DNA from: an uncultured Clostridia bacterium
GTDB taxonomy: Bacteria > Bacillota > Clostridia > Christensenellales > Borkfalkiaceae
Length of the DNA: 64,000 bases
Assembly: GCA_944372575.1 (NCBI GenBank)
Contig: CALVZS010000006.1
Location: 1 to 64,000 of the forward strand
Direction: 5' to 3'
Positions 1-64,000 of this stretch are shown one piece after another (the stretch's first letter is position 1; every line of letters begins with the position of its first letter). Below the pieces are notes generated by a model. That model saw only the letters and a list, made by a program, of their open reading frames with translations. It was not told the origin of the DNA and searched no databases. The position numbers were made by a program, and so were the translations under genes.

Positions 1-2133
1 GCGGAGCCGGAGCGTCCCGCCGAGCGTCCGAGCTATGAGGCGCCCGTGCGCCCTGCCGCGCAGGCGGAGCCGGAGCGTCCCGCCGAGCGTCCGAGCTATG
101 AGGCGCCCGTGCGCCCTGCCGCGCAGGCGGAGCCGGAGCGCCCCGCCGAGCGTCCGAGCTATGAGGCGCCCGTGCGCCCTGCCGCGCAGGCGGAGCCGGA
201 GCGCCCCGTGGAGCGTTCGGGCTATGAAGCGCCCGTGCGTCCTGCCGCGCCTTCCCGCGCGGAAAGCGAAGCGCGGGAGGTTACTTCCTTTCTGCGCCCG
301 TCCGTGGAGCGCACTTCCGATTTCGAGGAGCCGGTGAGGCCCGTGGAGCGCACTTCCGATTTCGAGGAGCCGGTGAGGCCCGTGGAGCGCACGATCGAGC
401 GCCCTGTGGAGCCGGAGCCGCGTTTCCGGACACAGGACGAGGCGCTCGATCCGGACAGCCGCGTGTACTCCTCGCCCGTGCGCGATTCGGCGGCGGAACT
501 CTTTGACGACGATACGTCGGACGAGGAATTCGCCCAGACGCCGGAGGAGGCGCCCGTCCCGATCCGCCGCGAGAGGGGGGAGCGTTCCGCCCGCGCCGTG
601 CGCGGAGCGGAGGCAACGCCCATTCCCGATGAGGAAGCGCCCGCTCCCAAAAAACACATTTATAAGCCGTACGTCTATCCCAATATCAATATCCTCCAGG
701 ATCCGGAGAACGCAGTTTCCGTTTCGCAGGCGGAGATCGATCAGAACAGTGCCGTCATCATTGACACGCTGGCGGGATTTCACGTCGATGCGGAGATCGT
801 CCGCGTGACGACGGGCGCCGCCGTCACCCGCTACGACATCGACATTCCCCGCAATATTGCCGTCGCACAGGTCATCAAGCGGGATGCCGAGATCGCCATG
901 CGGCTGCATACGCGCGACGGCGTGAATATCTATTCCAACTCGGAGGCGGGCGCGATCTCCATCGAGGTTCCCAACTCCGTGCGTGCCACGGTGGGGCTCA
1001 AATCGGTCATGCTCTCGCCCGAATTCAGCAACTCCAAGCCGGGCAGCCTGATGTTTGCGCTCGGGCAGGACGTCGAGGGGCGCAACGTCTGCGAGGACAT
1101 CGTCAAAATGACGCATATCCTCGTTGCGGGCGCGACCAACACCGGTAAGAGCGTCTGCCTGAACTCCATGCTCATCAGCCTCATCTGCAAATATTCGCCC
1201 GAAGATCTGCGCCTCATCCTCATCGACCCCAAGAAGACGGAGTTCATCATTTTTGACGGCCTGCCGCACCTGATGATCAATGAGATCATCACGGATGCGC
1301 AGAAGGCGATCGCAGCATTCAACTGGGCGATCAAGGAGATGGAGCGCCGCTATGACCTCTTTGAAAAAAAGACGCGCGGCGGCACCAATGTGCGCGACAT
1401 CGACGGCTACAACCGCTCCCTCACGGAGGACGAGGAAAAACTGCCGCGCGTCGTGATCGTGGTGGACGAGCTTGCCGACCTCATGTCCGTCGCAAAAAAG
1501 GATCTGGAGGAGCGCATCCAGCGTCTGACGCAGAAGGCGCGCGCCGCCGGGATCCACCTCGTGCTCGCCACGCAGCGCCCGTCGGTGGACGTCATCACGG
1601 GCGTCATCAAGGGCAATCTTCCCACGCGGATCGCGCTGCGCACCGTCTCCGACGTCGACTCGCGCACCATCCTCGATGAATCGGGCGCGCAGAAACTGCT
1701 CGGCAAGGGCGATATGCTCTACCGTACGAGCGGTATGTTCAACTGCCGCCGCGTGCAGGGGGCGTATGTCAGCGACCGCGAGATGCAGGACATCATCGCG
1801 GAGATCAAGGCGAACAACGAGGCATATTTCGATTCCTCCGTCGCCGACTTCATCAACAATGCACAGACGGACGAAGAGGGCGGAAGCGTCTCCGCCGATG
1901 ACAGCGCCGTCGATCCGCAGTACATCAAGGCGCTGGGCATTGCCGTCAATCTGGGACAGGCGTCCATTTCGCTCATCCAGCGCAAATGTTCGGTGGGGTA
2001 CAACCACGCGGGCAAGATCATTGAATGGATGGAGGATATGGGCTATATCACGCCCTTTGACGGAAAGGCAAAGGCGCGCGGCGTACTTCTTTCAAAAGAG
2101 GATTTCGAGGCAAAATACGGAGATTTTAACTGA
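1..2133 (+). CDS. ftsK: FtsK/SpoIIIE-family DNA translocase, 5' end outside window
   Basis: The frame is open from base 1, so the N-terminal membrane segments lie upstream and about 710 codons are visible. The first third is a low-complexity Pro/Glu/Arg-rich linker built of tandem repeats. It is followed by the motor: Walker A GATNTGKS (bases 1129-1152; the third loop residue is Asn where the family usually has Gly), Walker B ending VVDELADL (about 1450-1480) and a LATQRPS motif. A C-terminal winged-helix gamma domain, which in this family reads polar KOPS/SRS DNA sites, occupies about 1915-2060. Family role: ATP-driven chromosome pumping through the division or sporulation septum. FtsK and SpoIIIE cannot be told apart here. 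The stop overlaps the rimO start by one base. Confidence 0.95.
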   Translation, partial: AEPERPAERPSYEAPVRPAAQAEPERPAERPSYEAPVRPAAQAEPERPAERPSYEAPVRPAAQAEPERPVERSGYEAPVRPAAPSRAESEAREVTSFLRPSVERTSDFEEPVRPVERTSDFEEPVRPVERTIERPVEPEPRFRTQDEALDPDSRVYSSPVRDSAAELFDDDTSDEEFAQTPEEAPVPIRRERGERSARAVRGAEATPIPDEEAPAPKKHIYKPYVYPNINILQDPENAVSVSQAEIDQNSAVIIDTLAGFHVDAEIVRVTTGAAVTRYDIDIPRNIAVAQVIKRDAEIAMRLHTRDGVNIYSNSEAGAISIEVPNSVRATVGLKSVMLSPEFSNSKPGSLMFALGQDVEGRNVCEDIVKMTHILVAGATNTGKSVCLNSMLISLICKYSPEDLRLILIDPKKTEFIIFDGLPHLMINEIITDAQKAIAAFNWAIKEMERRYDLFEKKTRGGTNVRDIDGYNRSLTEDEEKLPRVVIVVDELADLMSVAKKDLEERIQRLTQKARAAGIHLVLATQRPSVDVITGVIKGNLPTRIALRTVSDVDSRTILDESGAQKLLGKGDMLYRTSGMFNCRRVQGAYVSDREMQDIIAEIKANNEAYFDSSVADFINNAQTDEEGGSVSADDSAVDPQYIKALGIAVNLGQASISLIQRKCSVGYNHAGKIIEWMEDMGYITPFDGKAKARGVLLSKEDFEAKYGDFN
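4..255 (+). repeat. Tandem 63-bp (21-codon) repeats in the ftsK linker
   Basis: Four consecutive units with a 63-base period begin at 4, 67, 130 and 193. Each encodes a Pro/Glu/Arg-rich 21-residue unit of the type EPERPAERPSYEAPVRPAAQ plus one Ala. The first three are nearly identical and the fourth has diverged. The array very likely continues left of the window. The period is a multiple of three, so copy-number change would keep the frame. Confidence 0.9.
310..387 (+). repeat. Two direct 39-bp repeats in the ftsK linker
   Basis: Two head-to-tail copies of a 39-base unit encode the 13-residue motif RTSDFEEPVRPVE twice, downstream of the 63-bp array. They are in frame and belong to the disordered linker. 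Confidence 0.85.
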
Positions 2134-3434
2134 TGCAGAAAGTTTTCGGCATGATCTCCCTCGGGTGTGACAAGAACCGCGTGGACGGCGAGCGGCTGCT
2201 GGGGGAAGTCCGGCGCCACGGCTGTCCCATCACGGACGATGCCGGCAAGGCGCAGGTGCTCATCGTCAATACCTGCGCCTTTCTGAATGCCGCCCGCGAG
2301 GAGGCGATCCGGACAGTCATCGAGAGCAATCTCCTGCGCACGGGCGTGCTGGAAAAGATCGTCGTCACGGGGTGCCTGCCGCAGAAGTACATCGCGGAGC
2401 TCTTTCCCGCCCTCACGGAGGGAGATGTCTTTCTGGGTGTGTCTGACTGTTCCGAACTCTTCCCCGCGCTCGAACGCGCCTATGCGGGCGAGCGGGTGAA
2501 TGCCGTCGGCACGGGCAGGGAGGGGGGCGAGCGCGTCATCACCACGCCGCCCCACATCAAGTATCTGAAGATCGCGGACGGGTGCTTCAACCACTGCACC
2601 TACTGCCTCATCCCGAGCATCCGCGGGGCATACCGTTCCTATCCCATGGAGCAGCTGCTCGCCGAGGCAAGGGGACTGGGACAGACGCAGGAGCTTGTGC
2701 TCGTCGCACAGGACACCACCCGCTACGGCGAGGACACGGGCAGAAATGCATTTGTGGAATTGCTGCAAAAACTTTCCGGACTTGACAATATTTGTCATAT
2801 CCGCCTGCTGTACTGTTATCCGGAAGTGGTCACGGACGAACTCATCCGCGAACTGCGCGACAATCCGAAACTCATCAAGTATCTCGACATCCCCCTCCAG
2901 CACAGCGAAGATCGCATCTTAAAGCTGATGGGGCGGCGGGGGAGCAGGGCGGAGTACCTCGCCCTCATCGGCAGGCTGCGCCGCGAGATCCCCGGCATCG
3001 CCCTGCGCACCACCTTTATCGCCGGCTTTCCCACCGAGACAGAGGAGGAGCATGAGGCGCTCAAGGACTTCCTCCGTGCCGCGCGCTTTGAAAACTGCGG
3101 TTTCTTTGCCTATTCGCGGGAGGAGGGGACGCCCGCCTATCGTCTGAAAGGGCAGATCCACCACGCCACCAAGGAGCGGCGCGTGCGGGCGCTCTATGCC
3201 GTGCAGGAGGCGATCAGCGCCGCGCGGCTGCGCACCCTTGTCGGGCAGCGCGTGCGGGTACTGTGCGACGGCGCGGACTTTGAGCGGGGCTGCTTTTACG
3301 GACATGCGTCCTTTCAGGCATACGACGTGGACGGCAAAGTGTTTTTCACGGCGCCGCGGGCCGAGACGGGCAGGTTCTATGACGTGACCGTCGAACGCTC
3401 CGACGAGGCCGACCTCTACGGCAGAGTGCCGTGA
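2133..3434 (+). CDS. rimO: Ribosomal protein S12 methylthiotransferase RimO
   Basis: A 433-residue radical-SAM methylthiotransferase. The N-terminal UPF0004 domain has its three cluster cysteines (in LGCDKNRVD, NTCAFLNAA and VTGCLPQ). The radical-SAM domain carries CFNHCTYC (CxxxCxxC) near residue 150, and a C-terminal TRAM domain starts near 365. RimO adds a methylthio group to an aspartate of ribosomal protein S12. The opening MISLGCDKNRVDGE pattern favours RimO over the tRNA enzyme MiaB. The ATG overlaps the ftsK stop by one base, so the genes are coupled. Length is normal for the family. Confidence 0.95.
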   Translation: MQKVFGMISLGCDKNRVDGERLLGEVRRHGCPITDDAGKAQVLIVNTCAFLNAAREEAIRTVIESNLLRTGVLEKIVVTGCLPQKYIAELFPALTEGDVFLGVSDCSELFPALERAYAGERVNAVGTGREGGERVITTPPHIKYLKIADGCFNHCTYCLIPSIRGAYRSYPMEQLLAEARGLGQTQELVLVAQDTTRYGEDTGRNAFVELLQKLSGLDNICHIRLLYCYPEVVTDELIRELRDNPKLIKYLDIPLQHSEDRILKLMGRRGSRAEYLALIGRLRREIPGIALRTTFIAGFPTETEEEHEALKDFLRAARFENCGFFAYSREEGTPAYRLKGQIHHATKERRVRALYAVQEAISAARLRTLVGQRVRVLCDGADFERGCFYGHASFQAYDVDGKVFFTAPRAETGRFYDVTVERSDEADLYGRVP

Positions 3435-3504
3435 GGGCCGGGTATTTTCATTCCGAAGACGGGCATCCCTTTTTTCCGGAGAGGGGCGCCGAAGTGAGGC
3501 AAGT

Positions 3505-4140
3505 ATGAATCTTCCCAATAAAATTACGCTGACGCGGATCTTCATGATCCCCGTGTTCGTCCTCCTCTTCTATCTGGACGTGATGGACGGCTGGAACTAT
3601 CTCATCGCGGCGATCGTCTTTGTGCTTGCGGCGGCGACGGACGCCCTGGACGGGCATATCGCAAGGAGCAGGGGGCTTGTCACCAATCTGGGCAAGTTTC
3701 TCGACCCCATTGCGGACAAGGTGCTCGTCTCCACGGCGCTCATTCTGCTGCTGACGCGCGGGTGGGTGTTTGAAGTGGATTTCTTCGCGGGCTGGGGGCT
3801 GATCGTCGCGGGCATCTGCGTCGCCGTCATCCTGGCGCGCGAACTCATCGTCAGCGGGTTCCGCATGATCGCCGCGGGGCGGGGCATCGTCCTGGCGGCG
3901 GATAAGCTGGGGAAACTCAAGACGACGTTCCAGGACGTCGCCGTCGCTCTCATCCTTGCGGGGATGTCCTTTCTTACTGGGCAGGCGGGCGTCGTCATCG
4001 TTGCCGTCGGCGTGTTCTGCTTCTATGTGTGTACGCTGCTCACCGTCCTTTCGGGCGTCAACTACATTGTAAAAAACAGGCAGGTGCTCAGGGAGGAGTC
4101 GCCTTCCGCCGGGAAAGAGGACGGGGAGGCGCAGGGGTGA
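3505..4140 (+). CDS. pgsA: CDP-diacylglycerol--glycerol-3-phosphate 3-phosphatidyltransferase
   Basis: A 211-residue integral membrane enzyme of the CDP-alcohol phosphotransferase family. The metal-binding signature appears as DALDGHIARSRG followed by GKFLDPIADK near residues 46-75, which holds the conserved Asp residues. At least four hydrophobic helices surround it. It makes phosphatidylglycerol phosphate, the committed step to phosphatidylglycerol. The ATG at 3505 follows a GAGG-type ribosome site. The start beginning MNLPNKITLTRI is typical of PgsA. The gap from rimO is 70 bases with no terminator, so co-transcription is likely. The 3' end overlaps the next gene by four bases. Confidence 0.94.
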   Translation: MNLPNKITLTRIFMIPVFVLLFYLDVMDGWNYLIAAIVFVLAAATDALDGHIARSRGLVTNLGKFLDPIADKVLVSTALILLLTRGWVFEVDFFAGWGLIVAGICVAVILARELIVSGFRMIAAGRGIVLAADKLGKLKTTFQDVAVALILAGMSFLTGQAGVVIVAVGVFCFYVCTLLTVLSGVNYIVKNRQVLREESPSAGKEDGEAQG

Positions 4141-5216
4141 AGTACGCGGGCATCGTCCTACGCAATACCAAGAATCCGCTGGAGTCGGTGGACTATGTAC
4201 CCGTGATCGATGCGCTCCTTGCGGGCGGCGTGTTTCTGGATGAGCTGGTTCTGCTCGCCTATGACGTCCCGAGCAAGGTTTCGGCGGCCCTTTTGCGGCT
4301 GTCCACCGAGTGTGACGGCGTCTTTCTCGTCTGTGCGCCCGCGCTGCTCTCCTCTGCGCGCGATGCCGTGAGCGTCGCCGCCGAGGAGCCCTTTTCGGAG
4401 GAGTATCTGCTCGAGACGGACGACTGCCTCTTTGCGGTGCTGCCCGAGGGGGAGCGCGGATGCGCGGCCGTGCGGACGGAGACGATCCCGCGGATCGACC
4501 GCAGGCGCCACCGTTCGTATGCGCGCACCGTCATCTGCACCTGCACCGCCCCGCAGGAGATGGTGCGCTCCGCCGTCAAAAAGGCGTCGGAGGCGGGGGA
4601 GGGGCGGCTCACCGTACACACCGTCGAGGCATACGGCTGCGCCCGCATCGAGGTCATCTACGACCAGGAGACGCCCAAGATGACGGCGGACGAGGCGATA
4701 CGCATCCTCGCCACCGATCTGAAGGACTATATCTATGCGATGGAGGACGTATCGCTTGCCGAGCGGCTGGTGGAGGCGCTCCGTCTGCACAGGATGCACG
4801 TTTCCACGGCGGAATCTTTTACGGCGGGCGGCGTCGGCCGCTCCATCGTGCAGGTTCCGGGTGCGAGCGACGTGTTTTTTGAGGGCATCAACGCCTATGC
4901 CAACCGGGCAAAACAGGTGCGGCTGGGCGTCAACGAATATACGCTCAAGCACAAGGGCGCCGTGTCGGACGAGACTGCGTTCGAGATGGCGGCAGGGCTG
5001 CTGCGGGAGGGGAACTGCGAGCTCGCCATCGCCACGACGGGGCTTGCCGGCCCCGGGGCGGACGGCACGAACAAGCCCGTGGGGCTGTGCTTTCTCGCGG
5101 CGGGAACGCGCGAACGCGTGCGCGTGTTCCGCTTTCAGCTCACGGGAGACCGGGAGACGATCACCCGCACGGCGATCAACTATGCGCTCTTTCTCGCATA
5201 CAAGCAGATCGCGTGA
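4137..5216 (+). CDS. cinA: CinA-family protein: nicotinamide-nucleotide amidase domain with decayed N-terminal domain
   Basis: I place the start at GTG 4137 (GTGA overlap with pgsA). The upstream frame to 4029 lies inside pgsA and does not look like CinA. The 359-residue product has an intact C-terminal CinA/PncC amidase domain (about 200-359), with [34 protein letters not shown] and [11 protein letters not shown]. This domain deamidates NMN to NaMN. The first 170 residues align by pattern with the MoCF-like domain but lack its GGLGPT-type motif: the equivalent segment reads [17 protein letters not shown]. That domain therefore looks catalytically dead. The protein is shorter than the usual ~410 residues. 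The next gene is recA, the classic cinA-recA order. Confidence 0.88.
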
Positions 5217-5257
5217 CGGCCGGAGTTCTGAAATCAATCAAGGAGAAGGGATATAGT

Positions 5258-6283
5258 ATGAACGAAGAAAAACGCAAGGCGCTGGATGCCGTGCTCGCCC
5301 AGATCGAGAAGGCATACGGCAAGGGCGCCATCATGAAGCTGGGCGAGGATGCGGGGAATACCGACATTGAGGTCATCCCCACGGGGTGCCTCTCCCTCGA
5401 TCTGGCGCTCGGCATCGGGGGACTTCCCCGCGGCAGGATGATCGAGATCTACGGCCCCGAGTCCTCGGGCAAGACGACGGTCGCGCTGCACGCGGTCGCC
5501 GAGGCGCAGAAGCTCGGCGGCGTCGCCGCGTTCGTCGATGCGGAGCACGCCCTCGATCCCGTCTACGCCAAGAAGCTGGGCGTCGATCTGGAGAACCTCT
5601 ATGTCTCCCAGCCCGACACGGGCGAGCAGGCGCTCGACATCGTGGACGCGCTGGTGCGCTCCTCCGCGGTCGACATCATCGTAGTGGACTCCGTTGCCGC
5701 GCTCACGCCCAAGGCGGAGATCGAGGGGGACATGGGAGAATCGCACGTCGGATTGCAGGCGCGCCTCATGTCGCAGGCGCTCAGAAAGCTCACCGCTATC
5801 GTAAATAAGAGCAAGACGTGCGTCGTGTTCATCAACCAGCTGCGCGAGAAGGTGGGCGTCATGTTCGGCAACCCCGAGGTCACGCCGGGCGGCAAGGCGC
5901 TTAAATTCTATGCCTCCGTGCGCATCGACATCCGCAAGACGGACATCCTGAAGGACACCGAGGGCGCGGCGGGCAACCGCACGCGGGCGAAAGTGGTCAA
6001 GAACAAGCTCGCGCCCCCCTTCCGTCAGGCGGAGTTCGACATCATGTACGGCGAGGGCATCTCCCAGGAGGGCTGCCTCATCGACCTGGGCATCCAGTAC
6101 GACGTCATCAAAAAGAGCGGCGCGTGGTTCAGCTACAACGATCAGAAAGTCGCCCAGGGGCGCGAGAAAATGCGCCAGTTCCTGAAGGACAATCCCGAAT
6201 TTGCCAAGGAGATCGAGGAGAAGATCCGCGCCGCCGCCAAGGGCGCGCCCGTCGACGAAGTGGCAGGCGCGGAAGAGGCATAG
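5258..6283 (+). CDS. recA: Recombinase RecA
   Basis: A 341-residue RecA of normal length. Walker A is GPESSGKTT at residues 66-74. Walker B lies in [14 protein letters not shown], loop L1 is near [10 protein letters not shown], and the L2 region follows [21 protein letters not shown]. The protein forms ATP-dependent filaments on single-stranded DNA for recombination and SOS induction. The start at ATG 5258 is chosen because AAGGAGAAGGG lies just upstream; the longer upstream frame is inside cinA. No SOS box or separate promoter is evident in the 41-base gap after cinA, so expression is probably from the upstream operon or from a promoter within cinA. Confidence 0.98.
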
Positions 6284-6290
6284 GCGACGT

Positions 6291-8207
6291 ATGAAATACG
6301 GATTTCTGCGGGTGGCGGCGGCGAGCCCTGCGCTGAAAGTCGCCGACCCCGCATACAACGCCGCGCGCATCGCCGAGGTGATCGGTGCGCAGGCGCAGAA
6401 GGGGACGGAACTGCTCGTCTTTCCCGAACTCTCCCTCTCCGGTTATACCTGCGGCGATCTGTTTTTGCAAAAGACGCTGCTTGCGGGCTGCATGGACGCG
6501 CTGCGCACGGTCGCGGAGGCGACGAAGGGGACGCGGATGCTCGTCTTTGTGGGGCTGCCCGTCGTGTGCGAGGGGAAGCTCTATAACTGTGCCGCCGCTC
6601 TCTCGGACGGCGCGGTGCTCGGCTTTGTTCCCAAGACCTATCTGCCCAATTACAGCGAATTTTATGAGGCGCGCCACTTTGTGCGCGGACAGCGCATGCC
6701 TGTGCCTGCGCCGCTCTGGGAGGGGAAGAGCGCGCCGCTCGGCACCGATCTGATGTTCTGCGCCGCGGGACATCCCGAGACGCGCATCGCCTGCGAGATC
6801 TGCGAGGACGTCTGGGTCGCCGACCCGCCCTCCACCCGTCACGCGCAGGCGGGCGCCGTCGTCATCGTCAACCTTTCGGCGAGCAATGAGGTCATCGGCA
6901 AGCGCGAATACCGCAAAAATATCGTATCGGCACAGTCGGGCAAGTGCGTCTGCGCCTACGTCTACTGCGACGCGGGCAGCGGGGAATCCACCTCGGACAT
7001 GGTATTTGCGGGCAACAACATGGTATATGAAAACGGCGCGCTGCTCGCCGAGACGCCTCCGTTTGCGGAGGGCGTGTGCGAGGCGGAGGTGGACGTCGGC
7101 TTTCTCATCGCCGAGCGCCGGCGGCTGAACACCTTCGGCGACCGCGGCGACGGTGCGGACGCCTATTCTGTACGGGAGGCGGACTTCTTCTCGGATGCGC
7201 TGCCCTCGCCGCAGATCTCGGCGGCGCCCTTTGTCCCGCAGGAGGAGGGGGCAAGGAACGAGCGCGCCGGGCTCATCCTCAACATGCAGGCGCATGCGCT
7301 GGCAAAGCGCTTGGCGCACACGGCTGCCAGGACGGCGGTCATCGGCATCTCGGGCGGGCTGGACTCCACGCTCGCGCTCCTCGTCACGGCGCGCGCCTTC
7401 GATCTTCTGAACAGAGATCGCGCGGGCATCATCGCCTGCACCATGCCCGGGTTCGGCACTACGGGTCGCACGAAGGGCAACTCGCTCGCGCTCATGAAGG
7501 CGATGGGCGTGACGGCGCGCACGGTGCGCATCACGGACGCCGTGCTGCGCCACTTCAAGGACATCGGCCACGACCCCGCCGTCCTCGACACGGCATATGA
7601 GAACGCCCAGGCGCGCTACCGCACCATGGTTCTGATGGACATCGCCAACGAGAGGGGCGGGCTTGTCATCGGCACCGGCGATCTCTCCGAACTCGCGCTC
7701 GGCTGGTGTACCTATAACGGCGATCATATGAGCATGTATGCGGTCAACTGCGGCGTGCCGAAGACGCTCGTCAAACACCTCGTCCGCGCAGAGGGCAAGC
7801 GGCTGGGCGGCAGGACGCAGAAAATTCTGGAGGACATCCTCGCCACGGAGATCTCCCCCGAACTGCTCCCGCCCGATGCGTCCGGCAACATTGCACAGAA
7901 AACGGAGGACATCATCGGCCCGTACGAACTGCATGACTTCTACCTCTACCGCTTCCTGCGCCGCGGGGACAGCCCTCAAAAGACGCTCTTTCTGGCGGAG
8001 AGGGCGTTTGCGGGCAGGTATGACCGGGCAACGCTGAAGAAATGGCTCATCCGCTTCTACCGCCGCTTCTTTACCCAGCAGTTCAAGCGCAACTGCATCC
8101 CGGACGGCGTGAAGGTGGGCTCCGTATCCCTCTCGCCGCGCGCCGACTGGCGGATGCCGTCGGACGCCTCCGCCGCCCTTTGGCTGGATGAGGCGGAAAA
8201 ACTCTGA
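6291..8207 (+). CDS. nadE: Glutamine-dependent NAD+ synthetase
   Basis: A 638-residue two-domain enzyme. The N-terminal nitrilase-type glutaminase has the Glu-Lys-Cys triad at E46 (FPELSLSGY), K115 (PKTYLPNY) and C171 (ICEDVW). The C-terminal synthetase has the pyrophosphate loop SGGLDST at 354-360. It converts nicotinic acid adenine dinucleotide to NAD using ammonia channelled from glutamine. The ATG at 6291 lies 7 bases after the recA stop; the upstream frame is inside recA. The near neighbour cinA/pncC also belongs to pyridine nucleotide salvage. A terminator hairpin follows at 8225. Confidence 0.96.
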   Translation: MKYGFLRVAAASPALKVADPAYNAARIAEVIGAQAQKGTELLVFPELSLSGYTCGDLFLQKTLLAGCMDALRTVAEATKGTRMLVFVGLPVVCEGKLYNCAAALSDGAVLGFVPKTYLPNYSEFYEARHFVRGQRMPVPAPLWEGKSAPLGTDLMFCAAGHPETRIACEICEDVWVADPPSTRHAQAGAVVIVNLSASNEVIGKREYRKNIVSAQSGKCVCAYVYCDAGSGESTSDMVFAGNNMVYENGALLAETPPFAEGVCEAEVDVGFLIAERRRLNTFGDRGDGADAYSVREADFFSDALPSPQISAAPFVPQEEGARNERAGLILNMQAHALAKRLAHTAARTAVIGISGGLDSTLALLVTARAFDLLNRDRAGIIACTMPGFGTTGRTKGNSLALMKAMGVTARTVRITDAVLRHFKDIGHDPAVLDTAYENAQARYRTMVLMDIANERGGLVIGTGDLSELALGWCTYNGDHMSMYAVNCGVPKTLVKHLVRAEGKRLGGRTQKILEDILATEISPELLPPDASGNIAQKTEDIIGPYELHDFYLYRFLRRGDSPQKTLFLAERAFAGRYDRATLKKWLIRFYRRFFTQQFKRNCIPDGVKVGSVSLSPRADWRMPSDASAALWLDEAEKL

Positions 8208-8224
8208 ACCGTATGCGGGATTTT

Positions 8225-8261
8225 CTGCCGCACGCTCCGTTTTCGGGCGTGCGGCAGATTT
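8225..8261 (+). terminator. Rho-independent terminator after nadE
   Basis: An 11-bp stem (8225-8235 with 8247-8257) is extended by a CCG/CGG pair inside the loop around TTTT and followed by ATTTGTTTT. It closes the ftsK-to-nadE operon. Confidence 0.75.
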
Positions 8262-8307
8262 GTTTTCCGGTGCGGAAAAGATTTTTTTGCGATTTACCGT
8301 CAAGCAG

Positions 8308-8337
8308 TTGACAGCATTGCGGAAAATATTGTATAAT
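8308..8337 (+). promoter_or_regulatory. Sigma-A promoter of rny
   Basis: TTGACA at 8308-8313, an 18-base spacer, then TATAAT at 8332-8337. It lies about 100 bases upstream of the RNase Y start codon. Confidence 0.85.
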
Positions 8338-8438
8338 ATTCCCGACAATGTCGTATTCTGCCCGTATTTTTCTCCGATCGTGCGTCGGCGAAAGGGGCGT
8401 GTGTGATAAAGTCAAATTCTATCATCCAAGGAGGCTGT

Positions 8439-10058
8439 ATGAACGATTTCGGCAGCCTGCTCCTTGCTATGTCCGGGCTCGAGATCGGTCTGCTCATCGT
8501 CGCCGTCGTTCTGGCGGCGGGCGTTGTGGCGGCTGTTTTCGTGACGCGGGATATCCTGAATAAGCGTGCCAAAAAGAGGTCGGAACAAAAGCTCGACGAG
8601 ACGAGCAAACGCGTGGAGGAGATGCTCTCCGAGGCGCGCGCCCAAAGCAAGCAGCTCAAAAAGGAAGCAATTTTAGAAGCAAAGGAACAGGAACTCAAAC
8701 GCAGGAACGATTTTGAACAGGAGATGAAGGAGAAGCGCGCGGAACAGCAGCGCACGGAGGCCAGACTCTCCAAACAGGAGGATCTCTTAGAGCGCAAGGA
8801 GGCGGAGCTCAACAAAAAGAGCGAGTCCCTGGATGCGCAGAAGGAGGATCTCAGCAAGCGGATCGAGGAAGTATCCAAAAAGCAGGAAGTCCTCTCGCAC
8901 CAGCATGAACTCATGGTGCAGGAACTGGAAAAGGTCGCCCAGCTCACCAAGGAGGAGGCGATGAAACTCCTCACCGATGAGATCCTGGAGGAGACGCGGC
9001 ACGACGTCGCCGTCCAGGTGCGTAACATGGAGCAGCAGGCGAAGGAGGACGCGGATCTCAACGCTAAAAACATCATTACACTCGCCATCCAGCGCTGCGC
9101 CGCCGATCACGCGTCCGAAGCGACCGTGTCCGTGGTGCCGCTGCCCAACGATGACATGAAGGCGCGCATCATCGGCCGCGAGGGCCGCAATATCCGCGCC
9201 ATTGAGAATGCCACGGGCATCGAACTCATCATCGACGACACGCCCGAGGTGGTCATCCTCTCAGGGTTTGACCCCGTCAGAAGGGAGGTTGCTCGGCTCA
9301 CGCTCGAGCGGCTCATCGCCGACGGCCGTATCCATCCCGCCCGCATCGAGGAGACGGTGGAGAAGGTCACAAAGGAACTCGATCAGCAGATCAAGGCGGC
9401 GGGCGAGAACGCCATGTTCGAAGTGGGCATCTTCGGGCTGCATCCCGAGCTCATCAAGCTCATCGGACGGCTCAAGTTCCGTACCAGTTACGGCCAGAAT
9501 GTGTACAAACACTCCATCGAGGTGGCAAATCTTGCCGGACTCATGGCGCAGGAGCTGGGGCTGGACGTCAACTTTGCCAAGCGCGCGGGCCTTCTGCACG
9601 ACATCGGCAAGGCTGCCGACCGGGAACAGGAGGGTACGCACATTCAGATCGGCGCCGACCTTGCCAAGAAGTACAAGGAAAACGCGATGATCGTCAACGC
9701 CATCATGGCGCATCACGGCGATGTGGAACCCAAGACCATTGAAGCCGTCCTCGTGCAGGCGGCGGACGCCATCTCCGGCGCGCGCCCCGGTGCGAGAAGG
9801 GAGACCGGTTCCAACTACGTCAAGCGCCTGGAGAAGCTCGAGGAGATCGCGGCAAGTTTTGCGGGCGTGGAGAAGAGCTATGCCATCCAGGCGGGCAGAG
9901 AGGTGCGCGTCATTGTCAAGCCCGAGCAGATCGACGATGCCCAGGCCATGTTCCTTGCGAAGGACATCGCCAAGAAGATCGAGGCGGAGCTGGAATATCC
10001 CGGCCAGATCAAGGTCAACGTCATCCGCGAATTCCGCAGCGTGGAATACGCAAAATAA
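8439..10058 (+). CDS. rny: Ribonuclease Y
   Basis: A 539-residue membrane-anchored endoribonuclease. One N-terminal helix (about residues 14-37) precedes a long charged coiled coil (about 40-190). A KH RNA-binding domain has [10 protein letters not shown] at about 244-253, and the HD catalytic domain has LLHDIGKA with the His-Asp pair at 387-388. RNase Y starts bulk mRNA decay in Firmicutes. The start at 8439 is set by AAGGAGG four bases upstream; an in-frame ATG at 8403 lacks a site. It is transcribed alone, with a promoter at 8308 and terminators at 10074 and 10114. Confidence 0.97.
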
Positions 10059-10073
10059 AGCAAAACAAGAAAG

Positions 10074-10100
10074 AAGGGTGAAGGGAGCTTCGCCCTTTTT
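10074..10100 (+). terminator. Rho-independent terminator after rny
   Basis: A ten-base stem (10074-10083 with 10088-10097, one G-T pair) has a GGAG loop and ends in a run of five Ts. Confidence 0.85.
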
Positions 10101-10113
10101 CGTTGCCTTTTTA

Positions 10114-10157
10114 TCCGCCGCCGCGGCGCTTCAAGCGCCGCGGCGGCGGAATTTTTT
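10114..10157 (+). terminator. Second, very GC-rich terminator after rny
   Basis: A perfect 18-bp palindrome (10114-10131 with 10133-10150), almost entirely G and C, is followed by ATTTTTT. Together with the preceding hairpin it forms a double terminator. The rest of the 358-base gap between rny and the next gene (10059-10416) holds only the promoter at 10310; I see nothing else in it. Confidence 0.88.
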
Positions 10158-10309
10158 ACGGACAAAAGAGGGGCAAAACCGGGCTCCGCGGCCGTACGAA
10201 AAAAGGGCAGCGTGCAAAGGGGAAGCGGTGTGCGGGAGATTTCGGGCAGTTTTGTCGAAAAATTCCTGTTCTTTTTTCCTTGAAATGAAGAAAAAATGTT
10301 AAAATCCTG

Positions 10310-10340
10310 TTGACAAAGATGGGGGGGGGCGTGATATAAT
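10310..10340 (+). promoter_or_regulatory. Promoter with a G9 homopolymer in the spacer, upstream of the CxxC-repeat gene
   Basis: TTGACA (10310-10315) and TATAAT (10335-10340) are separated by 19 bases, of which 10321-10329 are nine consecutive Gs. Nineteen is longer than the optimal 17. Loss of one or two Gs would bring the elements to 18 or 17 bases, so slippage in the tract could tune or switch the promoter. Confidence 0.75.
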
Positions 10341-10416
10341 AGATCGGCTTCGTTACAAAAAAATTGTAATATTTTTGTCTGGAGCATTTTCATCAAATAT
10401 TTTATCGGGAGTATTT

Positions 10417-12630
10417 ATGAAAGAGACAAATGAGAACGCAAAGACCCCCAAAGCCGGCAAAATCATCCTGATCGCCGTGATCGTCCTTCTGTGTCTTGCG
10501 CTGATCGCCTGCATGGCGGTCATCTTTTTGCACCGGCACACCATGACGCACTTTGAGGCGGAGGCGGCGACCTGCACCGATGCCGGCAATACCGAATACT
10601 GGTACTGCGCCGGATGCGACGCTTATTTTGCCGATGCCCAGGGCAGCGAGCCGATCTCGGCGCAGTCGGTTGAGATCGCGGCGACGGGTCACAGCTGGAC
10701 GGGGGCGTCCTGCACTTCGCCCAGGCATTGCAGCGTGTGCAGTGTTGCGGACGGCGAGGCGCTCGGCCATCTTTTTGAGACATACGTTCCGGACGGCAAC
10801 GCCGCCTGCACGGCGGACGGGACGGAGACGGCGGTATGCGTCCGCTGCGACGAAACGCATACGCGCGTCGATGCCGATACCGCGACGGGACATGCCTATC
10901 TGGAGACCGTCGTGGAGAAGCAGCCGACCTGCGCGGCGACGGGCATTCTCTCGCATATCTGCGAAATCTGCGGCCACGTTGAAAAGGGCATCATCCCCGC
11001 AACGGGCGTCCACAACTGGGAAAGTGCCAGGATCGAGATGCCGGAGGACTGCAGCGATCATCTTGTGGCGCAATATTCCTGCGCAGACTGCGACAAGGTC
11101 TATGAAGTGACGGTGACCGTTTCGGGCGAGCATACATGGCTCACGGACGAGGGAACAATTCTGGAGGGGGCGACCTGCACCGAGGAGGGCGCTTTGCAGA
11201 TCGGTTGCGCGACCTGCGCAGAGACGCTCATCCTTCCCGTTCCCGCGAACGGCGCGCACGTCTGGGAGCAGGAGCAGGTCACCAAGCCCGGCTGTTCCGC
11301 GGCGGGCAAGGCGGAGTATTCCTGCAAGTACTGCGATGAGACGATGGAGACGGAGATCCCCGCGGTCGGCAGCCACCTCTGGGATCTGGAGAACGGCGCC
11401 GTGACGCCCGCCACCGATACGCTTCCCGGAAAGATCGTATATTCCTGCCTGGACTGCAGCGAGTCGTTCGAGGTGACGCTTCCCGCAACGGGCGCGCACG
11501 AATACGGCGAGCCGCAGGTCACCCTTCCCACCTGCACCGCGACGGGCAGCGTGGAGTTTGCCTGCGTTGAGTGCGGCGATTTGCTCACTGCCACCCTTCC
11601 CGCGAGCGGCCATCACTGGACGGACGCGACGTGCATTGCCCCGCAGACGTGTGCGGTCTGCGGCGCCACGCAGGGCGCGGCGGCAGGTCACAGCTGGGGC
11701 GCGTGGGTCGCGTACGGCGGCATCCACCTGCGTGAATGCTCCGTCTGCAGTGCTGCAGACCGGGCGGAACACACCTATGAAGAGGGCGCCTGCACCGTCT
11801 GCGGCGCGGAGGAACCTGTCCCTGAGACCGGAAGCGGTTATACGGTGAACGGGATCACGGTGACCGTGGAGAACGGGGACAACGGCACGCTGTTGGATCC
11901 AGAAAACAATATCCTCTATCCGCAGCTTGTCGGCCTCTGGGTGGCAAGCGGGTACAGCTATGCCACGACCGTCACCGTGCGCGGCGTTGCAACGGAGGAT
12001 TCCGATATTTCTTTTACCCTCTCCGGCGTGGTGAGCGATCGGCTGACCGACCTCTACGTTGCATTGAAGAATGAGGCGGGGGACGTCAGAATCGAGTATC
12101 ATCCCATGCGTTTCCACCTGAGCGTCTATCGGGATGGACAGATGGTTCCCGTCAAATTCTGTGACGGGTGCGAAAATTGCAGCGGGCATACGCATGAGGA
12201 CGACCCGTCCGCCGCGCTCACCTGTCCTCAATGCGATAACTGCTACCTGCGCACGATGTCTGAATTGCAGGAGTATCTTGCTTCGGAGGATAATTTGCTC
12301 AACCTTCGGGTGAGAGCGGGGGAGGCGGTCGACCTTACATTTGAGATCGGCTGGTTGTGGTCGTTTGCCATCGATCCGCCCAAGCAGTTTGAGATCCGCG
12401 GCGAGGACGGAACGCGCTATTACTTTGACAACAACGGAAACAGCGGAAGTTATAAGGGGTATGTCGACGGTATGGATACCGTCCTCGGACAAAATCCGCA
12501 GGATACTGTCCGCGATGTCTACGATATGGACGGAAACCGCTGGTATATGCAGGCGGACGACTTGCAGTATTCATCGGCGATATGCTATATGGGGATCCGG
12601 ATTTCATCCGTATCGGATGAGGAGCCGTAA
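10417..12630 (+). CDS. Membrane-anchored cysteine-rich CxxC-repeat protein of unknown function
   Basis: A 737-residue protein. The N-terminus is charged and followed by one hydrophobic helix (about residues 16-38), which suggests a signal anchor with the rest outside. Residues about 40-470 hold roughly a dozen degenerate units, each with a T/S-C, a CxxC pair (CAGC, CSVC, CVRC, CEIC, CADC, CATC, CKYC, CLDC, CVEC, CAVC, CSVC, CTVC) and a P/A-x-G-x-H linker. Such units are common in large surface proteins of gut Firmicutes, and their role is unknown. The last 260 residues are different: beta-rich, acidic, with two CxxCxxC motifs (CDGCENC and CPQCDNC). ATG 10417 follows a GGGAG site; a TTG at 10375 has none. 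No cell-wall sorting signal is visible. Confidence 0.75.
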   Translation: MKETNENAKTPKAGKIILIAVIVLLCLALIACMAVIFLHRHTMTHFEAEAATCTDAGNTEYWYCAGCDAYFADAQGSEPISAQSVEIAATGHSWTGASCTSPRHCSVCSVADGEALGHLFETYVPDGNAACTADGTETAVCVRCDETHTRVDADTATGHAYLETVVEKQPTCAATGILSHICEICGHVEKGIIPATGVHNWESARIEMPEDCSDHLVAQYSCADCDKVYEVTVTVSGEHTWLTDEGTILEGATCTEEGALQIGCATCAETLILPVPANGAHVWEQEQVTKPGCSAAGKAEYSCKYCDETMETEIPAVGSHLWDLENGAVTPATDTLPGKIVYSCLDCSESFEVTLPATGAHEYGEPQVTLPTCTATGSVEFACVECGDLLTATLPASGHHWTDATCIAPQTCAVCGATQGAAAGHSWGAWVAYGGIHLRECSVCSAADRAEHTYEEGACTVCGAEEPVPETGSGYTVNGITVTVENGDNGTLLDPENNILYPQLVGLWVASGYSYATTVTVRGVATEDSDISFTLSGVVSDRLTDLYVALKNEAGDVRIEYHPMRFHLSVYRDGQMVPVKFCDGCENCSGHTHEDDPSAALTCPQCDNCYLRTMSELQEYLASEDNLLNLRVRAGEAVDLTFEIGWLWSFAIDPPKQFEIRGEDGTRYYFDNNGNSGSYKGYVDGMDTVLGQNPQDTVRDVYDMDGNRWYMQADDLQYSSAICYMGIRISSVSDEEP

Positions 12631-12640
12631 GCGAATAGAA

Positions 12641-12666
12641 AAAACGCAGGAGAGATCCTGCGTTTT
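12641..12666. terminator. Bidirectional terminator between convergent genes
   Basis: An 11-bp perfect stem (12641-12651 with 12656-12666) has a GAGA loop, with an A-run on the left arm and a T-run on the right. It serves the repeat protein on the plus strand and the small Cys-rich gene on the minus strand. Confidence 0.85.
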
Positions 12667-12688
12667 TTATGAGAGAAAGAATTATGCG

Positions 12689-12991
12689 TCAGTCGCAGCA
12701 GTTGTAGCAGCGGCGGCTGCGGGAGCTTGAGCAGGCGCAGGCGCTGTTTGCAGACAGGCCGTATTGCCGCGCATAGTAGGCGTCCGTGCAGCACCAGAGG
12801 GAACTGCAGGAGCCGAAACCGCTCCGTTGGCAGGCGTTGCAGAGACTGCAGGAGTTGCCCTGATTGCAGCAGCTGCCGCTGCGGCCCGCAGCGTTGCAGG
12901 AATTGCAGCCGCAGCACCCGCCGGTCGAAAAGAGATTTTCCAGGGCGTGCAGCAAGGGGCAGCCGCAGGAACAGGAATTCATATCGTACAT
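12689..12991 (-). CDS. Small protein with 20 % cysteine, unknown function
   Basis: Reading on the minus strand from ATG 12991 gives 100 residues, of which 20 are Cys, arranged as CSCGC, CCGCNSC, CC, CSLCNAC, CC, CAC and C-N-CC. Ser, Asn and Gly fill most of the rest. I chose ATG 12991 because GAGG lies eight bases upstream; an ATG at 12997 is also possible but sits too close to that site. No signal peptide or membrane helix is evident. It could be a metal-binding or spore-coat-like protein. Low-complexity coding is a risk, but the frame is clean, has a ribosome site and ends just before a terminator. No clear sigma-A promoter was found upstream. Confidence 0.55.
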   Translation of the reverse strand: MYDMNSCSCGCPLLHALENLFSTGGCCGCNSCNAAGRSGSCCNQGNSCSLCNACQRSGFGSCSSLWCCTDAYYARQYGLSANSACACSSSRSRRCYNCCD

Positions 12992-13083
12992 AGGCATTTC
13001 CTCGGTTAGAAAGTTCGGCATATGCCGTCATCCCATCCTATGCGGCGGCGCAAAAAAGTCGTGCAGATTTGCCCGGAAATCGC

Positions 13084-13112
13084 TTGTAAGTGCGGCGCAT
13101 GAATGATATAAT
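13084..13112 (+). promoter_or_regulatory. Promoter of the yitT-like gene
   Basis: TTGTAA (13084-13089), 17 bases, TATAAT (13107-13112). An in-frame ATG at 13113 directly abuts the -10 element and so cannot be the start used from this promoter. Confidence 0.75.
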
Positions 13113-13148
13113 ATGTCCGTACGCTTCAGGAGAACCTCAGATCATTTT

Positions 13149-14189
13149 ATGAAAATCCAACTGAAAAAACCGACCGCAAAGCAGGTCAGGAAATTTCTTG
13201 TCTACTGCCTCATCGTCATGGCGGGCAACGCCATTGCCGCGGCGGCAAGCACGCTGTTCATCATCCCCAACGGTTTCGTCATGGGCGGCACGACGGGGCT
13301 CGGGATATTTGTCAGAAATCTTGTGGACGGGGAAAACGAATGGCTTGTTTCGCTCACCGTCTATGCCGTGAATATCGTATTTTTCCTTGTGGGGGCATTT
13401 CTGCTCGGAAAAAAGTTTGCGCTCGCCACGCTCGCCGGAACGCTGCTGTATCCGTCGTTCGTCAGTCTCTTCACCTATGTGAACGAGCTGTATGTCGCTG
13501 CGAACGGACATGCCATCGCCTCGGACGATAAGTGGCTCGCCATTATCTGCGGTTCGCTCCTGTTCGGAACGGGCATCGGCAGCGTCGTGCGCATCGGCGC
13601 GAGCACGGGCGGCACGGACATTCCGCCCCTCATCTTCAAAAAGTTTTTTAATATCCCCGTTGCCGTCACGCTCTGGTGTCTCGATCTCACCATCGTGCTC
13701 ATCCAGCTCATCGTCGTCTCCTTTGAGACAGTCCTCTACGGCATCATCATCACCGTCTTTTCCTCGGCGGTCGTCGACCTCGTCTCGCCCATCGGAATGC
13801 GCAAGCGCCAGGTGCAGATCGTCAGCCGCTGCTGGAAGGAGATCCGCACCATGATCCTCAACGAGATGCACCGCGGCGTGACGCTGCTCCATGCGCGCAC
13901 GGGCTTTTTGCAGGAGGAGCGCTACGTCATCATGACGGTCGTCTCCAACCGCGAGGTGGTGCGCCTGCGCAATGCCGTGCAGGCGATCGATCCGGAGGCG
14001 TTCTTTACGGTGTCCGTCGTCTCCGAAGTACGCGGAAGGGGATTTTCCTCCGAGAAAATTTTGCTCCCGCTCTCCGAAGAGCGCGAGGCGGACGACCCCG
14101 CCGCGCCCTACCGGGAGGCGGAAGCGGCCTGTACTGCCGCGCCGCCCCCTGCGCCGCAGGAAGGGCATACGCCGGATCCTACCCGATAA
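13149..14189 (+). CDS. YitT family membrane protein (DUF161/DUF2179)
   Basis: A 346-residue protein. The N-terminal half has about five to six hydrophobic helices typical of the YitT family (for example FLVYCLIVMAGNAIAAAAST and a PNGFVMGGTTGLGI loop). A soluble C-terminal DUF2179 domain (about 225-300) contains GVTLLHARTGF and TVVSNREVVRLRNAVQAIDP. Molecular function is unestablished; the family is suspected in transport or membrane signalling. ATG 13149 is used because the earlier in-frame ATG overlaps the promoter. The best ribosome site (AGGAG at 13128-13132) is 16 bases away, which is unusually far. A terminator follows. Confidence 0.88.
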   Translation: MKIQLKKPTAKQVRKFLVYCLIVMAGNAIAAAASTLFIIPNGFVMGGTTGLGIFVRNLVDGENEWLVSLTVYAVNIVFFLVGAFLLGKKFALATLAGTLLYPSFVSLFTYVNELYVAANGHAIASDDKWLAIICGSLLFGTGIGSVVRIGASTGGTDIPPLIFKKFFNIPVAVTLWCLDLTIVLIQLIVVSFETVLYGIIITVFSSAVVDLVSPIGMRKRQVQIVSRCWKEIRTMILNEMHRGVTLLHARTGFLQEERYVIMTVVSNREVVRLRNAVQAIDPEAFFTVSVVSEVRGRGFSSEKILLPLSEEREADDPAAPYREAEAACTAAPPPAPQEGHTPDPTR

Positions 14190-14197
14190 GAAAAAAG

Positions 14198-14240
14198 AAG
14201 CGCCGTGCGGCGGGAGAATCCCGCCGCACGGCGCTTTTCT
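14198..14240. terminator. Bidirectional terminator between convergent genes
   Basis: A perfect 18-bp stem (14198-14215 with 14219-14236), a GAA loop, a T-run on the right and an A-run on the left. It closes the yitT-like gene and the minus-strand flavin-reductase-like gene. Confidence 0.9.
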
Positions 14241-14296
14241 TCGGAACAGACAAAAAACAGATCGGGCGCGTCCGCAGACACGCCCGCATTGCCCTC

Positions 14297-15205
14297 TTAT
14301 TTCTTTTCCTTCCTGCGCTTGTCGTTGATCATGGCGAGCGCCGCCTCGTCGATGAGGGTGATGCCTTCCTCCTTGGCAATCTTCACCATCTGCGTGAGCG
14401 CCGCCTTCAAAAACACGCGCGGGATCTTGGTGAGCTTTGCGCACGCCTCCTTTGTGAATTTGACGTCGGGGTCGATGCGCTCCGCCGCATAGATGACGGA
14501 GTTGACGTCACCCTCCTTCGCCTGGATCTTCTCGGCGAAGGGCTTTTTGAAGCGCGAGCACCAGAAGTTGGTGCTGTCCCGGTAGCCGTAGTCGACGGGG
14601 ACGGGCGGGAATCCCGCCGCCGATACACCGTTCACGATGGTGTTCCAATACTTCTCCTTCATCAGAATCTTGTCGACGTTGAGGATGAAGTGCGCGCCGA
14701 ACTTGCTGGTGATGCCGTTGAAATTGCGGTAGGGGGGTTCGTATCCCTCCAGCTGCCCCGGCTTATCGAGGAAGGCGTCCTCGAGCGCACTGTTCCAGGT
14801 GCATTCAAAGACCTGGAATGCCGCCTTCACCACGAGGGGGCGCTCGCCCTCCGCCTGTCCCTTTTCCAGCGTGAACAGGCAGTTCTCCATCTTTTCCTGC
14901 GTGGTGTCGCCGGGAAATCCCAGCCGCACCGCCTCGCGGAAGTATTTTTTGTCGTCCGGGATGAAGTTAAGGGAGACCTTGCTGCCCGCCAGGATGTGCT
15001 GCGCCGTGTTGGAGGAGTTGCGGCACTCCAGCAGCATCGCGTAGCGATCCTTTCCCGCTATGTAATAGGGAAAGCACAGCGAGTAGGAGCCGAGATTGGT
15101 TCTTCCCTCTCCGTCCAGCGTTCCCACAAGCACGGTCGGCATGGGGAAAAACGCCGATGTCTGGTAAAAATTGTCCACAATGCGCAAATCTTTGAAACTG
15201 CTCAT
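14297..15205 (-). CDS. Flavin reductase family protein (FMN-binding split barrel)
   Basis: A 302-residue minus-strand protein. The N-terminal 160 residues resemble the flavin-reductase/flavoredoxin split barrel: the FPMPTVLVGTLDGEGRTN start and the SLCFPYYIA strand match where this family binds FMN. The C-terminal third is helical and Lys-rich and I do not recognise it. The likely role is an NAD(P)H or ferredoxin-linked flavin electron carrier, substrate unknown. ATG 15205 has GGGAGG six bases upstream. A strong promoter and a short palindrome lie directly upstream, so it is a single-gene unit. Confidence 0.75.
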   Translation of the reverse strand: MSSFKDLRIVDNFYQTSAFFPMPTVLVGTLDGEGRTNLGSYSLCFPYYIAGKDRYAMLLECRNSSNTAQHILAGSKVSLNFIPDDKKYFREAVRLGFPGDTTQEKMENCLFTLEKGQAEGERPLVVKAAFQVFECTWNSALEDAFLDKPGQLEGYEPPYRNFNGITSKFGAHFILNVDKILMKEKYWNTIVNGVSAAGFPPVPVDYGYRDSTNFWCSRFKKPFAEKIQAKEGDVNSVIYAAERIDPDVKFTKEACAKLTKIPRVFLKAALTQMVKIAKEEGITLIDEAALAMINDKRRKEKK

Positions 15206-15214
15206 AAATCCTCC

Positions 15215-15230
15215 CGATCATTGTTGATCG
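15215..15230 (-). promoter_or_regulatory. Operator-like palindrome in the flavin-reductase leader
   Basis: CGATCA-TTGT-TGATCG is a 16-base inverted repeat. It lies between the -10 element and the ribosome site, covering the predicted transcription start. It could be a repressor site or a small leader hairpin. Confidence 0.4.
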
Positions 15231-15235
15231 CCCAT

Positions 15236-15264
15236 ATTATACGCCTCTTTTTTCATCCTGTCAA
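15236..15264 (-). promoter_or_regulatory. Sigma-A promoter of the flavin-reductase-like gene
   Basis: On the minus strand, TTGACA (15264-15259), 17 bases, TATAAT (15241-15236): both hexamers match consensus. Confidence 0.88.
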
Positions 15265-15359
15265 TCCCACTTTTGTGCGGGGACGGGGGCGGCGTTTCGC
15301 GCGGCGGCGGGCGGCGGCGCGCCTTTTTGTGAAAAGCGCTTTTTTTGTGCATTTCGCCC

Positions 15360-15388
15360 TTGACAGACGGGGCGGCGAATGCTATAAT
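15360..15388 (+). promoter_or_regulatory. Sigma-A promoter of the dehydrogenase-malic enzyme operon
   Basis: TTGACA (15360-15365), 17 bases, TATAAT (15383-15388). It is divergent from the flavin-reductase promoter about 100 bases away. Confidence 0.88.
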
Positions 15389-15456
15389 GTATCGTGGGCG
15401 GGATGGGGAATATCATCTGAAACAGAAAAAATTTATCAAGTACGAGGCTAAAAGAT

Positions 15457-16395
15457 ATGGAAAGAAAACCTACCAAAATCAGCATTATCGGCGCGGGCGC
15501 GGTCGGATCCTCCGTCGCGTTCTCCATCGCCACCCAGCGGCTCGTTGCGGAGATCGTCATTATCGACGTCAACACCGAGAAGGCGGAAGGCGAGGCAATG
15601 GACATCAGCCACGGCATCATTACGATGGGCTCGATGAACATTCACTCCGGTTCCTATGCCGACATCGTTGACAGCGACCTCATCATCATCACCGCGGGTG
15701 TGGGCAGAAAGCCGGGCGAAACGCGGCTCGATCTTGCCGCAAAGAATATCTCCATCGCGCGCGACGTCACGCAGAATATCATGAAGTACTACAACGGCGG
15801 CGCGATCATGGTCATCTCCAATCCCGTGGACGTCATCACCTATCTGGTGCAGAAGGAGAGCGGCCTGCCCGCGGGCAGAGTGTTCGGCACGGGAACCGTT
15901 CTGGACAGCGCGCGCTTCCGCTACTTCCTCTCCACCCGGCTGGATGCAGATATCCGCAATATCCACGGCTTTACGGCGGGCGAGCACGGAGAGAGTCAGT
16001 TCGCCGTCTGGAGCTCTGTCCACGTCTCCGGAATGCGGCTGGATTCCTTCTGCGCGGGCAGGGGGATCACGCTCGACAAGGATGAGGTCATGAAGGACAC
16101 CGTTTCCTCCGGCGCGCAGGTCATCAAGCGCAAGGGCGTGACGAACTACGCCATTGCCGCCATCGCCGCAGAACTTGCCGGCACGGTCGTCAAGAACAGG
16201 CGCTCCATCTTCAGCGTGACCAGCGTGTTGCATGACTACTATGGCATCAACGACGTCGCCGTCAGCGTTCCCTCCTTTGTTGGTGAGGACGGCGTGGTCG
16301 GCAACCTCGTGTATGACTTCACCGATGAGGAGGCGGAGAAGCTCCGCTATTCGGCAAAGCAGCTCCGTGCCTTCCTCGATTCCCTCAAGATCTGA
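15457..16395 (+). CDS. L-lactate/malate dehydrogenase family enzyme, predicted malate-specific
   Basis: A 312-residue NAD-dependent dehydrogenase of the LDH/MDH fold. It has a GAGAVG Rossmann loop at 12-17, the active-site loop KPGETRLDL, LDSARFR with the carboxylate-binding Arg, and catalytic His in GEHGESQ. Overall it is LDH-like and would usually be named L-lactate dehydrogenase. However, the residue just before KPGE is Arg84 (AGA at 15706-15708), where lactate dehydrogenases carry Gln102. In Bacillus stearothermophilus LDH the Q102R change converts the enzyme to malate dehydrogenase. The next gene is malic enzyme, which also fits malate/oxaloacetate use. Family assignment is sure; substrate is inferred. 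Confidence 0.85.
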   Translation: MERKPTKISIIGAGAVGSSVAFSIATQRLVAEIVIIDVNTEKAEGEAMDISHGIITMGSMNIHSGSYADIVDSDLIIITAGVGRKPGETRLDLAAKNISIARDVTQNIMKYYNGGAIMVISNPVDVITYLVQKESGLPAGRVFGTGTVLDSARFRYFLSTRLDADIRNIHGFTAGEHGESQFAVWSSVHVSGMRLDSFCAGRGITLDKDEVMKDTVSSGAQVIKRKGVTNYAIAAIAAELAGTVVKNRRSIFSVTSVLHDYYGINDVAVSVPSFVGEDGVVGNLVYDFTDEEAEKLRYSAKQLRAFLDSLKI

Positions 16396-16423
16396 ACAAG
16401 AAATTTCATAAGAGGTACGAAAT

Positions 16424-17596
16424 ATGGACAAGAAACAGTATGCCCTTGAAAAGCACAAGGAGTGGGCGGGCAAGATCGAAGTGGTCACCCGCGCACCCAT
16501 CACCAACCGTGAAGAGCTTGCCGTTGCCTATACGCCCGGCGTTGCGGAGCCCTGCCTGGAGATCTCCAAGAACGTCGATCTCTCCTATGTGTACACCCGC
16601 CGCGCCAACCTGGTGGCGGTGGTCACGGACGGCACCGCCGTTCTGGGGCTGGGCGACATCGGCCCCGAGGCGGGGATGCCCGTCATGGAGGGCAAGTGCG
16701 CCCTCTTCAAGACGTTCGGCGACGTGGACGCCTTTCCGCTCTGCGTACGCAGCAAGGATGTGGACGAGATCGTGCGCACCGTGCAGCTTCTGGCGGGCAG
16801 CTTCGGCGGCATCAACCTGGAGGACATTTCCGCGCCCCGCTGCTTTGAGATCGAAAAGCGCCTCAAGGAAGTGTGCGACATTCCCATCTTCCACGATGAT
16901 CAGCACGGCACGGCGGTCGTCACGCTGGCGGCGATGATCAACGCCCTCAAGTTGGTGTGCAAGAAGATGGAGGATCTCTCCGTCGTCGTCAACGGCTCGG
17001 GAGCGGCGGGCATCGCCATCACCAAGCTGCTGATGAGCAGGGGGCTGAAAAAGGTCATCCTCTGCGACAGGAAGGGCGCCATCTATGAGGGGCGCGACGG
17101 ACTCAACCCCATCAAGGAAGAGATGGCGAAGATTTCCAACCTCGAGAATAAGGCGGGCAGTCTTGCGGAAGTCATCAAGGGGGCGGACGTGTTCATCGGC
17201 GTCTCTGCGCCCGGCAGCCTGACGGCGGAAATGGTCAAGACCATGGCGCCCGATCCCATTATCTTTGCCATGGCGAACCCCGTTCCCGAGATCATGCCCG
17301 ACGAGGCGAAGAAGGCGGGCGTGCGCATCATGGGTACGGGCAGGAGCGACTTCCCCAACCAGATCAACAACGTACTGGCGTTCCCCGGCATCTTCCGCGG
17401 CGCGCTCGACGTGCGCGCGAGCGACATCAACGACGAGATGAAGATCGCGGCTGCGGAGGCGATCGCGTCCGTTATCCCCGAGAGCGAGCTCACCCCTGAC
17501 TATATCATTCCCGATTCCTTCAACCCCCACGTCAAGGACGCGGTGGCCGAGGCGGTCAAGGCGGCGGCGCGCAGAACGGGCGTGGCAAGGATCTGA
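16424..17596 (+). CDS. NAD(P)-dependent malic enzyme
   Basis: A 390-residue short-form bacterial malic enzyme. N-terminal YTPGVAEPC, then GLGDIGPEAGMPVMEGKCALFK with catalytic Lys, and the metal site in FHDDQHGTAVVTLAA. A Rossmann loop GSGAAGIA follows near 190, and FAMANPVPEI and GRSDFPNQINN come later. It oxidatively decarboxylates malate to pyruvate. It lies 28 bases after the LDH/MDH-family gene in the same operon, so the pair could interconvert oxaloacetate, malate and pyruvate while exchanging reduced cofactor. Cofactor preference cannot be read from sequence by eye. A terminator follows. Confidence 0.95.
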   Translation: MDKKQYALEKHKEWAGKIEVVTRAPITNREELAVAYTPGVAEPCLEISKNVDLSYVYTRRANLVAVVTDGTAVLGLGDIGPEAGMPVMEGKCALFKTFGDVDAFPLCVRSKDVDEIVRTVQLLAGSFGGINLEDISAPRCFEIEKRLKEVCDIPIFHDDQHGTAVVTLAAMINALKLVCKKMEDLSVVVNGSGAAGIAITKLLMSRGLKKVILCDRKGAIYEGRDGLNPIKEEMAKISNLENKAGSLAEVIKGADVFIGVSAPGSLTAEMVKTMAPDPIIFAMANPVPEIMPDEAKKAGVRIMGTGRSDFPNQINNVLAFPGIFRGALDVRASDINDEMKIAAAEAIASVIPESELTPDYIIPDSFNPHVKDAVAEAVKAAARRTGVARI

Positions 17597-17616
17597 AATT
17601 CTGAACGGACAGTGTG

Positions 17617-17654
17617 TGCGGGCAGTTCGGAGTATCCGGACTGCCCGCATTTTT
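17617..17654 (+). terminator. Rho-independent terminator after malic enzyme
   Basis: A 15-bp stem (17617-17631 with 17635-17649, one G-T pair), a GTA loop and TTTTT. Confidence 0.88.
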
Positions 17655-17706
17655 CAGTATATGCGTCCGACGGAAGGGGATCGCGGCAGAATATTTTTCC
17701 AACCCC

Positions 17707-17735
17707 TTTACAAAATGAAATAAATATGGTATACT
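17707..17735 (+). promoter_or_regulatory. Promoter of nrdR-ispG
   Basis: TTTACA (17707-17712), 17 bases, TATACT (17730-17735), 47 bases before the nrdR start. Confidence 0.75.
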
Positions 17736-17782
17736 GTAAGAAATCGACCACTAAATATACCGTTTGAAGGGAGGAGGACGCG

Positions 17783-18259
17783 ATGCGCTGCCTGTATTGC
17801 AACTGTACGGAGAGCAAGGTCATCGATTCACGCTCGGCGGACGACGAGCGCACCATCCGCCGCCGCCGCGAATGCATGGGGTGCGGCAGGCGTTTTACCA
17901 CCTATGAGACCATTGAAGTGGCGCCCATTCTCGTCGTCAAGAACGACGGCACCCGCCAGGCATTCGATGTCGGCAAGATCAAGCGCGGCATCATCAAGGC
18001 GTGCGAAAAGCGCCCCGTTCCCATCGAGAAGATCGATCAGCTTGCCGAGGACATCGCCAAGCGCATCTACAATTCCATGGAGCAGGAGATCTCTTCCAAA
18101 AAGATCGGCGAGATGGTGATGGAAGGGCTGCAGAAGCTGGACGAGGTCGCCTATGTGCGCTATGCCTCGGTGTACCGCTCCTTCAAGGACATCTCCTCCT
18201 TCATGGCGGAATTGCAGGCGATGATGGAGAAGAAGGAAGAGGAAGCAAAGGGAAAATGA
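17783..18259 (+). CDS. nrdR: Transcriptional repressor NrdR
   Basis: A 158-residue protein. A zinc ribbon (CLYCNCTESKVIDSR at 3-17 and CMGCGRRFTTYE near 32-43) is followed by an ATP-cone domain from about residue 49 (VVKNDGTRQAFDVGKIKRGI). NrdR senses ATP/dATP and represses ribonucleotide reductase genes. Length is standard. ATG 17783 follows GGAGGAGG. The stop overlaps the ispG start by four bases. No nrd gene is in this window, so its targets are elsewhere. Confidence 0.97.
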   Translation: MRCLYCNCTESKVIDSRSADDERTIRRRRECMGCGRRFTTYETIEVAPILVVKNDGTRQAFDVGKIKRGIIKACEKRPVPIEKIDQLAEDIAKRIYNSMEQEISSKKIGEMVMEGLQKLDEVAYVRYASVYRSFKDISSFMAELQAMMEKKEEEAKGK

Positions 18260-19293
18260 TCCGCAAAGTAAGCGTCGGGGATGTGGTTCTGGGCGGCGGG
18301 AGCATTGCCGTGCAGAGCATGACGACCAAAAAGACGAGCGACGTGCAGGCGTGCGTCGCTCAAATTCTTTCTCTGCAGGAGGCGGGGTGCGACATCGTGC
18401 GCGTCGCCGTCGCGGACGAGGCGGACGCGCGCGCCCTGCGCGAGGTGACCGCACGGGTGCGCCTTCCCGTGGTGGCGGACGTGCATTTTTCCGCGCGGCT
18501 CGCCGTGCTCGCCGTGGAGAACGGTGCAAGCAAGCTGCGCATCAACCCGGGCAATATCGGGGACGTGCGCGCCCTCGCCATGGTCGCGGACTGCGTAAAG
18601 GCGCACCGCATCCCCGTGCGCGTGGGGGCGAATACGGGCAGCATCGAGCGCGGACACCTTGCCCGGTACGGCAGGAGCGCGCAGGCGCTCGTCGAGAGCG
18701 CGCTGCAGAACGTCTCCGTTCTCGAGCGGCACGGTGTGGAGGATATCGTCATCTCCGTCAAGGCGTCCGACGTTCCCCTCACCGTGGAGGCGTACACCCT
18801 GCTGCGGCAGCGCTGTGACTATCCCCTGCACCTCGGCGTGACCGAGGCGGGGACGCGGGAGACGGGCATCGTCAAGAGCAGCGTTGGCATCGGCGCATTG
18901 CTGCTTGCGGGCATCGGGGAGACCATCCGCGTGTCCCTCTCCGCCGATCCGGTGGAGGAGGTGTATGCGGGACACGCCATCCTGCGCGCCTGCAATCTCG
19001 AATATAACTATGTGGAGGTAGTGGCCTGTCCCACCTGCGGCAGGTGCCGCTATGACTGCATCGGGCTGGCGGCGCGCGTGCAGGAGCGCGTGAGGAGTGT
19101 CCGCAAAAAACTCAAAGTTGCCGTCATGGGATGCGTGGTCAACGGCCCGGGCGAGGCGCGCGGGTGCGATCTGGGCATCGCCGGCGGCGAGGAATACTGT
19201 GTCATCATGGAAAAGGACAGGCCGGATACGCGCGTGAAACGGGAGGACGCGGAGCGCGCCTTCTTTGCGCGGCTTGAGGAACTCATCGGATGA
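18256..19293 (+). CDS. ispG: 4-hydroxy-3-methylbut-2-en-1-yl diphosphate synthase (flavodoxin)
   Basis: A 345-residue GcpE/IspG [4Fe-4S] enzyme of the MEP isoprenoid pathway. The start IRKVSVGDVVLGGGSIAVQS and the barrel motif LRINPGNIGD are typical. The C-terminal cluster ligands sit in CPTCGRCRYDC and GCVVNGPGEARGCD. It reduces methylerythritol cyclodiphosphate to HMBPP. The ATG at 18256 overlaps the nrdR stop (ATGA). In related genomes ispG precedes polC, and here a PolC-derived gene follows with another ATGA overlap. Confidence 0.96.
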   Translation: MIRKVSVGDVVLGGGSIAVQSMTTKKTSDVQACVAQILSLQEAGCDIVRVAVADEADARALREVTARVRLPVVADVHFSARLAVLAVENGASKLRINPGNIGDVRALAMVADCVKAHRIPVRVGANTGSIERGHLARYGRSAQALVESALQNVSVLERHGVEDIVISVKASDVPLTVEAYTLLRQRCDYPLHLGVTEAGTRETGIVKSSVGIGALLLAGIGETIRVSLSADPVEEVYAGHAILRACNLEYNYVEVVACPTCGRCRYDCIGLAARVQERVRSVRKKLKVAVMGCVVNGPGEARGCDLGIAGGEEYCVIMEKDRPDTRVKREDAERAFFARLEELIG

Positions 19294-20801
19294 AGAGCAA
19301 GGAATATCTGGAAGAAATACGCAATGCCCCCGGGCTGAAGCGCGCCGTGCTGCGCAGGATCGAGGTGGCGGGCAGGACGGTCACCTTTCATCTGGTGACG
19401 GACGTCACCTATGCGCCCGAGGACGTGGAATATGCGCGCGGCGTGTCGCAGAAGTATGCCCCGCAGGGATTTTCCGCCGAAGTGCGCGTCCTCAAGTCCG
19501 TCCCCGATGCGGAGGCGGTGCGCAAGGCCGTGGCGCAGATATTAAAGGATCGTTTTCCCGGGATGGCGGCGTTCGTCGATCCGGAGGACATCGCCGTGGA
19601 GATCGACGAGGGGGGCGGCAGGTTCTTCATCTCGGTGGGAGAGCTGGAGCGCGAGCGCATGGCGGGGGACGGCGTGATGGATGCGGTGAGCGCGGAACTC
19701 GCCAGATCCTTCTGCGGGACGTGGTTCGGCGAAGTGCGCTTTATCAATAAGGAGCGCGGGGAGATCGTGCATGAGGCGCCGCCCGAGGCGGAGTATATCG
19801 CCGCGCCCCGCTTCTTTCCCATCGAGGGGTATGAGCCCATCGATGGCGCCAAACCCTCCCGCGCCATCTATATCGCCGACCTCGTCAAGGAAATGCAGAA
19901 CGTCACCGTGTGCGGCACGGTGTCCTATATCGAGGAGCGCGCCACAAAGAACGGCAAGCCCTATTTCTCCGTCACAATCTCGGATGCGACGGGGCAGCTG
20001 CGCTCCTCCTATTTTTCCAAGAAGGCGACCGTGGAGAAGGTGCGCATCGTTAAGCAGGGGGACAGCGTGTGCCTGACGGGGGACAACGAGATCTTCAACG
20101 GCGCGCTCTCCTTCCGCACCAAATTGATTGACTTCGGCCGTGCGCCGGAGGGGTTCGTCCCCGAGGAGCGGCCCTCCCGCCCCGTGCCGGCGCAGTACCG
20201 CGTGGCGTTTCCCTCGCCCGTCTCCGATCTTGTGCAGGGAACGCTTTTTCAGGGAAAGCCGCTGCCCAAAGAGGTGGTGGAGCGCGACTTTGTCGTGTTC
20301 GATCTGGAGACGACGGGGCTCAACAATTCCCCCGCGATGGGCGCGATGGATCACATCATCGAACTGGGCGCCGTCAAGATCCACGGCGGACGCATCACGG
20401 AGAAGCTCTCCACCTTCGTCGCCTGCCCCGTGCGGCTTTCCGAGGAAATCATCTCCATCACGGGCATCCGGGACGAGATGCTCGTCGGCGCGCCCGCGGT
20501 GGGGGACGTGCTCGCCGACTTTTACAAGTTTTCGGCGGGCTGCGCGCTGGTGGGCCACAACGTGCAGTTCGACTATAAGTTCATCCGCTACTACGGCGAG
20601 CAGGAGGGGTTCGTTTTCGACCAACAGCAGTACGACACGATGGTCATGTCTCAGCGCACGCTGCGCCTGCCGCACAACCGGCTCAACGACCTCGTCGATT
20701 ACTTCGGCTTCACCTTCCGGCACCACCGCGCCTTCGACGATGCCTTTGCCACCGCCAAAGTTTTTTTGGAACTTGCGCGCATTTCGGGCAAGCTGATGTG
20801 A
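19290..20801 (+). CDS. PolC-derived protein: N-domain, OB fold and DEDDh exonuclease, no polymerase
   Basis: A 503-residue protein in the position normally held by polC (ispG-polC-rimP). Residues 1-190 resemble the PolC N-terminal region, and 200-290 form the OB fold (VTVCGTVSYIEERATKNGKP). The exonuclease begins near 330 with FDLETTGL. The catalytic set D338, E340, D428, H479 and D484 is complete (FDLETTGL, HNVQFD, HHRAFDDA). Canonical PolC is over 1,400 residues, with the exonuclease inserted in a PHP domain and a polymerase core after it. Here the PHP halves and the whole polymerase are absent and the gene ends cleanly before the rimP promoter. It probably acts as a stand-alone 3'-5' exonuclease. 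Start ATG 19290 overlaps ispG by four bases. Confidence 0.85.
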   Translation: MKSKEYLEEIRNAPGLKRAVLRRIEVAGRTVTFHLVTDVTYAPEDVEYARGVSQKYAPQGFSAEVRVLKSVPDAEAVRKAVAQILKDRFPGMAAFVDPEDIAVEIDEGGGRFFISVGELERERMAGDGVMDAVSAELARSFCGTWFGEVRFINKERGEIVHEAPPEAEYIAAPRFFPIEGYEPIDGAKPSRAIYIADLVKEMQNVTVCGTVSYIEERATKNGKPYFSVTISDATGQLRSSYFSKKATVEKVRIVKQGDSVCLTGDNEIFNGALSFRTKLIDFGRAPEGFVPEERPSRPVPAQYRVAFPSPVSDLVQGTLFQGKPLPKEVVERDFVVFDLETTGLNNSPAMGAMDHIIELGAVKIHGGRITEKLSTFVACPVRLSEEIISITGIRDEMLVGAPAVGDVLADFYKFSAGCALVGHNVQFDYKFIRYYGEQEGFVFDQQQYDTMVMSQRTLRLPHNRLNDLVDYFGFTFRHHRAFDDAFATAKVFLELARISGKLM

Positions 20802-20819
20802 AAAAGTTTGCACAAATGC

Positions 20820-20848
20820 TTGCATTTTCCCCTGAAATGTGGTAAACT
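20820..20848 (+). promoter_or_regulatory. Promoter of the rimP-nusA-infB operon
   Basis: TTGCAT (20820-20825), 17 bases, TAAACT (20843-20848). It is a moderate match placed just after the PolC-like gene. Confidence 0.6.
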
Positions 20849-20872
20849 ATGGAATGTCTTAATCTGAACGCG

Positions 20873-20900
20873 GATTGAGAGCGGCTTGCCGCTCTCAATC
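20873..20900 (+). promoter_or_regulatory. Leader hairpin upstream of rimP
   Basis: A perfect 12-bp stem (20873-20884 with 20889-20900) has a CTTG loop and is followed by TTTG. It lies between the predicted transcription start (about 20855) and the rimP start (20933), so it would be in the leader RNA. The short T-run makes it a weak terminator or attenuator candidate. Confidence 0.55.
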
Positions 20901-20932
20901 TTTGTATGCAGAGGTTTCGCTGGGAGGCAGCC

Positions 20933-21388
20933 ATGAAGGTAAAACCCATGCAGGAAGTGCAGGCGTTCCTCGCGCCCGTCGCGCAGTCGGTGGGTGCGGA
21001 ACTGCTGGAGGCGGTCTGGAACAACCGGGAGCGCTCGCTCACGCTCTACATCGACGCGCCGGGCGGCGTCGACCTCGATCTCTGCGAGGCGTTCCACCAT
21101 GCGGCGGACGCCGCGCTCGACGAGCTCGACCCCACCTACGGCGCGGCTTATACGCTCAACTGCTCCTCCCCGGGGCTGGATCGTCCCTTTAAAACGGCGC
21201 GCGATTTTGAGCGCCACATGGGGGAGAAGATCGAGGTGCATCTGTACGCGCCCTTCGCGGGGGCGAAGTATCACGAGGGAACGCTCACTGCCTTTGAGGA
21301 CGGCAACGTCGTGCTTGCCACCCCGAAAGGGGAGATGCGCATTCCCTTTGACAAGACCTCCAAGGTCTGTCTGCTCATCGAAGTGTGA
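20933..21388 (+). CDS. rimP: Ribosome maturation factor RimP
   Basis: A 151-residue protein with the RimP N-terminal alpha/beta domain (VQAFLAPVAQSVGAELLEAVW, SSPGLDRPF) and a C-terminal SH3-like barrel (from about residue 85). It assists assembly of the 30S subunit. ATG 20933 is preceded by GGGAGG; an upstream in-frame ATG at 20906 has no ribosome site. It is the first gene of the nusA-infB operon. Confidence 0.94.
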   Translation: MKVKPMQEVQAFLAPVAQSVGAELLEAVWNNRERSLTLYIDAPGGVDLDLCEAFHHAADAALDELDPTYGAAYTLNCSSPGLDRPFKTARDFERHMGEKIEVHLYAPFAGAKYHEGTLTAFEDGNVVLATPKGEMRIPFDKTSKVCLLIEV

Positions 21389-21420
21389 CGCCTGCGGGCG
21401 ATAACGATAAGGAGAACACT

Positions 21421-22512
21421 ATGATCAACAAGGATTTCTTTGCGGCGCTCGCCGATCTCGAGCGCGAAAAGGGCATCAGCGAGGATACGTTTATCGAGGC
21501 GCTGTCCACGGCGCTCGCTTCCGCCTATAAAAAGCAGTACATCGGCGAGGGCGGGAACGTTGAAGTCAGGCTCAACCCCGAGAAGGGGAGCATCCGCTTC
21601 TTTTTGAAGCGCACCGTGACGGACGCCGAGGAGCCGGGCGACGGCGAGATCTCCCTTGAAGAGGCGCAGGAGATCAAAAAGAGCGCCAAGGTGGGCGACG
21701 TCCTGACGGACGAGTTCACGCCCAAGGATTTCACCCGCATCGCGGCGCAGACCGCAAAGCAGGTCATTCTGCAGAAGATCCATGAGACGGAGCGCGACAA
21801 CACCCTCTCCGAGTTCTCGGACAAGGAGGGTGAGCTCATGTCCGGCCTTGTGCGCAAGGTGGACGCGCGCAACGTGTACGTCGAACTGGGCAAGGGACAG
21901 ATCGAGGGCGTCATGCTCCCGCAGGATCAGGTGCCGGGGGAGCGCTATCTCGTCGGCGACCATATCAAAGTGTATGTCAAGCGCGTCAAGAGCGGCGGCA
22001 GGAACGCACAGGTGCTCGTCTCCCGTGCGGCGCCCGGACTGGTCAAGCGCCTCTTTGAGGAGGAAGTTCCCGAGATCAAGGCGGGTACCGTCGTCGTCAA
22101 GGGGATCTCCCGTGAACCGGGCCACCGCACCAAGATGGCGATCGCCTCCGAAGATGCGCGCGTGGACGCCGTCGGCGCTTGCGTGGGCAACAAGGGCGCC
22201 CGCGTGAACGCGGTCGTTACCGAACTGGGCGGCGAGAAGATCGACATCATCCTCTGGAGCGAAAATCCGCTCGAGTTCATCGCCAAGGCGCTCTCGCCCG
22301 CAACGGTGCTCTCCGTCACGCAGATGGGGGAGAAGTCGGCGGTCGCGGTCGTACCGGACGACAAGCTCTCGCTCGCCATCGGCAGGGACGGGCAGAATGC
22401 CCGCCTTGCGGCGCGCCTCACGGGCTGGAAGATCGACGTCAAGAGCGAGTCGGCGGCGGCGAAGATGAACCTCGATGCCGCGGCGCCCGCCGAAGACAAT
22501 CCGGAGGAATAA
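21421..22512 (+). CDS. nusA: Transcription termination/antitermination factor NusA
   Basis: A 363-residue Firmicutes-length NusA without the C-terminal acidic repeats of E. coli. It has an N-terminal RNA polymerase-binding domain (1-125), an S1 domain (about 130-200, LVRKVDARNVYVELGKGQIEG) and two KH domains (EDARVDAVGACVGNKGARV and VVPDDKLSLAIGRDGQNARLA). It modulates pausing and termination. ATG 21421 follows AAGGAGAA. The next gene begins directly after its stop codon. Confidence 0.96.
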   Translation: MINKDFFAALADLEREKGISEDTFIEALSTALASAYKKQYIGEGGNVEVRLNPEKGSIRFFLKRTVTDAEEPGDGEISLEEAQEIKKSAKVGDVLTDEFTPKDFTRIAAQTAKQVILQKIHETERDNTLSEFSDKEGELMSGLVRKVDARNVYVELGKGQIEGVMLPQDQVPGERYLVGDHIKVYVKRVKSGGRNAQVLVSRAAPGLVKRLFEEEVPEIKAGTVVVKGISREPGHRTKMAIASEDARVDAVGACVGNKGARVNAVVTELGGEKIDIILWSENPLEFIAKALSPATVLSVTQMGEKSAVAVVPDDKLSLAIGRDGQNARLAARLTGWKIDVKSESAAAKMNLDAAAPAEDNPEE

Positions 22513-22785
22513 ATGCCTTCCCCCAAAAAGATCCCCATGCGCACCTGCATCGCCTGCCGCGAGGAAAAGCCCAAGAAGGAGATGCTCCGCGTCGTGAAAA
22601 ATGCGGCGGGGGAGATCCGTCTCGATTTTTCGGGAAAACTGGCAGGGCGCGGCGCCTATGTATGCGGCAGCGAGGCGTGCATCAGAAAACTCAGAAAATA
22701 CCGTCTTCTCAATAAGGCCTTCTCCGCCGACGTGAGCGACGAGGTCTATACGGCGATCGAGGAGGAGTTCCTCGGTGCCAAATAA
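22513..22785 (+). CDS. rnpM: YlxR/RnpM RNA-binding protein
   Basis: A 90-residue YlxR-family protein: RTCIACREEKPKKEMLRVV near the start and GRGAYVC with a second Cys pair in the middle. The B. subtilis protein binds RNase P RNA and modulates it. The ATG immediately follows the nusA stop with no gap. The 3' end overlaps the next gene by 11 bases. Confidence 0.9.
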   Translation: MPSPKKIPMRTCIACREEKPKKEMLRVVKNAAGEIRLDFSGKLAGRGAYVCGSEACIRKLRKYRLLNKAFSADVSDEVYTAIEEEFLGAK

Positions 22786-23071
22786 GACGGGGACGTATCT
22801 GGGATTTTGCCGCCGCGCAGGCAAACTGACCGTCGGCGTGAATGCGCTGCGCGCCACGCGCGAGCGGGTATATCTGCTGGTTGCGGATCCCTCGGCGTCC
22901 GAAAACGGAAAAAAGGAGATCGCCAAGCTGGAGAGAAAATTCTCCTGCGGCGTCGTCTGGCTGGACGGCCTCGCCTCCCTCGTCGGGAAGGCAGAATGCA
23001 AGGTCGCCGGCATCAGGGAAGAACATCTCGCGGATGCCATCCGCGCAGAACAGGAAAAAGGAAATTCGTAA
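22775..23071 (+). CDS. L7Ae-family RNA-binding protein YlxQ
   Basis: A 98-residue L7Ae/L30e-fold protein (TYLGFCRRAGKLTVGVNALR, then VYLLVADPSASENGKKEI). The family binds kink-turn RNA and commonly sits between ylxR and infB. The start is GTG 22775, inside ylxR, which makes translation coupled. It is slightly shorter than the usual 100-105 residues. Confidence 0.87.
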   Translation: MPNKTGTYLGFCRRAGKLTVGVNALRATRERVYLLVADPSASENGKKEIAKLERKFSCGVVWLDGLASLVGKAECKVAGIREEHLADAIRAEQEKGNS

Positions 23072-23113
23072 ACGTGGATGCGGTGCGCGGTGCGTGCCGC
23101 CATCGGAGGAGAT

Positions 23114-25735
23114 ATGGCATACAAAAACATCGAACATCTCGGGTCATTGCTCAGGGACGAGCGCGGAGCCGCCCTCGGCAAGAGCATTTCCGCGGGGGAA
23201 AAGCAGCTGACGGAGCTGCTGAAAAAGCTGGGCGAGATGGAGGCGGCGGCAAACGCGCGCCGCGCGGAGGAGGATGCCCGCCGCAAAGAGGAGGAGGCGC
23301 GTGCCGCCAGGGAAGCCGCCGAGGCTGCTGCGGCTGCCGAAGCGGCCGCTTCCCCCGCGCCGAAGCCCGCGTCCGTTCCGCCTGCAGAACCGGCTCCCGA
23401 AGAGATGCCTGCGGAACAGCCCGCTGCCGCTGCGCCCGACGTACGGCAGGCGCAGCCGGTGCAGGCGTCTGCGGCAGCGTCCGCAAAGCCCTCTTCCGAG
23501 CGCACACAGCAGCCTGCAGCCCGCCCCGCAAGGGAAAAGCAGGCGCAGGAACGCCCCGAGCGCGCACGCCCCGCGCGTCCGGAGACGCCCGCGCGCCCCA
23601 TATACCGTCCGCAGGATGGGGCGGCAAAGACATACACGCCGCCCGCAAGGGGGGCGCAGGGACAGCAGGGAGGACGCCCCGCACGTCCGCAGGCGCCCCG
23701 TCCCGCACAGGGTCAGACAGGCCGTCCCGCAGGGCCGCGTCCCGCGGCAGGGGCAAGGCCCGCTCCGGCGCGCCCCGTCGCGCCGCCCGCACCCGTGCGC
23801 CGCGATGCGCCCAAGAAATTTGAAAAGACGTACGTCGAGGCGCGCCGCCCCGCAAACAAGCGCGATCTGCAGCGCAGACAGGGGGCGAGCATCGGCGATT
23901 TCGATGAGGACAAGAGCGGCTACCGCAAGGCGCGCTTCGGCAAGAAGGGCGTCAAGAAGGAGACGCAGACCATCAAGATCGACCATGCCGTGGTCACCAG
24001 CCGCGAGATCCCCATCAAGGTGCTCTCCGAAAAGCTGGGCATCTCGGCGGTGGAGATCACCAAACGCCTGTTCAAGGAGGGCGTGATGAAGACGGTGAAC
24101 GAGTCGGTGGACTACGACAACGCCGCATTCATCGCGCTGGAACTGGGGATCGACCTCGAATACAAGCCGGAGGAGACGGCGGAGGACGCCCTCTTGAAGC
24201 TGCACGGCGAGGCCTCGGCGGATGAGAACCTCGTTCCCCGCGCGCCCGTCGTCACCGTCATGGGACACGTCGACCACGGCAAGACCTCCCTTCTGGACGC
24301 CATCCGCAAGACCAACGTCACGGAGGGCGAAGCGGGCGGCATCACGCAGAGCATCGGCGCCTACACCGTCACGTTCGGCGAGGGCAGGAAAATCACCTTT
24401 ATCGATACGCCCGGACACGCCGCCTTCACGGCGATGCGTGCGCGCGGCGCGCAGGTGACGGACATCGTCGTGCTGGTCGTGGCGGCTGATGACGGCATCA
24501 TGCCGCAGACGGTGGAGGCGATCAACCACGCCAAGGCGGCGGAAGTTCCCATCATCGTCGCGCTCAACAAGATGGATAAGCCCAACGTCGAGCCCGACCG
24601 CGTCAAACAGGAACTCATGAAGTACGATCTCGTTCCCGAGGAGTGGGGCGGCGACGTCATCGTCGAACCCGTCTCCGCCAAGACGGGCATGGGGATCGAT
24701 AAGCTGCTCGAGGACATCGATCTTATTGCCGAGATGCGCGAACTCAAGGCCGATCCCGACAGAAAGGCGAAGGGCGTCGTCATCGAGGCGAAGCTGGACA
24801 AGGGCAAGGGGCCCATGGCGAGCGTACTCGTGCAGAACGGAACGCTGCACACGGGCGACAACATCGTCTCCGGCACCACGGTCGGGCGCGTGCGCGCCAT
24901 GATCGACGACAAAGGCAGGACGGTCAAGGAGGCAGGCCCCTCCACCGCCGTGTCCGTACTCGGGCTGGAGGACGTTCCCAATGCGGGCGATGCCGTGTTC
25001 GCCGTGGAGGCGAGCCTGATGAAACAGGTACAGGAGGAGCGCAAAAGCAAGCAGCGCGAGTCCATGATCCGCGAGACCGCAAAAGTTTCCCTGGACGACA
25101 TCTTCCGCCAGGCGGAGGAGGGCAACATCAAGGATCTCAAGGTCATCGTCAAGGCGGACGTGCAGGGTAGCGTGGAGGCGGTGAAGGGCTCGCTCGAGAA
25201 GCTTTCCAACGAGGAAGTGCGCATCAAGGTCATTCACGCGGCGGCGGGCGCCATCACGGAGAGCGACGTCTCGCTTGCCGATTCCGCCAACGCCGTCATC
25301 ATCGGCTTCAACGTGCGTCCCGATACCAAGGCCAAGGCGCTTGCCGAGCGCAGCCATGTGGACGTAAGGCTGTACCGCATCATCTACGAGCTTCTGGACG
25401 ACATGGAGGCGGCGCTCAAGGGGATGCTCTCGCCCAAGTACCGGGAAGTGTACATGGGCAAGGCGGAGGTGCGCCAGACCTTCAATATCACGGGGGTCGG
25501 CACCGTTGCAGGCTGCCTGGTCACCGAAGGGCGCCTGGTGCGGGGCGGAAAGCTGCGCATCTACCGCAACGACGTGATGATCGTGGAGGGCAACGTCAAA
25601 CAGCTCAAGCACTATAAGGACGACGTGAAGGAGGCGGCCGCGGGTACCGAATGCGGCTGTGCCATCGAGAACTTCAACGATATCAAAGTGGGCGACTTCA
25701 TCGAGTGCTACGTCATCGAGGAGATCAAGGGCTGA
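23114..25735 (+). CDS. infB: Translation initiation factor IF-2
   Basis: An 873-residue IF-2. The first 250 residues are a low-complexity Ala/Pro/Arg/Glu linker with no clear domain. An IF2-N domain follows (about 290-345, [21 protein letters not shown]). The GTPase has G1 GHVDHGKT at about 384-391, DTPGHAAF (G3) and NKMD (G4). EF-Tu-like domain II, domain III and the C2 fMet-tRNA-binding domain complete the protein. It positions initiator tRNA and promotes subunit joining. ATG 23114 follows GGAGGAGAT; the longer frame to 23078 has no site. Confidence 0.97.
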
Positions 25736-25805
25736 CGCGCCCCGTGCCCGCACCGTGCGTTTCCTCTGCGCGGGGGAACGCATGAGCATGGAGGGAGGAT
25801 ATATT

Positions 25806-26198
25806 ATGTCAAGACGCACCGATCGCGTGGACGGGGAGCTGCAGCGTGAGATCGCGGCGATTCTCTCCGGCGAACTCAAAAACCGCCGGCCCGATCTGAA
25901 GGGGATGATCAGCGTCACCGAGGTGGACGCTTCGCCCGACTTCAAGACGGCAAAGGTATATGTGAGCATCTATGCCGTGGACGAAGCGGGCAGGAAGGCG
26001 GCACTCGCAATTTTAAAGGAGAGCGCGGGGCTTGTGCGCCATGAGCTTGCCAAGGTCATGCGGATGCGCACCGTTCCCGCCCTCACCTTTCTGGAGGATA
26101 CGAGCATGGCGTACGGTTCGCACATGGACGAACTGTTCGCATCCCTGCATAAGTCGGACAAGGACGAGGATGCAGACCGCGGCGACGATCAGAACTGA
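25806..26198 (+). CDS. rbfA: Ribosome-binding factor A
   Basis: A 130-residue RbfA with the KH-like fold: RTDRVDGELQREIAAILSGEL at the start and VTEVDASPDFKTAKVYVS in the centre. It helps 30S maturation and 16S 5'-end processing. ATG 25806 follows GGAGGGAGGATAT. The 70-base gap from infB has no terminator. Confidence 0.95.
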   Translation: MSRRTDRVDGELQREIAAILSGELKNRRPDLKGMISVTEVDASPDFKTAKVYVSIYAVDEAGRKAALAILKESAGLVRHELAKVMRMRTVPALTFLEDTSMAYGSHMDELFASLHKSDKDEDADRGDDQN

Positions 26199-26246
26199 CT
26201 GCCGGCGGCCTTGCCGGCGCGATCTTTGTCAACAGGAGCGGAAATA

Positions 26247-27215
26247 TTGAATACGTTATCGGAAATCGCAGACGTCATCCGGCGTCTGAAAAGCGCGGTG
26301 ATCTTTACGCACATGCGGCCCGACGGGGATGCCCTCGGGAGTGCAATGGCGCTCTCCCGCGCTCTTTTTCTTTTAAATATCCCGAACGAAGTCGTCAACG
26401 AGGGAGAGATCCCCGAAAAATTCCTCTTTCTGGAGGGAATGGATTCCATCCGCCGTACGCCGACGCTCGACGCGCAGGGGTATATCTGCGTCGATTCGAG
26501 CGATGAGGCGCGCCTGGGGTATGCGCAGTCCGCTTTCCAGGCGGGCGTCAGAAAGGGGAAGGCGAGCATCAACATCGATCACCACATCTCCAACACGCAC
26601 TTCTGCAAGTATAATTTCGTGCGCATGCGCGCAAGCAACTGCGAAAATATCGCCGAACTCATCCGCCTTCTGGGTGTCACGCCCGACAGGCTCACGGCAA
26701 GCTATCTGCTCATGGGCATGGTCACCGATTCGGGCGGGTTTTCGCACGGCGACGTCAACGGCGACACGCTGCGCGCCGCGGCGGACGCCGTGGACGCGGG
26801 GGCGGACATCGGCGCGATCACCTATCAGGTGTTCAAAAAACAGACCAAGGCGCGCGCGGAGCTGTACGCCGAGGTCATCTCCAAACTGCGCTACGACCTC
26901 GATGACCGCCTGGTCACGGCGCTCGTCACGCAGGAACAGCTCAGAAAATACGGTCTGAAGCAGGATGCGACGGAGGGCATCGTCGACTTCGGGCTCAGCG
27001 TGGCGCCCGTGGAGGTGAGCGTGTGCATGATGGAGGTCAGGAAGGGGCAGTACAAGGCTTCCCTGCGCTCCAAGGGGACGGTCAACGTCAACGAGGTCGC
27101 GGGCGTGTTCGGCGGCGGCGGGCATATCCTTGCCTCCGGGTGCATGTTCTTCGGCGACTATGAGGAGGCGTACGACAAACTCCGTTACGCCGTCCTGCAG
27201 AGGTTGCCGCAATGA
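26247..27215 (+). CDS. nrnA: DHH-family phosphoesterase, NrnA-type nanoRNase/pAp phosphatase
   Basis: A 322-residue protein. The N-terminal DHH domain has HMRPDGDALGSA, CVDSSD and NIDHHISNT. The C-terminal DHHA1 domain has GVFGGGGHILASG. NrnA degrades 2-5-nt RNAs and dephosphorylates pAp. The start I prefer is TTG 26247, since AGGAG lies eight bases upstream and the product length then matches the family. The gene is in the standard position between rbfA and truB. The 3' end overlaps truB by four bases. Confidence 0.92.
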   Translation: MNTLSEIADVIRRLKSAVIFTHMRPDGDALGSAMALSRALFLLNIPNEVVNEGEIPEKFLFLEGMDSIRRTPTLDAQGYICVDSSDEARLGYAQSAFQAGVRKGKASINIDHHISNTHFCKYNFVRMRASNCENIAELIRLLGVTPDRLTASYLLMGMVTDSGGFSHGDVNGDTLRAAADAVDAGADIGAITYQVFKKQTKARAELYAEVISKLRYDLDDRLVTALVTQEQLRKYGLKQDATEGIVDFGLSVAPVEVSVCMMEVRKGQYKASLRSKGTVNVNEVAGVFGGGGHILASGCMFFGDYEEAYDKLRYAVLQRLPQ

Positions 27216-28045
27216 CGGGGTTCGTCAACGTGTTCAAGCCGGAGGGGATCGGCTCCACCAAGGCGGTGGGGCGGGTGAAGTACCTCACCAAGACCCCCTG
27301 CGGACACATGGGGACGCTCGATCCGCTCGCCTGCGGGGTGCTGCCCGTGGGCGTGGGGAATGCGGCGCGCCTGTTCGATTACTTTTTGCAGAAGGAAAAG
27401 CGCTACTCTGCCCGCTTCGTGTTCGGGGCGACCACGGAGACCCTCGACCGGGAGGGCGAGGTCGTGCGCGGCGGGCGCATCCCGACTGCGGCGGAGATCG
27501 GTGCGGCGCTTCCCGCCTTTGTGGGCGAGGTCTCGCAGACGCCCCCCCGGTACAGCGCCGTATCGGTGGGCGGCAGAAGGGGATATGACCTCGCGCGCGG
27601 CGGGCAGGACTTCGAGCCTGCCGCCAGGAAGGTGAAGATCTCCTCCTTTACGCTGACCGGGCAGACGGCGCCCGACGAATTTGCCTTTGAGATCTGCTGC
27701 GGCGGGGGAACGTATATCCGCTCCCTCGCGCGCGACCTTGCCGCCGCACTCGGCACGCAGGGATACATGAGCTATCTGTGCCGCACGGCGAGCGGGCCGT
27801 TCACGGCGGAGAATGCCGTGCCGCTGGATGCGCTGACGGAGGAGAACATTGCACGCGTTCTCATCCCCACGCAGAGCGTGCTGCCCTTCCCCGTGCTGGA
27901 GGGGGCGGATGCGCGCATCTTTCACGGCGTGGGCGTCGGGGTGCCGGCGGCGGACGGGCGGTACAAACTCTTCCGCGACGGGGAATTTTACGGCATTGCG
28001 CGCGTGGAGAACGGCATCGCACGCGCGGAGAAAAAGCTATGCTGA
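27212..28045 (+). CDS. truB: tRNA pseudouridine(55) synthase TruB
   Basis: A 277-residue TruB. The catalytic Asp is in GTLDPLACGVLPVGVG, with KRYSARFVFGATTETLDREG, TPPRYSAVSVGG and GGGTYIRSLARDL following. It makes pseudouridine 55 in the T-loop of tRNAs. It lacks a clear C-terminal PUA domain beyond a short tail. ATG 27212 overlaps nrnA by four bases, and its end overlaps ribF by seven. Confidence 0.95.
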   Translation: MTGFVNVFKPEGIGSTKAVGRVKYLTKTPCGHMGTLDPLACGVLPVGVGNAARLFDYFLQKEKRYSARFVFGATTETLDREGEVVRGGRIPTAAEIGAALPAFVGEVSQTPPRYSAVSVGGRRGYDLARGGQDFEPAARKVKISSFTLTGQTAPDEFAFEICCGGGTYIRSLARDLAAALGTQGYMSYLCRTASGPFTAENAVPLDALTEENIARVLIPTQSVLPFPVLEGADARIFHGVGVGVPAADGRYKLFRDGEFYGIARVENGIARAEKKLC

Positions 28046-28902
28046 TCGTATCTGAGACACATGCGTTCGATGCGCCCTGCGCCCTGCTTCTGGGCGGGTT
28101 CGATGGGCTGCACCGCGGACACGGCGCCTTGCTCGATCGTGCAAGGGAGACGGGGCTGCCCGTGGGGATCACGTCCATTCTGGGCGGCAAGGCGGGCGGG
28201 GAGCTGTTCACGCGCGCCGAGCGGCGCTGCCTGTTCGAGAGGGCGGGCGCTGCGTTCTGCATGGAGTTCGACTTTGATGAACGCTTCCGGGACACTTCTC
28301 CCGAGGAGTTTTTGCGGAACCTGTTTGCACGGCTGCCGGTGCGCGCCCTCTTTTGCGGCGAGGATTTTCGCTTCGGCAGGGGGGCTGCGGGAACGCCGGC
28401 GCTTGCGAAGGCGCTTGCGCCCTGCCCCGTCACGGTGCTTCCGCTCGCAGAGGCGGGCGGGGAAAAGATCGCCACCTCCCGCATCAAGCGCATGGTCGCG
28501 GACGGGGACATGCCAAGGGCGAACGCGCTGCTGCTCTCGCCCTATTTTCTTGCGGGACAGGTGGAACACGGCCGCCATGTCGGGGGGCCTGTGCTGGGCT
28601 TCCCCACGGTGAACCTTTCCCTTCCTCCCGAAAAGATTCTGCCCGCAGAGGGCGTGTACGCGGGGCGCGTACAGACGGACGCGGGGGAGTATCCCGCCGT
28701 CATCAACATCGGCGCCCGTCCCACTTTCGGCGTGGCGGAAAAAAAGGCGGAGGCGTATCTGGACGGCTTTTCGGGCGATCTGTACGGCACGCAGGTGCGC
28801 GTGCTGCCCGCGCGCTTTCTGCGCCCCGTCATGAAGTTTGAAAACGTTGCCGCGCTGCGTGCGCAGCTGGAACGGGATAAGGAGGCGCTCAATGTGCCAT
28901 AA
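28039..28902 (+). CDS. ribF: Bifunctional riboflavin kinase/FAD synthetase
   Basis: A 287-residue two-domain enzyme. The N-terminal nucleotidyltransferase has GGFDGLHRGH and RIKRMVADGDM. The C-terminal flavokinase has GHRHVGG-like and LGFPTVNLSLP segments, then NIGARPTFG. It makes FMN and FAD from riboflavin. It is slightly shorter than the usual ~310 residues. ATG 28039 overlaps the truB stop. The gene completes the conserved truB-ribF pair. Confidence 0.93.
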   Translation: MLIVSETHAFDAPCALLLGGFDGLHRGHGALLDRARETGLPVGITSILGGKAGGELFTRAERRCLFERAGAAFCMEFDFDERFRDTSPEEFLRNLFARLPVRALFCGEDFRFGRGAAGTPALAKALAPCPVTVLPLAEAGGEKIATSRIKRMVADGDMPRANALLLSPYFLAGQVEHGRHVGGPVLGFPTVNLSLPPEKILPAEGVYAGRVQTDAGEYPAVINIGARPTFGVAEKKAEAYLDGFSGDLYGTQVRVLPARFLRPVMKFENVAALRAQLERDKEALNVP

Positions 28903-29527
28903 GCAGCTTCCCGAAGGCTTTGTTCTGCATGATACGATCGACCTTCAGGGAAACAGGCGGCAGTTTTGGACTGTCAACCTTTTATCGCTTGCGCTTGCCG
29001 CAGTATTGGCAGTGGCGGGCGTTTTCATCGCGCCGTTCAGCGGATTTTCATCGCGCTTTTCGGACGAGGGATATCTGCTCACACAGGTTCTTCCCGCCTG
29101 CCTCACGGGATTGTTCGGCGCTGTCGTCTATCTCATTGTACATGAGCTGACGCATGGCGCATTCCTGTATGCCTTTACCCGCGTGAGGCCGAAATTCGGT
29201 TTTGTCGGATGGGCGGCGTACTGTGGAAACAGCGCCTACTGCGATAAGCCGCACTACGCCGTTGTGGCGCTTTCGCCCCTTGTCATATGGGGTGCGGTGT
29301 TCGGCATTCTCAACGCGTTCTTTCATGAGGGGATCTGGTTTTGGGCGATCTGGCTTTTGCAGATCATCAATGTCTCGGGGGCATCGGGCGATGTGTTCGT
29401 ATTCTGCAAGCTGCTTCGCTATCCGAAAGGCGTCCTTGTCGGCGATACGGGGCTGAAGATGAGCGTCTATGCTCCTGCACGGGAAGAGACAGCGTTTGGC
29501 GGGATAAAAAAAGGAGATAACATATGA
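28892..29527 (+). CDS. DUF3267 family membrane protein, putative zinc peptidase
   Basis: A 211-residue membrane protein with about four hydrophobic segments. HELTH at residues 84-88 lies inside a membrane helix (VVYLIVHELTHGAF), which is the HExxH zinc motif of DUF3267 zincins. Substrate is unknown. ATG 28892 overlaps the ribF stop by 11 bases, with AAGGAGG upstream. Third-position GC looks lower than in neighbouring genes, which suggests a later arrival in the operon. Its last bases overlap the next start. Confidence 0.8.
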   Translation: MCHKQLPEGFVLHDTIDLQGNRRQFWTVNLLSLALAAVLAVAGVFIAPFSGFSSRFSDEGYLLTQVLPACLTGLFGAVVYLIVHELTHGAFLYAFTRVRPKFGFVGWAAYCGNSAYCDKPHYAVVALSPLVIWGAVFGILNAFFHEGIWFWAIWLLQIINVSGASGDVFVFCKLLRYPKGVLVGDTGLKMSVYAPAREETAFGGIKKGDNI

Positions 29528-30372
29528 TCAAATTCGGGCCGAGCGGCAATTCGCAGAGCTTCTATGCGGCGGGTTATGAGCACACCGAGGAGGCCGCCGC
29601 CTACGTCAAAGAGATGGGGCTGGACTGCTTCGAATATTCCTTCGGGCGCGGCGTGCGCATGAGCGCGGAAAAGGCGCACGCCATCGGCGCGGCGTTTGCA
29701 AAGGAGGGCGTGGAGCTCTCCGTCCATGCGCCCTACTTCATCAATTTTGCCAATCCGGACGACGAGATGGCGGCAAAGTCCTACGGCTATGTTCTGGACA
29801 GCGCAAAGATGGTGCGCGAGATGGGGGGCAGACGCATCGTCTTTCACCCCGCCGCGCAGGGAAAGGATGCGCGCGAGATCGCCGTCGCCCGCGCCGAGGA
29901 CAGGCTGAAAGTCCTGCGCGACTATATCTATCTCAACGGATTGCAGGATCTCATGTTCTGCCCCGAGACGATGGGCAAACTCGCCCAGATCGGGACGGTG
30001 GAGGAGATCGCCCGCTTCTGCCTTGTGGACGAGGTGTTCACCCCCTGCGTGGACTTCGGACACGTCAACGCGCGCGAACAGGGGAGCCTCAAGACGGAGG
30101 CGGACTACCGCCGCCTGCTTGAATATCTCCTCGAGAAGCTGGGCTATGCGCGCATGAAGCACTTCCACGTGCATTTCTCCAAGATCATGTACGGGGCGAA
30201 GGGGGAGATCAAGCACCTCACCTTTGCGGACGAGGTGTACGGCCCCGAGTTCGAGCCGCTCGCACGGGTGCTGCACGAACTCAGACTGGAGCCGTACATC
30301 GTCAGCGAATCGGACGGCACGCAGGCGGAGGACGCCCTCGCCATGAAGCGCATCTACGAGGCGGTTGCGTAA
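29524..30372 (+). CDS. Endonuclease IV-like TIM-barrel protein
   Basis: A 282-residue AP endonuclease 2 superfamily TIM barrel. The start IKFGPSGNSQSF resembles the archaeal-type endonuclease IV relatives rather than E. coli Nfo. Possible zinc ligands are in SVHAPYFINFAN, IVFHPAAQ, CPETMGK, DFGHVNA, HFHVHFS and a final SESDGT. The role is either abasic-site cleavage or an isomerase-like reaction; the barrel alone does not decide. ATGA overlap with the DUF3267 gene. It is the last gene before a new promoter, with no terminator visible. Confidence 0.75.
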   Translation: MIKFGPSGNSQSFYAAGYEHTEEAAAYVKEMGLDCFEYSFGRGVRMSAEKAHAIGAAFAKEGVELSVHAPYFINFANPDDEMAAKSYGYVLDSAKMVREMGGRRIVFHPAAQGKDAREIAVARAEDRLKVLRDYIYLNGLQDLMFCPETMGKLAQIGTVEEIARFCLVDEVFTPCVDFGHVNAREQGSLKTEADYRRLLEYLLEKLGYARMKHFHVHFSKIMYGAKGEIKHLTFADEVYGPEFEPLARVLHELRLEPYIVSESDGTQAEDALAMKRIYEAVA

Positions 30373-30408
30373 ATTTCGCGCTTCTCCGTGCGGAACGCGT
30401 AAAAAATA

Positions 30409-30437
30409 TTGACTTGAAGGCGGCATTTTGCTATAAT
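30409..30437 (+). promoter_or_regulatory. Promoter giving an apparently leaderless pepP transcript
   Basis: TTGACT (30409-30414), 17 bases, TATAAT (30432-30437). The start codon at 30444 begins seven bases after the -10 element, where transcription would normally begin. Confidence 0.82.
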
Positions 30438-30443
30438 AAAATC

Positions 30444-31499
30444 ATGGAAGCGGAAAAACTGCGGCGCATCGTCGCCGCAAGCGGCGCGGACGCGCTCTTT
30501 CTGGAGCAGGACTTTCTGCGCCGGTACGTGACGGGTTTTTATTCGACGGACGGCTATGTGGTGGCCGATCAGAGCGGCTGCACCTTCTTTGCCGATCCGC
30601 GCTATTTTGAAGCGGCGAGCGCGCAGCTCGCGGGCAGCTTCGTCAGGGTGGAACCGGGCGCGTTCGATGCCGCTGTGGCCCGTCTACAGGGATATAAGAC
30701 GCTGGGCGTTCCCTTCCCCTTCATCAGCCGCGCCGCGTGCGCAAGGCTGGAGGAGCGCGGCTTTGCCCTTGCGGACTGTATGCCCGCCCTCAGGGAGGCG
30801 ATGAAGGTCAAGACGGCGGACGAGCTGGAAAAGATCGCCCGCGCCTGCGACATCGCCGAGGAGGGCCTGCTCGCCACCCTTCCCCGCCTGAAGGAGGGGA
30901 TGACGGAGCGCGAGGCTGCCGCCGTACTCGAATACGAGATGCGGATGCGCGGCGCGGACGGCACGTCGTTTGAGACGATCGTCGCCTTCGGCGCGGGTTC
31001 CAGCGTTCCCCATCACGAGACGGGGGATACCGCGCTTAAACTCGGCGATGTGGTACTCATCGACTACGGCTGTAAGGTGGAGGGGTACTGTTCGGACTGC
31101 ACGCGCACCTTCCTCTTCGGCGACGACGGCAGGCACGAGGACTTCAAGGCGCACTACGCGCTCGTCCTTAAGGCGCACGAGCTGGTCAAGGAGATGCTCG
31201 TCTCCGGCATGACGGGGCGGGAGGCGGACGAGATCGCCCGCGGCTGCTTCCGTGAGGCGGGGCTGGACAAGTATTTCACCCATTCGCTCGGCCACGGCAT
31301 CGGGCTGCAGATCCACGAATATCCGCTGCTCTCCCCGCGCGGCGAGGAGGTGCTCGCCGACGGCATGGTGTTCTCCGACGAGCCGGGGCTGTACTTTGAA
31401 GGAAAGTACGGCATCCGCATCGAGGACAGTGTATGCCTGAAGGACGGGAAGGCGGTGTCCTTCATGCACAAGGTTCCCCGCGAACTCATCATTCTGTAA
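30444..31499 (+). CDS. pepP: Xaa-Pro aminopeptidase (M24B)
   Basis: A 351-residue peptidase. The N-terminal creatinase-like domain (1-125) begins MEAEKLRRIVAASGADALF, which is where homologues begin. The M24 pita-bread domain has two-metal ligands in LIDYGCKVEGYCSDCTRTF, LGHGIGLQIHE, FSDEPGLY and GIRIED. It removes N-terminal residues ahead of proline. There is no ribosome site before ATG 30444, and the -10 box ends six bases away, so the mRNA seems leaderless. It precedes efp, as in many Firmicutes. Confidence 0.94.
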   Translation: MEAEKLRRIVAASGADALFLEQDFLRRYVTGFYSTDGYVVADQSGCTFFADPRYFEAASAQLAGSFVRVEPGAFDAAVARLQGYKTLGVPFPFISRAACARLEERGFALADCMPALREAMKVKTADELEKIARACDIAEEGLLATLPRLKEGMTEREAAAVLEYEMRMRGADGTSFETIVAFGAGSSVPHHETGDTALKLGDVVLIDYGCKVEGYCSDCTRTFLFGDDGRHEDFKAHYALVLKAHELVKEMLVSGMTGREADEIARGCFREAGLDKYFTHSLGHGIGLQIHEYPLLSPRGEEVLADGMVFSDEPGLYFEGKYGIRIEDSVCLKDGKAVSFMHKVPRELIIL

Positions 31500-31530
31500 A
31501 TTATTAGTTACATGACAAGGAGATAGATTT

Positions 31531-32094
31531 ATGGCACAGATCATGGCAGGCGATATCCGCAAGGGTACCACGTTCGAGTACAAGAGCGGCGTGTACACGG
31601 TCACCGAATTCCAGCACGTCAAGCCCGGCAAGGGCGCGGCGTTCGTCAGATGCACGCTGAAGAACGTCGTCACGGGGCAGGTGCTCTCGGATGAGACCTT
31701 CAACCCCACCGCCAAGCTGGAGACGGCGCAGGTGGAGACCAAGAAGATGACCTATTCCTATACGGACGGCGAGTTCTACTACTTCATGGACGACGAGTTC
31801 AACCTCACGCCCCTCAACTATTCGCAGGTGGAGGACGCGCTGCGCTATATCCGCGAGAACGACGTGGTCACGGTGAAGTTCCTCTACGGCAACGCATTCA
31901 GCGTGGAGCCGGAGAACTTTGTGGAGCTCAAGGTCATCGAGGCGGAGCCCGGCGTCAGGGGTAACACCGCAACCAATGTCACCAAGGCGGCCAAGGTGGA
32001 GACGGGCGCGACCTTCCAGGTTCCCATGTTCGTGGAAGAGGGCGATACCATCCGCATCGATACCCGCACGGGCGAGTACATGAGCCGCGTGTAA
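31531..32094 (+). CDS. efp: Elongation factor P
   Basis: A 187-residue EF-P with KOW-like domain I, then the OB domains. The modifiable loop residue is Lys34 in VKPGKGAAF. It relieves stalling at polyproline stretches. ATG 31531 follows AAGGAGA. Its stop overlaps the dtd start by one base. Pairing with pepP (proline peptidase) is widespread. Confidence 0.97.
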
Positions 32095-32531
32095 TGAAAT
32101 TTGTCGCACAGCGCGTGAGCAGGGCATCGCTCACGGTGGACGATAAGCCCGTATCCGACATCGGACGCGGGCTTGTCGTCTATTTCGGGGTCAGGGCGGG
32201 GGACGGCGAGGCACAGGCGCAGAAGTGCGCCGAAAAGATCGCCCGTCTGCGCGTGTTCGAAGACGAGGCGGGCAAGATGAATCTGTCCGTCCTCGACGTC
32301 GGGGGCGAGGTGTTGCTCGTCTCGCAGTTCACCCTCTGTGGCGATGCGAGAAAGGGGAACAGGCCCTCCTTTACTGATGCGGAACATCCCGAGCGGGCGG
32401 AGGAACTGTATCGGTTCGCCGCACAGAAACTCACCGAACAGGGCGTTCCGGTCAGGCTGGGCGTGTTCGGCGCGCACATGGTCATTGACCAGGTCAACGA
32501 CGGCCCCGTGACGATCATATATGAGACATAG
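32094..32531 (+). CDS. dtd: D-aminoacyl-tRNA deacylase
   Basis: A 145-residue Dtd: [16 protein letters not shown] start, the catalytic loop SQFTLCGDARKGNRPSF, and FGAHMVIDQVNDGPVTI at the end. It hydrolyses D-amino acids from mischarged tRNA. It overlaps efp by one base, so the two proteins are co-translated. Confidence 0.96.
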   Translation: MKFVAQRVSRASLTVDDKPVSDIGRGLVVYFGVRAGDGEAQAQKCAEKIARLRVFEDEAGKMNLSVLDVGGEVLLVSQFTLCGDARKGNRPSFTDAEHPERAEELYRFAAQKLTEQGVPVRLGVFGAHMVIDQVNDGPVTIIYET

Positions 32532-32708
32532 TTCACACGTCTCTTCAAATTGACGAAAAGAAACGCCGTGAGTGTGAGAGACGCCTGCGGGTACGCCGTA
32601 AAGCGGCTTATCGCCTGTTTTCTCTTGCCGCTGTGTCTGTCCGCAAAAGCTGCGCGGGCGTCAGGGATGCAAGACGAAAATCCGCGTTTGGCGGGAAATA
32701 GAAAGACA

Positions 32709-33560
32709 ATGAAAGTACAATATCTTGGGACGGGGGCGGCGGAAGGCGTCCCCGCGCTGTTCTGCAACTGTGAATACTGCCGCGGTCTGCGCGCGCGTAT
32801 CGCGCGCGGCGAGGGCGGCAGGGAGGTGCGCTCGCGCACGCAGGTGCTCCTGGACGGGGAGGTCTCCATCGATTTCCCGCCCGACGCCTTTTATCACATG
32901 GCGCGCTTCGGCGCCGACCTCTCGGCGATCGGGTATCTGCTCGTCACCCATTCGCACATGGATCACTTCTATGCGCACGATTTCATCCTGCACGGCTACA
33001 AGTATGCGCACAAAATGACCGCGCCGCAGCTCACCGTATTCGGCAATCGGGAGGTGGGCGAGGTCTTTCGCGAGTGTACGCGGCGGGAGATGCGCCCGGA
33101 CGTCGCCTCCGCCGTCCGCTTTCATACGGTAGGGGCGTTTGAGGAGATCGCCTTCGGCGACTGGCGGGCGTATTCCTTCCCCGCGCACCACTCCTCGCGG
33201 GAGCCGCTGCTCTGGATGATCGAGCGGGGGGACAGGCGCGTGCTGCACCTCACCGACACGGGGCGCATTCCGGAGGAGAGCATGGAATTTTTACGCGCGC
33301 TGGGCAGACGCGCCGACCTTGTCACGCTGGACTGCACCTTTTTGTGGGAGGACACCGATCCCTATGCCCGCCACATGAACCTAAAGGAGGCGGCGAATAC
33401 GGTGGAGCGGCTGACCGATGCAGGGGTCTGCGATGAAAGGACGGTCAAGGTCATTACGCACTTCTCGCACAACAGCGCCCCCTCCGCGCAGGCGGTGGCG
33501 CGTGCGGAGCGGGAATACGGCTTTACGGCGGCATACGACGGTATGACGGTGGAAATATAA
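32709..33560 (+). CDS. PhnP-like metallo-beta-lactamase-fold phosphodiesterase
   Basis: A 283-residue hydrolase. It begins LGTGAAEGVPALFCNCEYC, whose Cys set resembles the extra zinc site of PhnP. The metal motif is HSHMDHFYAHD, with later ligands in PAHHSS, LTDTG and ITHFSHN. PhnP-type enzymes cleave cyclic ribose phosphates, but no phn gene is near, so the substrate is open. The frame extends upstream to 32550 but that part lacks homology-like character, so I use ATG 32709. The 177 bases before it show no clear promoter or terminator. Confidence 0.8.
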   Translation: MKVQYLGTGAAEGVPALFCNCEYCRGLRARIARGEGGREVRSRTQVLLDGEVSIDFPPDAFYHMARFGADLSAIGYLLVTHSHMDHFYAHDFILHGYKYAHKMTAPQLTVFGNREVGEVFRECTRREMRPDVASAVRFHTVGAFEEIAFGDWRAYSFPAHHSSREPLLWMIERGDRRVLHLTDTGRIPEESMEFLRALGRRADLVTLDCTFLWEDTDPYARHMNLKEAANTVERLTDAGVCDERTVKVITHFSHNSAPSAQAVARAEREYGFTAAYDGMTVEI

Positions 33561-33564
33561 GGAT

Positions 33565-34410
33565 ATGAGACAAGATGAGATCGCAAAGACGCTCTTTCTG
33601 AGCGATCTGGACGGAACGCTTCTGCGCTCCGATCAGACGCTGAGCGAATATACCTGTTCGGTCATCGGCCGCCTTGCCGGGGCGGGCGTACATTTTTCCT
33701 ACGCGACGGCGCGCAGCATCGATACGGCGGCGCAGGTCACGCGGGGGCTGAACGTCGGGCTGCCCGTCATCGTCCACAACGGCGCCTTCATTCTGGACAG
33801 CGTCACCCGCCGCCCGCTCTGGTCGGCGAAGTTTACGCGGGAGGAGGAGATCGAGGTGTACGGCGCCTTTCTCGACCACGGGCTCTTTCCGCTCACCTAT
33901 GCCGTCATCGACGGAAAGAACCGCTTTTCCTATATCAAGCGGCAGTGTTCGCGGGCGCAGTGGGACTTTGTCCTCTCCCGCCTGTGGAGCGCGGAGGATC
34001 GCCGCGCGCGGGAGATCTTTGCTCCCGATGAGGCATTGGACGGGGACGTGTACTACTTTGCCTGTATCGCGGACGATGAAAAACAGCTCCTGCCCGTCTA
34101 CAGGCGGCTGCGCAGCCGCTTCCGCTGCATCTTCTCGCGCGACATCTACACCGATGCGCCCTGGCTGGAGATCATGCCGCAGGGGGTGAGCAAGGCGTCT
34201 GCCGCGCAAAAACTCATGCCCCTGCTCGGCTGTACCCGCCTCGTCTGTTTCGGCGATGCGGAGAACGACGTCTCCATGTTCGAGAGCGCGGACGAGAAGT
34301 ATGCGGTTGCGAACGCCGTGCCGGAGCTCAAAAAACTTGCGACCGCCGTCATCGGGGAGAACGACGAGGACGCCGTGGCAAAGTGGCTGGAAGAGCACGT
34401 TCTGACTTAA
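33565..34410 (+). CDS. HAD-superfamily hydrolase, Cof type
   Basis: A 281-residue Cof-type phosphatase. Motif I is LSDLDGTLL with the nucleophile Asp, motif II is the Ser/Thr in SYATARS, and motif IV is CFGDAENDVSMFE. The large type IIB cap lies between. Such enzymes dephosphorylate sugar phosphates, FMN or PLP. It starts four bases after the previous stop. A convergent gene and terminator follow. Confidence 0.88.
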   Translation: MRQDEIAKTLFLSDLDGTLLRSDQTLSEYTCSVIGRLAGAGVHFSYATARSIDTAAQVTRGLNVGLPVIVHNGAFILDSVTRRPLWSAKFTREEEIEVYGAFLDHGLFPLTYAVIDGKNRFSYIKRQCSRAQWDFVLSRLWSAEDRRAREIFAPDEALDGDVYYFACIADDEKQLLPVYRRLRSRFRCIFSRDIYTDAPWLEIMPQGVSKASAAQKLMPLLGCTRLVCFGDAENDVSMFESADEKYAVANAVPELKKLATAVIGENDEDAVAKWLEEHVLT

Positions 34411-34415
34411 AGAAA

Positions 34416-34444
34416 GCGCCCTGCGGCAAGCTGCCGCAGGGCGC
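34416..34444 (-). terminator. Terminator between convergent genes
   Basis: A perfect 13-bp stem (34416-34428 with 34432-34444) has an AGC loop. On the minus strand it is followed by TTTCTTT, so it mainly ends the membrane-protein gene at 34464. Confidence 0.75.
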
Positions 34445-34463
34445 AAAATGTCACAAACGTATG

Positions 34464-35276
34464 CTATATTTCTGTTCCGTTTTGTCCATCGCCCGGGGCG
34501 GGCGCGCCGTCTTTTGACGCGTCTTTGTCCTGCCCGCCGGACTTTTTCCTGCGCGGAAGGGGCGTGAAAGCGAACGAACGCATCCGCGCGGGCTTTTTCA
34601 GGAATGCGATGAAGAGGGGGATAAGGGTGACGAGGCTGCCGGTAAGGTGCAGGATCATGTCCTCCATGGTATCGAGAATGGCAGTGCCGCGGCGGCTGGA
34701 GACGAGGTAGGTGCCGTCCGGGAAGCTCTCGAGAATGCCCTCCGCCCAGCCCTGTGTGCTGGAAGATGGGTTGATCGTGTCCACAAGAAATTCAAAGACC
34801 TCCCAGAGGAACCCCACGGAGAGGGAGAAAAAGAGGGTGAATAAAATGACGGTGATCACCTTCTGCTTCCCCAGCGGCTGATTGCTTAAAAGAAGGGAGG
34901 CAAACCCCAGCCCCACGGCAGCAAACAGCACGCCCGAGAGGGAGTGCAGCACCATGTCCCACGCGGGGAACACGTCGTACAGCCGCCAGACGTTGGCGAC
35001 GCAGTTTCCGCAGAACGCGAACACCATGCAGCAGATGACGAGGGGGACGCCCGCGCGGAAACGGAACAGCCATTCGGCGAGGAAGATCGCCGAGATGCTT
35101 GCAATGCCTATAAAGAAGTGCAGCAGGCTGTAGGAAAACGCCGTACGTTCCAATGTTCCCGCCTGATAACGTATGATGCAACGGATGAGACCTGCGCAGT
35201 TGAGCAGGATGAGTACCGTCCAGACGCTCAGAAGAAGTATGGTGCGTTTGGACAGAGCCCGTTTTGTACTGTGCAT
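34464..35276 (-). CDS. YjdF-like (DUF2238) multi-helix membrane protein
   Basis: A 270-residue minus-strand protein with about six membrane helices and a Lys/Asp-rich C-terminal tail. The motifs WDMVLHSLSGVLFAA, GFLWEVFEFLVD and ILDTMEDMILHLTGSL match the YjdF/DUF2238 pattern of conserved Trp, Asp, His and Glu in helices. Function is unknown. The start at 35276 is supported by GGAGGAAAGGAA. It has its own promoter and terminator. Confidence 0.72.
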   Translation of the reverse strand: MHSTKRALSKRTILLLSVWTVLILLNCAGLIRCIIRYQAGTLERTAFSYSLLHFFIGIASISAIFLAEWLFRFRAGVPLVICCMVFAFCGNCVANVWRLYDVFPAWDMVLHSLSGVLFAAVGLGFASLLLSNQPLGKQKVITVILFTLFFSLSVGFLWEVFEFLVDTINPSSSTQGWAEGILESFPDGTYLVSSRRGTAILDTMEDMILHLTGSLVTLIPLFIAFLKKPARMRSFAFTPLPRRKKSGGQDKDASKDGAPAPGDGQNGTEI

Positions 35277-35322
35277 TTCCTTTCCTCCCGCGGCCCTTTC
35301 TGCGGGGGCCGGATGTGTAAAC

Positions 35323-35351
35323 AGGATAGCAGAACAGCGCGAGTTTGTCAA
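35323..35351 (-). promoter_or_regulatory. Promoter of the YjdF-like gene
   Basis: On the minus strand, TTGACA (35351-35346), 17 bases, TATCCT (35328-35323). Confidence 0.75.
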
Positions 35352-35444
35352 GACGTGTGCGCGCCGTACTCCGCAATCTTCCCCGTTTCGGAGGCCCGGA
35401 CGGGGGGAAACGGGCAGAAATGATGCAAAAATTGCGCCAAGCAG

Positions 35445-35473
35445 TTTACATTTTGCAAAAAAAAGTGTACAAT
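35445..35473 (+). promoter_or_regulatory. Promoter of the patatin-aro operon
   Basis: TTTACA (35445-35450), 17 bases, TACAAT (35468-35473), 28 bases upstream of the patatin ATG. Confidence 0.78.
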
Positions 35474-35501
35474 AGACAAAAAACGGCGGGAGGTGCGCAC
35501 C

Positions 35502-36362
35502 ATGGGATGGCTGGCGGGCATCAGAGCATTCTTTGCGCGCAGGCGGCCCGTCATCCTCGGGCTTGCGCTCGGTTCGGGCGGGGCAAAGGGGATGGCGCAC
35601 CTGGGCGCGCTCAGGGCCTTTGAAGAGGCCGGGTTCTCCTTTTCCGCAGTGACCGGCTCCTCCATCGGCTCCATCGTGGGCGCGCTGTACTGTATGGGCT
35701 TTTCCTGGGCGGACATGACGGGCATCGTGGAGAGCATCAACAAAAAGGAATTTTCCAAAAACCTGCGTCCGTTTGCGGATATGGCGCCCTTCGAGCGCTT
35801 TCTCGGCGGGTACCTGGAGGGGAACATTGAGGACTTGCCCCTTCCCTTTGCCGCGTGCGCGACGGACGCCGCCACCAACGAATGCGTTGTGCTGCGCGCG
35901 GGCAGGACGGCCAAAGCGCTCACCGCCTCCGCCGCCATTCCGCCCTTTTTCCGCGGCGTGGAATGGGAGGGCAGAAAGCTCTACGACGGCGCCTTTTCCA
36001 ATGCCATTCCGGCGGACGTATGCAGGGAACTGGGTGCGCAGGTGGTGGTGGGCGTCGACCTCTCGGCATTCTCCAAGGCGGAGGAGGACAAGGGGCGCAT
36101 CGAGCGGCTGCTCGGTTCCGCCATCGGTGCATTCACGCCCGTCAAAACGCTTGCGGACGCCAAGACGCGCGGCTATCATGCCGCGGACGTCATGCTTCGC
36201 CCCAATCTTTACGACTTCCGGGCGACCGATCTCTCCCGCGCCGCGATGGACGCCATGTTTGAGATCGGCTACCGGGAGGCAAAGGAGCGCCTGCCCGAGA
36301 TCCGCGCCGCGATCGCGGCGGCGCGCAGGCGGAAGAGGAAGGGCGGGCGGGAGCGCACATGA
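35502..36362 (+). CDS. Patatin-like phospholipase family protein
   Basis: A 286-residue patatin. It has the oxyanion loop LGSGGAKGMAHLG, the nucleophile elbow GSSIGS and the catalytic Asp in YDGAFSNAIP. The family consists of Ser-Asp dyad lipid acyl hydrolases. A Lys/Arg-rich tail ends the protein. ATG 35502 is chosen for the GGGAGGT site; an in-frame GTG at 35493 is too close. It is the first gene of the aro operon and overlaps the next by four bases. A second patatin lies at 54222. Confidence 0.88.
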   Translation: MGWLAGIRAFFARRRPVILGLALGSGGAKGMAHLGALRAFEEAGFSFSAVTGSSIGSIVGALYCMGFSWADMTGIVESINKKEFSKNLRPFADMAPFERFLGGYLEGNIEDLPLPFAACATDAATNECVVLRAGRTAKALTASAAIPPFFRGVEWEGRKLYDGAFSNAIPADVCRELGAQVVVGVDLSAFSKAEEDKGRIERLLGSAIGAFTPVKTLADAKTRGYHAADVMLRPNLYDFRATDLSRAAMDAMFEIGYREAKERLPEIRAAIAAARRRKRKGGRERT

Positions 36363-37321
36363 CGGGCCGTGCGCAGCGCCGGCACGCCGCGCTCATGCGC
36401 GGGCTGCGCACGCTGCTGTGCGTACTTGCCGCCGCTGCCGTCGGGCTGTTCTTCCTCATCGTCCCCTTTCGCGCACTGCTTCCTGCGGACGACGTCGCCC
36501 CGCGCAGGGAGGGGGAGATGCGGCTGCATTTTCTCAGCGTCGGACAGGGGGACTGCACTATCGTGGAGTTCCCGGACGGGGATGCGCTCGTCATCGACGG
36601 GGGCGACGGCTCCTTTTCGGCGAACGATGCGCTCATACGATACTTAAAGGGACTGCGTGTCAGCGCGTTCACGCTCATTGCGACGCACGCCGACGCCGAT
36701 CACTATGCGGGTCTTACCGAAGTGCTGCGCGTGTTCGGCGCGGAGCGGGTGTATCTGCCCGCAATCGCGTCCTCGGAGAGCGCATACCGCCGCTTTCTTA
36801 CAGCGGTGGAGCGGGAGGGGTGTGAGACGGATACGCTGGTGCGCTATGACGTCATTGCCCGGTCCTCCGGCGCATACGCCGTATGCATCTCTCCGCACGC
36901 CGCGGAGGAGACGGACGAAAACGACGCTTCCGCCCTGCTCTATCTGGAGTATCAGGGCGTGCGCGTCCTGCTCTGCGCCGATATGAGCGCGGTGCGCGAG
37001 CGGGCGCTGCTGCGGGAGCTTTCTCTCACGGATACCATCTTTGACAGCGGGGCATACCGCGTCCGGCTGGAGGGCATCGACCTGCTCAAGGTCTCCCATC
37101 ACGGCTCCGCGGGGGCGTCCTGCGCGGAGTGGCTCTCCTATCTCTCGCCCGCCGAGGCGGTCATCTCCTGCGGGGCGGGCAATACCTACCGCCATCCGGC
37201 GGGGGAGACGCTGGAGCGGCTCTCTTCCGTCGGGGCGGACATTTACAGGACGGATGAACTCGGAACCATCGTCGTCGCCATCTCCGGCGGCGGATATACC
37301 ATACAGGGAGGTGCGCTGTGA
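36359..37321 (+). CDS. ComEC/Rec2-like metallo-beta-lactamase-fold hydrolase, membrane anchored
   Basis: A 320-residue protein. One N-terminal hydrophobic helix (about 17-37) anchors a hydrolase domain that resembles the extracellular nuclease-like domain of ComEC. Motifs are LSVGQGDCTIVE, DGGDGS, THADADHYAGL and KVSHHGS. The competence channel domain of ComEC is missing, so this is a stand-alone outer hydrolase, perhaps a nuclease or phosphodiesterase. The start ATG overlaps the patatin stop, and its end overlaps aroC. Confidence 0.83.
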   Translation: MTGRAQRRHAALMRGLRTLLCVLAAAAVGLFFLIVPFRALLPADDVAPRREGEMRLHFLSVGQGDCTIVEFPDGDALVIDGGDGSFSANDALIRYLKGLRVSAFTLIATHADADHYAGLTEVLRVFGAERVYLPAIASSESAYRRFLTAVEREGCETDTLVRYDVIARSSGAYAVCISPHAAEETDENDASALLYLEYQGVRVLLCADMSAVRERALLRELSLTDTIFDSGAYRVRLEGIDLLKVSHHGSAGASCAEWLSYLSPAEAVISCGAGNTYRHPAGETLERLSSVGADIYRTDELGTIVVAISGGGYTIQGGAL

Positions 37322-38448
37322 GGATCTCAACGGCGGGCGAATCGCACGGAAAGGGACTTTTTTGCATTATTGAAGGTCTGCCCGCGGGGCTGACGATCGA
37401 TAGGGATGAGATCGACGCCTGCCTTGCCCTGCGGCAGTCGGGATACGGAAGGGGGGGCAGGCAGAAGATCGAGCGCGACCGGACGGAGATCCTGTCCGGG
37501 GTGCGCGGCGGCATCACGCTGGGCAGCCCCGTCTGCCTTGCGGTGTGGAACCGCGACTATGAGAACTGGAAGGAAATCATGGCGCCCGAGGGGTGCGACG
37601 CGGAGCAGCGGCGGCTCACAAGGGTGCGCCCCGGACATGCCGACCTCACGGGCCTGAAGAAATTCGGCGGAGAGGATGCGCGCAACATTCTCGAGCGCGC
37701 CTCCGCGCGCGAGAGCGCCGTGCGCGTGGCGGCGGGGACGGTGTGCCGCCAGCTGCTGCGCAGCGTGGGCATCGAGGTTGCCGGCTATGTTCGTTCGGTG
37801 GGGGACGTGTGCGACGGGCGGGAATATCCCTTTGAGGCGCTCTCCCGCCGCCTGCCCGAACTCCTGATGATGGACGCGGAGATACAGCGTTCGGCAATGG
37901 CGTACATCGACGCGTGCCGGGCGGCGGGGGACACCTGCGGGGGCGTGGCGGAAGTGCGCGCCCGGGGCATGAAGAGCGGGTTCGGAAGCTGCATGACGTA
38001 TGCGGAAAAACTGGATGCCCGCCTCGCTGCGGCGCTCATGAGCGTGCAGGCCGTCAAGGGCGTGGAGGTCGGAGCGGGCTTTGCCGCCGCCCGCCTGCCC
38101 GGAAGCCGCGTGCATGATGAGATCTTTTATGAGGCGGAGTGCGGCTATTTTCGCAAGAGCAACCGCGCCGGCGGGATCGAGGGCGGCATGTCCAACGGCG
38201 AGGAGATCGTGCTGCGCGCCGCCATGAAGCCCATCCCCACCCTGATGAAGGGGCTTGCCACCGTGGATTACGTCACGCATGAGCCGGCGCGCGCCGCGGC
38301 CGAGCGCAGCGACGTGTGCGCCGTTCCCGCCTGCGAAGTTATTCTGGAGAGCGCGCTGTGCGCGGAGCTGGCGGCCGTCCTTCTGGAGCGGCTGGGGGCG
38401 GACAACATGACCGGACTGAAAAAACGCTATGAGGAACTGACGCAATGA
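37318..38448 (+). CDS. aroC: Chorismate synthase
   Basis: A 376-residue chorismate synthase. ISTAGESHGKGLFCIIEGLP opens the protein, then LGSPVCLAVWNRD, RPGHADLTG, RASARESA and GGMSNGE follow. It needs reduced FMN and converts EPSP to chorismate. The start is GTG 37318 (GTGA overlap). It is the first of five shikimate-pathway genes in the operon. Confidence 0.97.
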   Translation: MRISTAGESHGKGLFCIIEGLPAGLTIDRDEIDACLALRQSGYGRGGRQKIERDRTEILSGVRGGITLGSPVCLAVWNRDYENWKEIMAPEGCDAEQRRLTRVRPGHADLTGLKKFGGEDARNILERASARESAVRVAAGTVCRQLLRSVGIEVAGYVRSVGDVCDGREYPFEALSRRLPELLMMDAEIQRSAMAYIDACRAAGDTCGGVAEVRARGMKSGFGSCMTYAEKLDARLAAALMSVQAVKGVEVGAGFAAARLPGSRVHDEIFYEAECGYFRKSNRAGGIEGGMSNGEEIVLRAAMKPIPTLMKGLATVDYVTHEPARAAAERSDVCAVPACEVILESALCAELAAVLLERLGADNMTGLKKRYEELTQ

Positions 38449-39506
38449 GGACGTTCACCATTACCGATGAGAGTACGCAGACGAGCCGTATCGTCTGCCG
38501 CAGGGAGATCTTGCAGCAGGCGCTTGCGGAGGCGCTCAGGGGATACCGCCAGGCCTTTGTCTTTTCGGATGAGACGGTCTGGCAGCTGTATGGCAGGCGC
38601 GTCGGGCGCGCCCTCGGGGAGAGGGCAGTGTACTGTATGCCCGCGGGCGAAGCACACAAGACGCCCGAGACGCTCTTTGCCCTGCTCGCCGCCATGGCGC
38701 AGGCGGGGCTGCACCGCAACGACTGCCTCGTCTGCCTGGGCGGCGGCGTGGTGGGGGACGTGGGCGGCCTTGCCGCGGCACTGTACATGCGCGGCATCGA
38801 CTGCATTCAGGTGCCGACCACCCTCCTCGCGCAGGTGGACTCCTCGGTGGGCGGAAAGACCGCCGTCGATTTCTGCAGCATCAAAAACCTGGTGGGCGTC
38901 TTTCATCAGCCGAAGTATGTCTATATCGACCCCGTATTTCTCTCCACCCTGCCCGCGCGCGAGGTGCGCTGCGGCCTGGGCGAGATCGTCAAACACGGCG
39001 CGCTGTGTCCCGAGATCTTCGATACGCTCGAGCAGAACCGTGACAGGCTGACCGATTGGAAGTTTTTGGCGGACATCGTCCCCATGAACGTCGCGTTCAA
39101 GGCGGACGTCGTGCGCGCGGATGCGAAGGAGGGGGGACTGCGCAAGTGCCTCAACCTCGGCCATACGAGCGCGCACGCCTTCGAGCTTTTGGACGGCAGG
39201 CTCTCCCATGGGGAATATGTACTCATCGGCACCTATCTCGAGGCGGCGATCTCCGCCGCGCGCGGCGGGGACAGGGAGTATCTTGCCCGGCTGCAGCAGC
39301 TCTGCCTTGCGGCGCTCGGCGGCACGCTTCCGGCGCTGCCCGATGCGGAGGCTGCGGCGCGCGCCGCGTGCCTGGACAAAAAGAACACGGGCCGAGGGCG
39401 CATCGTGCTCACCGTCCCCGCGGCAAGGGGGGAGTACCGCCTGCTGGAACTGGATACACAGGAATATGCGCGCGAACTTGCGCGCATCGGGAGGGAAGGA
39501 TGCTGA
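38445..39506 (+). CDS. aroB: 3-dehydroquinate synthase
   Basis: A 353-residue NAD- and metal-dependent enzyme: GGGVVGDVGGLAAALYMRG (NAD loop), PTTLLAQVDSSVGGKTAVD, and metal ligands in GLGEIVKHG and LGHTSAHAFE. It cyclises DAHP to dehydroquinate. It overlaps aroC by four bases and aroE by seven. Confidence 0.96.
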   Translation: MRTFTITDESTQTSRIVCRREILQQALAEALRGYRQAFVFSDETVWQLYGRRVGRALGERAVYCMPAGEAHKTPETLFALLAAMAQAGLHRNDCLVCLGGGVVGDVGGLAAALYMRGIDCIQVPTTLLAQVDSSVGGKTAVDFCSIKNLVGVFHQPKYVYIDPVFLSTLPAREVRCGLGEIVKHGALCPEIFDTLEQNRDRLTDWKFLADIVPMNVAFKADVVRADAKEGGLRKCLNLGHTSAHAFELLDGRLSHGEYVLIGTYLEAAISAARGGDREYLARLQQLCLAALGGTLPALPDAEAAARAACLDKKNTGRGRIVLTVPAARGEYRLLELDTQEYARELARIGREGC

Positions 39507-40327
39507 AACTTGCCGTGATCGGAAAGGACGTCTCCCAATCGCGCAGCCCCGCCATGCATACGTTTTTGCTGGAACGGATGGGGGCGCAGTGTTCGTATGA
39601 GGCGGTGAGCATCCCGCCCGCGCAGTTTGCCTCGCGCGCGCCCGCCCTGTTCGGGCGCTACGACGGGTTCAACGTGACCATCCCCTTCAAGGCGGACATC
39701 ATTCCGCTGCTCTCCCGGATCGAGGGGGATGCAAAGGTATTCGGTGCGGTGAACACGGTGGTGGCGGCGACGCGCACGGGATACAACACGGACGGGGCGG
39801 GTTTCATGCTCATGCTCGAAAACGCGGGTGTGGAGGTCGCGGGCAGGCGCGTGCTCGTTCTGGGCGCGGGCGGCGCGGGCAGGAGCTGCATCTTCAGGCT
39901 CGCGCAGGCGGGCGCGCAGGTGTTCGCCTATGAGCGGGAGGAAGGGCGGCTGCGCAGAACGGCGGAGGCGCTCGGCTGTTTCATTCCCCTTACTTGTGCG
40001 GAGGGCAGATTTGACGTCGTGATCAACTGTACGGGCGTCGGGATGCACGACACGGTGGGGCAGACGCCCCGTGTGCGTACGTCGGCGGGGGAGATGCCGG
40101 TCGGCGAGGAGCTGCTCTTCGGCTGCAGTGCGGCGGTCGACCTCATCTATGAACCCGCACAGTCGGAATTTCTGCGCATTGCCGCGTCGCTCGGGAAAAA
40201 GACGGTGAACGGCGACGCCATGCTCTTCTATCAGGCATACTACGCGGACTGCATCTATCTGGAGCGCACGCCTTCCGCCGAGGAGGCGAGACGATACTAT
40301 ACGGAATATTCGGGAGGGAACACATGA
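39500..40327 (+). CDS. aroE: Shikimate dehydrogenase
   Basis: A 275-residue enzyme. The substrate domain has IGKDVSQSRSPAMH and FNVTIPFK with catalytic Lys, and NTDGAGF. The NADP domain has LGAGGAGRSC and ends DLIYEP...FYQAYY. It reduces dehydroshikimate to shikimate. ATG 39500 sits just after GGGAAGG within the aroB end; the longer upstream frame is an aroB shadow. Confidence 0.95.
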   Translation: MLKLAVIGKDVSQSRSPAMHTFLLERMGAQCSYEAVSIPPAQFASRAPALFGRYDGFNVTIPFKADIIPLLSRIEGDAKVFGAVNTVVAATRTGYNTDGAGFMLMLENAGVEVAGRRVLVLGAGGAGRSCIFRLAQAGAQVFAYEREEGRLRRTAEALGCFIPLTCAEGRFDVVINCTGVGMHDTVGQTPRVRTSAGEMPVGEELLFGCSAAVDLIYEPAQSEFLRIAASLGKKTVNGDAMLFYQAYYADCIYLERTPSAEEARRYYTEYSGGNT

Positions 40328-40746
40328 CCATTCTGGTACTCAACGGAGTCAACCTCAACATGACGGGCAGGCGGGAAAAGGATGTCTACGGCACCAGGAC
40401 GCTGCGCGACATCAACGACCGCATCGCCGACTATGCCGAAAGGCTGGGCGTCACCGTCAAGTTCTTCCAGAACAATCTGGAGGGGGAGATCTGCACCGCC
40501 ATTCAGAGCGCCGAGGGGAAGTATGACGGCATCATCCTCAACGCGGGCGCGTTCAGCCACTACTCCTACGCCATCCGCGACGCCATCGCGTCGGTGAGCG
40601 TCCCCGTCGTGGAGGTGCATATGAGCAACGTCCACGCGCGCGAGGAATTCCGCCACAACTCGGTGCTCACGCCCGTCTGCCGCGGGGAGATCCTCGGCTT
40701 CGGGGAGAACAGCTATATCCTTGCATTGGAGAGTTTCTTGTTATGA
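40324..40746 (+). CDS. aroQ: Type II 3-dehydroquinate dehydratase
   Basis: A 140-residue type II dehydroquinase: LNGVNLNMTGRREKDVYGT with catalytic Tyr, NAGAFSHYSYAIRDA and VEVHMSNVHAREEFRHNS with catalytic His. It forms dodecamers in known members. Overlaps of four bases occur with both neighbours. Confidence 0.96.
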   Translation: MTILVLNGVNLNMTGRREKDVYGTRTLRDINDRIADYAERLGVTVKFFQNNLEGEICTAIQSAEGKYDGIILNAGAFSHYSYAIRDAIASVSVPVVEVHMSNVHAREEFRHNSVLTPVCRGEILGFGENSYILALESFLL

Positions 40747-41252
40747 ATATCGTTCTTTGCGGCATGATGGGAGTGGGAAAATCCAGCGTCGGCATCCGCA
40801 TCGCCGAGCGCACGGGGCGCATGTGGTATGATACGGACGTCGTCATCACCGACCGCCACGGGCGCATCTCCGATATCTTTGAGTTCTACGGCGAGGCGCA
40901 TTTCCGGTTGCTGGAGACGGAGATCGTGCGCGAGCTTTCCGCGCGCGACGGCCTTGTCATCTCCACGGGCGGCGGGCTTGTCTTAAAGCCGGAGAACAGC
41001 GAACTGCTCAAAAAGAACGGGCGCATCTTCTTCATGCGCGCGGGATTTGAGACCCTTCTCAAGCGCGTGCGCGCCGATGAGACGCGCCCCCTGCTCAAGA
41101 ACACGGGCAAGACGGCGGAGACGCTCGGAAAACTGCTGGAGGAGCGCACGCCCGTCTATGAGCACGTCGCCGACTACATCGTGGACACGGACGGAAGAAA
41201 CGTGGACGAGGTGGCGGACGAGATCATCCGCCTCATGGGGGAGAACGCATGA
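40743..41252 (+). CDS. aroK: Shikimate kinase
   Basis: A 169-residue P-loop kinase: GMMGVGKSSVG Walker A, DTDVVITDRHG with the shikimate-binding Asp, STGGGLVL and DETRPLL lid region. It phosphorylates shikimate at the 3-hydroxyl. Overlaps aroQ and the SDR gene by four bases each. The next pathway enzyme, AroA, is not in this window. Confidence 0.95.
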   Translation: MNIVLCGMMGVGKSSVGIRIAERTGRMWYDTDVVITDRHGRISDIFEFYGEAHFRLLETEIVRELSARDGLVISTGGGLVLKPENSELLKKNGRIFFMRAGFETLLKRVRADETRPLLKNTGKTAETLGKLLEERTPVYEHVADYIVDTDGRNVDEVADEIIRLMGENA

Positions 41253-41938
41253 GGGCGCTCATCACGGGCGGAACGCGCGGCATCGGGCTTGCCTGCTGCC
41301 GCCTTTTTCTGCGCATGGGATATGAAGTGACTGCGACGTATTCCTCCGACGAAGAGGCCGTCCGCGCGGCGCGCGGCGAGCTTCCGGAGGTCACATTCGT
41401 GCGCGCGGACGCCGCGGACGAGGGGGCGATGCGCCGGGTGTTCGACGGCATTCCCTCCCTCGATGTGCTCGTCAACAACGCGGGTATCGACTTTTTTGCG
41501 CAGGTGCAGGACATGGCGTACGCCGACTACCGCCGCGTGATGGACGTCAATATGGGCGGCGCCTTCCTTGCGGTCAAGTTTGCCGTGCCGAGAATGCTCT
41601 CCCGCGGCGGGGCGATCGTCAACGTCTCCTCCATATGGGGCGTGACGGGCGGCAGCTGCGAGAGCGTGTATTCGGCGTCCAAGGGGGCGATGATCGCATT
41701 CACAAAGGCGCTTGCTAAGGAACTTGCGCCCGCCGTTCGCGTCAACGCGGTGGCGCCCGGCGCGATCGACACGGCGATGAACGCGGGCTATTCCGAAGAG
41801 GAGCGGCGCGAGATCGAGGGACGCATTCCGCTCGGGCGTTTCGGCACGCCCGACGAGGTGGCACAGGCGGTGTACTTCCTCGCGGCCTGCCGCTATGTGA
41901 CGGGACAGGTGCTGGGCGTGGACGGCGGCGGGATATAG
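41249..41938 (+). CDS. Short-chain dehydrogenase/reductase, FabG-like
   Basis: A 229-residue SDR: TGGTRGIG cofactor loop, NNAG, catalytic Ser in VNVSSIWG, and Tyr-Lys in YSASKGA. The end GQVLGVDGGGI is typical. Substrate is not evident. Its place as the last gene of the aro operon could be incidental or could mean a side role in aromatic metabolism. Confidence 0.87.
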   Translation: MRALITGGTRGIGLACCRLFLRMGYEVTATYSSDEEAVRAARGELPEVTFVRADAADEGAMRRVFDGIPSLDVLVNNAGIDFFAQVQDMAYADYRRVMDVNMGGAFLAVKFAVPRMLSRGGAIVNVSSIWGVTGGSCESVYSASKGAMIAFTKALAKELAPAVRVNAVAPGAIDTAMNAGYSEEERREIEGRIPLGRFGTPDEVAQAVYFLAACRYVTGQVLGVDGGGI

Positions 41939-42047
41939 GGCGGATCGCGCGCGGGTATGGCGGCGCAGGGCCGGTATTTGGAAAAATTTTATTAAAATTT
42001 GCACTGAAAAAAAGGAGTTTTTCTTTTTTTTGCGAAATAAATGAGTG

Positions 42048-43052
42048 ATGAGTGAATACACGCTGAAGGAAAAGACCTATGAAAAGGAACGTGCCTTTCT
42101 CTCGCCCTACGCGACCAGGTCGTATGAGAGCAGGGGGAGGCTGCGGGAGGAGACGCCCTGTCCCATGCGCACCGATTTTCAGCGCGACAGGGATCGCATC
42201 ATCTACTCCAAGGCGTTCCTGCGCCTGAAGAATAAGACGCAGGTCTTTTTCGCGCCCGACGGCGATCACTATATGTCCCGCCTGACGCATACGCTGGACG
42301 TGTCGCAGATTGCGCGTTCCGTGGCACGCGCGCTCGATCTGAACGAGGATCTCGCCGAGGCGATCGCGCTGGGGCATGACCTCGGGCATACCCCCTTCGG
42401 CCACGTCGGCGAGCGCGTGCTTGCCGCGCTCAATCCCGCGGGGTTCCGCCACAGCGAGCAGTCGCTGCGCGTGGTGGACAGCCTGGAAAAGGACGGCAGG
42501 GGGCTCAACCTCACCTTTGAAGTGCGCGACGGCATCCTCAACCACACCAAGAGCGGGCATCCCGCCACGCTGGAGGGGTGCGCGGTGTCCCTTGCCGACC
42601 GCATCGCATACATAAATCACGACATCGAGGACGCCATCCGCGCTGGCATCATCACGGCGGAGGAACTCCCCGCCGAGAGCGTGCGCATCTTCGGGCGGGA
42701 CACCTCGGCGCGTATCAACACCTGCGTGATGGACATCTATACGGCGTCCGTCGGCAAGCCCTACGTCCGGATGTCGCCGGAGAAGGCAAAGGCGCTCGAC
42801 GATCTGCGTTCGTTCATGTTCGAGCATGTCTACGAACACGCCAACCGCCTTATTCAGGAGAGCGCCGAACGCCTCCTGCGCGCGCTGTTCGGGTACTTTT
42901 CCGAGCGGCCGGAGGAACTGCCCGAGCTCTACCGCCGGACGGCGCAGAGCAGCGTGCCGCAGGCGATCTGCGACTATCTCTCCTCGATGACCGACCGCTA
43001 CGCCATCGGGCTTTTCAAGAAGCTGTTCGTTCCGAGGGAGGGGAGCGTATGA
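42048..43052 (+). CDS. dgt: dGTPase-like HD-domain deoxyguanosinetriphosphate triphosphohydrolase
   Basis: A 334-residue HD hydrolase: SRLTHTLDVSQIAR (His ligand), GHDLGHTPFGHVGE (His-Asp) and a later SLADRIAYINHDIEDA (Asp). It converts dNTPs to nucleosides and triphosphate in its family. The preceding AAAGGAG at 42011 is about 30 bases away, separated by a T-rich stretch, and no close ribosome site is visible. GTG 42045 or ATG 42048 could be used. The gene leads the dgt-dnaG-rpoD cluster. Confidence 0.9.
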   Translation: MSEYTLKEKTYEKERAFLSPYATRSYESRGRLREETPCPMRTDFQRDRDRIIYSKAFLRLKNKTQVFFAPDGDHYMSRLTHTLDVSQIARSVARALDLNEDLAEAIALGHDLGHTPFGHVGERVLAALNPAGFRHSEQSLRVVDSLEKDGRGLNLTFEVRDGILNHTKSGHPATLEGCAVSLADRIAYINHDIEDAIRAGIITAEELPAESVRIFGRDTSARINTCVMDIYTASVGKPYVRMSPEKAKALDDLRSFMFEHVYEHANRLIQESAERLLRALFGYFSERPEELPELYRRTAQSSVPQAICDYLSSMTDRYAIGLFKKLFVPREGSV

Positions 43053-44839
43053 ACAAGGAGAATTTCACCGATTTCATTCGCGAACTCAAGGAGCGCAACG
43101 ACATCGTGGAAGTCATCGGAAGCTATATAAAATTGGAGCGACGCGGCTATAATTACTGGGCGTGCTGCCCGTTTCACCATGAAAAGACGCCCTCCTTTTC
43201 CATCAACGCGGCGGACAGGTACTATCACTGCTTCGGCTGCGGGGCATCGGGGGATGTCATCGGCTTCATCAAGAATTACGAGAACGTGGACTTCATGCAG
43301 GCGGTGCAGATCCTCGCCGCCCGCGCCAAGATGGAAGTCCCCGCCTACGATGAGCGCTCCGCCGAGGAGGCCGCCGAGAAGAAAAAGAAGCGGGACAGGC
43401 TCGCCGCTCTCATGAAGGATGCCGCCCGGTTCTACTTCGGCAACCTCTACTCGGGCAGGGCGGATGCGCACCTCGCCTATCTGCAGCAGCGGGGCATCTC
43501 GCCCTCGACGGCGCGCAAGTTCGGCATCGGCGCCTCGCTCGATTACGCTTCACTGCCCTCCCATCTTCTCGCGCAGGGATATACCCCGGAAGAGTGCGCG
43601 GAGAGCGGCACCTGCAGCCGCACGGAGGAAGGGCGGCTCATCGACGCGGAGGGGGAGCGCCTCATCATTCCCATCATCAACAACATGGACGAGGTCATCG
43701 CCTTCGGGGGCAGGCTGCTCAAGAAGAGCGATCGCGCCAAATACAAGAATACGCGCGAAACGTTGCTCTTCAACAAGAGCAGGACGCTGTACAATATCAA
43801 TCTCGTCAAGAAAGAGCGCCGCGCGGGCGGGCTTGCCTCCATTATCCTCGTCGAGGGGTACATGGATGCCATCTCCCTCTACGAGGCGGGCTTTCACGGC
43901 GTCGTCGCCAGTATGGGGACATCGCTCACCAAGGAACAGGCGCGCCTTCTCAAGCGCTATACCGACAACGTGTTCATCAGCTACGACGGCGACTTTGCGG
44001 GTCAGAAGGCGAACCTGCGCGGCCTGGACATTCTCAAGCAGGAGGGGCTGAAGGTGCGCGTTGTGCCGCTGCCGGAGGGGTTCGATCCGGACGACGTCAT
44101 CCGCAGACAGGGAGCGCAGGGGTATCAGGCGTGTCTCGATCAGGCGATGCCGCTCATCGATTTCCGCCTGCTCGCCGCCAGACGCAAGTACGATCTGACA
44201 AAGACGGACGAAAAGCGCGACTATGTCGCCGAAGCGCTCTCCGTCGTACGCGATGCCGAGAGCGCGACCGAGCGCGAGGAGTTGCTCAGGCGCATCTCTT
44301 CGGAGACGGGGGTGAGCATCGCCTCCCTTGCGCGCGACCTGGAATCCCTTCCCGCGCCCGCCGCGGCGCAGGCGCCGCAGCCCGTTCTGCCCAGGGAGGA
44401 CGACGTCTCCCGGGAGCGCAAGGCGGCGCGGTTCGTGCTGGCGGCGTGTCTTCTGGACAAGCCGTACGCGCGGCAGTGCGACCTTTCGGCGCTCTCCTTT
44501 GAAGACCCCGCCCACACGACGGTGGCGGGCTATGTGATGAAGGCGCGCCGGGAGGGGGCGGTGCGCGCGAGCGGGATCTTCGATCTGCTGCCCGCGGACG
44601 GCGAACTGGCCGAGATCCTTGATCTCGACTACGGCGACAACCTCGATTCCCCCGCGGCGCAGAAATATTTTACGGATTGTCTTGCAGTGCTGCGCCGGCC
44701 GCTTCTGACAGCGGAGATCGCGCGGCTGCAGACGGCGTATCAATCTGCGCAGACTGCCGCCGAAAAGGGGGATATCCTCATGCGCATCAACCGATATACC
44801 AAAGAACTCAAAAGCCTGTCGTCAGGAGGAAAGGTATGA
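43049..44839 (+). CDS. dnaG: DNA primase DnaG
   Basis: A 596-residue primase. The N-terminal zinc finger has [12 protein letters not shown] and [10 protein letters not shown] (about 40-65). The TOPRIM core has [16 protein letters not shown] and [11 protein letters not shown]. The C-terminal helicase-binding domain is helical and poorly conserved. It makes RNA primers at the fork. ATG 43049 overlaps dgt by four bases; the longer frame is a dgt shadow. Confidence 0.97.
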
Positions 44840-45891
44840 ACATAACAGATGAAAAGCTGAACGAAATTGTAGCGAAGATCGCTTCCGATTACAAGATGAA
44901 GGGGAGCATCTCCACCAACGATCTCTACGACCTGCTGGAGAAGTACGACATTTCCCCCCAGCAGATCGAGGTGGTCTACAAGACGCTGCCCGAGATGGGC
45001 GTCTCCATCTATGACGAGGAGGAGCGCGAGAAGGAGCTCTTCGAGCAGGCGCTCTCCGACATCGGGCTGGATGACCCCGTCAAGATGTACTTAAAGGACA
45101 TCGGCCGCGTTCCCCTTCTCTCCAGCGATGAGGAGATTGACCTCGCCAAGCGGATGCAGGAAGGGGATGAGGGGGCGAAGCGCCGCCTCTCCGAGGCCAA
45201 CCTGCGCCTCGTCGTATCCATCGCCAAGCGCTACGTCGGGCGGGGGATGCTCTTCCTCGATCTCATCCAGGAGGGGAACCTGGGCCTCATGAAGGCGGTG
45301 GAGAAGTTCGATTATCAGAAGGGATTCAAGTTCTCCACCTACGCGACGTGGTGGATCCGCCAGTCCATCACGCGTGCCATTGCCGACCAGGCGCGCACCA
45401 TCCGCATTCCCGTACACATGGTGGAGACCATCAACAAGCTCACCCGCGTCTCGCGGATGCTCCTGCAGGAGAACGGCAGGGAGCCGACGCCCGAGGAGAT
45501 CGCCGAGGCGATGGGCGTGGAGGTGGCAAAGGTGCGCGAGATCCAGAAGATCGCACAGGATCCCGTCTCTCTCGAGACGCCCATCGGCGAGGAGGAGGAC
45601 TCCCACCTGGGCGACTTTATCGAGGACGACAAGACGCAGACGCCCGGGGATTCCGTCGCCTTCATCATGCTCAAGGAACAGCTTTTGAGCGTGCTCGATA
45701 CGCTCACCCCGCGCGAGGAGAAGGTGCTGCGCCTCAGATACGGCATCGACGACGGCAAGCCCCGCACCCTCGAGGAGGTGGGCAGAGAGTTCAACGTCAC
45801 GCGGGAACGCATCCGCCAGATCGAGGCGAAGGCACTCAGAAAACTGCGCCACCCCAGCCGCAGCAAGAAGCTCAAGGACTTTCTGGACTGA
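44836..45891 (+). CDS. rpoD: Primary RNA polymerase sigma factor (SigA/RpoD)
   Basis: A 351-residue group 1 sigma factor with region 1.1 (about 1-65). Region 1.2 has [17 protein letters not shown], and regions 2.1-2.4 include [20 protein letters not shown]. The 4.2 helix-turn-helix is [20 protein letters not shown]. Its consensus agrees with the TTGACA/TATAAT promoters seen throughout this window. It overlaps dnaG by four bases and trmK by one. It follows dnaG as in other bacteria. Confidence 0.98.
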
Positions 45892-46553
45892 TGACGCAGC
45901 GCCTGCGTTTTCTCTGCGAGCACATCCCGCACGCCAGGGTATTTGCGGACATCGGCTGTGATCACGGCTACTGCACGCAGTATGCCCTGGAGCACGGGCT
46001 GTGCGAGCGCGCATATTTCAGCGATGTGAGCGCCGAGAGCCTGAAAAAGGCGGAGACGCTGCTTGCAAAAGAGGTACATGCCGGGCGCGCCTTCCCCGTC
46101 TGCGCAGACGGGCTGGAGGGACTTGAAGAGGAGGCGGACTGCGTCCTGTGCGCGGGGCTGGGCGGGCAGGAGATCGTGCATATTTTCCGCGGACGCCGGC
46201 TGCCCGAGCGCTTTGTCATCCAGCCCATGAAGAATACCGAGATCGTCCGGCGCTTTCTGATCGCGCAGGGCGCCCATCTCGAAACGGACGTCCTGTTTGC
46301 GGCGGACGGAAGGTTTTACGACCTGCTCGCCGGAACGGGAACGGGCGGCGACCGGTACTCGGAATTTGAATACCGCTACGGGCGGGACAATCTGCTCTCT
46401 CCCGGGCGGGATTTTTCCGCCATGGTACGGCGGGAGATCGGACGGCTGCGCGGTGCGCTGCGCTGCGTCCGCACGCAGGCGAAGCGGGAGAACCTGCTCA
46501 TGCGCCTTGCAGAACTGGAGGGGATCTACGATGCGATTGAAGAATCTCTATGA
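45891..46553 (+). CDS. trmK: tRNA (adenine(22)-N(1))-methyltransferase TrmK
   Basis: A 220-residue SAM-dependent methylase: FADIGCDHGYCTQYAL (SAM loop), AGLGGQEIVHIF and QPMKNTEIVRRFL. It methylates A22 in tRNA. The ATG overlaps the rpoD stop by one base, and its end overlaps nif3 by 23 bases, the order found in B. subtilis (sigA-yqfN-yqfO). Confidence 0.92.
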   Translation: MTQRLRFLCEHIPHARVFADIGCDHGYCTQYALEHGLCERAYFSDVSAESLKKAETLLAKEVHAGRAFPVCADGLEGLEEEADCVLCAGLGGQEIVHIFRGRRLPERFVIQPMKNTEIVRRFLIAQGAHLETDVLFAADGRFYDLLAGTGTGGDRYSEFEYRYGRDNLLSPGRDFSAMVRREIGRLRGALRCVRTQAKRENLLMRLAELEGIYDAIEESL

Positions 46554-47298
46554 CGCGGTCGATGCGCTGGCGCCCTTTGCGCTCAGCCGGGAATACTGCG
46601 AAACGTACAATTTTCACGACAACAGCGGCGTGATTCTCGACTGCGGCGGGGAGATAACGGGCGTGCTCTGCTCGCTCGACCTCTCGGTGCGCGCCGTCGA
46701 AGCCGCTCAGCAGGCGGGCGCCAATGCCGTTGTCACCCACCATCCCGCCATCTTCAACCCCATATCCTGCCTGCGGGAGGGGGAACCCCTCACGCTGTGC
46801 GCCAAGTCCGGGATCAGCGTCATTTCGGCGCATCTCAATCTGGACAGCGCACAGGACGGGATCGACGAGGAACTCATGCTCGGCCTGGGGGGGAGTGCGG
46901 GAAAGCTCATGCATCCGCTCTCGGACGGCGGCTACGGCCGCGTCTATCCCGTGCATGAAGAGGCGCTCTCCGCGTTCGTCGCGCGCGTCAAGGCGCGCTT
47001 TTCCACCGAACGTGTGATCGTATACGGGGATCGCCCCGTCAGAAAGGTGGCGAGTTTCTGCGGCGCGGGCATGGACGAAAGCTCCGTCGCTTTCGCTCTT
47101 GCGGAGGGGGCGGATACTTTCGTCTCTTCGGACGGAAAGCACCACCTCATCGCGCAGCTCGTCGGGCAGGGGATGAACGTCGTCCTGCTCACGCACTATG
47201 CGGCGGAAAATTACGGATTTATCCGCTTTGCGGACAATCTGAAACAGAAGATCAAGGGAACGCCCGTCACCGTGTTTACCGACGAGCGCCTGTTATAA
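46531..47298 (+). CDS. Nif3-like dinuclear metal center protein
   Basis: A 255-residue Nif3/DUF34 protein. Metal ligands are in VVTHHPAIFNP, SAHLNLDSAQDG and VLLTHYAAE. It lacks the inserted PII-like domain of longer homologues. The proposed role is in metal-linked GTP cyclohydrolase-like or chaperone activity; function is unproved. The start is ATG 46531, within trmK. Confidence 0.87.
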   Translation: MRLKNLYDAVDALAPFALSREYCETYNFHDNSGVILDCGGEITGVLCSLDLSVRAVEAAQQAGANAVVTHHPAIFNPISCLREGEPLTLCAKSGISVISAHLNLDSAQDGIDEELMLGLGGSAGKLMHPLSDGGYGRVYPVHEEALSAFVARVKARFSTERVIVYGDRPVRKVASFCGAGMDESSVAFALAEGADTFVSSDGKHHLIAQLVGQGMNVVLLTHYAAENYGFIRFADNLKQKIKGTPVTVFTDERLL

Positions 47299-47326
47299 GC
47301 GAAGATCAGCAAAAAAGGAGACAGAT

Positions 47327-48025
47327 ATGCCGGTACTGAAAGAACTTTTGGAATACCAGGAAGTGGACAAGCAGCTGCGCAAGATCGAGCAGGCGGTTTC
47401 CGCCAGCGAGGAACAGAAAAAATTTGCGCAGGCGAACAAGTTTATGAAGTCCGCGCCCGAGCGCTTCGAGACGCAGGACAAGCGCGCCGCCGAACTGGGC
47501 GCGCTGCGCGAGGATCTCATCCGCCGCACAGAGGACATCACAAAACAGATCGCCGAATATTCCGATCTCGATGAGATGGTCGAGGAGGGGGGCGACGTCT
47601 CCTTCTACAAGAAGAATGCGCAGGCGCTCCTTGACAGGCTGCGTGCCTTAAAAAGCGAGATGCAGAAGCTCAACGCGGACATCGCCGCCGCCGTCGAAGA
47701 ATACGAGCGTTTCAAAAAGCAGGGCGCCGCCATGCAGAAGCAATACAAGGAATACAAGGCAAAGCGCGATGAGCTGGTGGGCGCCCACAAGGAGGAAGTG
47801 GCCGCTCTGCGCGCCAGGCTTGCCGAGATCGGCAAGAAGATCCCGTCCGACCTGCTCGCCAAATACCAGCAGAAACGCAAGGAGAACATCTTTCCCATCA
47901 TCGTCCCGCTCAGCGGCAATATGTGCGTGTGCGGAATGGACTTCCCGCTCGCCCTGCAGGAAAAGCTCGCAGGCGGAAACGTGGTGGAGTGCGAACACTG
48001 CCGCCGGTTTGTCTACAAGGCTTAG
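47327..48025 (+). CDS. Coiled-coil protein with C-terminal zinc ribbon (CdsZ/DUF164-like)
   Basis: A 232-residue protein. Residues 1-170 form a long charged coiled-coil hairpin, and the end has CVCGMDFP and ECEHCRRFVY, a four-Cys zinc ribbon. The family lies downstream of nif3 in many bacteria and has been linked to nucleic-acid binding, but its role is unsettled. The start at 47327 follows AAGGAGAC. Confidence 0.82.
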   Translation: MPVLKELLEYQEVDKQLRKIEQAVSASEEQKKFAQANKFMKSAPERFETQDKRAAELGALREDLIRRTEDITKQIAEYSDLDEMVEEGGDVSFYKKNAQALLDRLRALKSEMQKLNADIAAAVEEYERFKKQGAAMQKQYKEYKAKRDELVGAHKEEVAALRARLAEIGKKIPSDLLAKYQQKRKENIFPIIVPLSGNMCVCGMDFPLALQEKLAGGNVVECEHCRRFVYKA

Positions 48026-48068
48026 AGCGATAGAACGCATCCGGGCGGGCGGCGCATAGAATAGGGGT

Positions 48069-49055
48069 ATGCAAAGACCTTATGCCGCCGTCTCCCTCTC
48101 CGCTATCCGCAGCAATCTCCGTGCGCTCGCACGGGCGGCAAATGCGCCCGCCATCGCCGTTCTCAAGGACGATGCCTACGGACACGGGGCGGAGCACGTT
48201 GCGCACGCGCTCGGGCGGGAAGCGCTGCTCTTTGCCGTCTCCTGTGTGGCGGAGGGCGTGCGCCTGCGCGCGGCGGGCGCGGACAAAGACATTCTCGTGC
48301 TGACCCCTCTTCTGGATGAGGGGGATGCGCTGCGTGCGCAGTATTACGATCTCATCGTCACGGCGGCGTCGCCCGCCTCCCTCGCGCGCGCCGCGGGATG
48401 CAGGGCGCACCTCGCGCTCAATACGGGGATGAACCGCTACGGGGTTCCCCCGCAGGAGGCGGAGGGGGCGTGCCGCCGCGCAGTAGCGCTCGGCGTGCGC
48501 ATCGAGGGGGTGTATTCCCATCTCTACGACGCTGCGGACGGGAGCGCGGTGCAGTTTCAGACGCGCGCATTCCGCGAGGGATGCCTTGCCGTATGCCGTT
48601 TCTTCCCCCGTGCGCTGCGCCATCTGTGCGCCACGGGCGGGATCCTGGCGGGAGGCGCGGCGTTCGATGCGGTGCGCCCGGGACTGGGGCTGTACGGCTA
48701 CGCGCCGCCTCCCTTTGAAAACACGCTCTCCCTCGCACCCGCGATGAAGGTGTATGCCTGCGTATCGCAGGAGACCGTCCCTTACGGCGGCGGGGCGGGT
48801 TACGGCGCCGCTCCCAAGCGCTTCCGCTCGTTGCATACGCTGTGCGCGGGGTACGGGGACGGGTTCTTCCGCGCGGGCGGACTGGGCGCGGTGGGGAATC
48901 TGTGCATGGATGCCTGTGTGCGGGAGGGGCGTCTTCCCGTCGGGACGCAGGTATGCGTGCTTGCGGACGCCGCGGCGTATGCGGCGGAGCATGGCACAAC
49001 GGCGTATGAAGTGCTGTGTGCGCTGCGCACTCTGGAGAAACGCTATGACAAATAA
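48069..49055 (+). CDS. alr: Alanine racemase, short form
   Basis: A 328-residue fold-type III PLP enzyme. The PLP lysine is in AVLKDDAYGHG near the start. NTGMNRYGVPPQE, RPGLGLYGYAPPP, AGYGDGFF and GNLCMDACV follow. It converts L- to D-alanine for peptidoglycan. At 328 residues it is 40-60 short of usual, mainly in the C-terminal beta domain, so some substrate-gating loops may be missing. The start ATG has GGGGT upstream, a weak site. It overlaps the next gene by 11 bases. Confidence 0.85.
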   Translation: MQRPYAAVSLSAIRSNLRALARAANAPAIAVLKDDAYGHGAEHVAHALGREALLFAVSCVAEGVRLRAAGADKDILVLTPLLDEGDALRAQYYDLIVTAASPASLARAAGCRAHLALNTGMNRYGVPPQEAEGACRRAVALGVRIEGVYSHLYDAADGSAVQFQTRAFREGCLAVCRFFPRALRHLCATGGILAGGAAFDAVRPGLGLYGYAPPPFENTLSLAPAMKVYACVSQETVPYGGGAGYGAAPKRFRSLHTLCAGYGDGFFRAGGLGAVGNLCMDACVREGRLPVGTQVCVLADAAAYAAEHGTTAYEVLCALRTLEKRYDK

Positions 49056-49578
49056 ACGGACGCTGCGGGCGCAGTTTTTGCGCCTGCGCGCGCAGGAGAC
49101 ATCGGCGGAAAAGGACGCGGCAGTCACAGAAAACCTGCTGCGTTCGCCCTATTTTGCGGCAGAAAGTTTTTTCGTGTACTGTTCGGTTGGCAGCGAAGTC
49201 GCGACGGACAGGCTGATCGCGGCGCTGCTTGCGGCGGGGAAGCGGGTGTGCGTACCGCGCATCGAGGGGGGCAGGATGCTCTGCGTTCCCTACGGCCCGC
49301 TCGAGGAGGGTATGTTCGGCATTCCCGCGCCGCGCGGAGGGGAGGACACGCCCTGCGCCGTGACGCTCACGCCCCTGCTCGCCGTGGACGGGGAAGGCGT
49401 GCGGCTGGGCCGAGGAGGAGGGTATTACGATGCCTATTTTGCCCGTACGCCGCAGACGCTGCGCGTGGGACTTGCCTATGAGGCACAGCGCACTTCCCGC
49501 CTGCCGTGCGAGGCATGGGACTGCCGCCTGCAGGCGCTCGTCACCGAGCGGGGGATATACCGCTTTCCGAATGCTTGA
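49045..49578 (+). CDS. 5-formyltetrahydrofolate cyclo-ligase
   Basis: A 177-residue MTHFS-family protein: the N-terminal KRTLRAQFLRLR, YCSVGSEVATD, VPRIEGGRM and a conserved LGRGGGYYDAYFA near the end. It converts 5-formyl-THF to methenyl-THF using ATP. It lies partly within alr and ends just before a new promoter. Confidence 0.92.
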   Translation: MTNKRTLRAQFLRLRAQETSAEKDAAVTENLLRSPYFAAESFFVYCSVGSEVATDRLIAALLAAGKRVCVPRIEGGRMLCVPYGPLEEGMFGIPAPRGGEDTPCAVTLTPLLAVDGEGVRLGRGGGYYDAYFARTPQTLRVGLAYEAQRTSRLPCEAWDCRLQALVTERGIYRFPNA

Positions 49579-49604
49579 CAGTCCCCCGCGCTGCGAGGTA
49601 TAAT
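49575..49604 (+). promoter_or_regulatory. Sigma-A promoter upstream of the 49646 membrane-protein gene
   Basis: TTGACA (49575-49580), 18 bases, TATAAT (49599-49604). The -35 overlaps the stop of the previous gene. Confidence 0.87.
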
Positions 49605-49620
49605 AAAACAACAGACGTTT

Positions 49621-49635
49621 GCGGGAAATTCCCGC
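49621..49635 (+). promoter_or_regulatory. Short palindrome next to the ribosome site
   Basis: GCGGGAAATTCCCGC, a seven-base stem around one base, touches the CGGAGG ribosome site at 49635-49640. It could limit translation or be an operator; evidence is only positional. Confidence 0.3.
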
Positions 49636-49645
49636 GGAGGATGGT

Positions 49646-50401
49646 ATGCTCAACGACTTACCGAAGAAGGAAAAAGTCCGGAAACCATTGACCCCATGGC
49701 GGTACTTCTGGCGCATCCAGAAGGAGTGCGCCCTGCGCGCCGTCACGCCCTTTATGATGTACCTCTTCATGAGCCTCATTGCCCTTGCGGTGCAGGCGAT
49801 CTCGCCCGATTCGACGGTGTGGTATGAGGTCGTCCTCGGGGCATTGTGCATCGTGATCGGGGCGGCATTCAATGCGCACCTGCTCTTCACGCGCGGGAAA
49901 ATGCACTACGATGCCTATCTCACCGGGCGCATCCACGAAAAAAACAGGCTGTTCGGCGTGGAATCGGGCGGCGACCACCGCCCCGAGAAGGAATACCGCC
50001 CCTGGAAGGGGTTTCTCATCGGCTTTTATATCGGCATTCCCGTCCTTGTGTTCGGGCTCTTTGCCGCCATCCCCGCCACGTGGTCGGGCGGGGAGGTGGC
50101 GCTCGTCATGTTCGCGGGCTGGGCGATCTATCCCATTCAATGGCTGCGCGCCTATCTCTACCCCGGGCAGAGTGACTGGGCGTATCCGCCCGTCAGCGGC
50201 GGTTACAGTATGCTCATGATCCTGCTGCCCGTCCTCGTCTCCGGGATCTTCTATCTCGTCGGCGCCATGGTGCAGCGGCGGGAGAAGGAGCGTGAGGCGG
50301 AGCGCGCCGAACAGGTCGCCAGGGCGGCCGAGCAGGCGCGCCTGGAGGCGGCGGAACGGCAGAAAAATGCTAAGGGCGCAAAGGGCGGAAAGAAGAAGTG
50401 A
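49646..50401 (+). CDS. Uncharacterised membrane protein with charged coiled tail
   Basis: A 251-residue protein with about five hydrophobic helices and a cytoplasmic-looking C-terminal tail of alternating Arg, Glu and Ala followed by a Lys/Gly run. I do not recognise a family. ATG 49646 is set by the CGGAGG five bases before it; an ATG at 49641 is out of frame. The GTGA overlap with rsmD makes it the first gene of the rsmD-coaD operon. Confidence 0.7.
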   Translation: MLNDLPKKEKVRKPLTPWRYFWRIQKECALRAVTPFMMYLFMSLIALAVQAISPDSTVWYEVVLGALCIVIGAAFNAHLLFTRGKMHYDAYLTGRIHEKNRLFGVESGGDHRPEKEYRPWKGFLIGFYIGIPVLVFGLFAAIPATWSGGEVALVMFAGWAIYPIQWLRAYLYPGQSDWAYPPVSGGYSMLMILLPVLVSGIFYLVGAMVQRREKEREAERAEQVARAAEQARLEAAERQKNAKGAKGGKKK

Positions 50402-50928
50402 GGATCATCGCCGGCAAACACCGCGGGCGCGTTCTGGCGCAGTTCCGCGGCATGGAGGTGCGGCCCACGTCCGACCGCGTCAAGGAATCCCTCTTCCAGA
50501 TCCTGAACGCGCGCCTTTTTGGCGCGCGGGTGCTCGATCTGTTCTGCGGGAGCGGGGCGCTCGGACTGGAGGCGCTCTCGCGCGGGGCAAAGGAGGCAGT
50601 CTTTAACGATGCCTCGTCCGCAAGCCTTGCCATCTGCAAAAAAAACATTGCCGCGCTCGGGGAGCGCGGCACCGTGTATCGTCTGGATTTCCGCGCCTGT
50701 CTTGCGCATCTTTCGGGGCAGTTTGACATCATTTTCGCCGATCCGCCCTATGCGCTGGACGTTGCGGAAGAAGTTCTCGCCCTGACGGCGCAGCGCGGCC
50801 TGCTTGCCCCGGGCGGGGTCGTCGTGTGGGAGAGCGAGCGGGAGGAGCGCGCGCCGGAGGGCTGGACGATCGCCGACCGCCGCAGCTACGGGCGGACAGA
50901 GATCTTCTTTTTTGCGAGGAATGTATGA
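50398..50928 (+). CDS. rsmD: 16S rRNA (guanine(966)-N(2))-methyltransferase RsmD
   Basis: A 176-residue methylase: MRIIAGKHRGRVL start, RPTSDRVKESLFQIL, LDLFCGSGALGLEA and the catalytic FADPPYAL. It methylates G966 of 16S rRNA. The start is GTG 50398. The order rsmD-coaD matches B. subtilis ylbH-coaD. Confidence 0.94.
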   Translation: MRIIAGKHRGRVLAQFRGMEVRPTSDRVKESLFQILNARLFGARVLDLFCGSGALGLEALSRGAKEAVFNDASSASLAICKKNIAALGERGTVYRLDFRACLAHLSGQFDIIFADPPYALDVAEEVLALTAQRGLLAPGGVVVWESEREERAPEGWTIADRRSYGRTEIFFFARNV

Positions 50929-51422
50929 AAAAATGCGTCTTTGCGGGGACGTTCGACCCCTTCACCGTCGGACATGCGGATACCGTATCGAAATGCCTTG
51001 CACTCTTTGACGAGGTCGTGATCGCCGTCGCCCAAAACAGGCAGAAGCAATGCGAGTTCTCCTGTGCGGAGCGCGTGGAGATGATCGGAGCCGTCTATGC
51101 GGGGGATGCGCGCGTGTGCGTCGTCGCATGGGAAGGCGTGATCGTCGACCTTCTGCGCAGGGAGGGAACGCCCTTCTATGTGCGCGGCGTGCGCAACGGC
51201 ATCGACTTCGACTATGAGACCGCCGATTTCTATGCCAGCCGCGATCTCGATAAAGATCTGATCGTGCTCTATCTCCCCGCGGAACAGCGCCATCAGCACA
51301 TCAGTTCCACGCTCGTCAAAAACTGCATCGCCTTCGGAAAGCCCTTTGAAAAGTATGTTCCGAAGGCGGTGTATGACTACATTGCAAAAAAATGCGAAAA
51401 GGAAAAAACAAGCCATGTTTGA
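50925..51422 (+). CDS. coaD: Phosphopantetheine adenylyltransferase
   Basis: A 165-residue enzyme: GTFDPFTVGHADT with the TxGH nucleotidyl motif, then RGVRNGIDFDYE and ISSTLVKN. It makes dephospho-CoA. It overlaps rsmD by four bases and the next gene by eight. Confidence 0.96.
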   Translation: MKKCVFAGTFDPFTVGHADTVSKCLALFDEVVIAVAQNRQKQCEFSCAERVEMIGAVYAGDARVCVVAWEGVIVDLLRREGTPFYVRGVRNGIDFDYETADFYASRDLDKDLIVLYLPAEQRHQHISSTLVKNCIAFGKPFEKYVPKAVYDYIAKKCEKEKTSHV

Positions 51423-52443
51423 ACGCCAGATCGAGATCCCTTCCGCGGAGGAGATCCGCGCCAAGATCCCCATGCCCGCAGAGCTTGCCCGTATCAAGGC
51501 GGGGCGGGACGCCCTCGTCAGGGACGTCATCGCGGGCAGGAGCGATAAGCTGCTCGTCGTGGTGGGGCCGTGCTCCGCACACGAGAGCAAGCCCGTCCTC
51601 GAATATGTGCGCAGGCTGGGCAGACTCAACGAGCGCGTCAGGAACAGGCTCGTGCTCGTGCCGCGCATCTATACCAACAAACCGCGCACGCGCGGGGTTG
51701 GCTACAAGGGGATGTTCTCCCAGCCCGACCCCGAGAACCGAGAAAATATCTTAAAGGGTATCCTCACCATCCGGGAGCTGCACATCCGAGCCATCGAAGA
51801 GTCCGGGCTCTCCGCCGCGGACGAGATGCTCTATCCCGAAAATTACGCCTACGTCGAGGATCTGCTCACCTATGTGGCGGTGGGGGCGCGCTCCAGCGAG
51901 AACCAGCTGCACCGCCTCGTCTCCAGCGGCATCGAGCAGCCCGTCGGCATCAAGAACCCCACGGGGGGCAGCATTCCCGTCACCCTCAATTCGGTGTACG
52001 CGGCGCAGAATCCGCAGGTGTTCATGTATCACAACTACCAGGTGGCGACGCAGGGCAACGAGTATGCGCACGTCGTGCTGCGCGGCAGGGTGGATCACTA
52101 CGGCAACGACATCCCCAACTATCACTACGAGACAGTCATGCAGGTCGTGGAGGGGTATGCCGCCGCGGGCGGGGAGCTCAAAAATCCCGCCGTCGTCATC
52201 GATGCAAACCATTCCAACTCCAAAAAACAGTTCCGACAGCAGATCCGCATCGTCGAGGAGGTCTTGCAGAACCGCCTCTACGACAAAGATTTCAAGCGCA
52301 TCGTCAAGGGGTTCATGATCGAGAGCTTTCTCGAGGAGGGGTGCCAGAAACACGACATCGTGTTCGGCAAATCCATTACCGATCCCTGCCTCGGCTGGGA
52401 GGATACCGAGCGGCTCATCCTCGATATCGCGGAGAAGGCGTGA
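51415..52443 (+). CDS. 3-deoxy-7-phosphoheptulonate synthase, class I (AroF/G/H type)
   Basis: A 342-residue DAHP synthase. VVGPCSAHESKPVLEY, RIYTNKPRTRGVGYKGM, KNPTGGSIPV and DANHSNSKKQFRQQ mark the class I fold. It condenses PEP and erythrose 4-phosphate. The start ATG 51415 overlaps coaD by eight bases. The N-terminal regulatory extension is short (about 14 residues before the usual region), so feedback inhibition might be altered. pheA follows with a one-base overlap. Confidence 0.94.
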   Translation: MFERQIEIPSAEEIRAKIPMPAELARIKAGRDALVRDVIAGRSDKLLVVVGPCSAHESKPVLEYVRRLGRLNERVRNRLVLVPRIYTNKPRTRGVGYKGMFSQPDPENRENILKGILTIRELHIRAIEESGLSAADEMLYPENYAYVEDLLTYVAVGARSSENQLHRLVSSGIEQPVGIKNPTGGSIPVTLNSVYAAQNPQVFMYHNYQVATQGNEYAHVVLRGRVDHYGNDIPNYHYETVMQVVEGYAAAGGELKNPAVVIDANHSNSKKQFRQQIRIVEEVLQNRLYDKDFKRIVKGFMIESFLEEGCQKHDIVFGKSITDPCLGWEDTERLILDIAEKA

Positions 52444-53246
52444 TGGCGGCGCAGCGGGCGGCCTGCTTGGGGCCGGCGGGAAGCTATTCCGAACTTGCGG
52501 CAGGCGTACTCTGCCCCGGCGCCCGTGCCGTGCTTTTTCCCACCTTTTCCGCCGTGTTCGACGCGCTGGAGGGCGGGGAGGCAGAGTGTGCCGTCATCCC
52601 CATTGAGAACTCCATCCAGGGGGGCGTTCTGCAGAACCTCGACCTCCTGGAGACGCGCGATGCCTGTGCCGTTGCCGAGACGCGCCTGCGCATCGACCAC
52701 CGTCTCGCTCTGCGGGAGGGGGTGCGCCTGTCGGACGTGACGCGCGTATATTCGCATGAGCAGGCGATCGGGCAGTGTTCCCGCTTTCTCGACACCTTCC
52801 TGCCCCGTGCGGAGCGCATCTTCACCCATTCGACGGCGCAGAGCCTGTCCCTGCTGGACGCGCACTCCGCGGGCATCGTGGGCGCGCATATCCGGGCGGA
52901 GGGCGTTGTCCTCTCCAAGGAGAACATTGCGGACGAGAAGAACAACTTCACGCAGTTCTTTCTGCTGCGCCGCCGCTTAGAGGGGCTGCCCAGGGGCGGA
53001 AAGACGGTGTTTTTCTCTGCCGTGTGCGAGCATCGCCCGGGCAGCCTGCTTGCGCTGCTGCAGTGCTTTTCATCGCACGGGATCAACCTCACGCGCATCG
53101 AGAGCCGGCCCATTCCCTCCGTTCCGGGGGAATACCGCTTCTTTATCGAGATCGACGGCGATCCCTCCGCGCGGGACGTGCAGGAAGCGCTTGCCCGTGC
53201 GCAGGGGTGCTGCCGTTCCTTCCGCATCCTTGGCATCTACGGCTGA
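52443..53246 (+). CDS. pheA: Prephenate dehydratase
   Basis: A 267-residue enzyme. The periplasmic-binding-like catalytic domain has GPAGSYSE, IPIENSIQGG and STAQS. The ACT domain starts near 185, with the ESRP motif as ESRPIPSVPGEY. It converts prephenate to phenylpyruvate. The catalytic Thr-Arg-Phe motif reads Thr-Gln-Phe (NFTQFF, Gln171). The gene ends convergently with ylbJ, overlapping it by ten bases. Confidence 0.92.
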   Translation: MAAQRAACLGPAGSYSELAAGVLCPGARAVLFPTFSAVFDALEGGEAECAVIPIENSIQGGVLQNLDLLETRDACAVAETRLRIDHRLALREGVRLSDVTRVYSHEQAIGQCSRFLDTFLPRAERIFTHSTAQSLSLLDAHSAGIVGAHIRAEGVVLSKENIADEKNNFTQFFLLRRRLEGLPRGGKTVFFSAVCEHRPGSLLALLQCFSSHGINLTRIESRPIPSVPGEYRFFIEIDGDPSARDVQEALARAQGCCRSFRILGIYG

Positions 53247-54190
53247 AACAGCAGGGCGAGAGGATAGCAGACGGCTGCCGCAAGCGCCGCCTGACACAGT
53301 TTTACGAGCAGGAATTTTCCGGGAGAGATGCCCGTCTTGTCCAGAAAGCACCATTGCTGCACGAGAACGCATACGCCGCCGAAGGTCACCAGAAAGGCGG
53401 TGAGCGCGGCGTTGAGCGGCGTTGGGGAGGCGAGCAGACGGGCTGCGCCCGCCGTCATCTCCAACAGCCCCGCGAGCAGGGCGCAGAGGGGCTCCGGCAG
53501 GGCGAGGGGTACAAGGGCGTCCGTCAGCATCCTTCCGAACGCATAGAAGAGCGCGACGGCGCCGCCCACCGTGAGGACGGACAACACGCAGGAAGCGAGC
53601 GTCTCCGGGAGCGCACGGGCGGGCGAGACGGCCGCCGGCGCGCTTTGCTGTATCCGCGACGTATGTCTGCGGTGCGGAAGTCCGATCAGCAGGGAGATCC
53701 CGAAAATCCCCGCAACGTGTGAGAGAAAAAGCAGCCACCCGAGTGCCGGACTGCCCGCCATCGCCGTCCCCGCAACGCCGACGAGGAAGGCGGGGCCGCT
53801 GGTGGAGGCGAGACAGGCGCAGCGCAGGCGTTCCTCCTGCGGGATGCAGCCCTGTGCGCACAGCTGCTGCACCGTCTTGGCGCCTGCGGGGTATCCCGAG
53901 AGCAAGGAGAGCAGTGCTGCGCCGCCGCCCGCTCCCGACACGCCGAAGGGGCGGAAGAGGGGCGCAAGGCGGCAGGTCAGGCGGGCAAAGAGGGGCGTCT
54001 GCGCCAGCATCCCCGTCAGAAAGAGAAAGGGGAGCGCGGCGGGCAAAACGCTCACTGCCCAGAGAGAGATGCCGTCCGAGACATAGGAAAGACAGCGCGC
54101 CGGAAGGGCGAGAAAGGCAAAAAACGCCGCCAGGAGACAGACCGGGACAAGCACGGCGGCGATGCGGCCCGGAACGGATGCGCTTTTCAC
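53237..54190 (-). CDS. ylbJ: YlbJ-like sporulation integral membrane protein
   Basis: A 317-residue minus-strand protein with eight or so membrane helices and two nucleoside-recognition (gate-like) segments: SVLPAALPFLFLTGML and LSGYPAGAKTVQQL. In B. subtilis ylbJ lies between coaD and ylbK and is needed for spore heat resistance. Here it keeps that position but is reversed. The start appears to be GTG 54190 with only a weak site. It suggests sporulation ability or ancestry. Confidence 0.82.
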   Translation of the reverse strand: MKSASVPGRIAAVLVPVCLLAAFFAFLALPARCLSYVSDGISLWAVSVLPAALPFLFLTGMLAQTPLFARLTCRLAPLFRPFGVSGAGGGAALLSLLSGYPAGAKTVQQLCAQGCIPQEERLRCACLASTSGPAFLVGVAGTAMAGSPALGWLLFLSHVAGIFGISLLIGLPHRRHTSRIQQSAPAAVSPARALPETLASCVLSVLTVGGAVALFYAFGRMLTDALVPLALPEPLCALLAGLLEMTAGAARLLASPTPLNAALTAFLVTFGGVCVLVQQWCFLDKTGISPGKFLLVKLCQAALAAAVCYPLALLFQP

Positions 54191-54221
54191 GCTTCAAGTA
54201 TACGAGACCGGAGGGAAGTTT

Positions 54222-55022
54222 ATGAAAAAGAAATTGGGGCTTGCGCTCGGCGCGGGCGGTGCGCGCGGCGTTGCGCACGTCGGTTTTCTGCGGGCGCTCG
54301 AGGAGGCGGATATCCGCGCCGACTATGTGACGGGCTGCTCGATGGGCTCCATTGTGGGGGCGTGTTACTGCGCCGGGATCCCCATGCAGACGCTGCACGA
54401 AGTCATCACGACGCTGCGCCTTTCGCGCATCGCGCAGCTCAATCCCAATCCGCTGCGCGCGTGCGGACTGTTCCGCCTCAACAAGGCGCGCAAACTTTTG
54501 GAGGAATATATCGGCGCGCAGACGCAGTTCTCCGATCTCAAGATCCCCTTCTGCTGTGTGGCGACCGATCTGCTCTCCGGCAAGACGGTGCGCCTCAAGG
54601 AGGGCAGCGTCGTCGATGCCATCATCGCCTCCAGTTCCGTTCCAGGAGCGTTTTCCCCCGTGGAACGGGACGGGATGCTGCTTGTGGACGGCGGCGTCAT
54701 CGAACGCGTCCCCGTGCGTGAGAACAAGCAGATGGGGGCGGAGGTCATCGTCGCCGTCGACGTGCTCGGCGATCTTGTGACGTCGGTGTCCGAGGCGCCG
54801 CAGAACCTGATCGATACCTTCTTGCGCTACATCGACGTCATCGATACGCGCGTCACGCAGAGCAAGCGGCGCTCGCGCATGAAGGACATCGCCCTCTGGC
54901 TGGTGCCGGAACTGGGCGACATGGATCAGTACAAGGTGAAGAACCTCGATTTCGCCTATGAAAAGGGATACGAACTAGGCAAGGCGAATGTGCAGAAGAT
55001 CGCGGAGCTTGTCGGAGAATAA
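54222..55022 (+). CDS. Patatin-like phospholipase, YlbK type
   Basis: A 266-residue patatin: LGLALGAGGARGVAHVGFLR, the GCSMGS nucleophile elbow, and catalytic Asp in LVDGGVIERVP. It corresponds in position to B. subtilis ylbK. ATG 54222 follows GGAGGGAAG. It lies 31 bases from the divergent ylbJ start, and its stop overlaps rarA by one base. Confidence 0.9.
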   Translation: MKKKLGLALGAGGARGVAHVGFLRALEEADIRADYVTGCSMGSIVGACYCAGIPMQTLHEVITTLRLSRIAQLNPNPLRACGLFRLNKARKLLEEYIGAQTQFSDLKIPFCCVATDLLSGKTVRLKEGSVVDAIIASSSVPGAFSPVERDGMLLVDGGVIERVPVRENKQMGAEVIVAVDVLGDLVTSVSEAPQNLIDTFLRYIDVIDTRVTQSKRRSRMKDIALWLVPELGDMDQYKVKNLDFAYEKGYELGKANVQKIAELVGE

Positions 55023-56338
55023 TGGATCTGTTTGACTTTAACGGAAACGAGGAGAAGGCAAAGCCGCTCGCCGAGCGGATGCGCGCCTCCACGCTGGATG
55101 ATTTTGTGGGGCAGAGACACCTCGTCGCGGAGGGGAGCCTGCTCAGGCGCGCCATTGCGCTCGACCGACTGGGCAGCTGTATCTTCTGGGGGCCGCCAGG
55201 GTGCGGCAAGACGACGCTTGCGAACATCATCGCGGCGCAGACGAATGCGGATTTCATCAAGCTCAACGCCGTCAACGCGGGCGTGGCGGACGTCAAAAAG
55301 GCGGTGGATCGCGCGCGCGACAACCTGAAGCTCTATAACCGCCGCACCTATCTGATGCTGGACGAGTGCCACCGCTTCAACAAGGCGCAGTCCGATTCGC
55401 TGCTCCCTGCCATCGAGCAGGGAACCATCGTATTTATCGGCTCGACGACGGAGAATCCCTATGCCTCCATGACGCCCGCCATCGTCTCCCGCTGCCGCGT
55501 GTTCGAGTTCCGGCCGCTCTCCGCCGGAGACATCCGCGGCGCGCTCGTGCGCGCGCTCACCGATAAGCGCAAGGGGCTGGGCGGCTATGCTGCGCAGGTG
55601 GACGATGGGGCGCTCGATCACATTGCGCGGACGGCGGGCGGCGATCTGCGCACGGCGTACAACGCGCTCGAGCTCGCCGTACTCACCACGCCGCCGCAGG
55701 CGGACGGCAGCATTCATGTGACGCTTGCGGATGCCGAGCAGTCCATTCAGAGGAAGGCGCTCTCCTATAACGAGGATCTCTACTACGATCTCCTGTCCGC
55801 CTTCTGCAAGTCGCTGCGCGGGAGCGATGCGAACGCCGCGCTCTATTATGCGATGCGCCTCATCGAGGGCGGATGCGATCCGCTGCTCATCGCGCGCAGG
55901 CTCGTCGTCCACTCTGCCGAGGACGTGGGCATGGCGGATCCCCGGGCGCTGGTGGTGGCGACCTCCGCCCTCACCGCATTTCAGAACATCGGCTATCCCG
56001 AGGGGCTGATTCCGCTCTCCGAGGCGATCATCTACGTTTGTGAGGCGGAGAAGAGCAGCGCGGTCAAGAGTGCCATGGCTGCGGCGCGCGCGGATGCGCG
56101 CGAGCGGCGCGACGATGTGATCCCCGCTTATCTGCGGGACGTCTCCTACGGCAGCCGCGAAATGAAGGCGCAGCATGACCAATATCTCTATCCGCACGAC
56201 TTCGGCGGATGGGTGGCGCAGCAGTACCTGCCCGATTCGCTGAAGGACAGGGTGTATTATAAACCGACGGACAACGGCTTTGAACGGGTCGTGAAGGAGA
56301 TCAGAAAGCGAAAGGGGATGCCGGAACAGCAAAAATAG
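55022..56338 (+). CDS. rarA: Replication-associated recombination protein RarA (MgsA)
   Basis: A 438-residue AAA+ ATPase: FWGPPGCGKTTLANIIA (Walker A), LMLDECHRFNKAQ (Walker B) and STTENPYASMTPAIVSRCRVF sensor. The C-terminal oligomerisation domain includes RLVVHSAEDVG. It acts at stalled forks. Length is normal. A strong terminator follows. Confidence 0.95.
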   Translation: MDLFDFNGNEEKAKPLAERMRASTLDDFVGQRHLVAEGSLLRRAIALDRLGSCIFWGPPGCGKTTLANIIAAQTNADFIKLNAVNAGVADVKKAVDRARDNLKLYNRRTYLMLDECHRFNKAQSDSLLPAIEQGTIVFIGSTTENPYASMTPAIVSRCRVFEFRPLSAGDIRGALVRALTDKRKGLGGYAAQVDDGALDHIARTAGGDLRTAYNALELAVLTTPPQADGSIHVTLADAEQSIQRKALSYNEDLYYDLLSAFCKSLRGSDANAALYYAMRLIEGGCDPLLIARRLVVHSAEDVGMADPRALVVATSALTAFQNIGYPEGLIPLSEAIIYVCEAEKSSAVKSAMAAARADARERRDDVIPAYLRDVSYGSREMKAQHDQYLYPHDFGGWVAQQYLPDSLKDRVYYKPTDNGFERVVKEIRKRKGMPEQQK

Positions 56339-56347
56339 AAAAAACGG

Positions 56348-56390
56348 GACGCGCCCGCCGCATGATATGCGGCGGGCGCGTCGTCTTTTT
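56348..56390. terminator. Bidirectional terminator with a repeated palindromic core
   Basis: A perfect 16-bp stem (56348-56363 with 56367-56382), a GAT loop and TTTTT on the right; the minus strand also has a T-run. Its inner 27 bases recur at 57197-57223. Confidence 0.9.
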
Positions 56391-56436
56391 CAGATGTGCG
56401 CATGGTTCTGTGTGGGGGGGCGGGCATATCGCGCCG

Positions 56437-56760
<324 letters not shown>

Positions 56761-56792
56761 CTATGTAGAAAAATAATTTCTTAATATACTCC

Positions 56793-56821
56793 ATTATAAA
56801 GCAATTTAATTGCTATGTCAA
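56793..56821 (-). promoter_or_regulatory. Sigma-A promoter of copy A with palindromic spacer
   Basis: On the minus strand, TTGACA (56821-56816), 17 bases, TATAAT (56798-56793). Confidence 0.85.
56800..56814. promoter_or_regulatory. Operator-like 15-bp palindrome
   Basis: AGCAATT-T-AATTGCT is perfectly symmetric and fills positions 2 to 16 of the 17-base promoter spacer. The divergent XRE regulator at 56872 is the obvious candidate ligand. Confidence 0.55.
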
Positions 56822-56871
56822 GCAGTATCAGAAAATTTTTTGGTATTTTAGAGGCGGAGGAGGGGAAAACT

Positions 56872-57192
56872 ATGTCAGTGACGCTGAAGATCCGCGAACT
56901 GCGCGAGGAGGCGCAGCTTACCCAGAGCGAACTTGCGCGCAAACTCTCGACCTCGCAGCGCAATGTGAGCAACTGGGAGACGGGGGCGAGCGAGCCCGAC
57001 CTTGCGACCGTGTGCGCGATCGCCGATGTCTTTGACGTCAGCCTCGATGAACTATTCGGGCGGGAGGGCGTGATCCCGCAGGCGGAACAGATGGCGGGAC
57101 TTGACCGCCTGCTCGTGAAAAAGGTGCGCGCGCTCACGGACGGGCAGAAGGCGGCGCTGCTCTCCTTTCTCAACAGTTTTTTCGCACAATAA
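56872..57192 (+). CDS. XRE-family helix-turn-helix regulator
   Basis: A 106-residue protein. An N-terminal HTH_3 domain (about residues 5-60; LREEAQLTQSELARKLSTSQ and NVSNWETGASEPDL) is followed by a short helical tail for dimerisation. The start is chosen at ATG 56872, with GGAGGAGGGG upstream; the frame reaches 56815 but that part overlaps the divergent promoter. It is flanked on both sides by genes of the zinc-ribbon family, which are likely targets. I see no clear promoter of its own. Confidence 0.88.
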   Translation: MSVTLKIRELREEAQLTQSELARKLSTSQRNVSNWETGASEPDLATVCAIADVFDVSLDELFGREGVIPQAEQMAGLDRLLVKKVRALTDGQKAALLSFLNSFFAQ

Positions 57193-57196
57193 AAAA

Positions 57197-57223
57197 CGCC
57201 CGCCGCATGATATGCGGCGGGCG
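57197..57223 (-). terminator. Terminator sharing its core with the one at 56348
   Basis: A 12-bp stem (57197-57208 with 57212-57223) with a GAT loop. On the minus strand it is followed by TTTTTT, so it ends copy B. The 27-base core is identical to the centre of the terminator at 56348-56382. Confidence 0.85.
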
Positions 57224-57236
57224 CACGGATGTTACG

Positions 57237-57596
<360 letters not shown>

Positions 57597-57609
57597 TCAA
57601 AATTCAGAT

Positions 57610-57631
57610 GAGCCGCCCCGAAGGGCGGCTC
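57610..57631 (-). terminator. UUCG-loop hairpin between copies C and B
   Basis: A nine-base stem (57610-57618 with 57623-57631). On the minus strand the loop is TTCG, a stable C(UUCG)G tetraloop. It is followed by ATCTGAATTTTG, a poor T-run, so it may be a leaky terminator or a processing/stability element. Confidence 0.6.
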
Positions 57632-57643
57632 AATTCCTGTCGG

Positions 57644-58006
<363 letters not shown>

Positions 58007-58014
58007 CTATATTG

Positions 58015-58043
58015 ATTATAACCGGTTTTTATGACAATGTCAA
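58015..58043 (-). promoter_or_regulatory. Sigma-A promoter of copy C
   Basis: On the minus strand, TTGACA (58043-58038), 17 bases, TATAAT (58020-58015). The spacer has a short AACCGGTT palindrome but not the AGCAATT palindrome of copy A. Confidence 0.85.
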
Positions 58044-58127
58044 GGGGACATCAAAAAATCGAAATTATTTTTTGAGAGGGGAGGCGGGGCGGAATTGTGC
58101 CAAGAGCAGGCTGGCAGCCCGGACAAG

Positions 58128-58164
58128 GGTGGCAGGCGGCGCAAAGCGCCGCCTGCCACCTTTT
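58128..58164. terminator. Strong hairpin downstream of the DUF697 gene
   Basis: A perfect 15-bp stem (58128-58142 with 58146-58160) with an AAA loop. The four Ts lie on the plus-strand side. The gene it could terminate (58204-59259) is on the minus strand, where the T-run is poor. Confidence 0.55.
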
Positions 58165-58203
58165 CAGATGAGATGTTGGAGGGCGTCAGATAAGCTGTGC
58201 GGT

Positions 58204-59259
58204 TTATGCGCGCTGGGCGGCGCGGACGGGGCGGCGTTTGAGTTCGTCGCGGATCTCGGTGCAGGTCTCCTCCAGCTCCTCCTGCGTCTCGGCGACTTCA
58301 ATGCCGTCAAGCAGGTTTTGCAGGCGGTATTCCCGGTTCAGATAGCGGATGGTCTGGAAGCCGATGACTGCCGTCAGCGTGCCGTTCGTGAGCCCCTGGA
58401 TGGAGCTGTCGATGAGGGCGGAGATCGCCGTCCCCAAAAAGGGGATGGTGTTGGCGGCGTCGCCCATCGTCTTGATGACCGCGTTGCCGATCTGCAGCGA
58501 CCCGAGGCCGAAGGAGATGAGTGCATTGCGCACCACCGCGCCGAAGATCTTGACGAGGCGCGCATCCGAGGGACGGAATCCGTACAAAAAGACGATGTCC
58601 TTGATCATCTGCAGGTTGACGACCGCGACGAGCAGGGCGTCCGTGCGCGAACTCTGCGACACGGTGGAGTAAGCCGCCGATTTGAGGGCGCAGCGGAAGA
58701 TGATGTCCTTTGCCGTCTTTTTCACCTTGCCCTTGTAAAGGGCGGTGAGCGCCTCCTTGATGCCCGCGTCGCTGTTTGCGCGCAGGGCGGCGCGCAGCTC
58801 GGCAATGACGGCGCCGTCGTACCAGCCCGCGCCGTTCACGCTGTCGTGAAAATCCACCATCTTTTCCGCAATGTTGCGGCGCACCTTCCGGTTGTGCCGC
58901 TTGGCGCTGCCCGCGCGCACGTCGGTCACGTTGGTGATGAAGTAGTCCGAGCGCAGGATCCTGACGAGCGGCACGACAAAGACGAGCAGGAAGAGGACGA
59001 CGCTGACTGCTGCCGCCGCGTAGCCCGCATAGGGATGCACCTCCCAGAGCTGCATGGTGAAGGAAAAGAGACACCAGCCGATGAACACGCCGATGACGCC
59101 CGCAAGCAGCCCGATGAAGACGCGCGCGCCGCGCACGTTCTGGCGCCGGACGTATTTTTCCTCGTATTCATAGATGGAGAGTTTTTTCTCCTTCTGCGCG
59201 GGATCGGTGCCTTTGTTCTCATCCGCCGGGATAAGCGATGTCTGCCGTTTTTTCTCCAT
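58204..59259 (-). CDS. DUF697 (YcjF-like) membrane protein
   Basis: A 351-residue minus-strand protein. A charged N-terminus is followed by two membrane helices (about 47-105), a helical middle and a C-terminal DUF697 segment (NALISFGLGSLQIGNAVIKT, TIPFLGTAISALIDSSIQGL). DUF697 proteins often accompany GTPases, but none is adjacent. Function unknown. The start at 59259 is supported by GAGGG; an earlier frame start at 59277 has none. Confidence 0.72.
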   Translation of the reverse strand: MEKKRQTSLIPADENKGTDPAQKEKKLSIYEYEEKYVRRQNVRGARVFIGLLAGVIGVFIGWCLFSFTMQLWEVHPYAGYAAAAVSVVLFLLVFVVPLVRILRSDYFITNVTDVRAGSAKRHNRKVRRNIAEKMVDFHDSVNGAGWYDGAVIAELRAALRANSDAGIKEALTALYKGKVKKTAKDIIFRCALKSAAYSTVSQSSRTDALLVAVVNLQMIKDIVFLYGFRPSDARLVKIFGAVVRNALISFGLGSLQIGNAVIKTMGDAANTIPFLGTAISALIDSSIQGLTNGTLTAVIGFQTIRYLNREYRLQNLLDGIEVAETQEELEETCTEIRDELKRRPVRAAQRA

Positions 59260-59289
59260 GGTGTTTCCCTCGTGCAATGTTTGCTCTAC

Positions 59290-59318
59290 AGTATAGCGTG
59301 CGGCGCGGAAAATGTCAA
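59290..59318 (-). promoter_or_regulatory. Promoter of the DUF697 gene
   Basis: On the minus strand, TTGACA (59318-59313), 17 bases, TATACT (59295-59290), just after the nitroreductase stop. Confidence 0.82.
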
Positions 59319-59322
59319 GGCG

Positions 59323-59862
59323 CTACAGGACGGTAAAGGTTTCCTCGAGCGGCTTGCGCTTCTTGGGGCGGACGGGGTCGTCCGCCTTTGCGTATCCGAG
59401 CGCGACGACGACGGGGATGCGCAGCTTCTCCCCGACGCCCAGTACGGCACGCAGCTTTTCCTCGTTCCGCCAGCCGAGGATGCAGCTTGAAACGCCCGCG
59501 GCATCGGCGGCGAGCACCAGGTGTGCCGTCAGGATGCCCAGGTCGTTTGCGGTGAAGTCGGTTCCCTTCATGCGGCCGCCCAGCTTTGCCGTGAGATTGC
59601 TCCTGCCCTCGCAGACGGCGACGAACGCGCCCGCATCCGAGGCGAATTTGTTCATTCCGAGCCCCTGCAGGCAGGCGGCGACCTCCCTGCGCCTCTCGCC
59701 CGTTACGGCGATGAGCCGCCACGGCTGTGCGTTGCACGCCGAAGGGGCGAGCAGGGCAACGGAACAGATCTCCCGCACGAGCGCCTCCGGTACTTCCCGT
59801 CCGTCGAAGGCGCGGCAGCTCTGGCGGTGCAGATACAGTTGACGGATCTCGTCGAGATTCAT
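59323..59862 (-). CDS. Nitroreductase family protein
   Basis: A 179-residue minus-strand flavoprotein: RQSCRAFDGREVP, LAPSACNAQPWRLIAV and DLGILTAHLVLAADAAGVSSC. These are FMN-binding nitroreductase motifs. The product is slightly short. The start at 59862 is preceded by GAGGAGG. No promoter is visible in the 77 bases after the transketolase terminator, so expression may depend on read-through. Confidence 0.88.
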   Translation of the reverse strand: MNLDEIRQLYLHRQSCRAFDGREVPEALVREICSVALLAPSACNAQPWRLIAVTGERRREVAACLQGLGMNKFASDAGAFVAVCEGRSNLTAKLGGRMKGTDFTANDLGILTAHLVLAADAAGVSSCILGWRNEEKLRAVLGVGEKLRIPVVVALGYAKADDPVRPKKRKPLEETFTVL

Positions 59863-59894
59863 GAGATGACCTCCTCGGAAAACGATGAATGAAA

Positions 59895-59923
59895 GACAAA
59901 GGGCGCGGCGAAAAGCCGCGCCC
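59895..59923 (-). terminator. Terminator after transketolase
   Basis: A nine-base stem (59901-59909 with 59915-59923), a GAAAA loop and, on the minus strand, TTTGTCTTTC. Confidence 0.78.
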
Positions 59924-59939
59924 CCGTAGTGCGAATGGA

Positions 59940-61946
59940 TTACTTGCCTGCTTTCGCGAGGGACGCCTTCGCCTTTTCGACGACGTTCTCCACCGTGAAG
60001 CCGAACAGCTTGAAGAGCTGTGCGGCAGGAGCGCTTGCGCCGAACGTGGACATTCCGATGATCTCGCCGCAGTCGCCCGCGTACTTGTACCAGCTGTAAG
60101 GCGAACCTGCCTCGACGCACACGCGCGCCTTGACGGCGGCGGGCATGACGCTCTCCTTGTATTCCGCGCTCTGCTTTTCAAATTCCTCGAAGCAGGGCAT
60201 GGACACCACGCGCGCCTTGATGCCTTCCTCGGCGAGCTTCGCCTTGGCGCCGACGCACTGTTCGACTTCCGATCCGCTGGCGATGAGCAGGACGTCGGGC
60301 GTGCCGTCGCAGTCCTCCAGGACATAGCCGCCCTTGAGCGCGATCAGACCGCTGCCCGCATACTGCGGAAGGTTCTGTCTGGTCAGCACGAGCGCGGTGG
60401 GTGCGGTTCCCGTGAGGGCGGAGATCCAGGCCGCAGCCGTCTCCTTGCCGTCCGCGGGACGATACACCTTCATATTGGGAATGGAGCGCAGCGCGATGAG
60501 CTGTTCGACGGGCTCATGCGTCGGGCCGTCCTCGCCGACGCCGATGGAGTCATGCGTCAGAATGTAGATGACGGGGATGTTCATGAGCGCCGAAAGACGC
60601 ATGGCGTGCTTGCAGTAGTCGGAGAAGATGAAGAAGGTGGAGCAATAGCATCTGAGACCGCCGTGCAGTTCCATGCCGTTTGTGATGGCCGCCATGGCGT
60701 GTTCGCGGATGCCGAAGTGCATATTTCTGCCGCTCTTGTCCTCGGCGGAGAAGTTGCCGTAGTGGATGGTATCGGTGTCCTTCATGTCGGAGAGGTTGGA
60801 GGGGGCAAGGTCGGCCGAGCCGCCCATCAGGTTGGGGACGAGCGCCGCGATCTTGTTGAGCACGGTCGCCGACGTCTGGCGCGTAGCCATCGGCTTTTCA
60901 AACTTCATGAGGTCGTCCACCTTGGTGAGGTCGACCATTTCGCCGCTCATGGCCTTCTTATAGGCGGCAGCGAGTTCGGGATACTGCTTTTCGTACTCGG
61001 CGAACATGGCCTTCCATTCGCGCTCCTTCTTGGCGCCGCGCTTGCACGCCTTTGCCGTGTGCGCAAAGACTTCGTCGGGAACTTCAAAGGGAGCACACGT
61101 CCAGCCGAAGTGCTCCTTGGTCTTTTGCAGGTTTTCGACGCCGAGCGGCGAGCCGTGGCACTTGTGGCTGCCTTCGAGCGGCGTGCCGTAGCCGATCTTG
61201 GTCTTGCAGATGATGATCGAGGGCTTTTTCGTCTCTTTTTTCGCCTTTTTGATGGCACTTGCCAGCAGATCGACGTCGTCGGGATGGGCCACGAGGTCGA
61301 CTTTGAGCACCTGCCAGTTCTGCGCCTTGAAGCGCATGGCGACGTCCTCTTTGAAGGTGATGTCCGTGTCGCCCTCGATGGTGATGTCGTTGTCGTCGTA
61401 GAAGAGGATGAGCTTGCCGAGCTCGTGCGTGCCGGCAAAGGAGCAGGCCTCGTAGGAAATTCCCTCTTCAAGACAGCCGTCGCCGCACAGCGCATAGGTG
61501 TAGTGGTCGACGACGGGGAAGCCTTCACGGTTGAACACGGCCGCGAGGTGGGCCTCGGCGACCGCCATGCCGACGGCGTTCGCGATGCCCTGTCCGAGCG
61601 GGCCCGTCGTCGTTTCGATGCCGACGGTGTGGCCGTATTCGGGATGTCCGGGCGTCTTGGAGCCGAGCTGACGGAACTGCATCAGATCCTCTTTGGTGAG
61701 GCCGAAGCCGTAGAGATAGAGGAGGGAATAATCCAGCATGGAACCGTGTCCCGCGGAGAGGATAAAGCGGTCTCTGTCGTCCCACTTGGGATCCTTGCTG
61801 TTGAATTTGAGGAAATCCTGCCAAAGCGTATAGGCGATGGGCGCAGACCCGATGGGAAGTCCGGGGTGGCCCGAATTGGCCTTCTGAATGGCCTCCGCGG
61901 AGAGAATGCGGATGGCGTTGATGGTCGTCTGTCTGACTTCTTTCAT
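59940..61946 (-). CDS. tkt: Transketolase
   Basis: A 668-residue minus-strand enzyme. TPP-binding [13 protein letters not shown] is followed by the expected NDN context, the pyrimidine domain has [10 protein letters not shown], and [20 protein letters not shown] follows. It moves two-carbon units in the pentose phosphate pathway and makes erythrose 4-phosphate, a substrate of the DAHP synthase at 51415. ATG 61946 follows AAGGAGAA. It lies 17 bases after the phosphohexomutase, so the two form an operon. Confidence 0.97.
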
Positions 61947-61963
61947 TGCTTCGTTCTCCTTGA

Positions 61964-63466
61964 TTATAATTGTTTTTTGAGATTGTCGAGATTGAGGAAG
62001 GGGTATTTTGAGAGGAAGGCGTCCAGCGCGCGCAGGATGATCGGATTGCCGCCCGCCCGGTTGCTCTCCACATTGATGGGCATGATGGGCTCGTGCAGGC
62101 TCATGCGGATAAGCGCCCAGCCGTCGCCCGCGTCCGGGGCAAAGTTGACGCGCACGCCCTCGCAGTTGTCGGGGGCAAGGCTCAGCCCGGGAGTATGGGC
62201 GGCATATGCCGTGAAGTCGGCGATGACGCCTGCGCCCAGCGCCCTGAAATCGCACCCCGGAACAAAGGAGAGGCGCACTTCCGCCGCTTCCTTCGGCTCG
62301 GGCAGGTCGGCGATGAGGGACATGAGGTCTTTTCCCTCCTTCGCGCACTTTGCCAGCGCGATGAGCAGGCGGGTGACGAGGTAGGCGCCGTCGTCCAGAA
62401 AATAATTTTCTTTGAGTGCGGCGTGTCCGCTCGTCTCGATGGCGAGAGGGGAATACCGCCCCTCCGCGTTCAGCCGTTTGCATTCGTTGATGACGTTCTT
62501 GTATCCCCGTTTGAAGCGGCGGTGTACGCCGCCGTGTGCGGCGATGAACGATGCCAGTCCGTCGCTGGTCACCGAGTCGGTGACGATGACGCCCGGCTTT
62601 TCCGCAAGCAGGATGGCGGAGATGAGGGCGATCAGCCGGTTGCGGTTGATCTCCTCGCCGTCGGGCGCGACGGCGCCCGCGCGGTCGACATCGGTATCGA
62701 AGATGATGCCGAAGTCCGCCCTGTTCTTCACGACAGCTCCGCAGACGGAGCGCATCGCCTCCTCGTTCTCGGGGTTGGGGATATGGTTGGGGAAATGCCC
62801 GTCCGGTTCCAGAAACTGCGAACCCGTCGTGTCCGCGCCCAGCGGCTTTAAGACGAGATCGACGTAGAAGCCGCCCGCGCCGTTGCCCGCGTCGACGAGG
62901 ATGCGCTTGCCCGCGAGGGGCCTGTCCTCCCCGCACGCCGCGCGCACCTTTTTCACGAGGCCCGCGGCGTATGTTTTAAGATAGCTCTTCTGCGTGACGC
63001 TGCCCTCGCCCTGCGGGAATATGCCCTTCGCCGCGCATTTTAAGATGTCGGCGACGTCGCTGCCCTCCAGCCCGCCGTCCTTTGCAAAGAACTTGAGGCC
63101 GTTCTTCTGCCAGGGCAGGTGGCTCGCCGTGATCATGACGGAGACGTCCGCGCCGAAATCGTCCTGCAGGAGCATGAACATGGAGGGCGTGGAGGAGAGC
63201 CCCGTCTGAATGACGTCCCCCCCGCAGGAGGCGTAGCCCTCCGTGACCAACCTGCAGATATGCTCTGCCGAGAGACGGGAATCATAACCGACCGCGAGTG
63301 CGGGCCGCTCCTTTCCCGTCCTGCTCTGCGCCCATACGAAGAACGCCTTCGCAATGGCGCTCACCGCCTCATCGGTGAGCGTGACGGGGTCGTTTTCGGC
63401 GCCGGCGAGCGCCGTGCCGCGCACGTCCGTGCCGTTGCGTAAGTTCAAAAAATCTTGTTCTGTCAT
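61964..63466 (-). CDS. Phosphomannomutase/phosphoglucomutase family protein
   Basis: A 500-residue minus-strand alpha-D-phosphohexomutase. The phosphoserine loop is TASHLPWQKNGLKF (Leu for the usual Asn), the metal loop is DTDVDRAGAV, and the sugar loop is ETSGHAAL. A phosphate-binding domain ends the protein. It interconverts hexose 1- and 6-phosphates; specificity is not determined. The start at 63466 is chosen for the GGGGGG site. Confidence 0.87.
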   Translation of the reverse strand: MTEQDFLNLRNGTDVRGTALAGAENDPVTLTDEAVSAIAKAFFVWAQSRTGKERPALAVGYDSRLSAEHICRLVTEGYASCGGDVIQTGLSSTPSMFMLLQDDFGADVSVMITASHLPWQKNGLKFFAKDGGLEGSDVADILKCAAKGIFPQGEGSVTQKSYLKTYAAGLVKKVRAACGEDRPLAGKRILVDAGNGAGGFYVDLVLKPLGADTTGSQFLEPDGHFPNHIPNPENEEAMRSVCGAVVKNRADFGIIFDTDVDRAGAVAPDGEEINRNRLIALISAILLAEKPGVIVTDSVTSDGLASFIAAHGGVHRRFKRGYKNVINECKRLNAEGRYSPLAIETSGHAALKENYFLDDGAYLVTRLLIALAKCAKEGKDLMSLIADLPEPKEAAEVRLSFVPGCDFRALGAGVIADFTAYAAHTPGLSLAPDNCEGVRVNFAPDAGDGWALIRMSLHEPIMPINVESNRAGGNPIILRALDAFLSKYPFLNLDNLKKQL

Positions 63467-63533
63467 AATCCCCCCGCGGACAATATTCTGGTGCGCGCGC
63501 CGAAAGGACGGACGCATCTGTCCGTATGGTCAT

Positions 63534-63562
63534 ATTATACCGTTTTGCAGGGCGATTTTCAA
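63534..63562 (-). promoter_or_regulatory. Promoter of the phosphohexomutase-transketolase operon
   Basis: On the minus strand, TTGAAA (63562-63557), 17 bases, TATAAT (63539-63534). Confidence 0.8.
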
Positions 63563-63601
63563 GACCTTTTTGCAAAAAAGAATACTTTTTTTCGAAAAAT
63601 A

Positions 63602-63630
63602 TTGCAGTTATCACATTTTTGTGTTATACT
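63602..63630 (+). promoter_or_regulatory. Promoter of the degV-like gene
   Basis: TTGCAG (63602-63607), 17 bases, TATACT (63625-63630), 32 bases before the start codon. Confidence 0.72.
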
Positions 63631-63662
63631 ATAAACCGTAAAAAATATTTGGAGAAGGAACA

Positions 63663-64000
63663 ATGTACAAATTTGCGCTTTCAACGGACTCGACCTGCGA
63701 TCTGTATCACGACTTTGTCGCCGAGAACGACATCAAGTTCGTTCCGCTCACTTTTACGGTGGAGAAGGACGGCAAACTCGAGGATCGCTTTGACAGTTTT
63801 ACGGAGTATCAACAATACGTTGACTTCTACAACGAGCTGCGCGCGGGGGCGTTCTCGCGCACTTCCATGCTCAACTATGAATCGCATTACGAGCATTTTC
63901 TCAAGCTCGCCAAGGAGGGCGCCGAGGACGTGGTGCATTTCACCATCTCCTCCGGGCTCTCGCCCACCAAGGACGTGGCGGCAAAGGCTGCGGCGGACGT
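63663..64000 (+). CDS. DegV family fatty-acid-binding protein, 3' end outside window
   Basis: The frame from ATG 63663 (GGAGAAGG upstream) stays open to the window end, giving 112 residues. FALSTDSTCDL and the SGLSPTKDVAAKAA segment match the fatty-acid-binding DegV/FakB N-terminal domain. In other Firmicutes these proteins deliver fatty acids to the kinase FakA. The usual SSGLSGT reads SSGLSPT here. Confidence 0.85.
   Translation, partial: MYKFALSTDSTCDLYHDFVAENDIKFVPLTFTVEKDGKLEDRFDSFTEYQQYVDFYNELRAGAFSRTSMLNYESHYEHFLKLAKEGAEDVVHFTISSGLSPTKDVAAKAAAD

Follow-up and report, generated by a model that had tools for sequence, protein, structure and literature searches.

A poly-G tract in the promoter spacer of a repeat-protein gene as a probable phase-variation switch in an uncultured gut Clostridia bacterium

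In the promoter of a gene for a membrane-anchored repeat protein we identified a run of nine Gs that is, with a probability of about 0.83, a simple-sequence contingency element mediating phase variation through slipped-strand changes in spacer length. The promoter is situated in the window, as we term the whole 64,000-nt stretch of DNA that was analysed. The first-pass annotation had named this site a candidate phase-variable switch, and this proposal is supported by genus-wide recurrence of the arrangement, zero matches to reversed control patterns, exported proteins as targets, spacers departing from 17 nt and unequal G numbers in homologous promoters. Direct sequence reading confirmed the two hexamers and the intervening 19 nt with nine Gs as described there; the TG of an extended -10 element at 10332-10333 was absent from that description. 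The features of the locus, in window coordinates, are:

8403-10058: RNase Y gene, upstream neighbour
10071-10150, + strand: two terminator-like hairpins between the RNase Y gene and the promoter unit
10310-10315, + strand: -35 hexamer TTGACA, 6/6 consensus (from the sequence)
10316-10334, + strand: spacer of 19 nt, AAGAT-GGGGGGGGG-CGTGA, where GGGGGGGGG is the G9 run (from the sequence)
10321-10329, + strand: G9 homopolymer, proposed slippage tract (from the sequence and the genus class)
10332-10333, + strand: TG of the extended -10 element, TGA-TATAAT (from the sequence)
10335-10340, + strand: -10 hexamer TATAAT, 6/6 consensus (from the sequence)
10407-10411, + strand: Shine-Dalgarno-like GGGAG (from the sequence)
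10417-12630, + strand: gene under the promoter, 737 aa, with its ATG at 10417, 76 nt past the -10 hexamer

Since the terminator-like hairpins close off the RNase Y gene, the promoter is most simply regarded as the natural one for the gene starting at 10417. The site was overlooked by a promoter scanner because this program tests only spacers of 16-18 nt. No inverted repeats flanking the promoter were found within 10060-10430, where the sole hairpin is the terminator at 10114-10150, and an invertible promoter switch was thereby ruled out. This sets the locus apart from the invertible promoters of gut bacteria such as Bacteroides and Clostridioides difficile, for which passages of PMC11868660 describe stochastic transcriptional switching of surface and signalling genes, driven by recombinase-mediated DNA inversion. 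An operator-like AT palindrome, TTACAA-N5-TTGTAA, is located at 10353-10369, immediately 3’ of the transcription start, which is predicted about 7 nt past 10340; as an operator common to poly-G promoters it was rejected for lack of enrichment (32/239 versus 10/53).

The 737-aa product consists of an N-terminal hydrophobic anchor followed by Cys-rich repeats (CxxC, TCTxxG and similar) and a C-terminal part, which bears out its earlier designation as a membrane-anchored repeat protein. No Pfam family was assigned to it. Residues 39-146 resemble residues 852-967 of the solved IgA protease chain 9qa6 (E 1.2e-9), a likeness taken as a putative shared surface-repeat module in the first part of the protein and as no evidence for protease activity. 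An NCBIfam match to IS1 transposase (E 0.004) was discarded as far below the cut-off. Relatives of the protein have only the repeats in common with it, at no more than about 40% identity over part of the length, very short stretches aside. Convergent with the repeat-protein gene, positions 12689-13021 of the minus strand encode a small protein of 110 aa that is rich in Cys and Ser and has no Pfam family.

The G9 at 10321-10329 is the only tract of G8 or longer in the 64-kb window, and dinucleotide shuffles of this 61% GC sequence gave 4.2 G8 words on average, so that such a tract is unremarkable in itself. The window genome (G000, 1.756 Mb) contains 17 G/C tracts that are 9 nt or longer, and it contains 101 perfect TTGACA-N12..22-TATAAT matches versus 3 for the reversed pattern. 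G9 tracts within the spacers of such perfect hexamers were seen three times, versus about 0.005 expected (P about 3e-8). The feature that exceeds chance is the position of the G9 inside the promoter spacer, not the G9 run alone. The other two perfect sites precede a gene for a collagen-like lipoprotein of 1138 aa (contig C4, tract at C4:76348) and a gene for a very large secreted protein (contig C35, tract at C35:15853), and near-consensus hexamers surround tracts at two further sites, C12:8610 (G10, tract at C12:8621) and C14:5813 (G9, tract at C14:5822).

Genomes of the genus, family and order, one per species, were searched with the pattern TTGACA-N2..8-G7-N0..8-TATAAT, using the reversed pattern as control. 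Matches were obtained in 65 of 101 genomes of the genus, in 30/172 genomes from other genera of the family, distributed over 7 of 17 genera, and in 25/230 genomes from other families of the order, while across the phylum a stricter G8 pattern matched 4 of 397 genomes; the reversed control yielded zero matches at every level. The frequency of the pattern drops as distance from the genus grows. The corresponding poly-C version, with C7 in the pattern, was found in the genus at 13 sites in 10 genomes, all of them C9. Among the matches listed in named genomes were numerous uncultured Clostridia of gut origin (rabbit, deer and others), as well as Candidatus Borkfalkia, Pumilibacter muris, Bacilli MAGs, Candidatus Ancillula and Treponema ruminis; this species listing samples the matches and has no reversed control, and lone matches in it (Chloroflexi and similar) may be due to chance. 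Two matching genomes, G196 from the family of the window and G363 from its order, agree in coordinates and sequence with Ca. Borkfalkia excrementavium and Pumilibacter muris, respectively, which makes the source of the window an uncultured relative of Borkfalkia in the class Clostridia. A phage origin of the poly-G promoters was rejected, as 2.9 million viral contigs contained just 4 matches to the G8 pattern. One genome of the collection (G002) carries 19 near-identical poly-G promoters, almost all G8 and, where checked, preceding related lipoprotein genes, possibly an expanded antigen family.

The genes behind poly-G promoters were sorted with a simple N-terminal classifier of our own, not SignalP, applied to the 111 genus sites for which a gene could be called. 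An export or membrane signal was called in 93/111 products, comprising 70 lipoproteins, 20 signal-peptide or membrane starts and 3 pilins, versus 9 of 30 products of ordinary promoters drawn regardless of function (Fisher P 4e-8). With each protein cluster weighted, exported products still made up about 79%. The most frequent Pfam domains were the Listeria-Bacteroides repeat, the BspA-type leucine-rich repeat, the InlB B-repeat, collagen and the pilin methylation motif.

Poly-G promoters furthermore differ from ordinary ones in their spacing. Among 145 ordinary promoters from two genus genomes, the spacer measured 17 nt in 110 and 16-18 nt in 142, whereas the spacers of 136 poly-G promoters with perfect hexamers ranged from 13 to 21 nt, with 17 nt in 13 and 16-18 nt in 61. 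Their modes lie at 15-16 and 18-19 nt, exactly 17 nt being rarer than either, and the departure from 17 nt holds after protein-cluster weighting (P 1e-18). In a mixed-taxon scan, 17-nt spacers accounted for 11 of 123 poly-G promoters among the matches listed. Tract length in the 136 promoters was 9 in 76 cases, 8 in 28 and 10 in 21, and the gap between the G run and the -10 hexamer, like that between the run and the -35 hexamer, varied from 0 to 8 nt. The scarcity of exact 17-nt spacers fits both with most copies having been sampled in a low state and with an optimum shifted by the geometry of the G tract.

Differences in G number were then found between homologous promoters, defined as pairs with 75% identity or more over a flank of 100 bp or longer. 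The number was unequal in 21 of 34 such pairs. In the pair formed by genomes G001 and G055, flanks that are 99.0% identical over 310 bp enclose G8 in one case and G9 in the other, giving spacers of 16 and 17 nt; the next indel, 24 bp long and in frame, lies about 1.4 kb beyond the promoter, inside the gene. The first-pass annotation had proposed comparing tract lengths in related genomes, and at the level of the class this comparison favours its claim; the window promoter itself has no ortholog among 103 genus genomes. To avoid choosing for G runs, one downstream family was gathered by protein search, although some of its 17 members had been obtained earlier through their G run, making the following proportions only indicative: 11 have G6-G10 tracts in spacers of 14-21 nt between perfect hexamers, two have perfect hexamers with a 16-nt spacer and no G run, and four more distant members are without the run. 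In one Bacilli MAG (CANQZN01), far from the window lineage, promoters that are paralogs and share their flanks, TTGACACC-Gn-TAATATATAAT, carry G8, G9 and G10.

According to the mechanism that we propose, replication slippage would add or remove Gs and thereby set two perfect sigma-A hexamers further apart or closer together, a spacer near 17 nt making a strong promoter. In its assembled state of 19 nt the window promoter is predicted to be weak, aided slightly by the extended -10 element, and loss of one or two Gs (G8 or G7) would bring the spacer to 18 or 17 nt and should raise expression of the membrane-anchored repeat protein. Slippage is the process suggested by the differences between species and between paralogs; we infer in addition that the changes are reversible, that they affect transcription and that the window tract itself varies. 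Promoters of this type form a lineage-wide set preceding genes for lipoproteins, for BspA-type leucine-rich-repeat, Listeria-Bacteroides-repeat and collagen-like proteins and for pilins, so that cells in different surface states would coexist in one population as a mosaic.

The low state predicted at 19 nt is based on two precedents, porA and tp0126. In Neisseria meningitidis, porA has a poly-G tract between -35 and -10, and surface expression is high with 11G, about 2-fold lower with 10G and about 13-fold lower with 9G (PMC3639595). Both porA and the window promoter thus have a G tract in the spacer and a surface protein behind it, but porA is one gene of a Gram-negative pathogen, whereas here a lineage-wide set occurs in uncultured gut Clostridia. 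The tract of Treponema pallidum tp0126, encoding an OmpW homolog, is likewise placed between -35 and -10, and transcription is best with a 17-nt spacer (PMC7864442). The same source reports 7-11 G for the tprL tract of this species, 9 being commonest, which equals the mode of the poly-G promoters studied here; however, the tprL tract overlaps the -10 and not the spacer, and the organism and its proteins are unrelated. Mismatch-repair loss as the cause of length variation was rejected, as MutS1 is present in 31/31 genomes tested. Neisseria likewise switches with mismatch repair intact. The retention of MutS1 in the genus suggests that switching may be slow.

Other explanations of the G run were weighed against slippage. 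The run could be a fixed recognition or structural element, read by a regulator or by RNA polymerase and with a length not meant to vary, in keeping with the modal length of 9 (76/136) and with the non-template strand carrying G far more often than C. We consider such an element improbable, since the distances of the run to -10 and to -35 each vary over 0-8 nt, run length spans 6-11 even within one protein family, a difference of one G separates homologs whose flanks are nearly identical, and poly-C stands in at 13 promoters. The poly-C versions, all being C9, fit better with slippage than with a G-specific binding site. Counting against slippage, poly-G exceeds poly-C in promoter spacers of the genus by about 14:1 although both should slip, a bias of which simple slippage gives no account.

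That 123 of the 136 poly-G spacers are off 17 nt and that the run has been lost in two homologs would also be expected of weak or decaying promoters, poor and unselected, in which off-length spacers involve no switching. This explanation is very improbable, as many loci keep both hexamers perfect with only the spacer length varying, whereas decay would damage the hexamers too, and as the reversed pattern is absent and the targets are strongly biased toward surface proteins. The hexamer argument is partly ascertained by the search, which required perfect hexamers; the protein-led set is free of this requirement and mostly agrees. A chance product of base composition, or an assembly artefact, is hardly credible for the window site: a single G9 is not rare in 64 kb at 61% GC, but three sites against 0.005 expected in the window genome, together with zero reversed-control matches in every genome tested, refute this explanation for the class.

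Slipped-strand variation of spacer length being the favoured explanation, the G9 of the window is probably a slip-prone dial with which individual cells vary their surface. More tentatively, and with slightly less than even odds, we propose a lineage-wide transcriptional contingency regulon in which poly-G spacers set off the 17-nt optimum would control many surface lipoproteins and adhesin-like proteins of Borkfalkia-type gut Clostridia; the usual state would be low, rare slips would raise single antigens, and similar sets would have arisen separately in other gut-associated bacteria (Bacilli MAGs, Ancillula, Treponema ruminis). Transcriptional phase variation through poly-G spacers has been studied mainly in a few pathogens; among these uncultured gut commensals it would be a habit of the whole genus, with no fewer than 130 promoters listed from about 100 species and with lipoproteins and repeat adhesins clearly favoured as targets. 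Open-access papers yielded nothing relevant that links Christensenellales or Borkfalkia with phase variation, and the passages of a recent review retrieved by keyword did not describe homopolymer promoter spacers in Clostridia. The mechanism is of a known kind. For its setting, notable for scale, host lineage and spacers characteristically off 17 nt, no earlier description appears to exist in the open-access literature. The combination of perfect hexamers, a G tract and an off-17 spacer constitutes an organism-independent rule readable in any metagenome, so that the surface heterogeneity of strains of these commensals, and their escape from phages and antibodies, can be measured from reads.

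In Bifidobacterium breve, the tract controlling a pilus reportedly affects the reading frame instead of promoter spacing. Passages of PMC9187656 describe this pilus as governed by a replication-slippage switch, which resembles the window promoter in that G-tract slippage in a Gram-positive gut commensal controls a surface structure. The window genome also contains G9 tracts within genes and may therefore employ reading-frame phase variation as well. Two paralogous secreted proteins (C5:1585 and C13:2419) have a G9 where the signal peptide ends (LLGGGMMF), which makes this tract a candidate for switching the frame in translation. More intragenic G9 tracts are located at C3:73549, C3:118418, C15:3857, C1:10024, C4:39168 and C14:33124, in genes that include those for a ferritin-like protein, a solute-binding lipoprotein and a lipoprotein linker; all of these tracts are in frame in the assembly, encoding GlyGlyGly or an equivalent.
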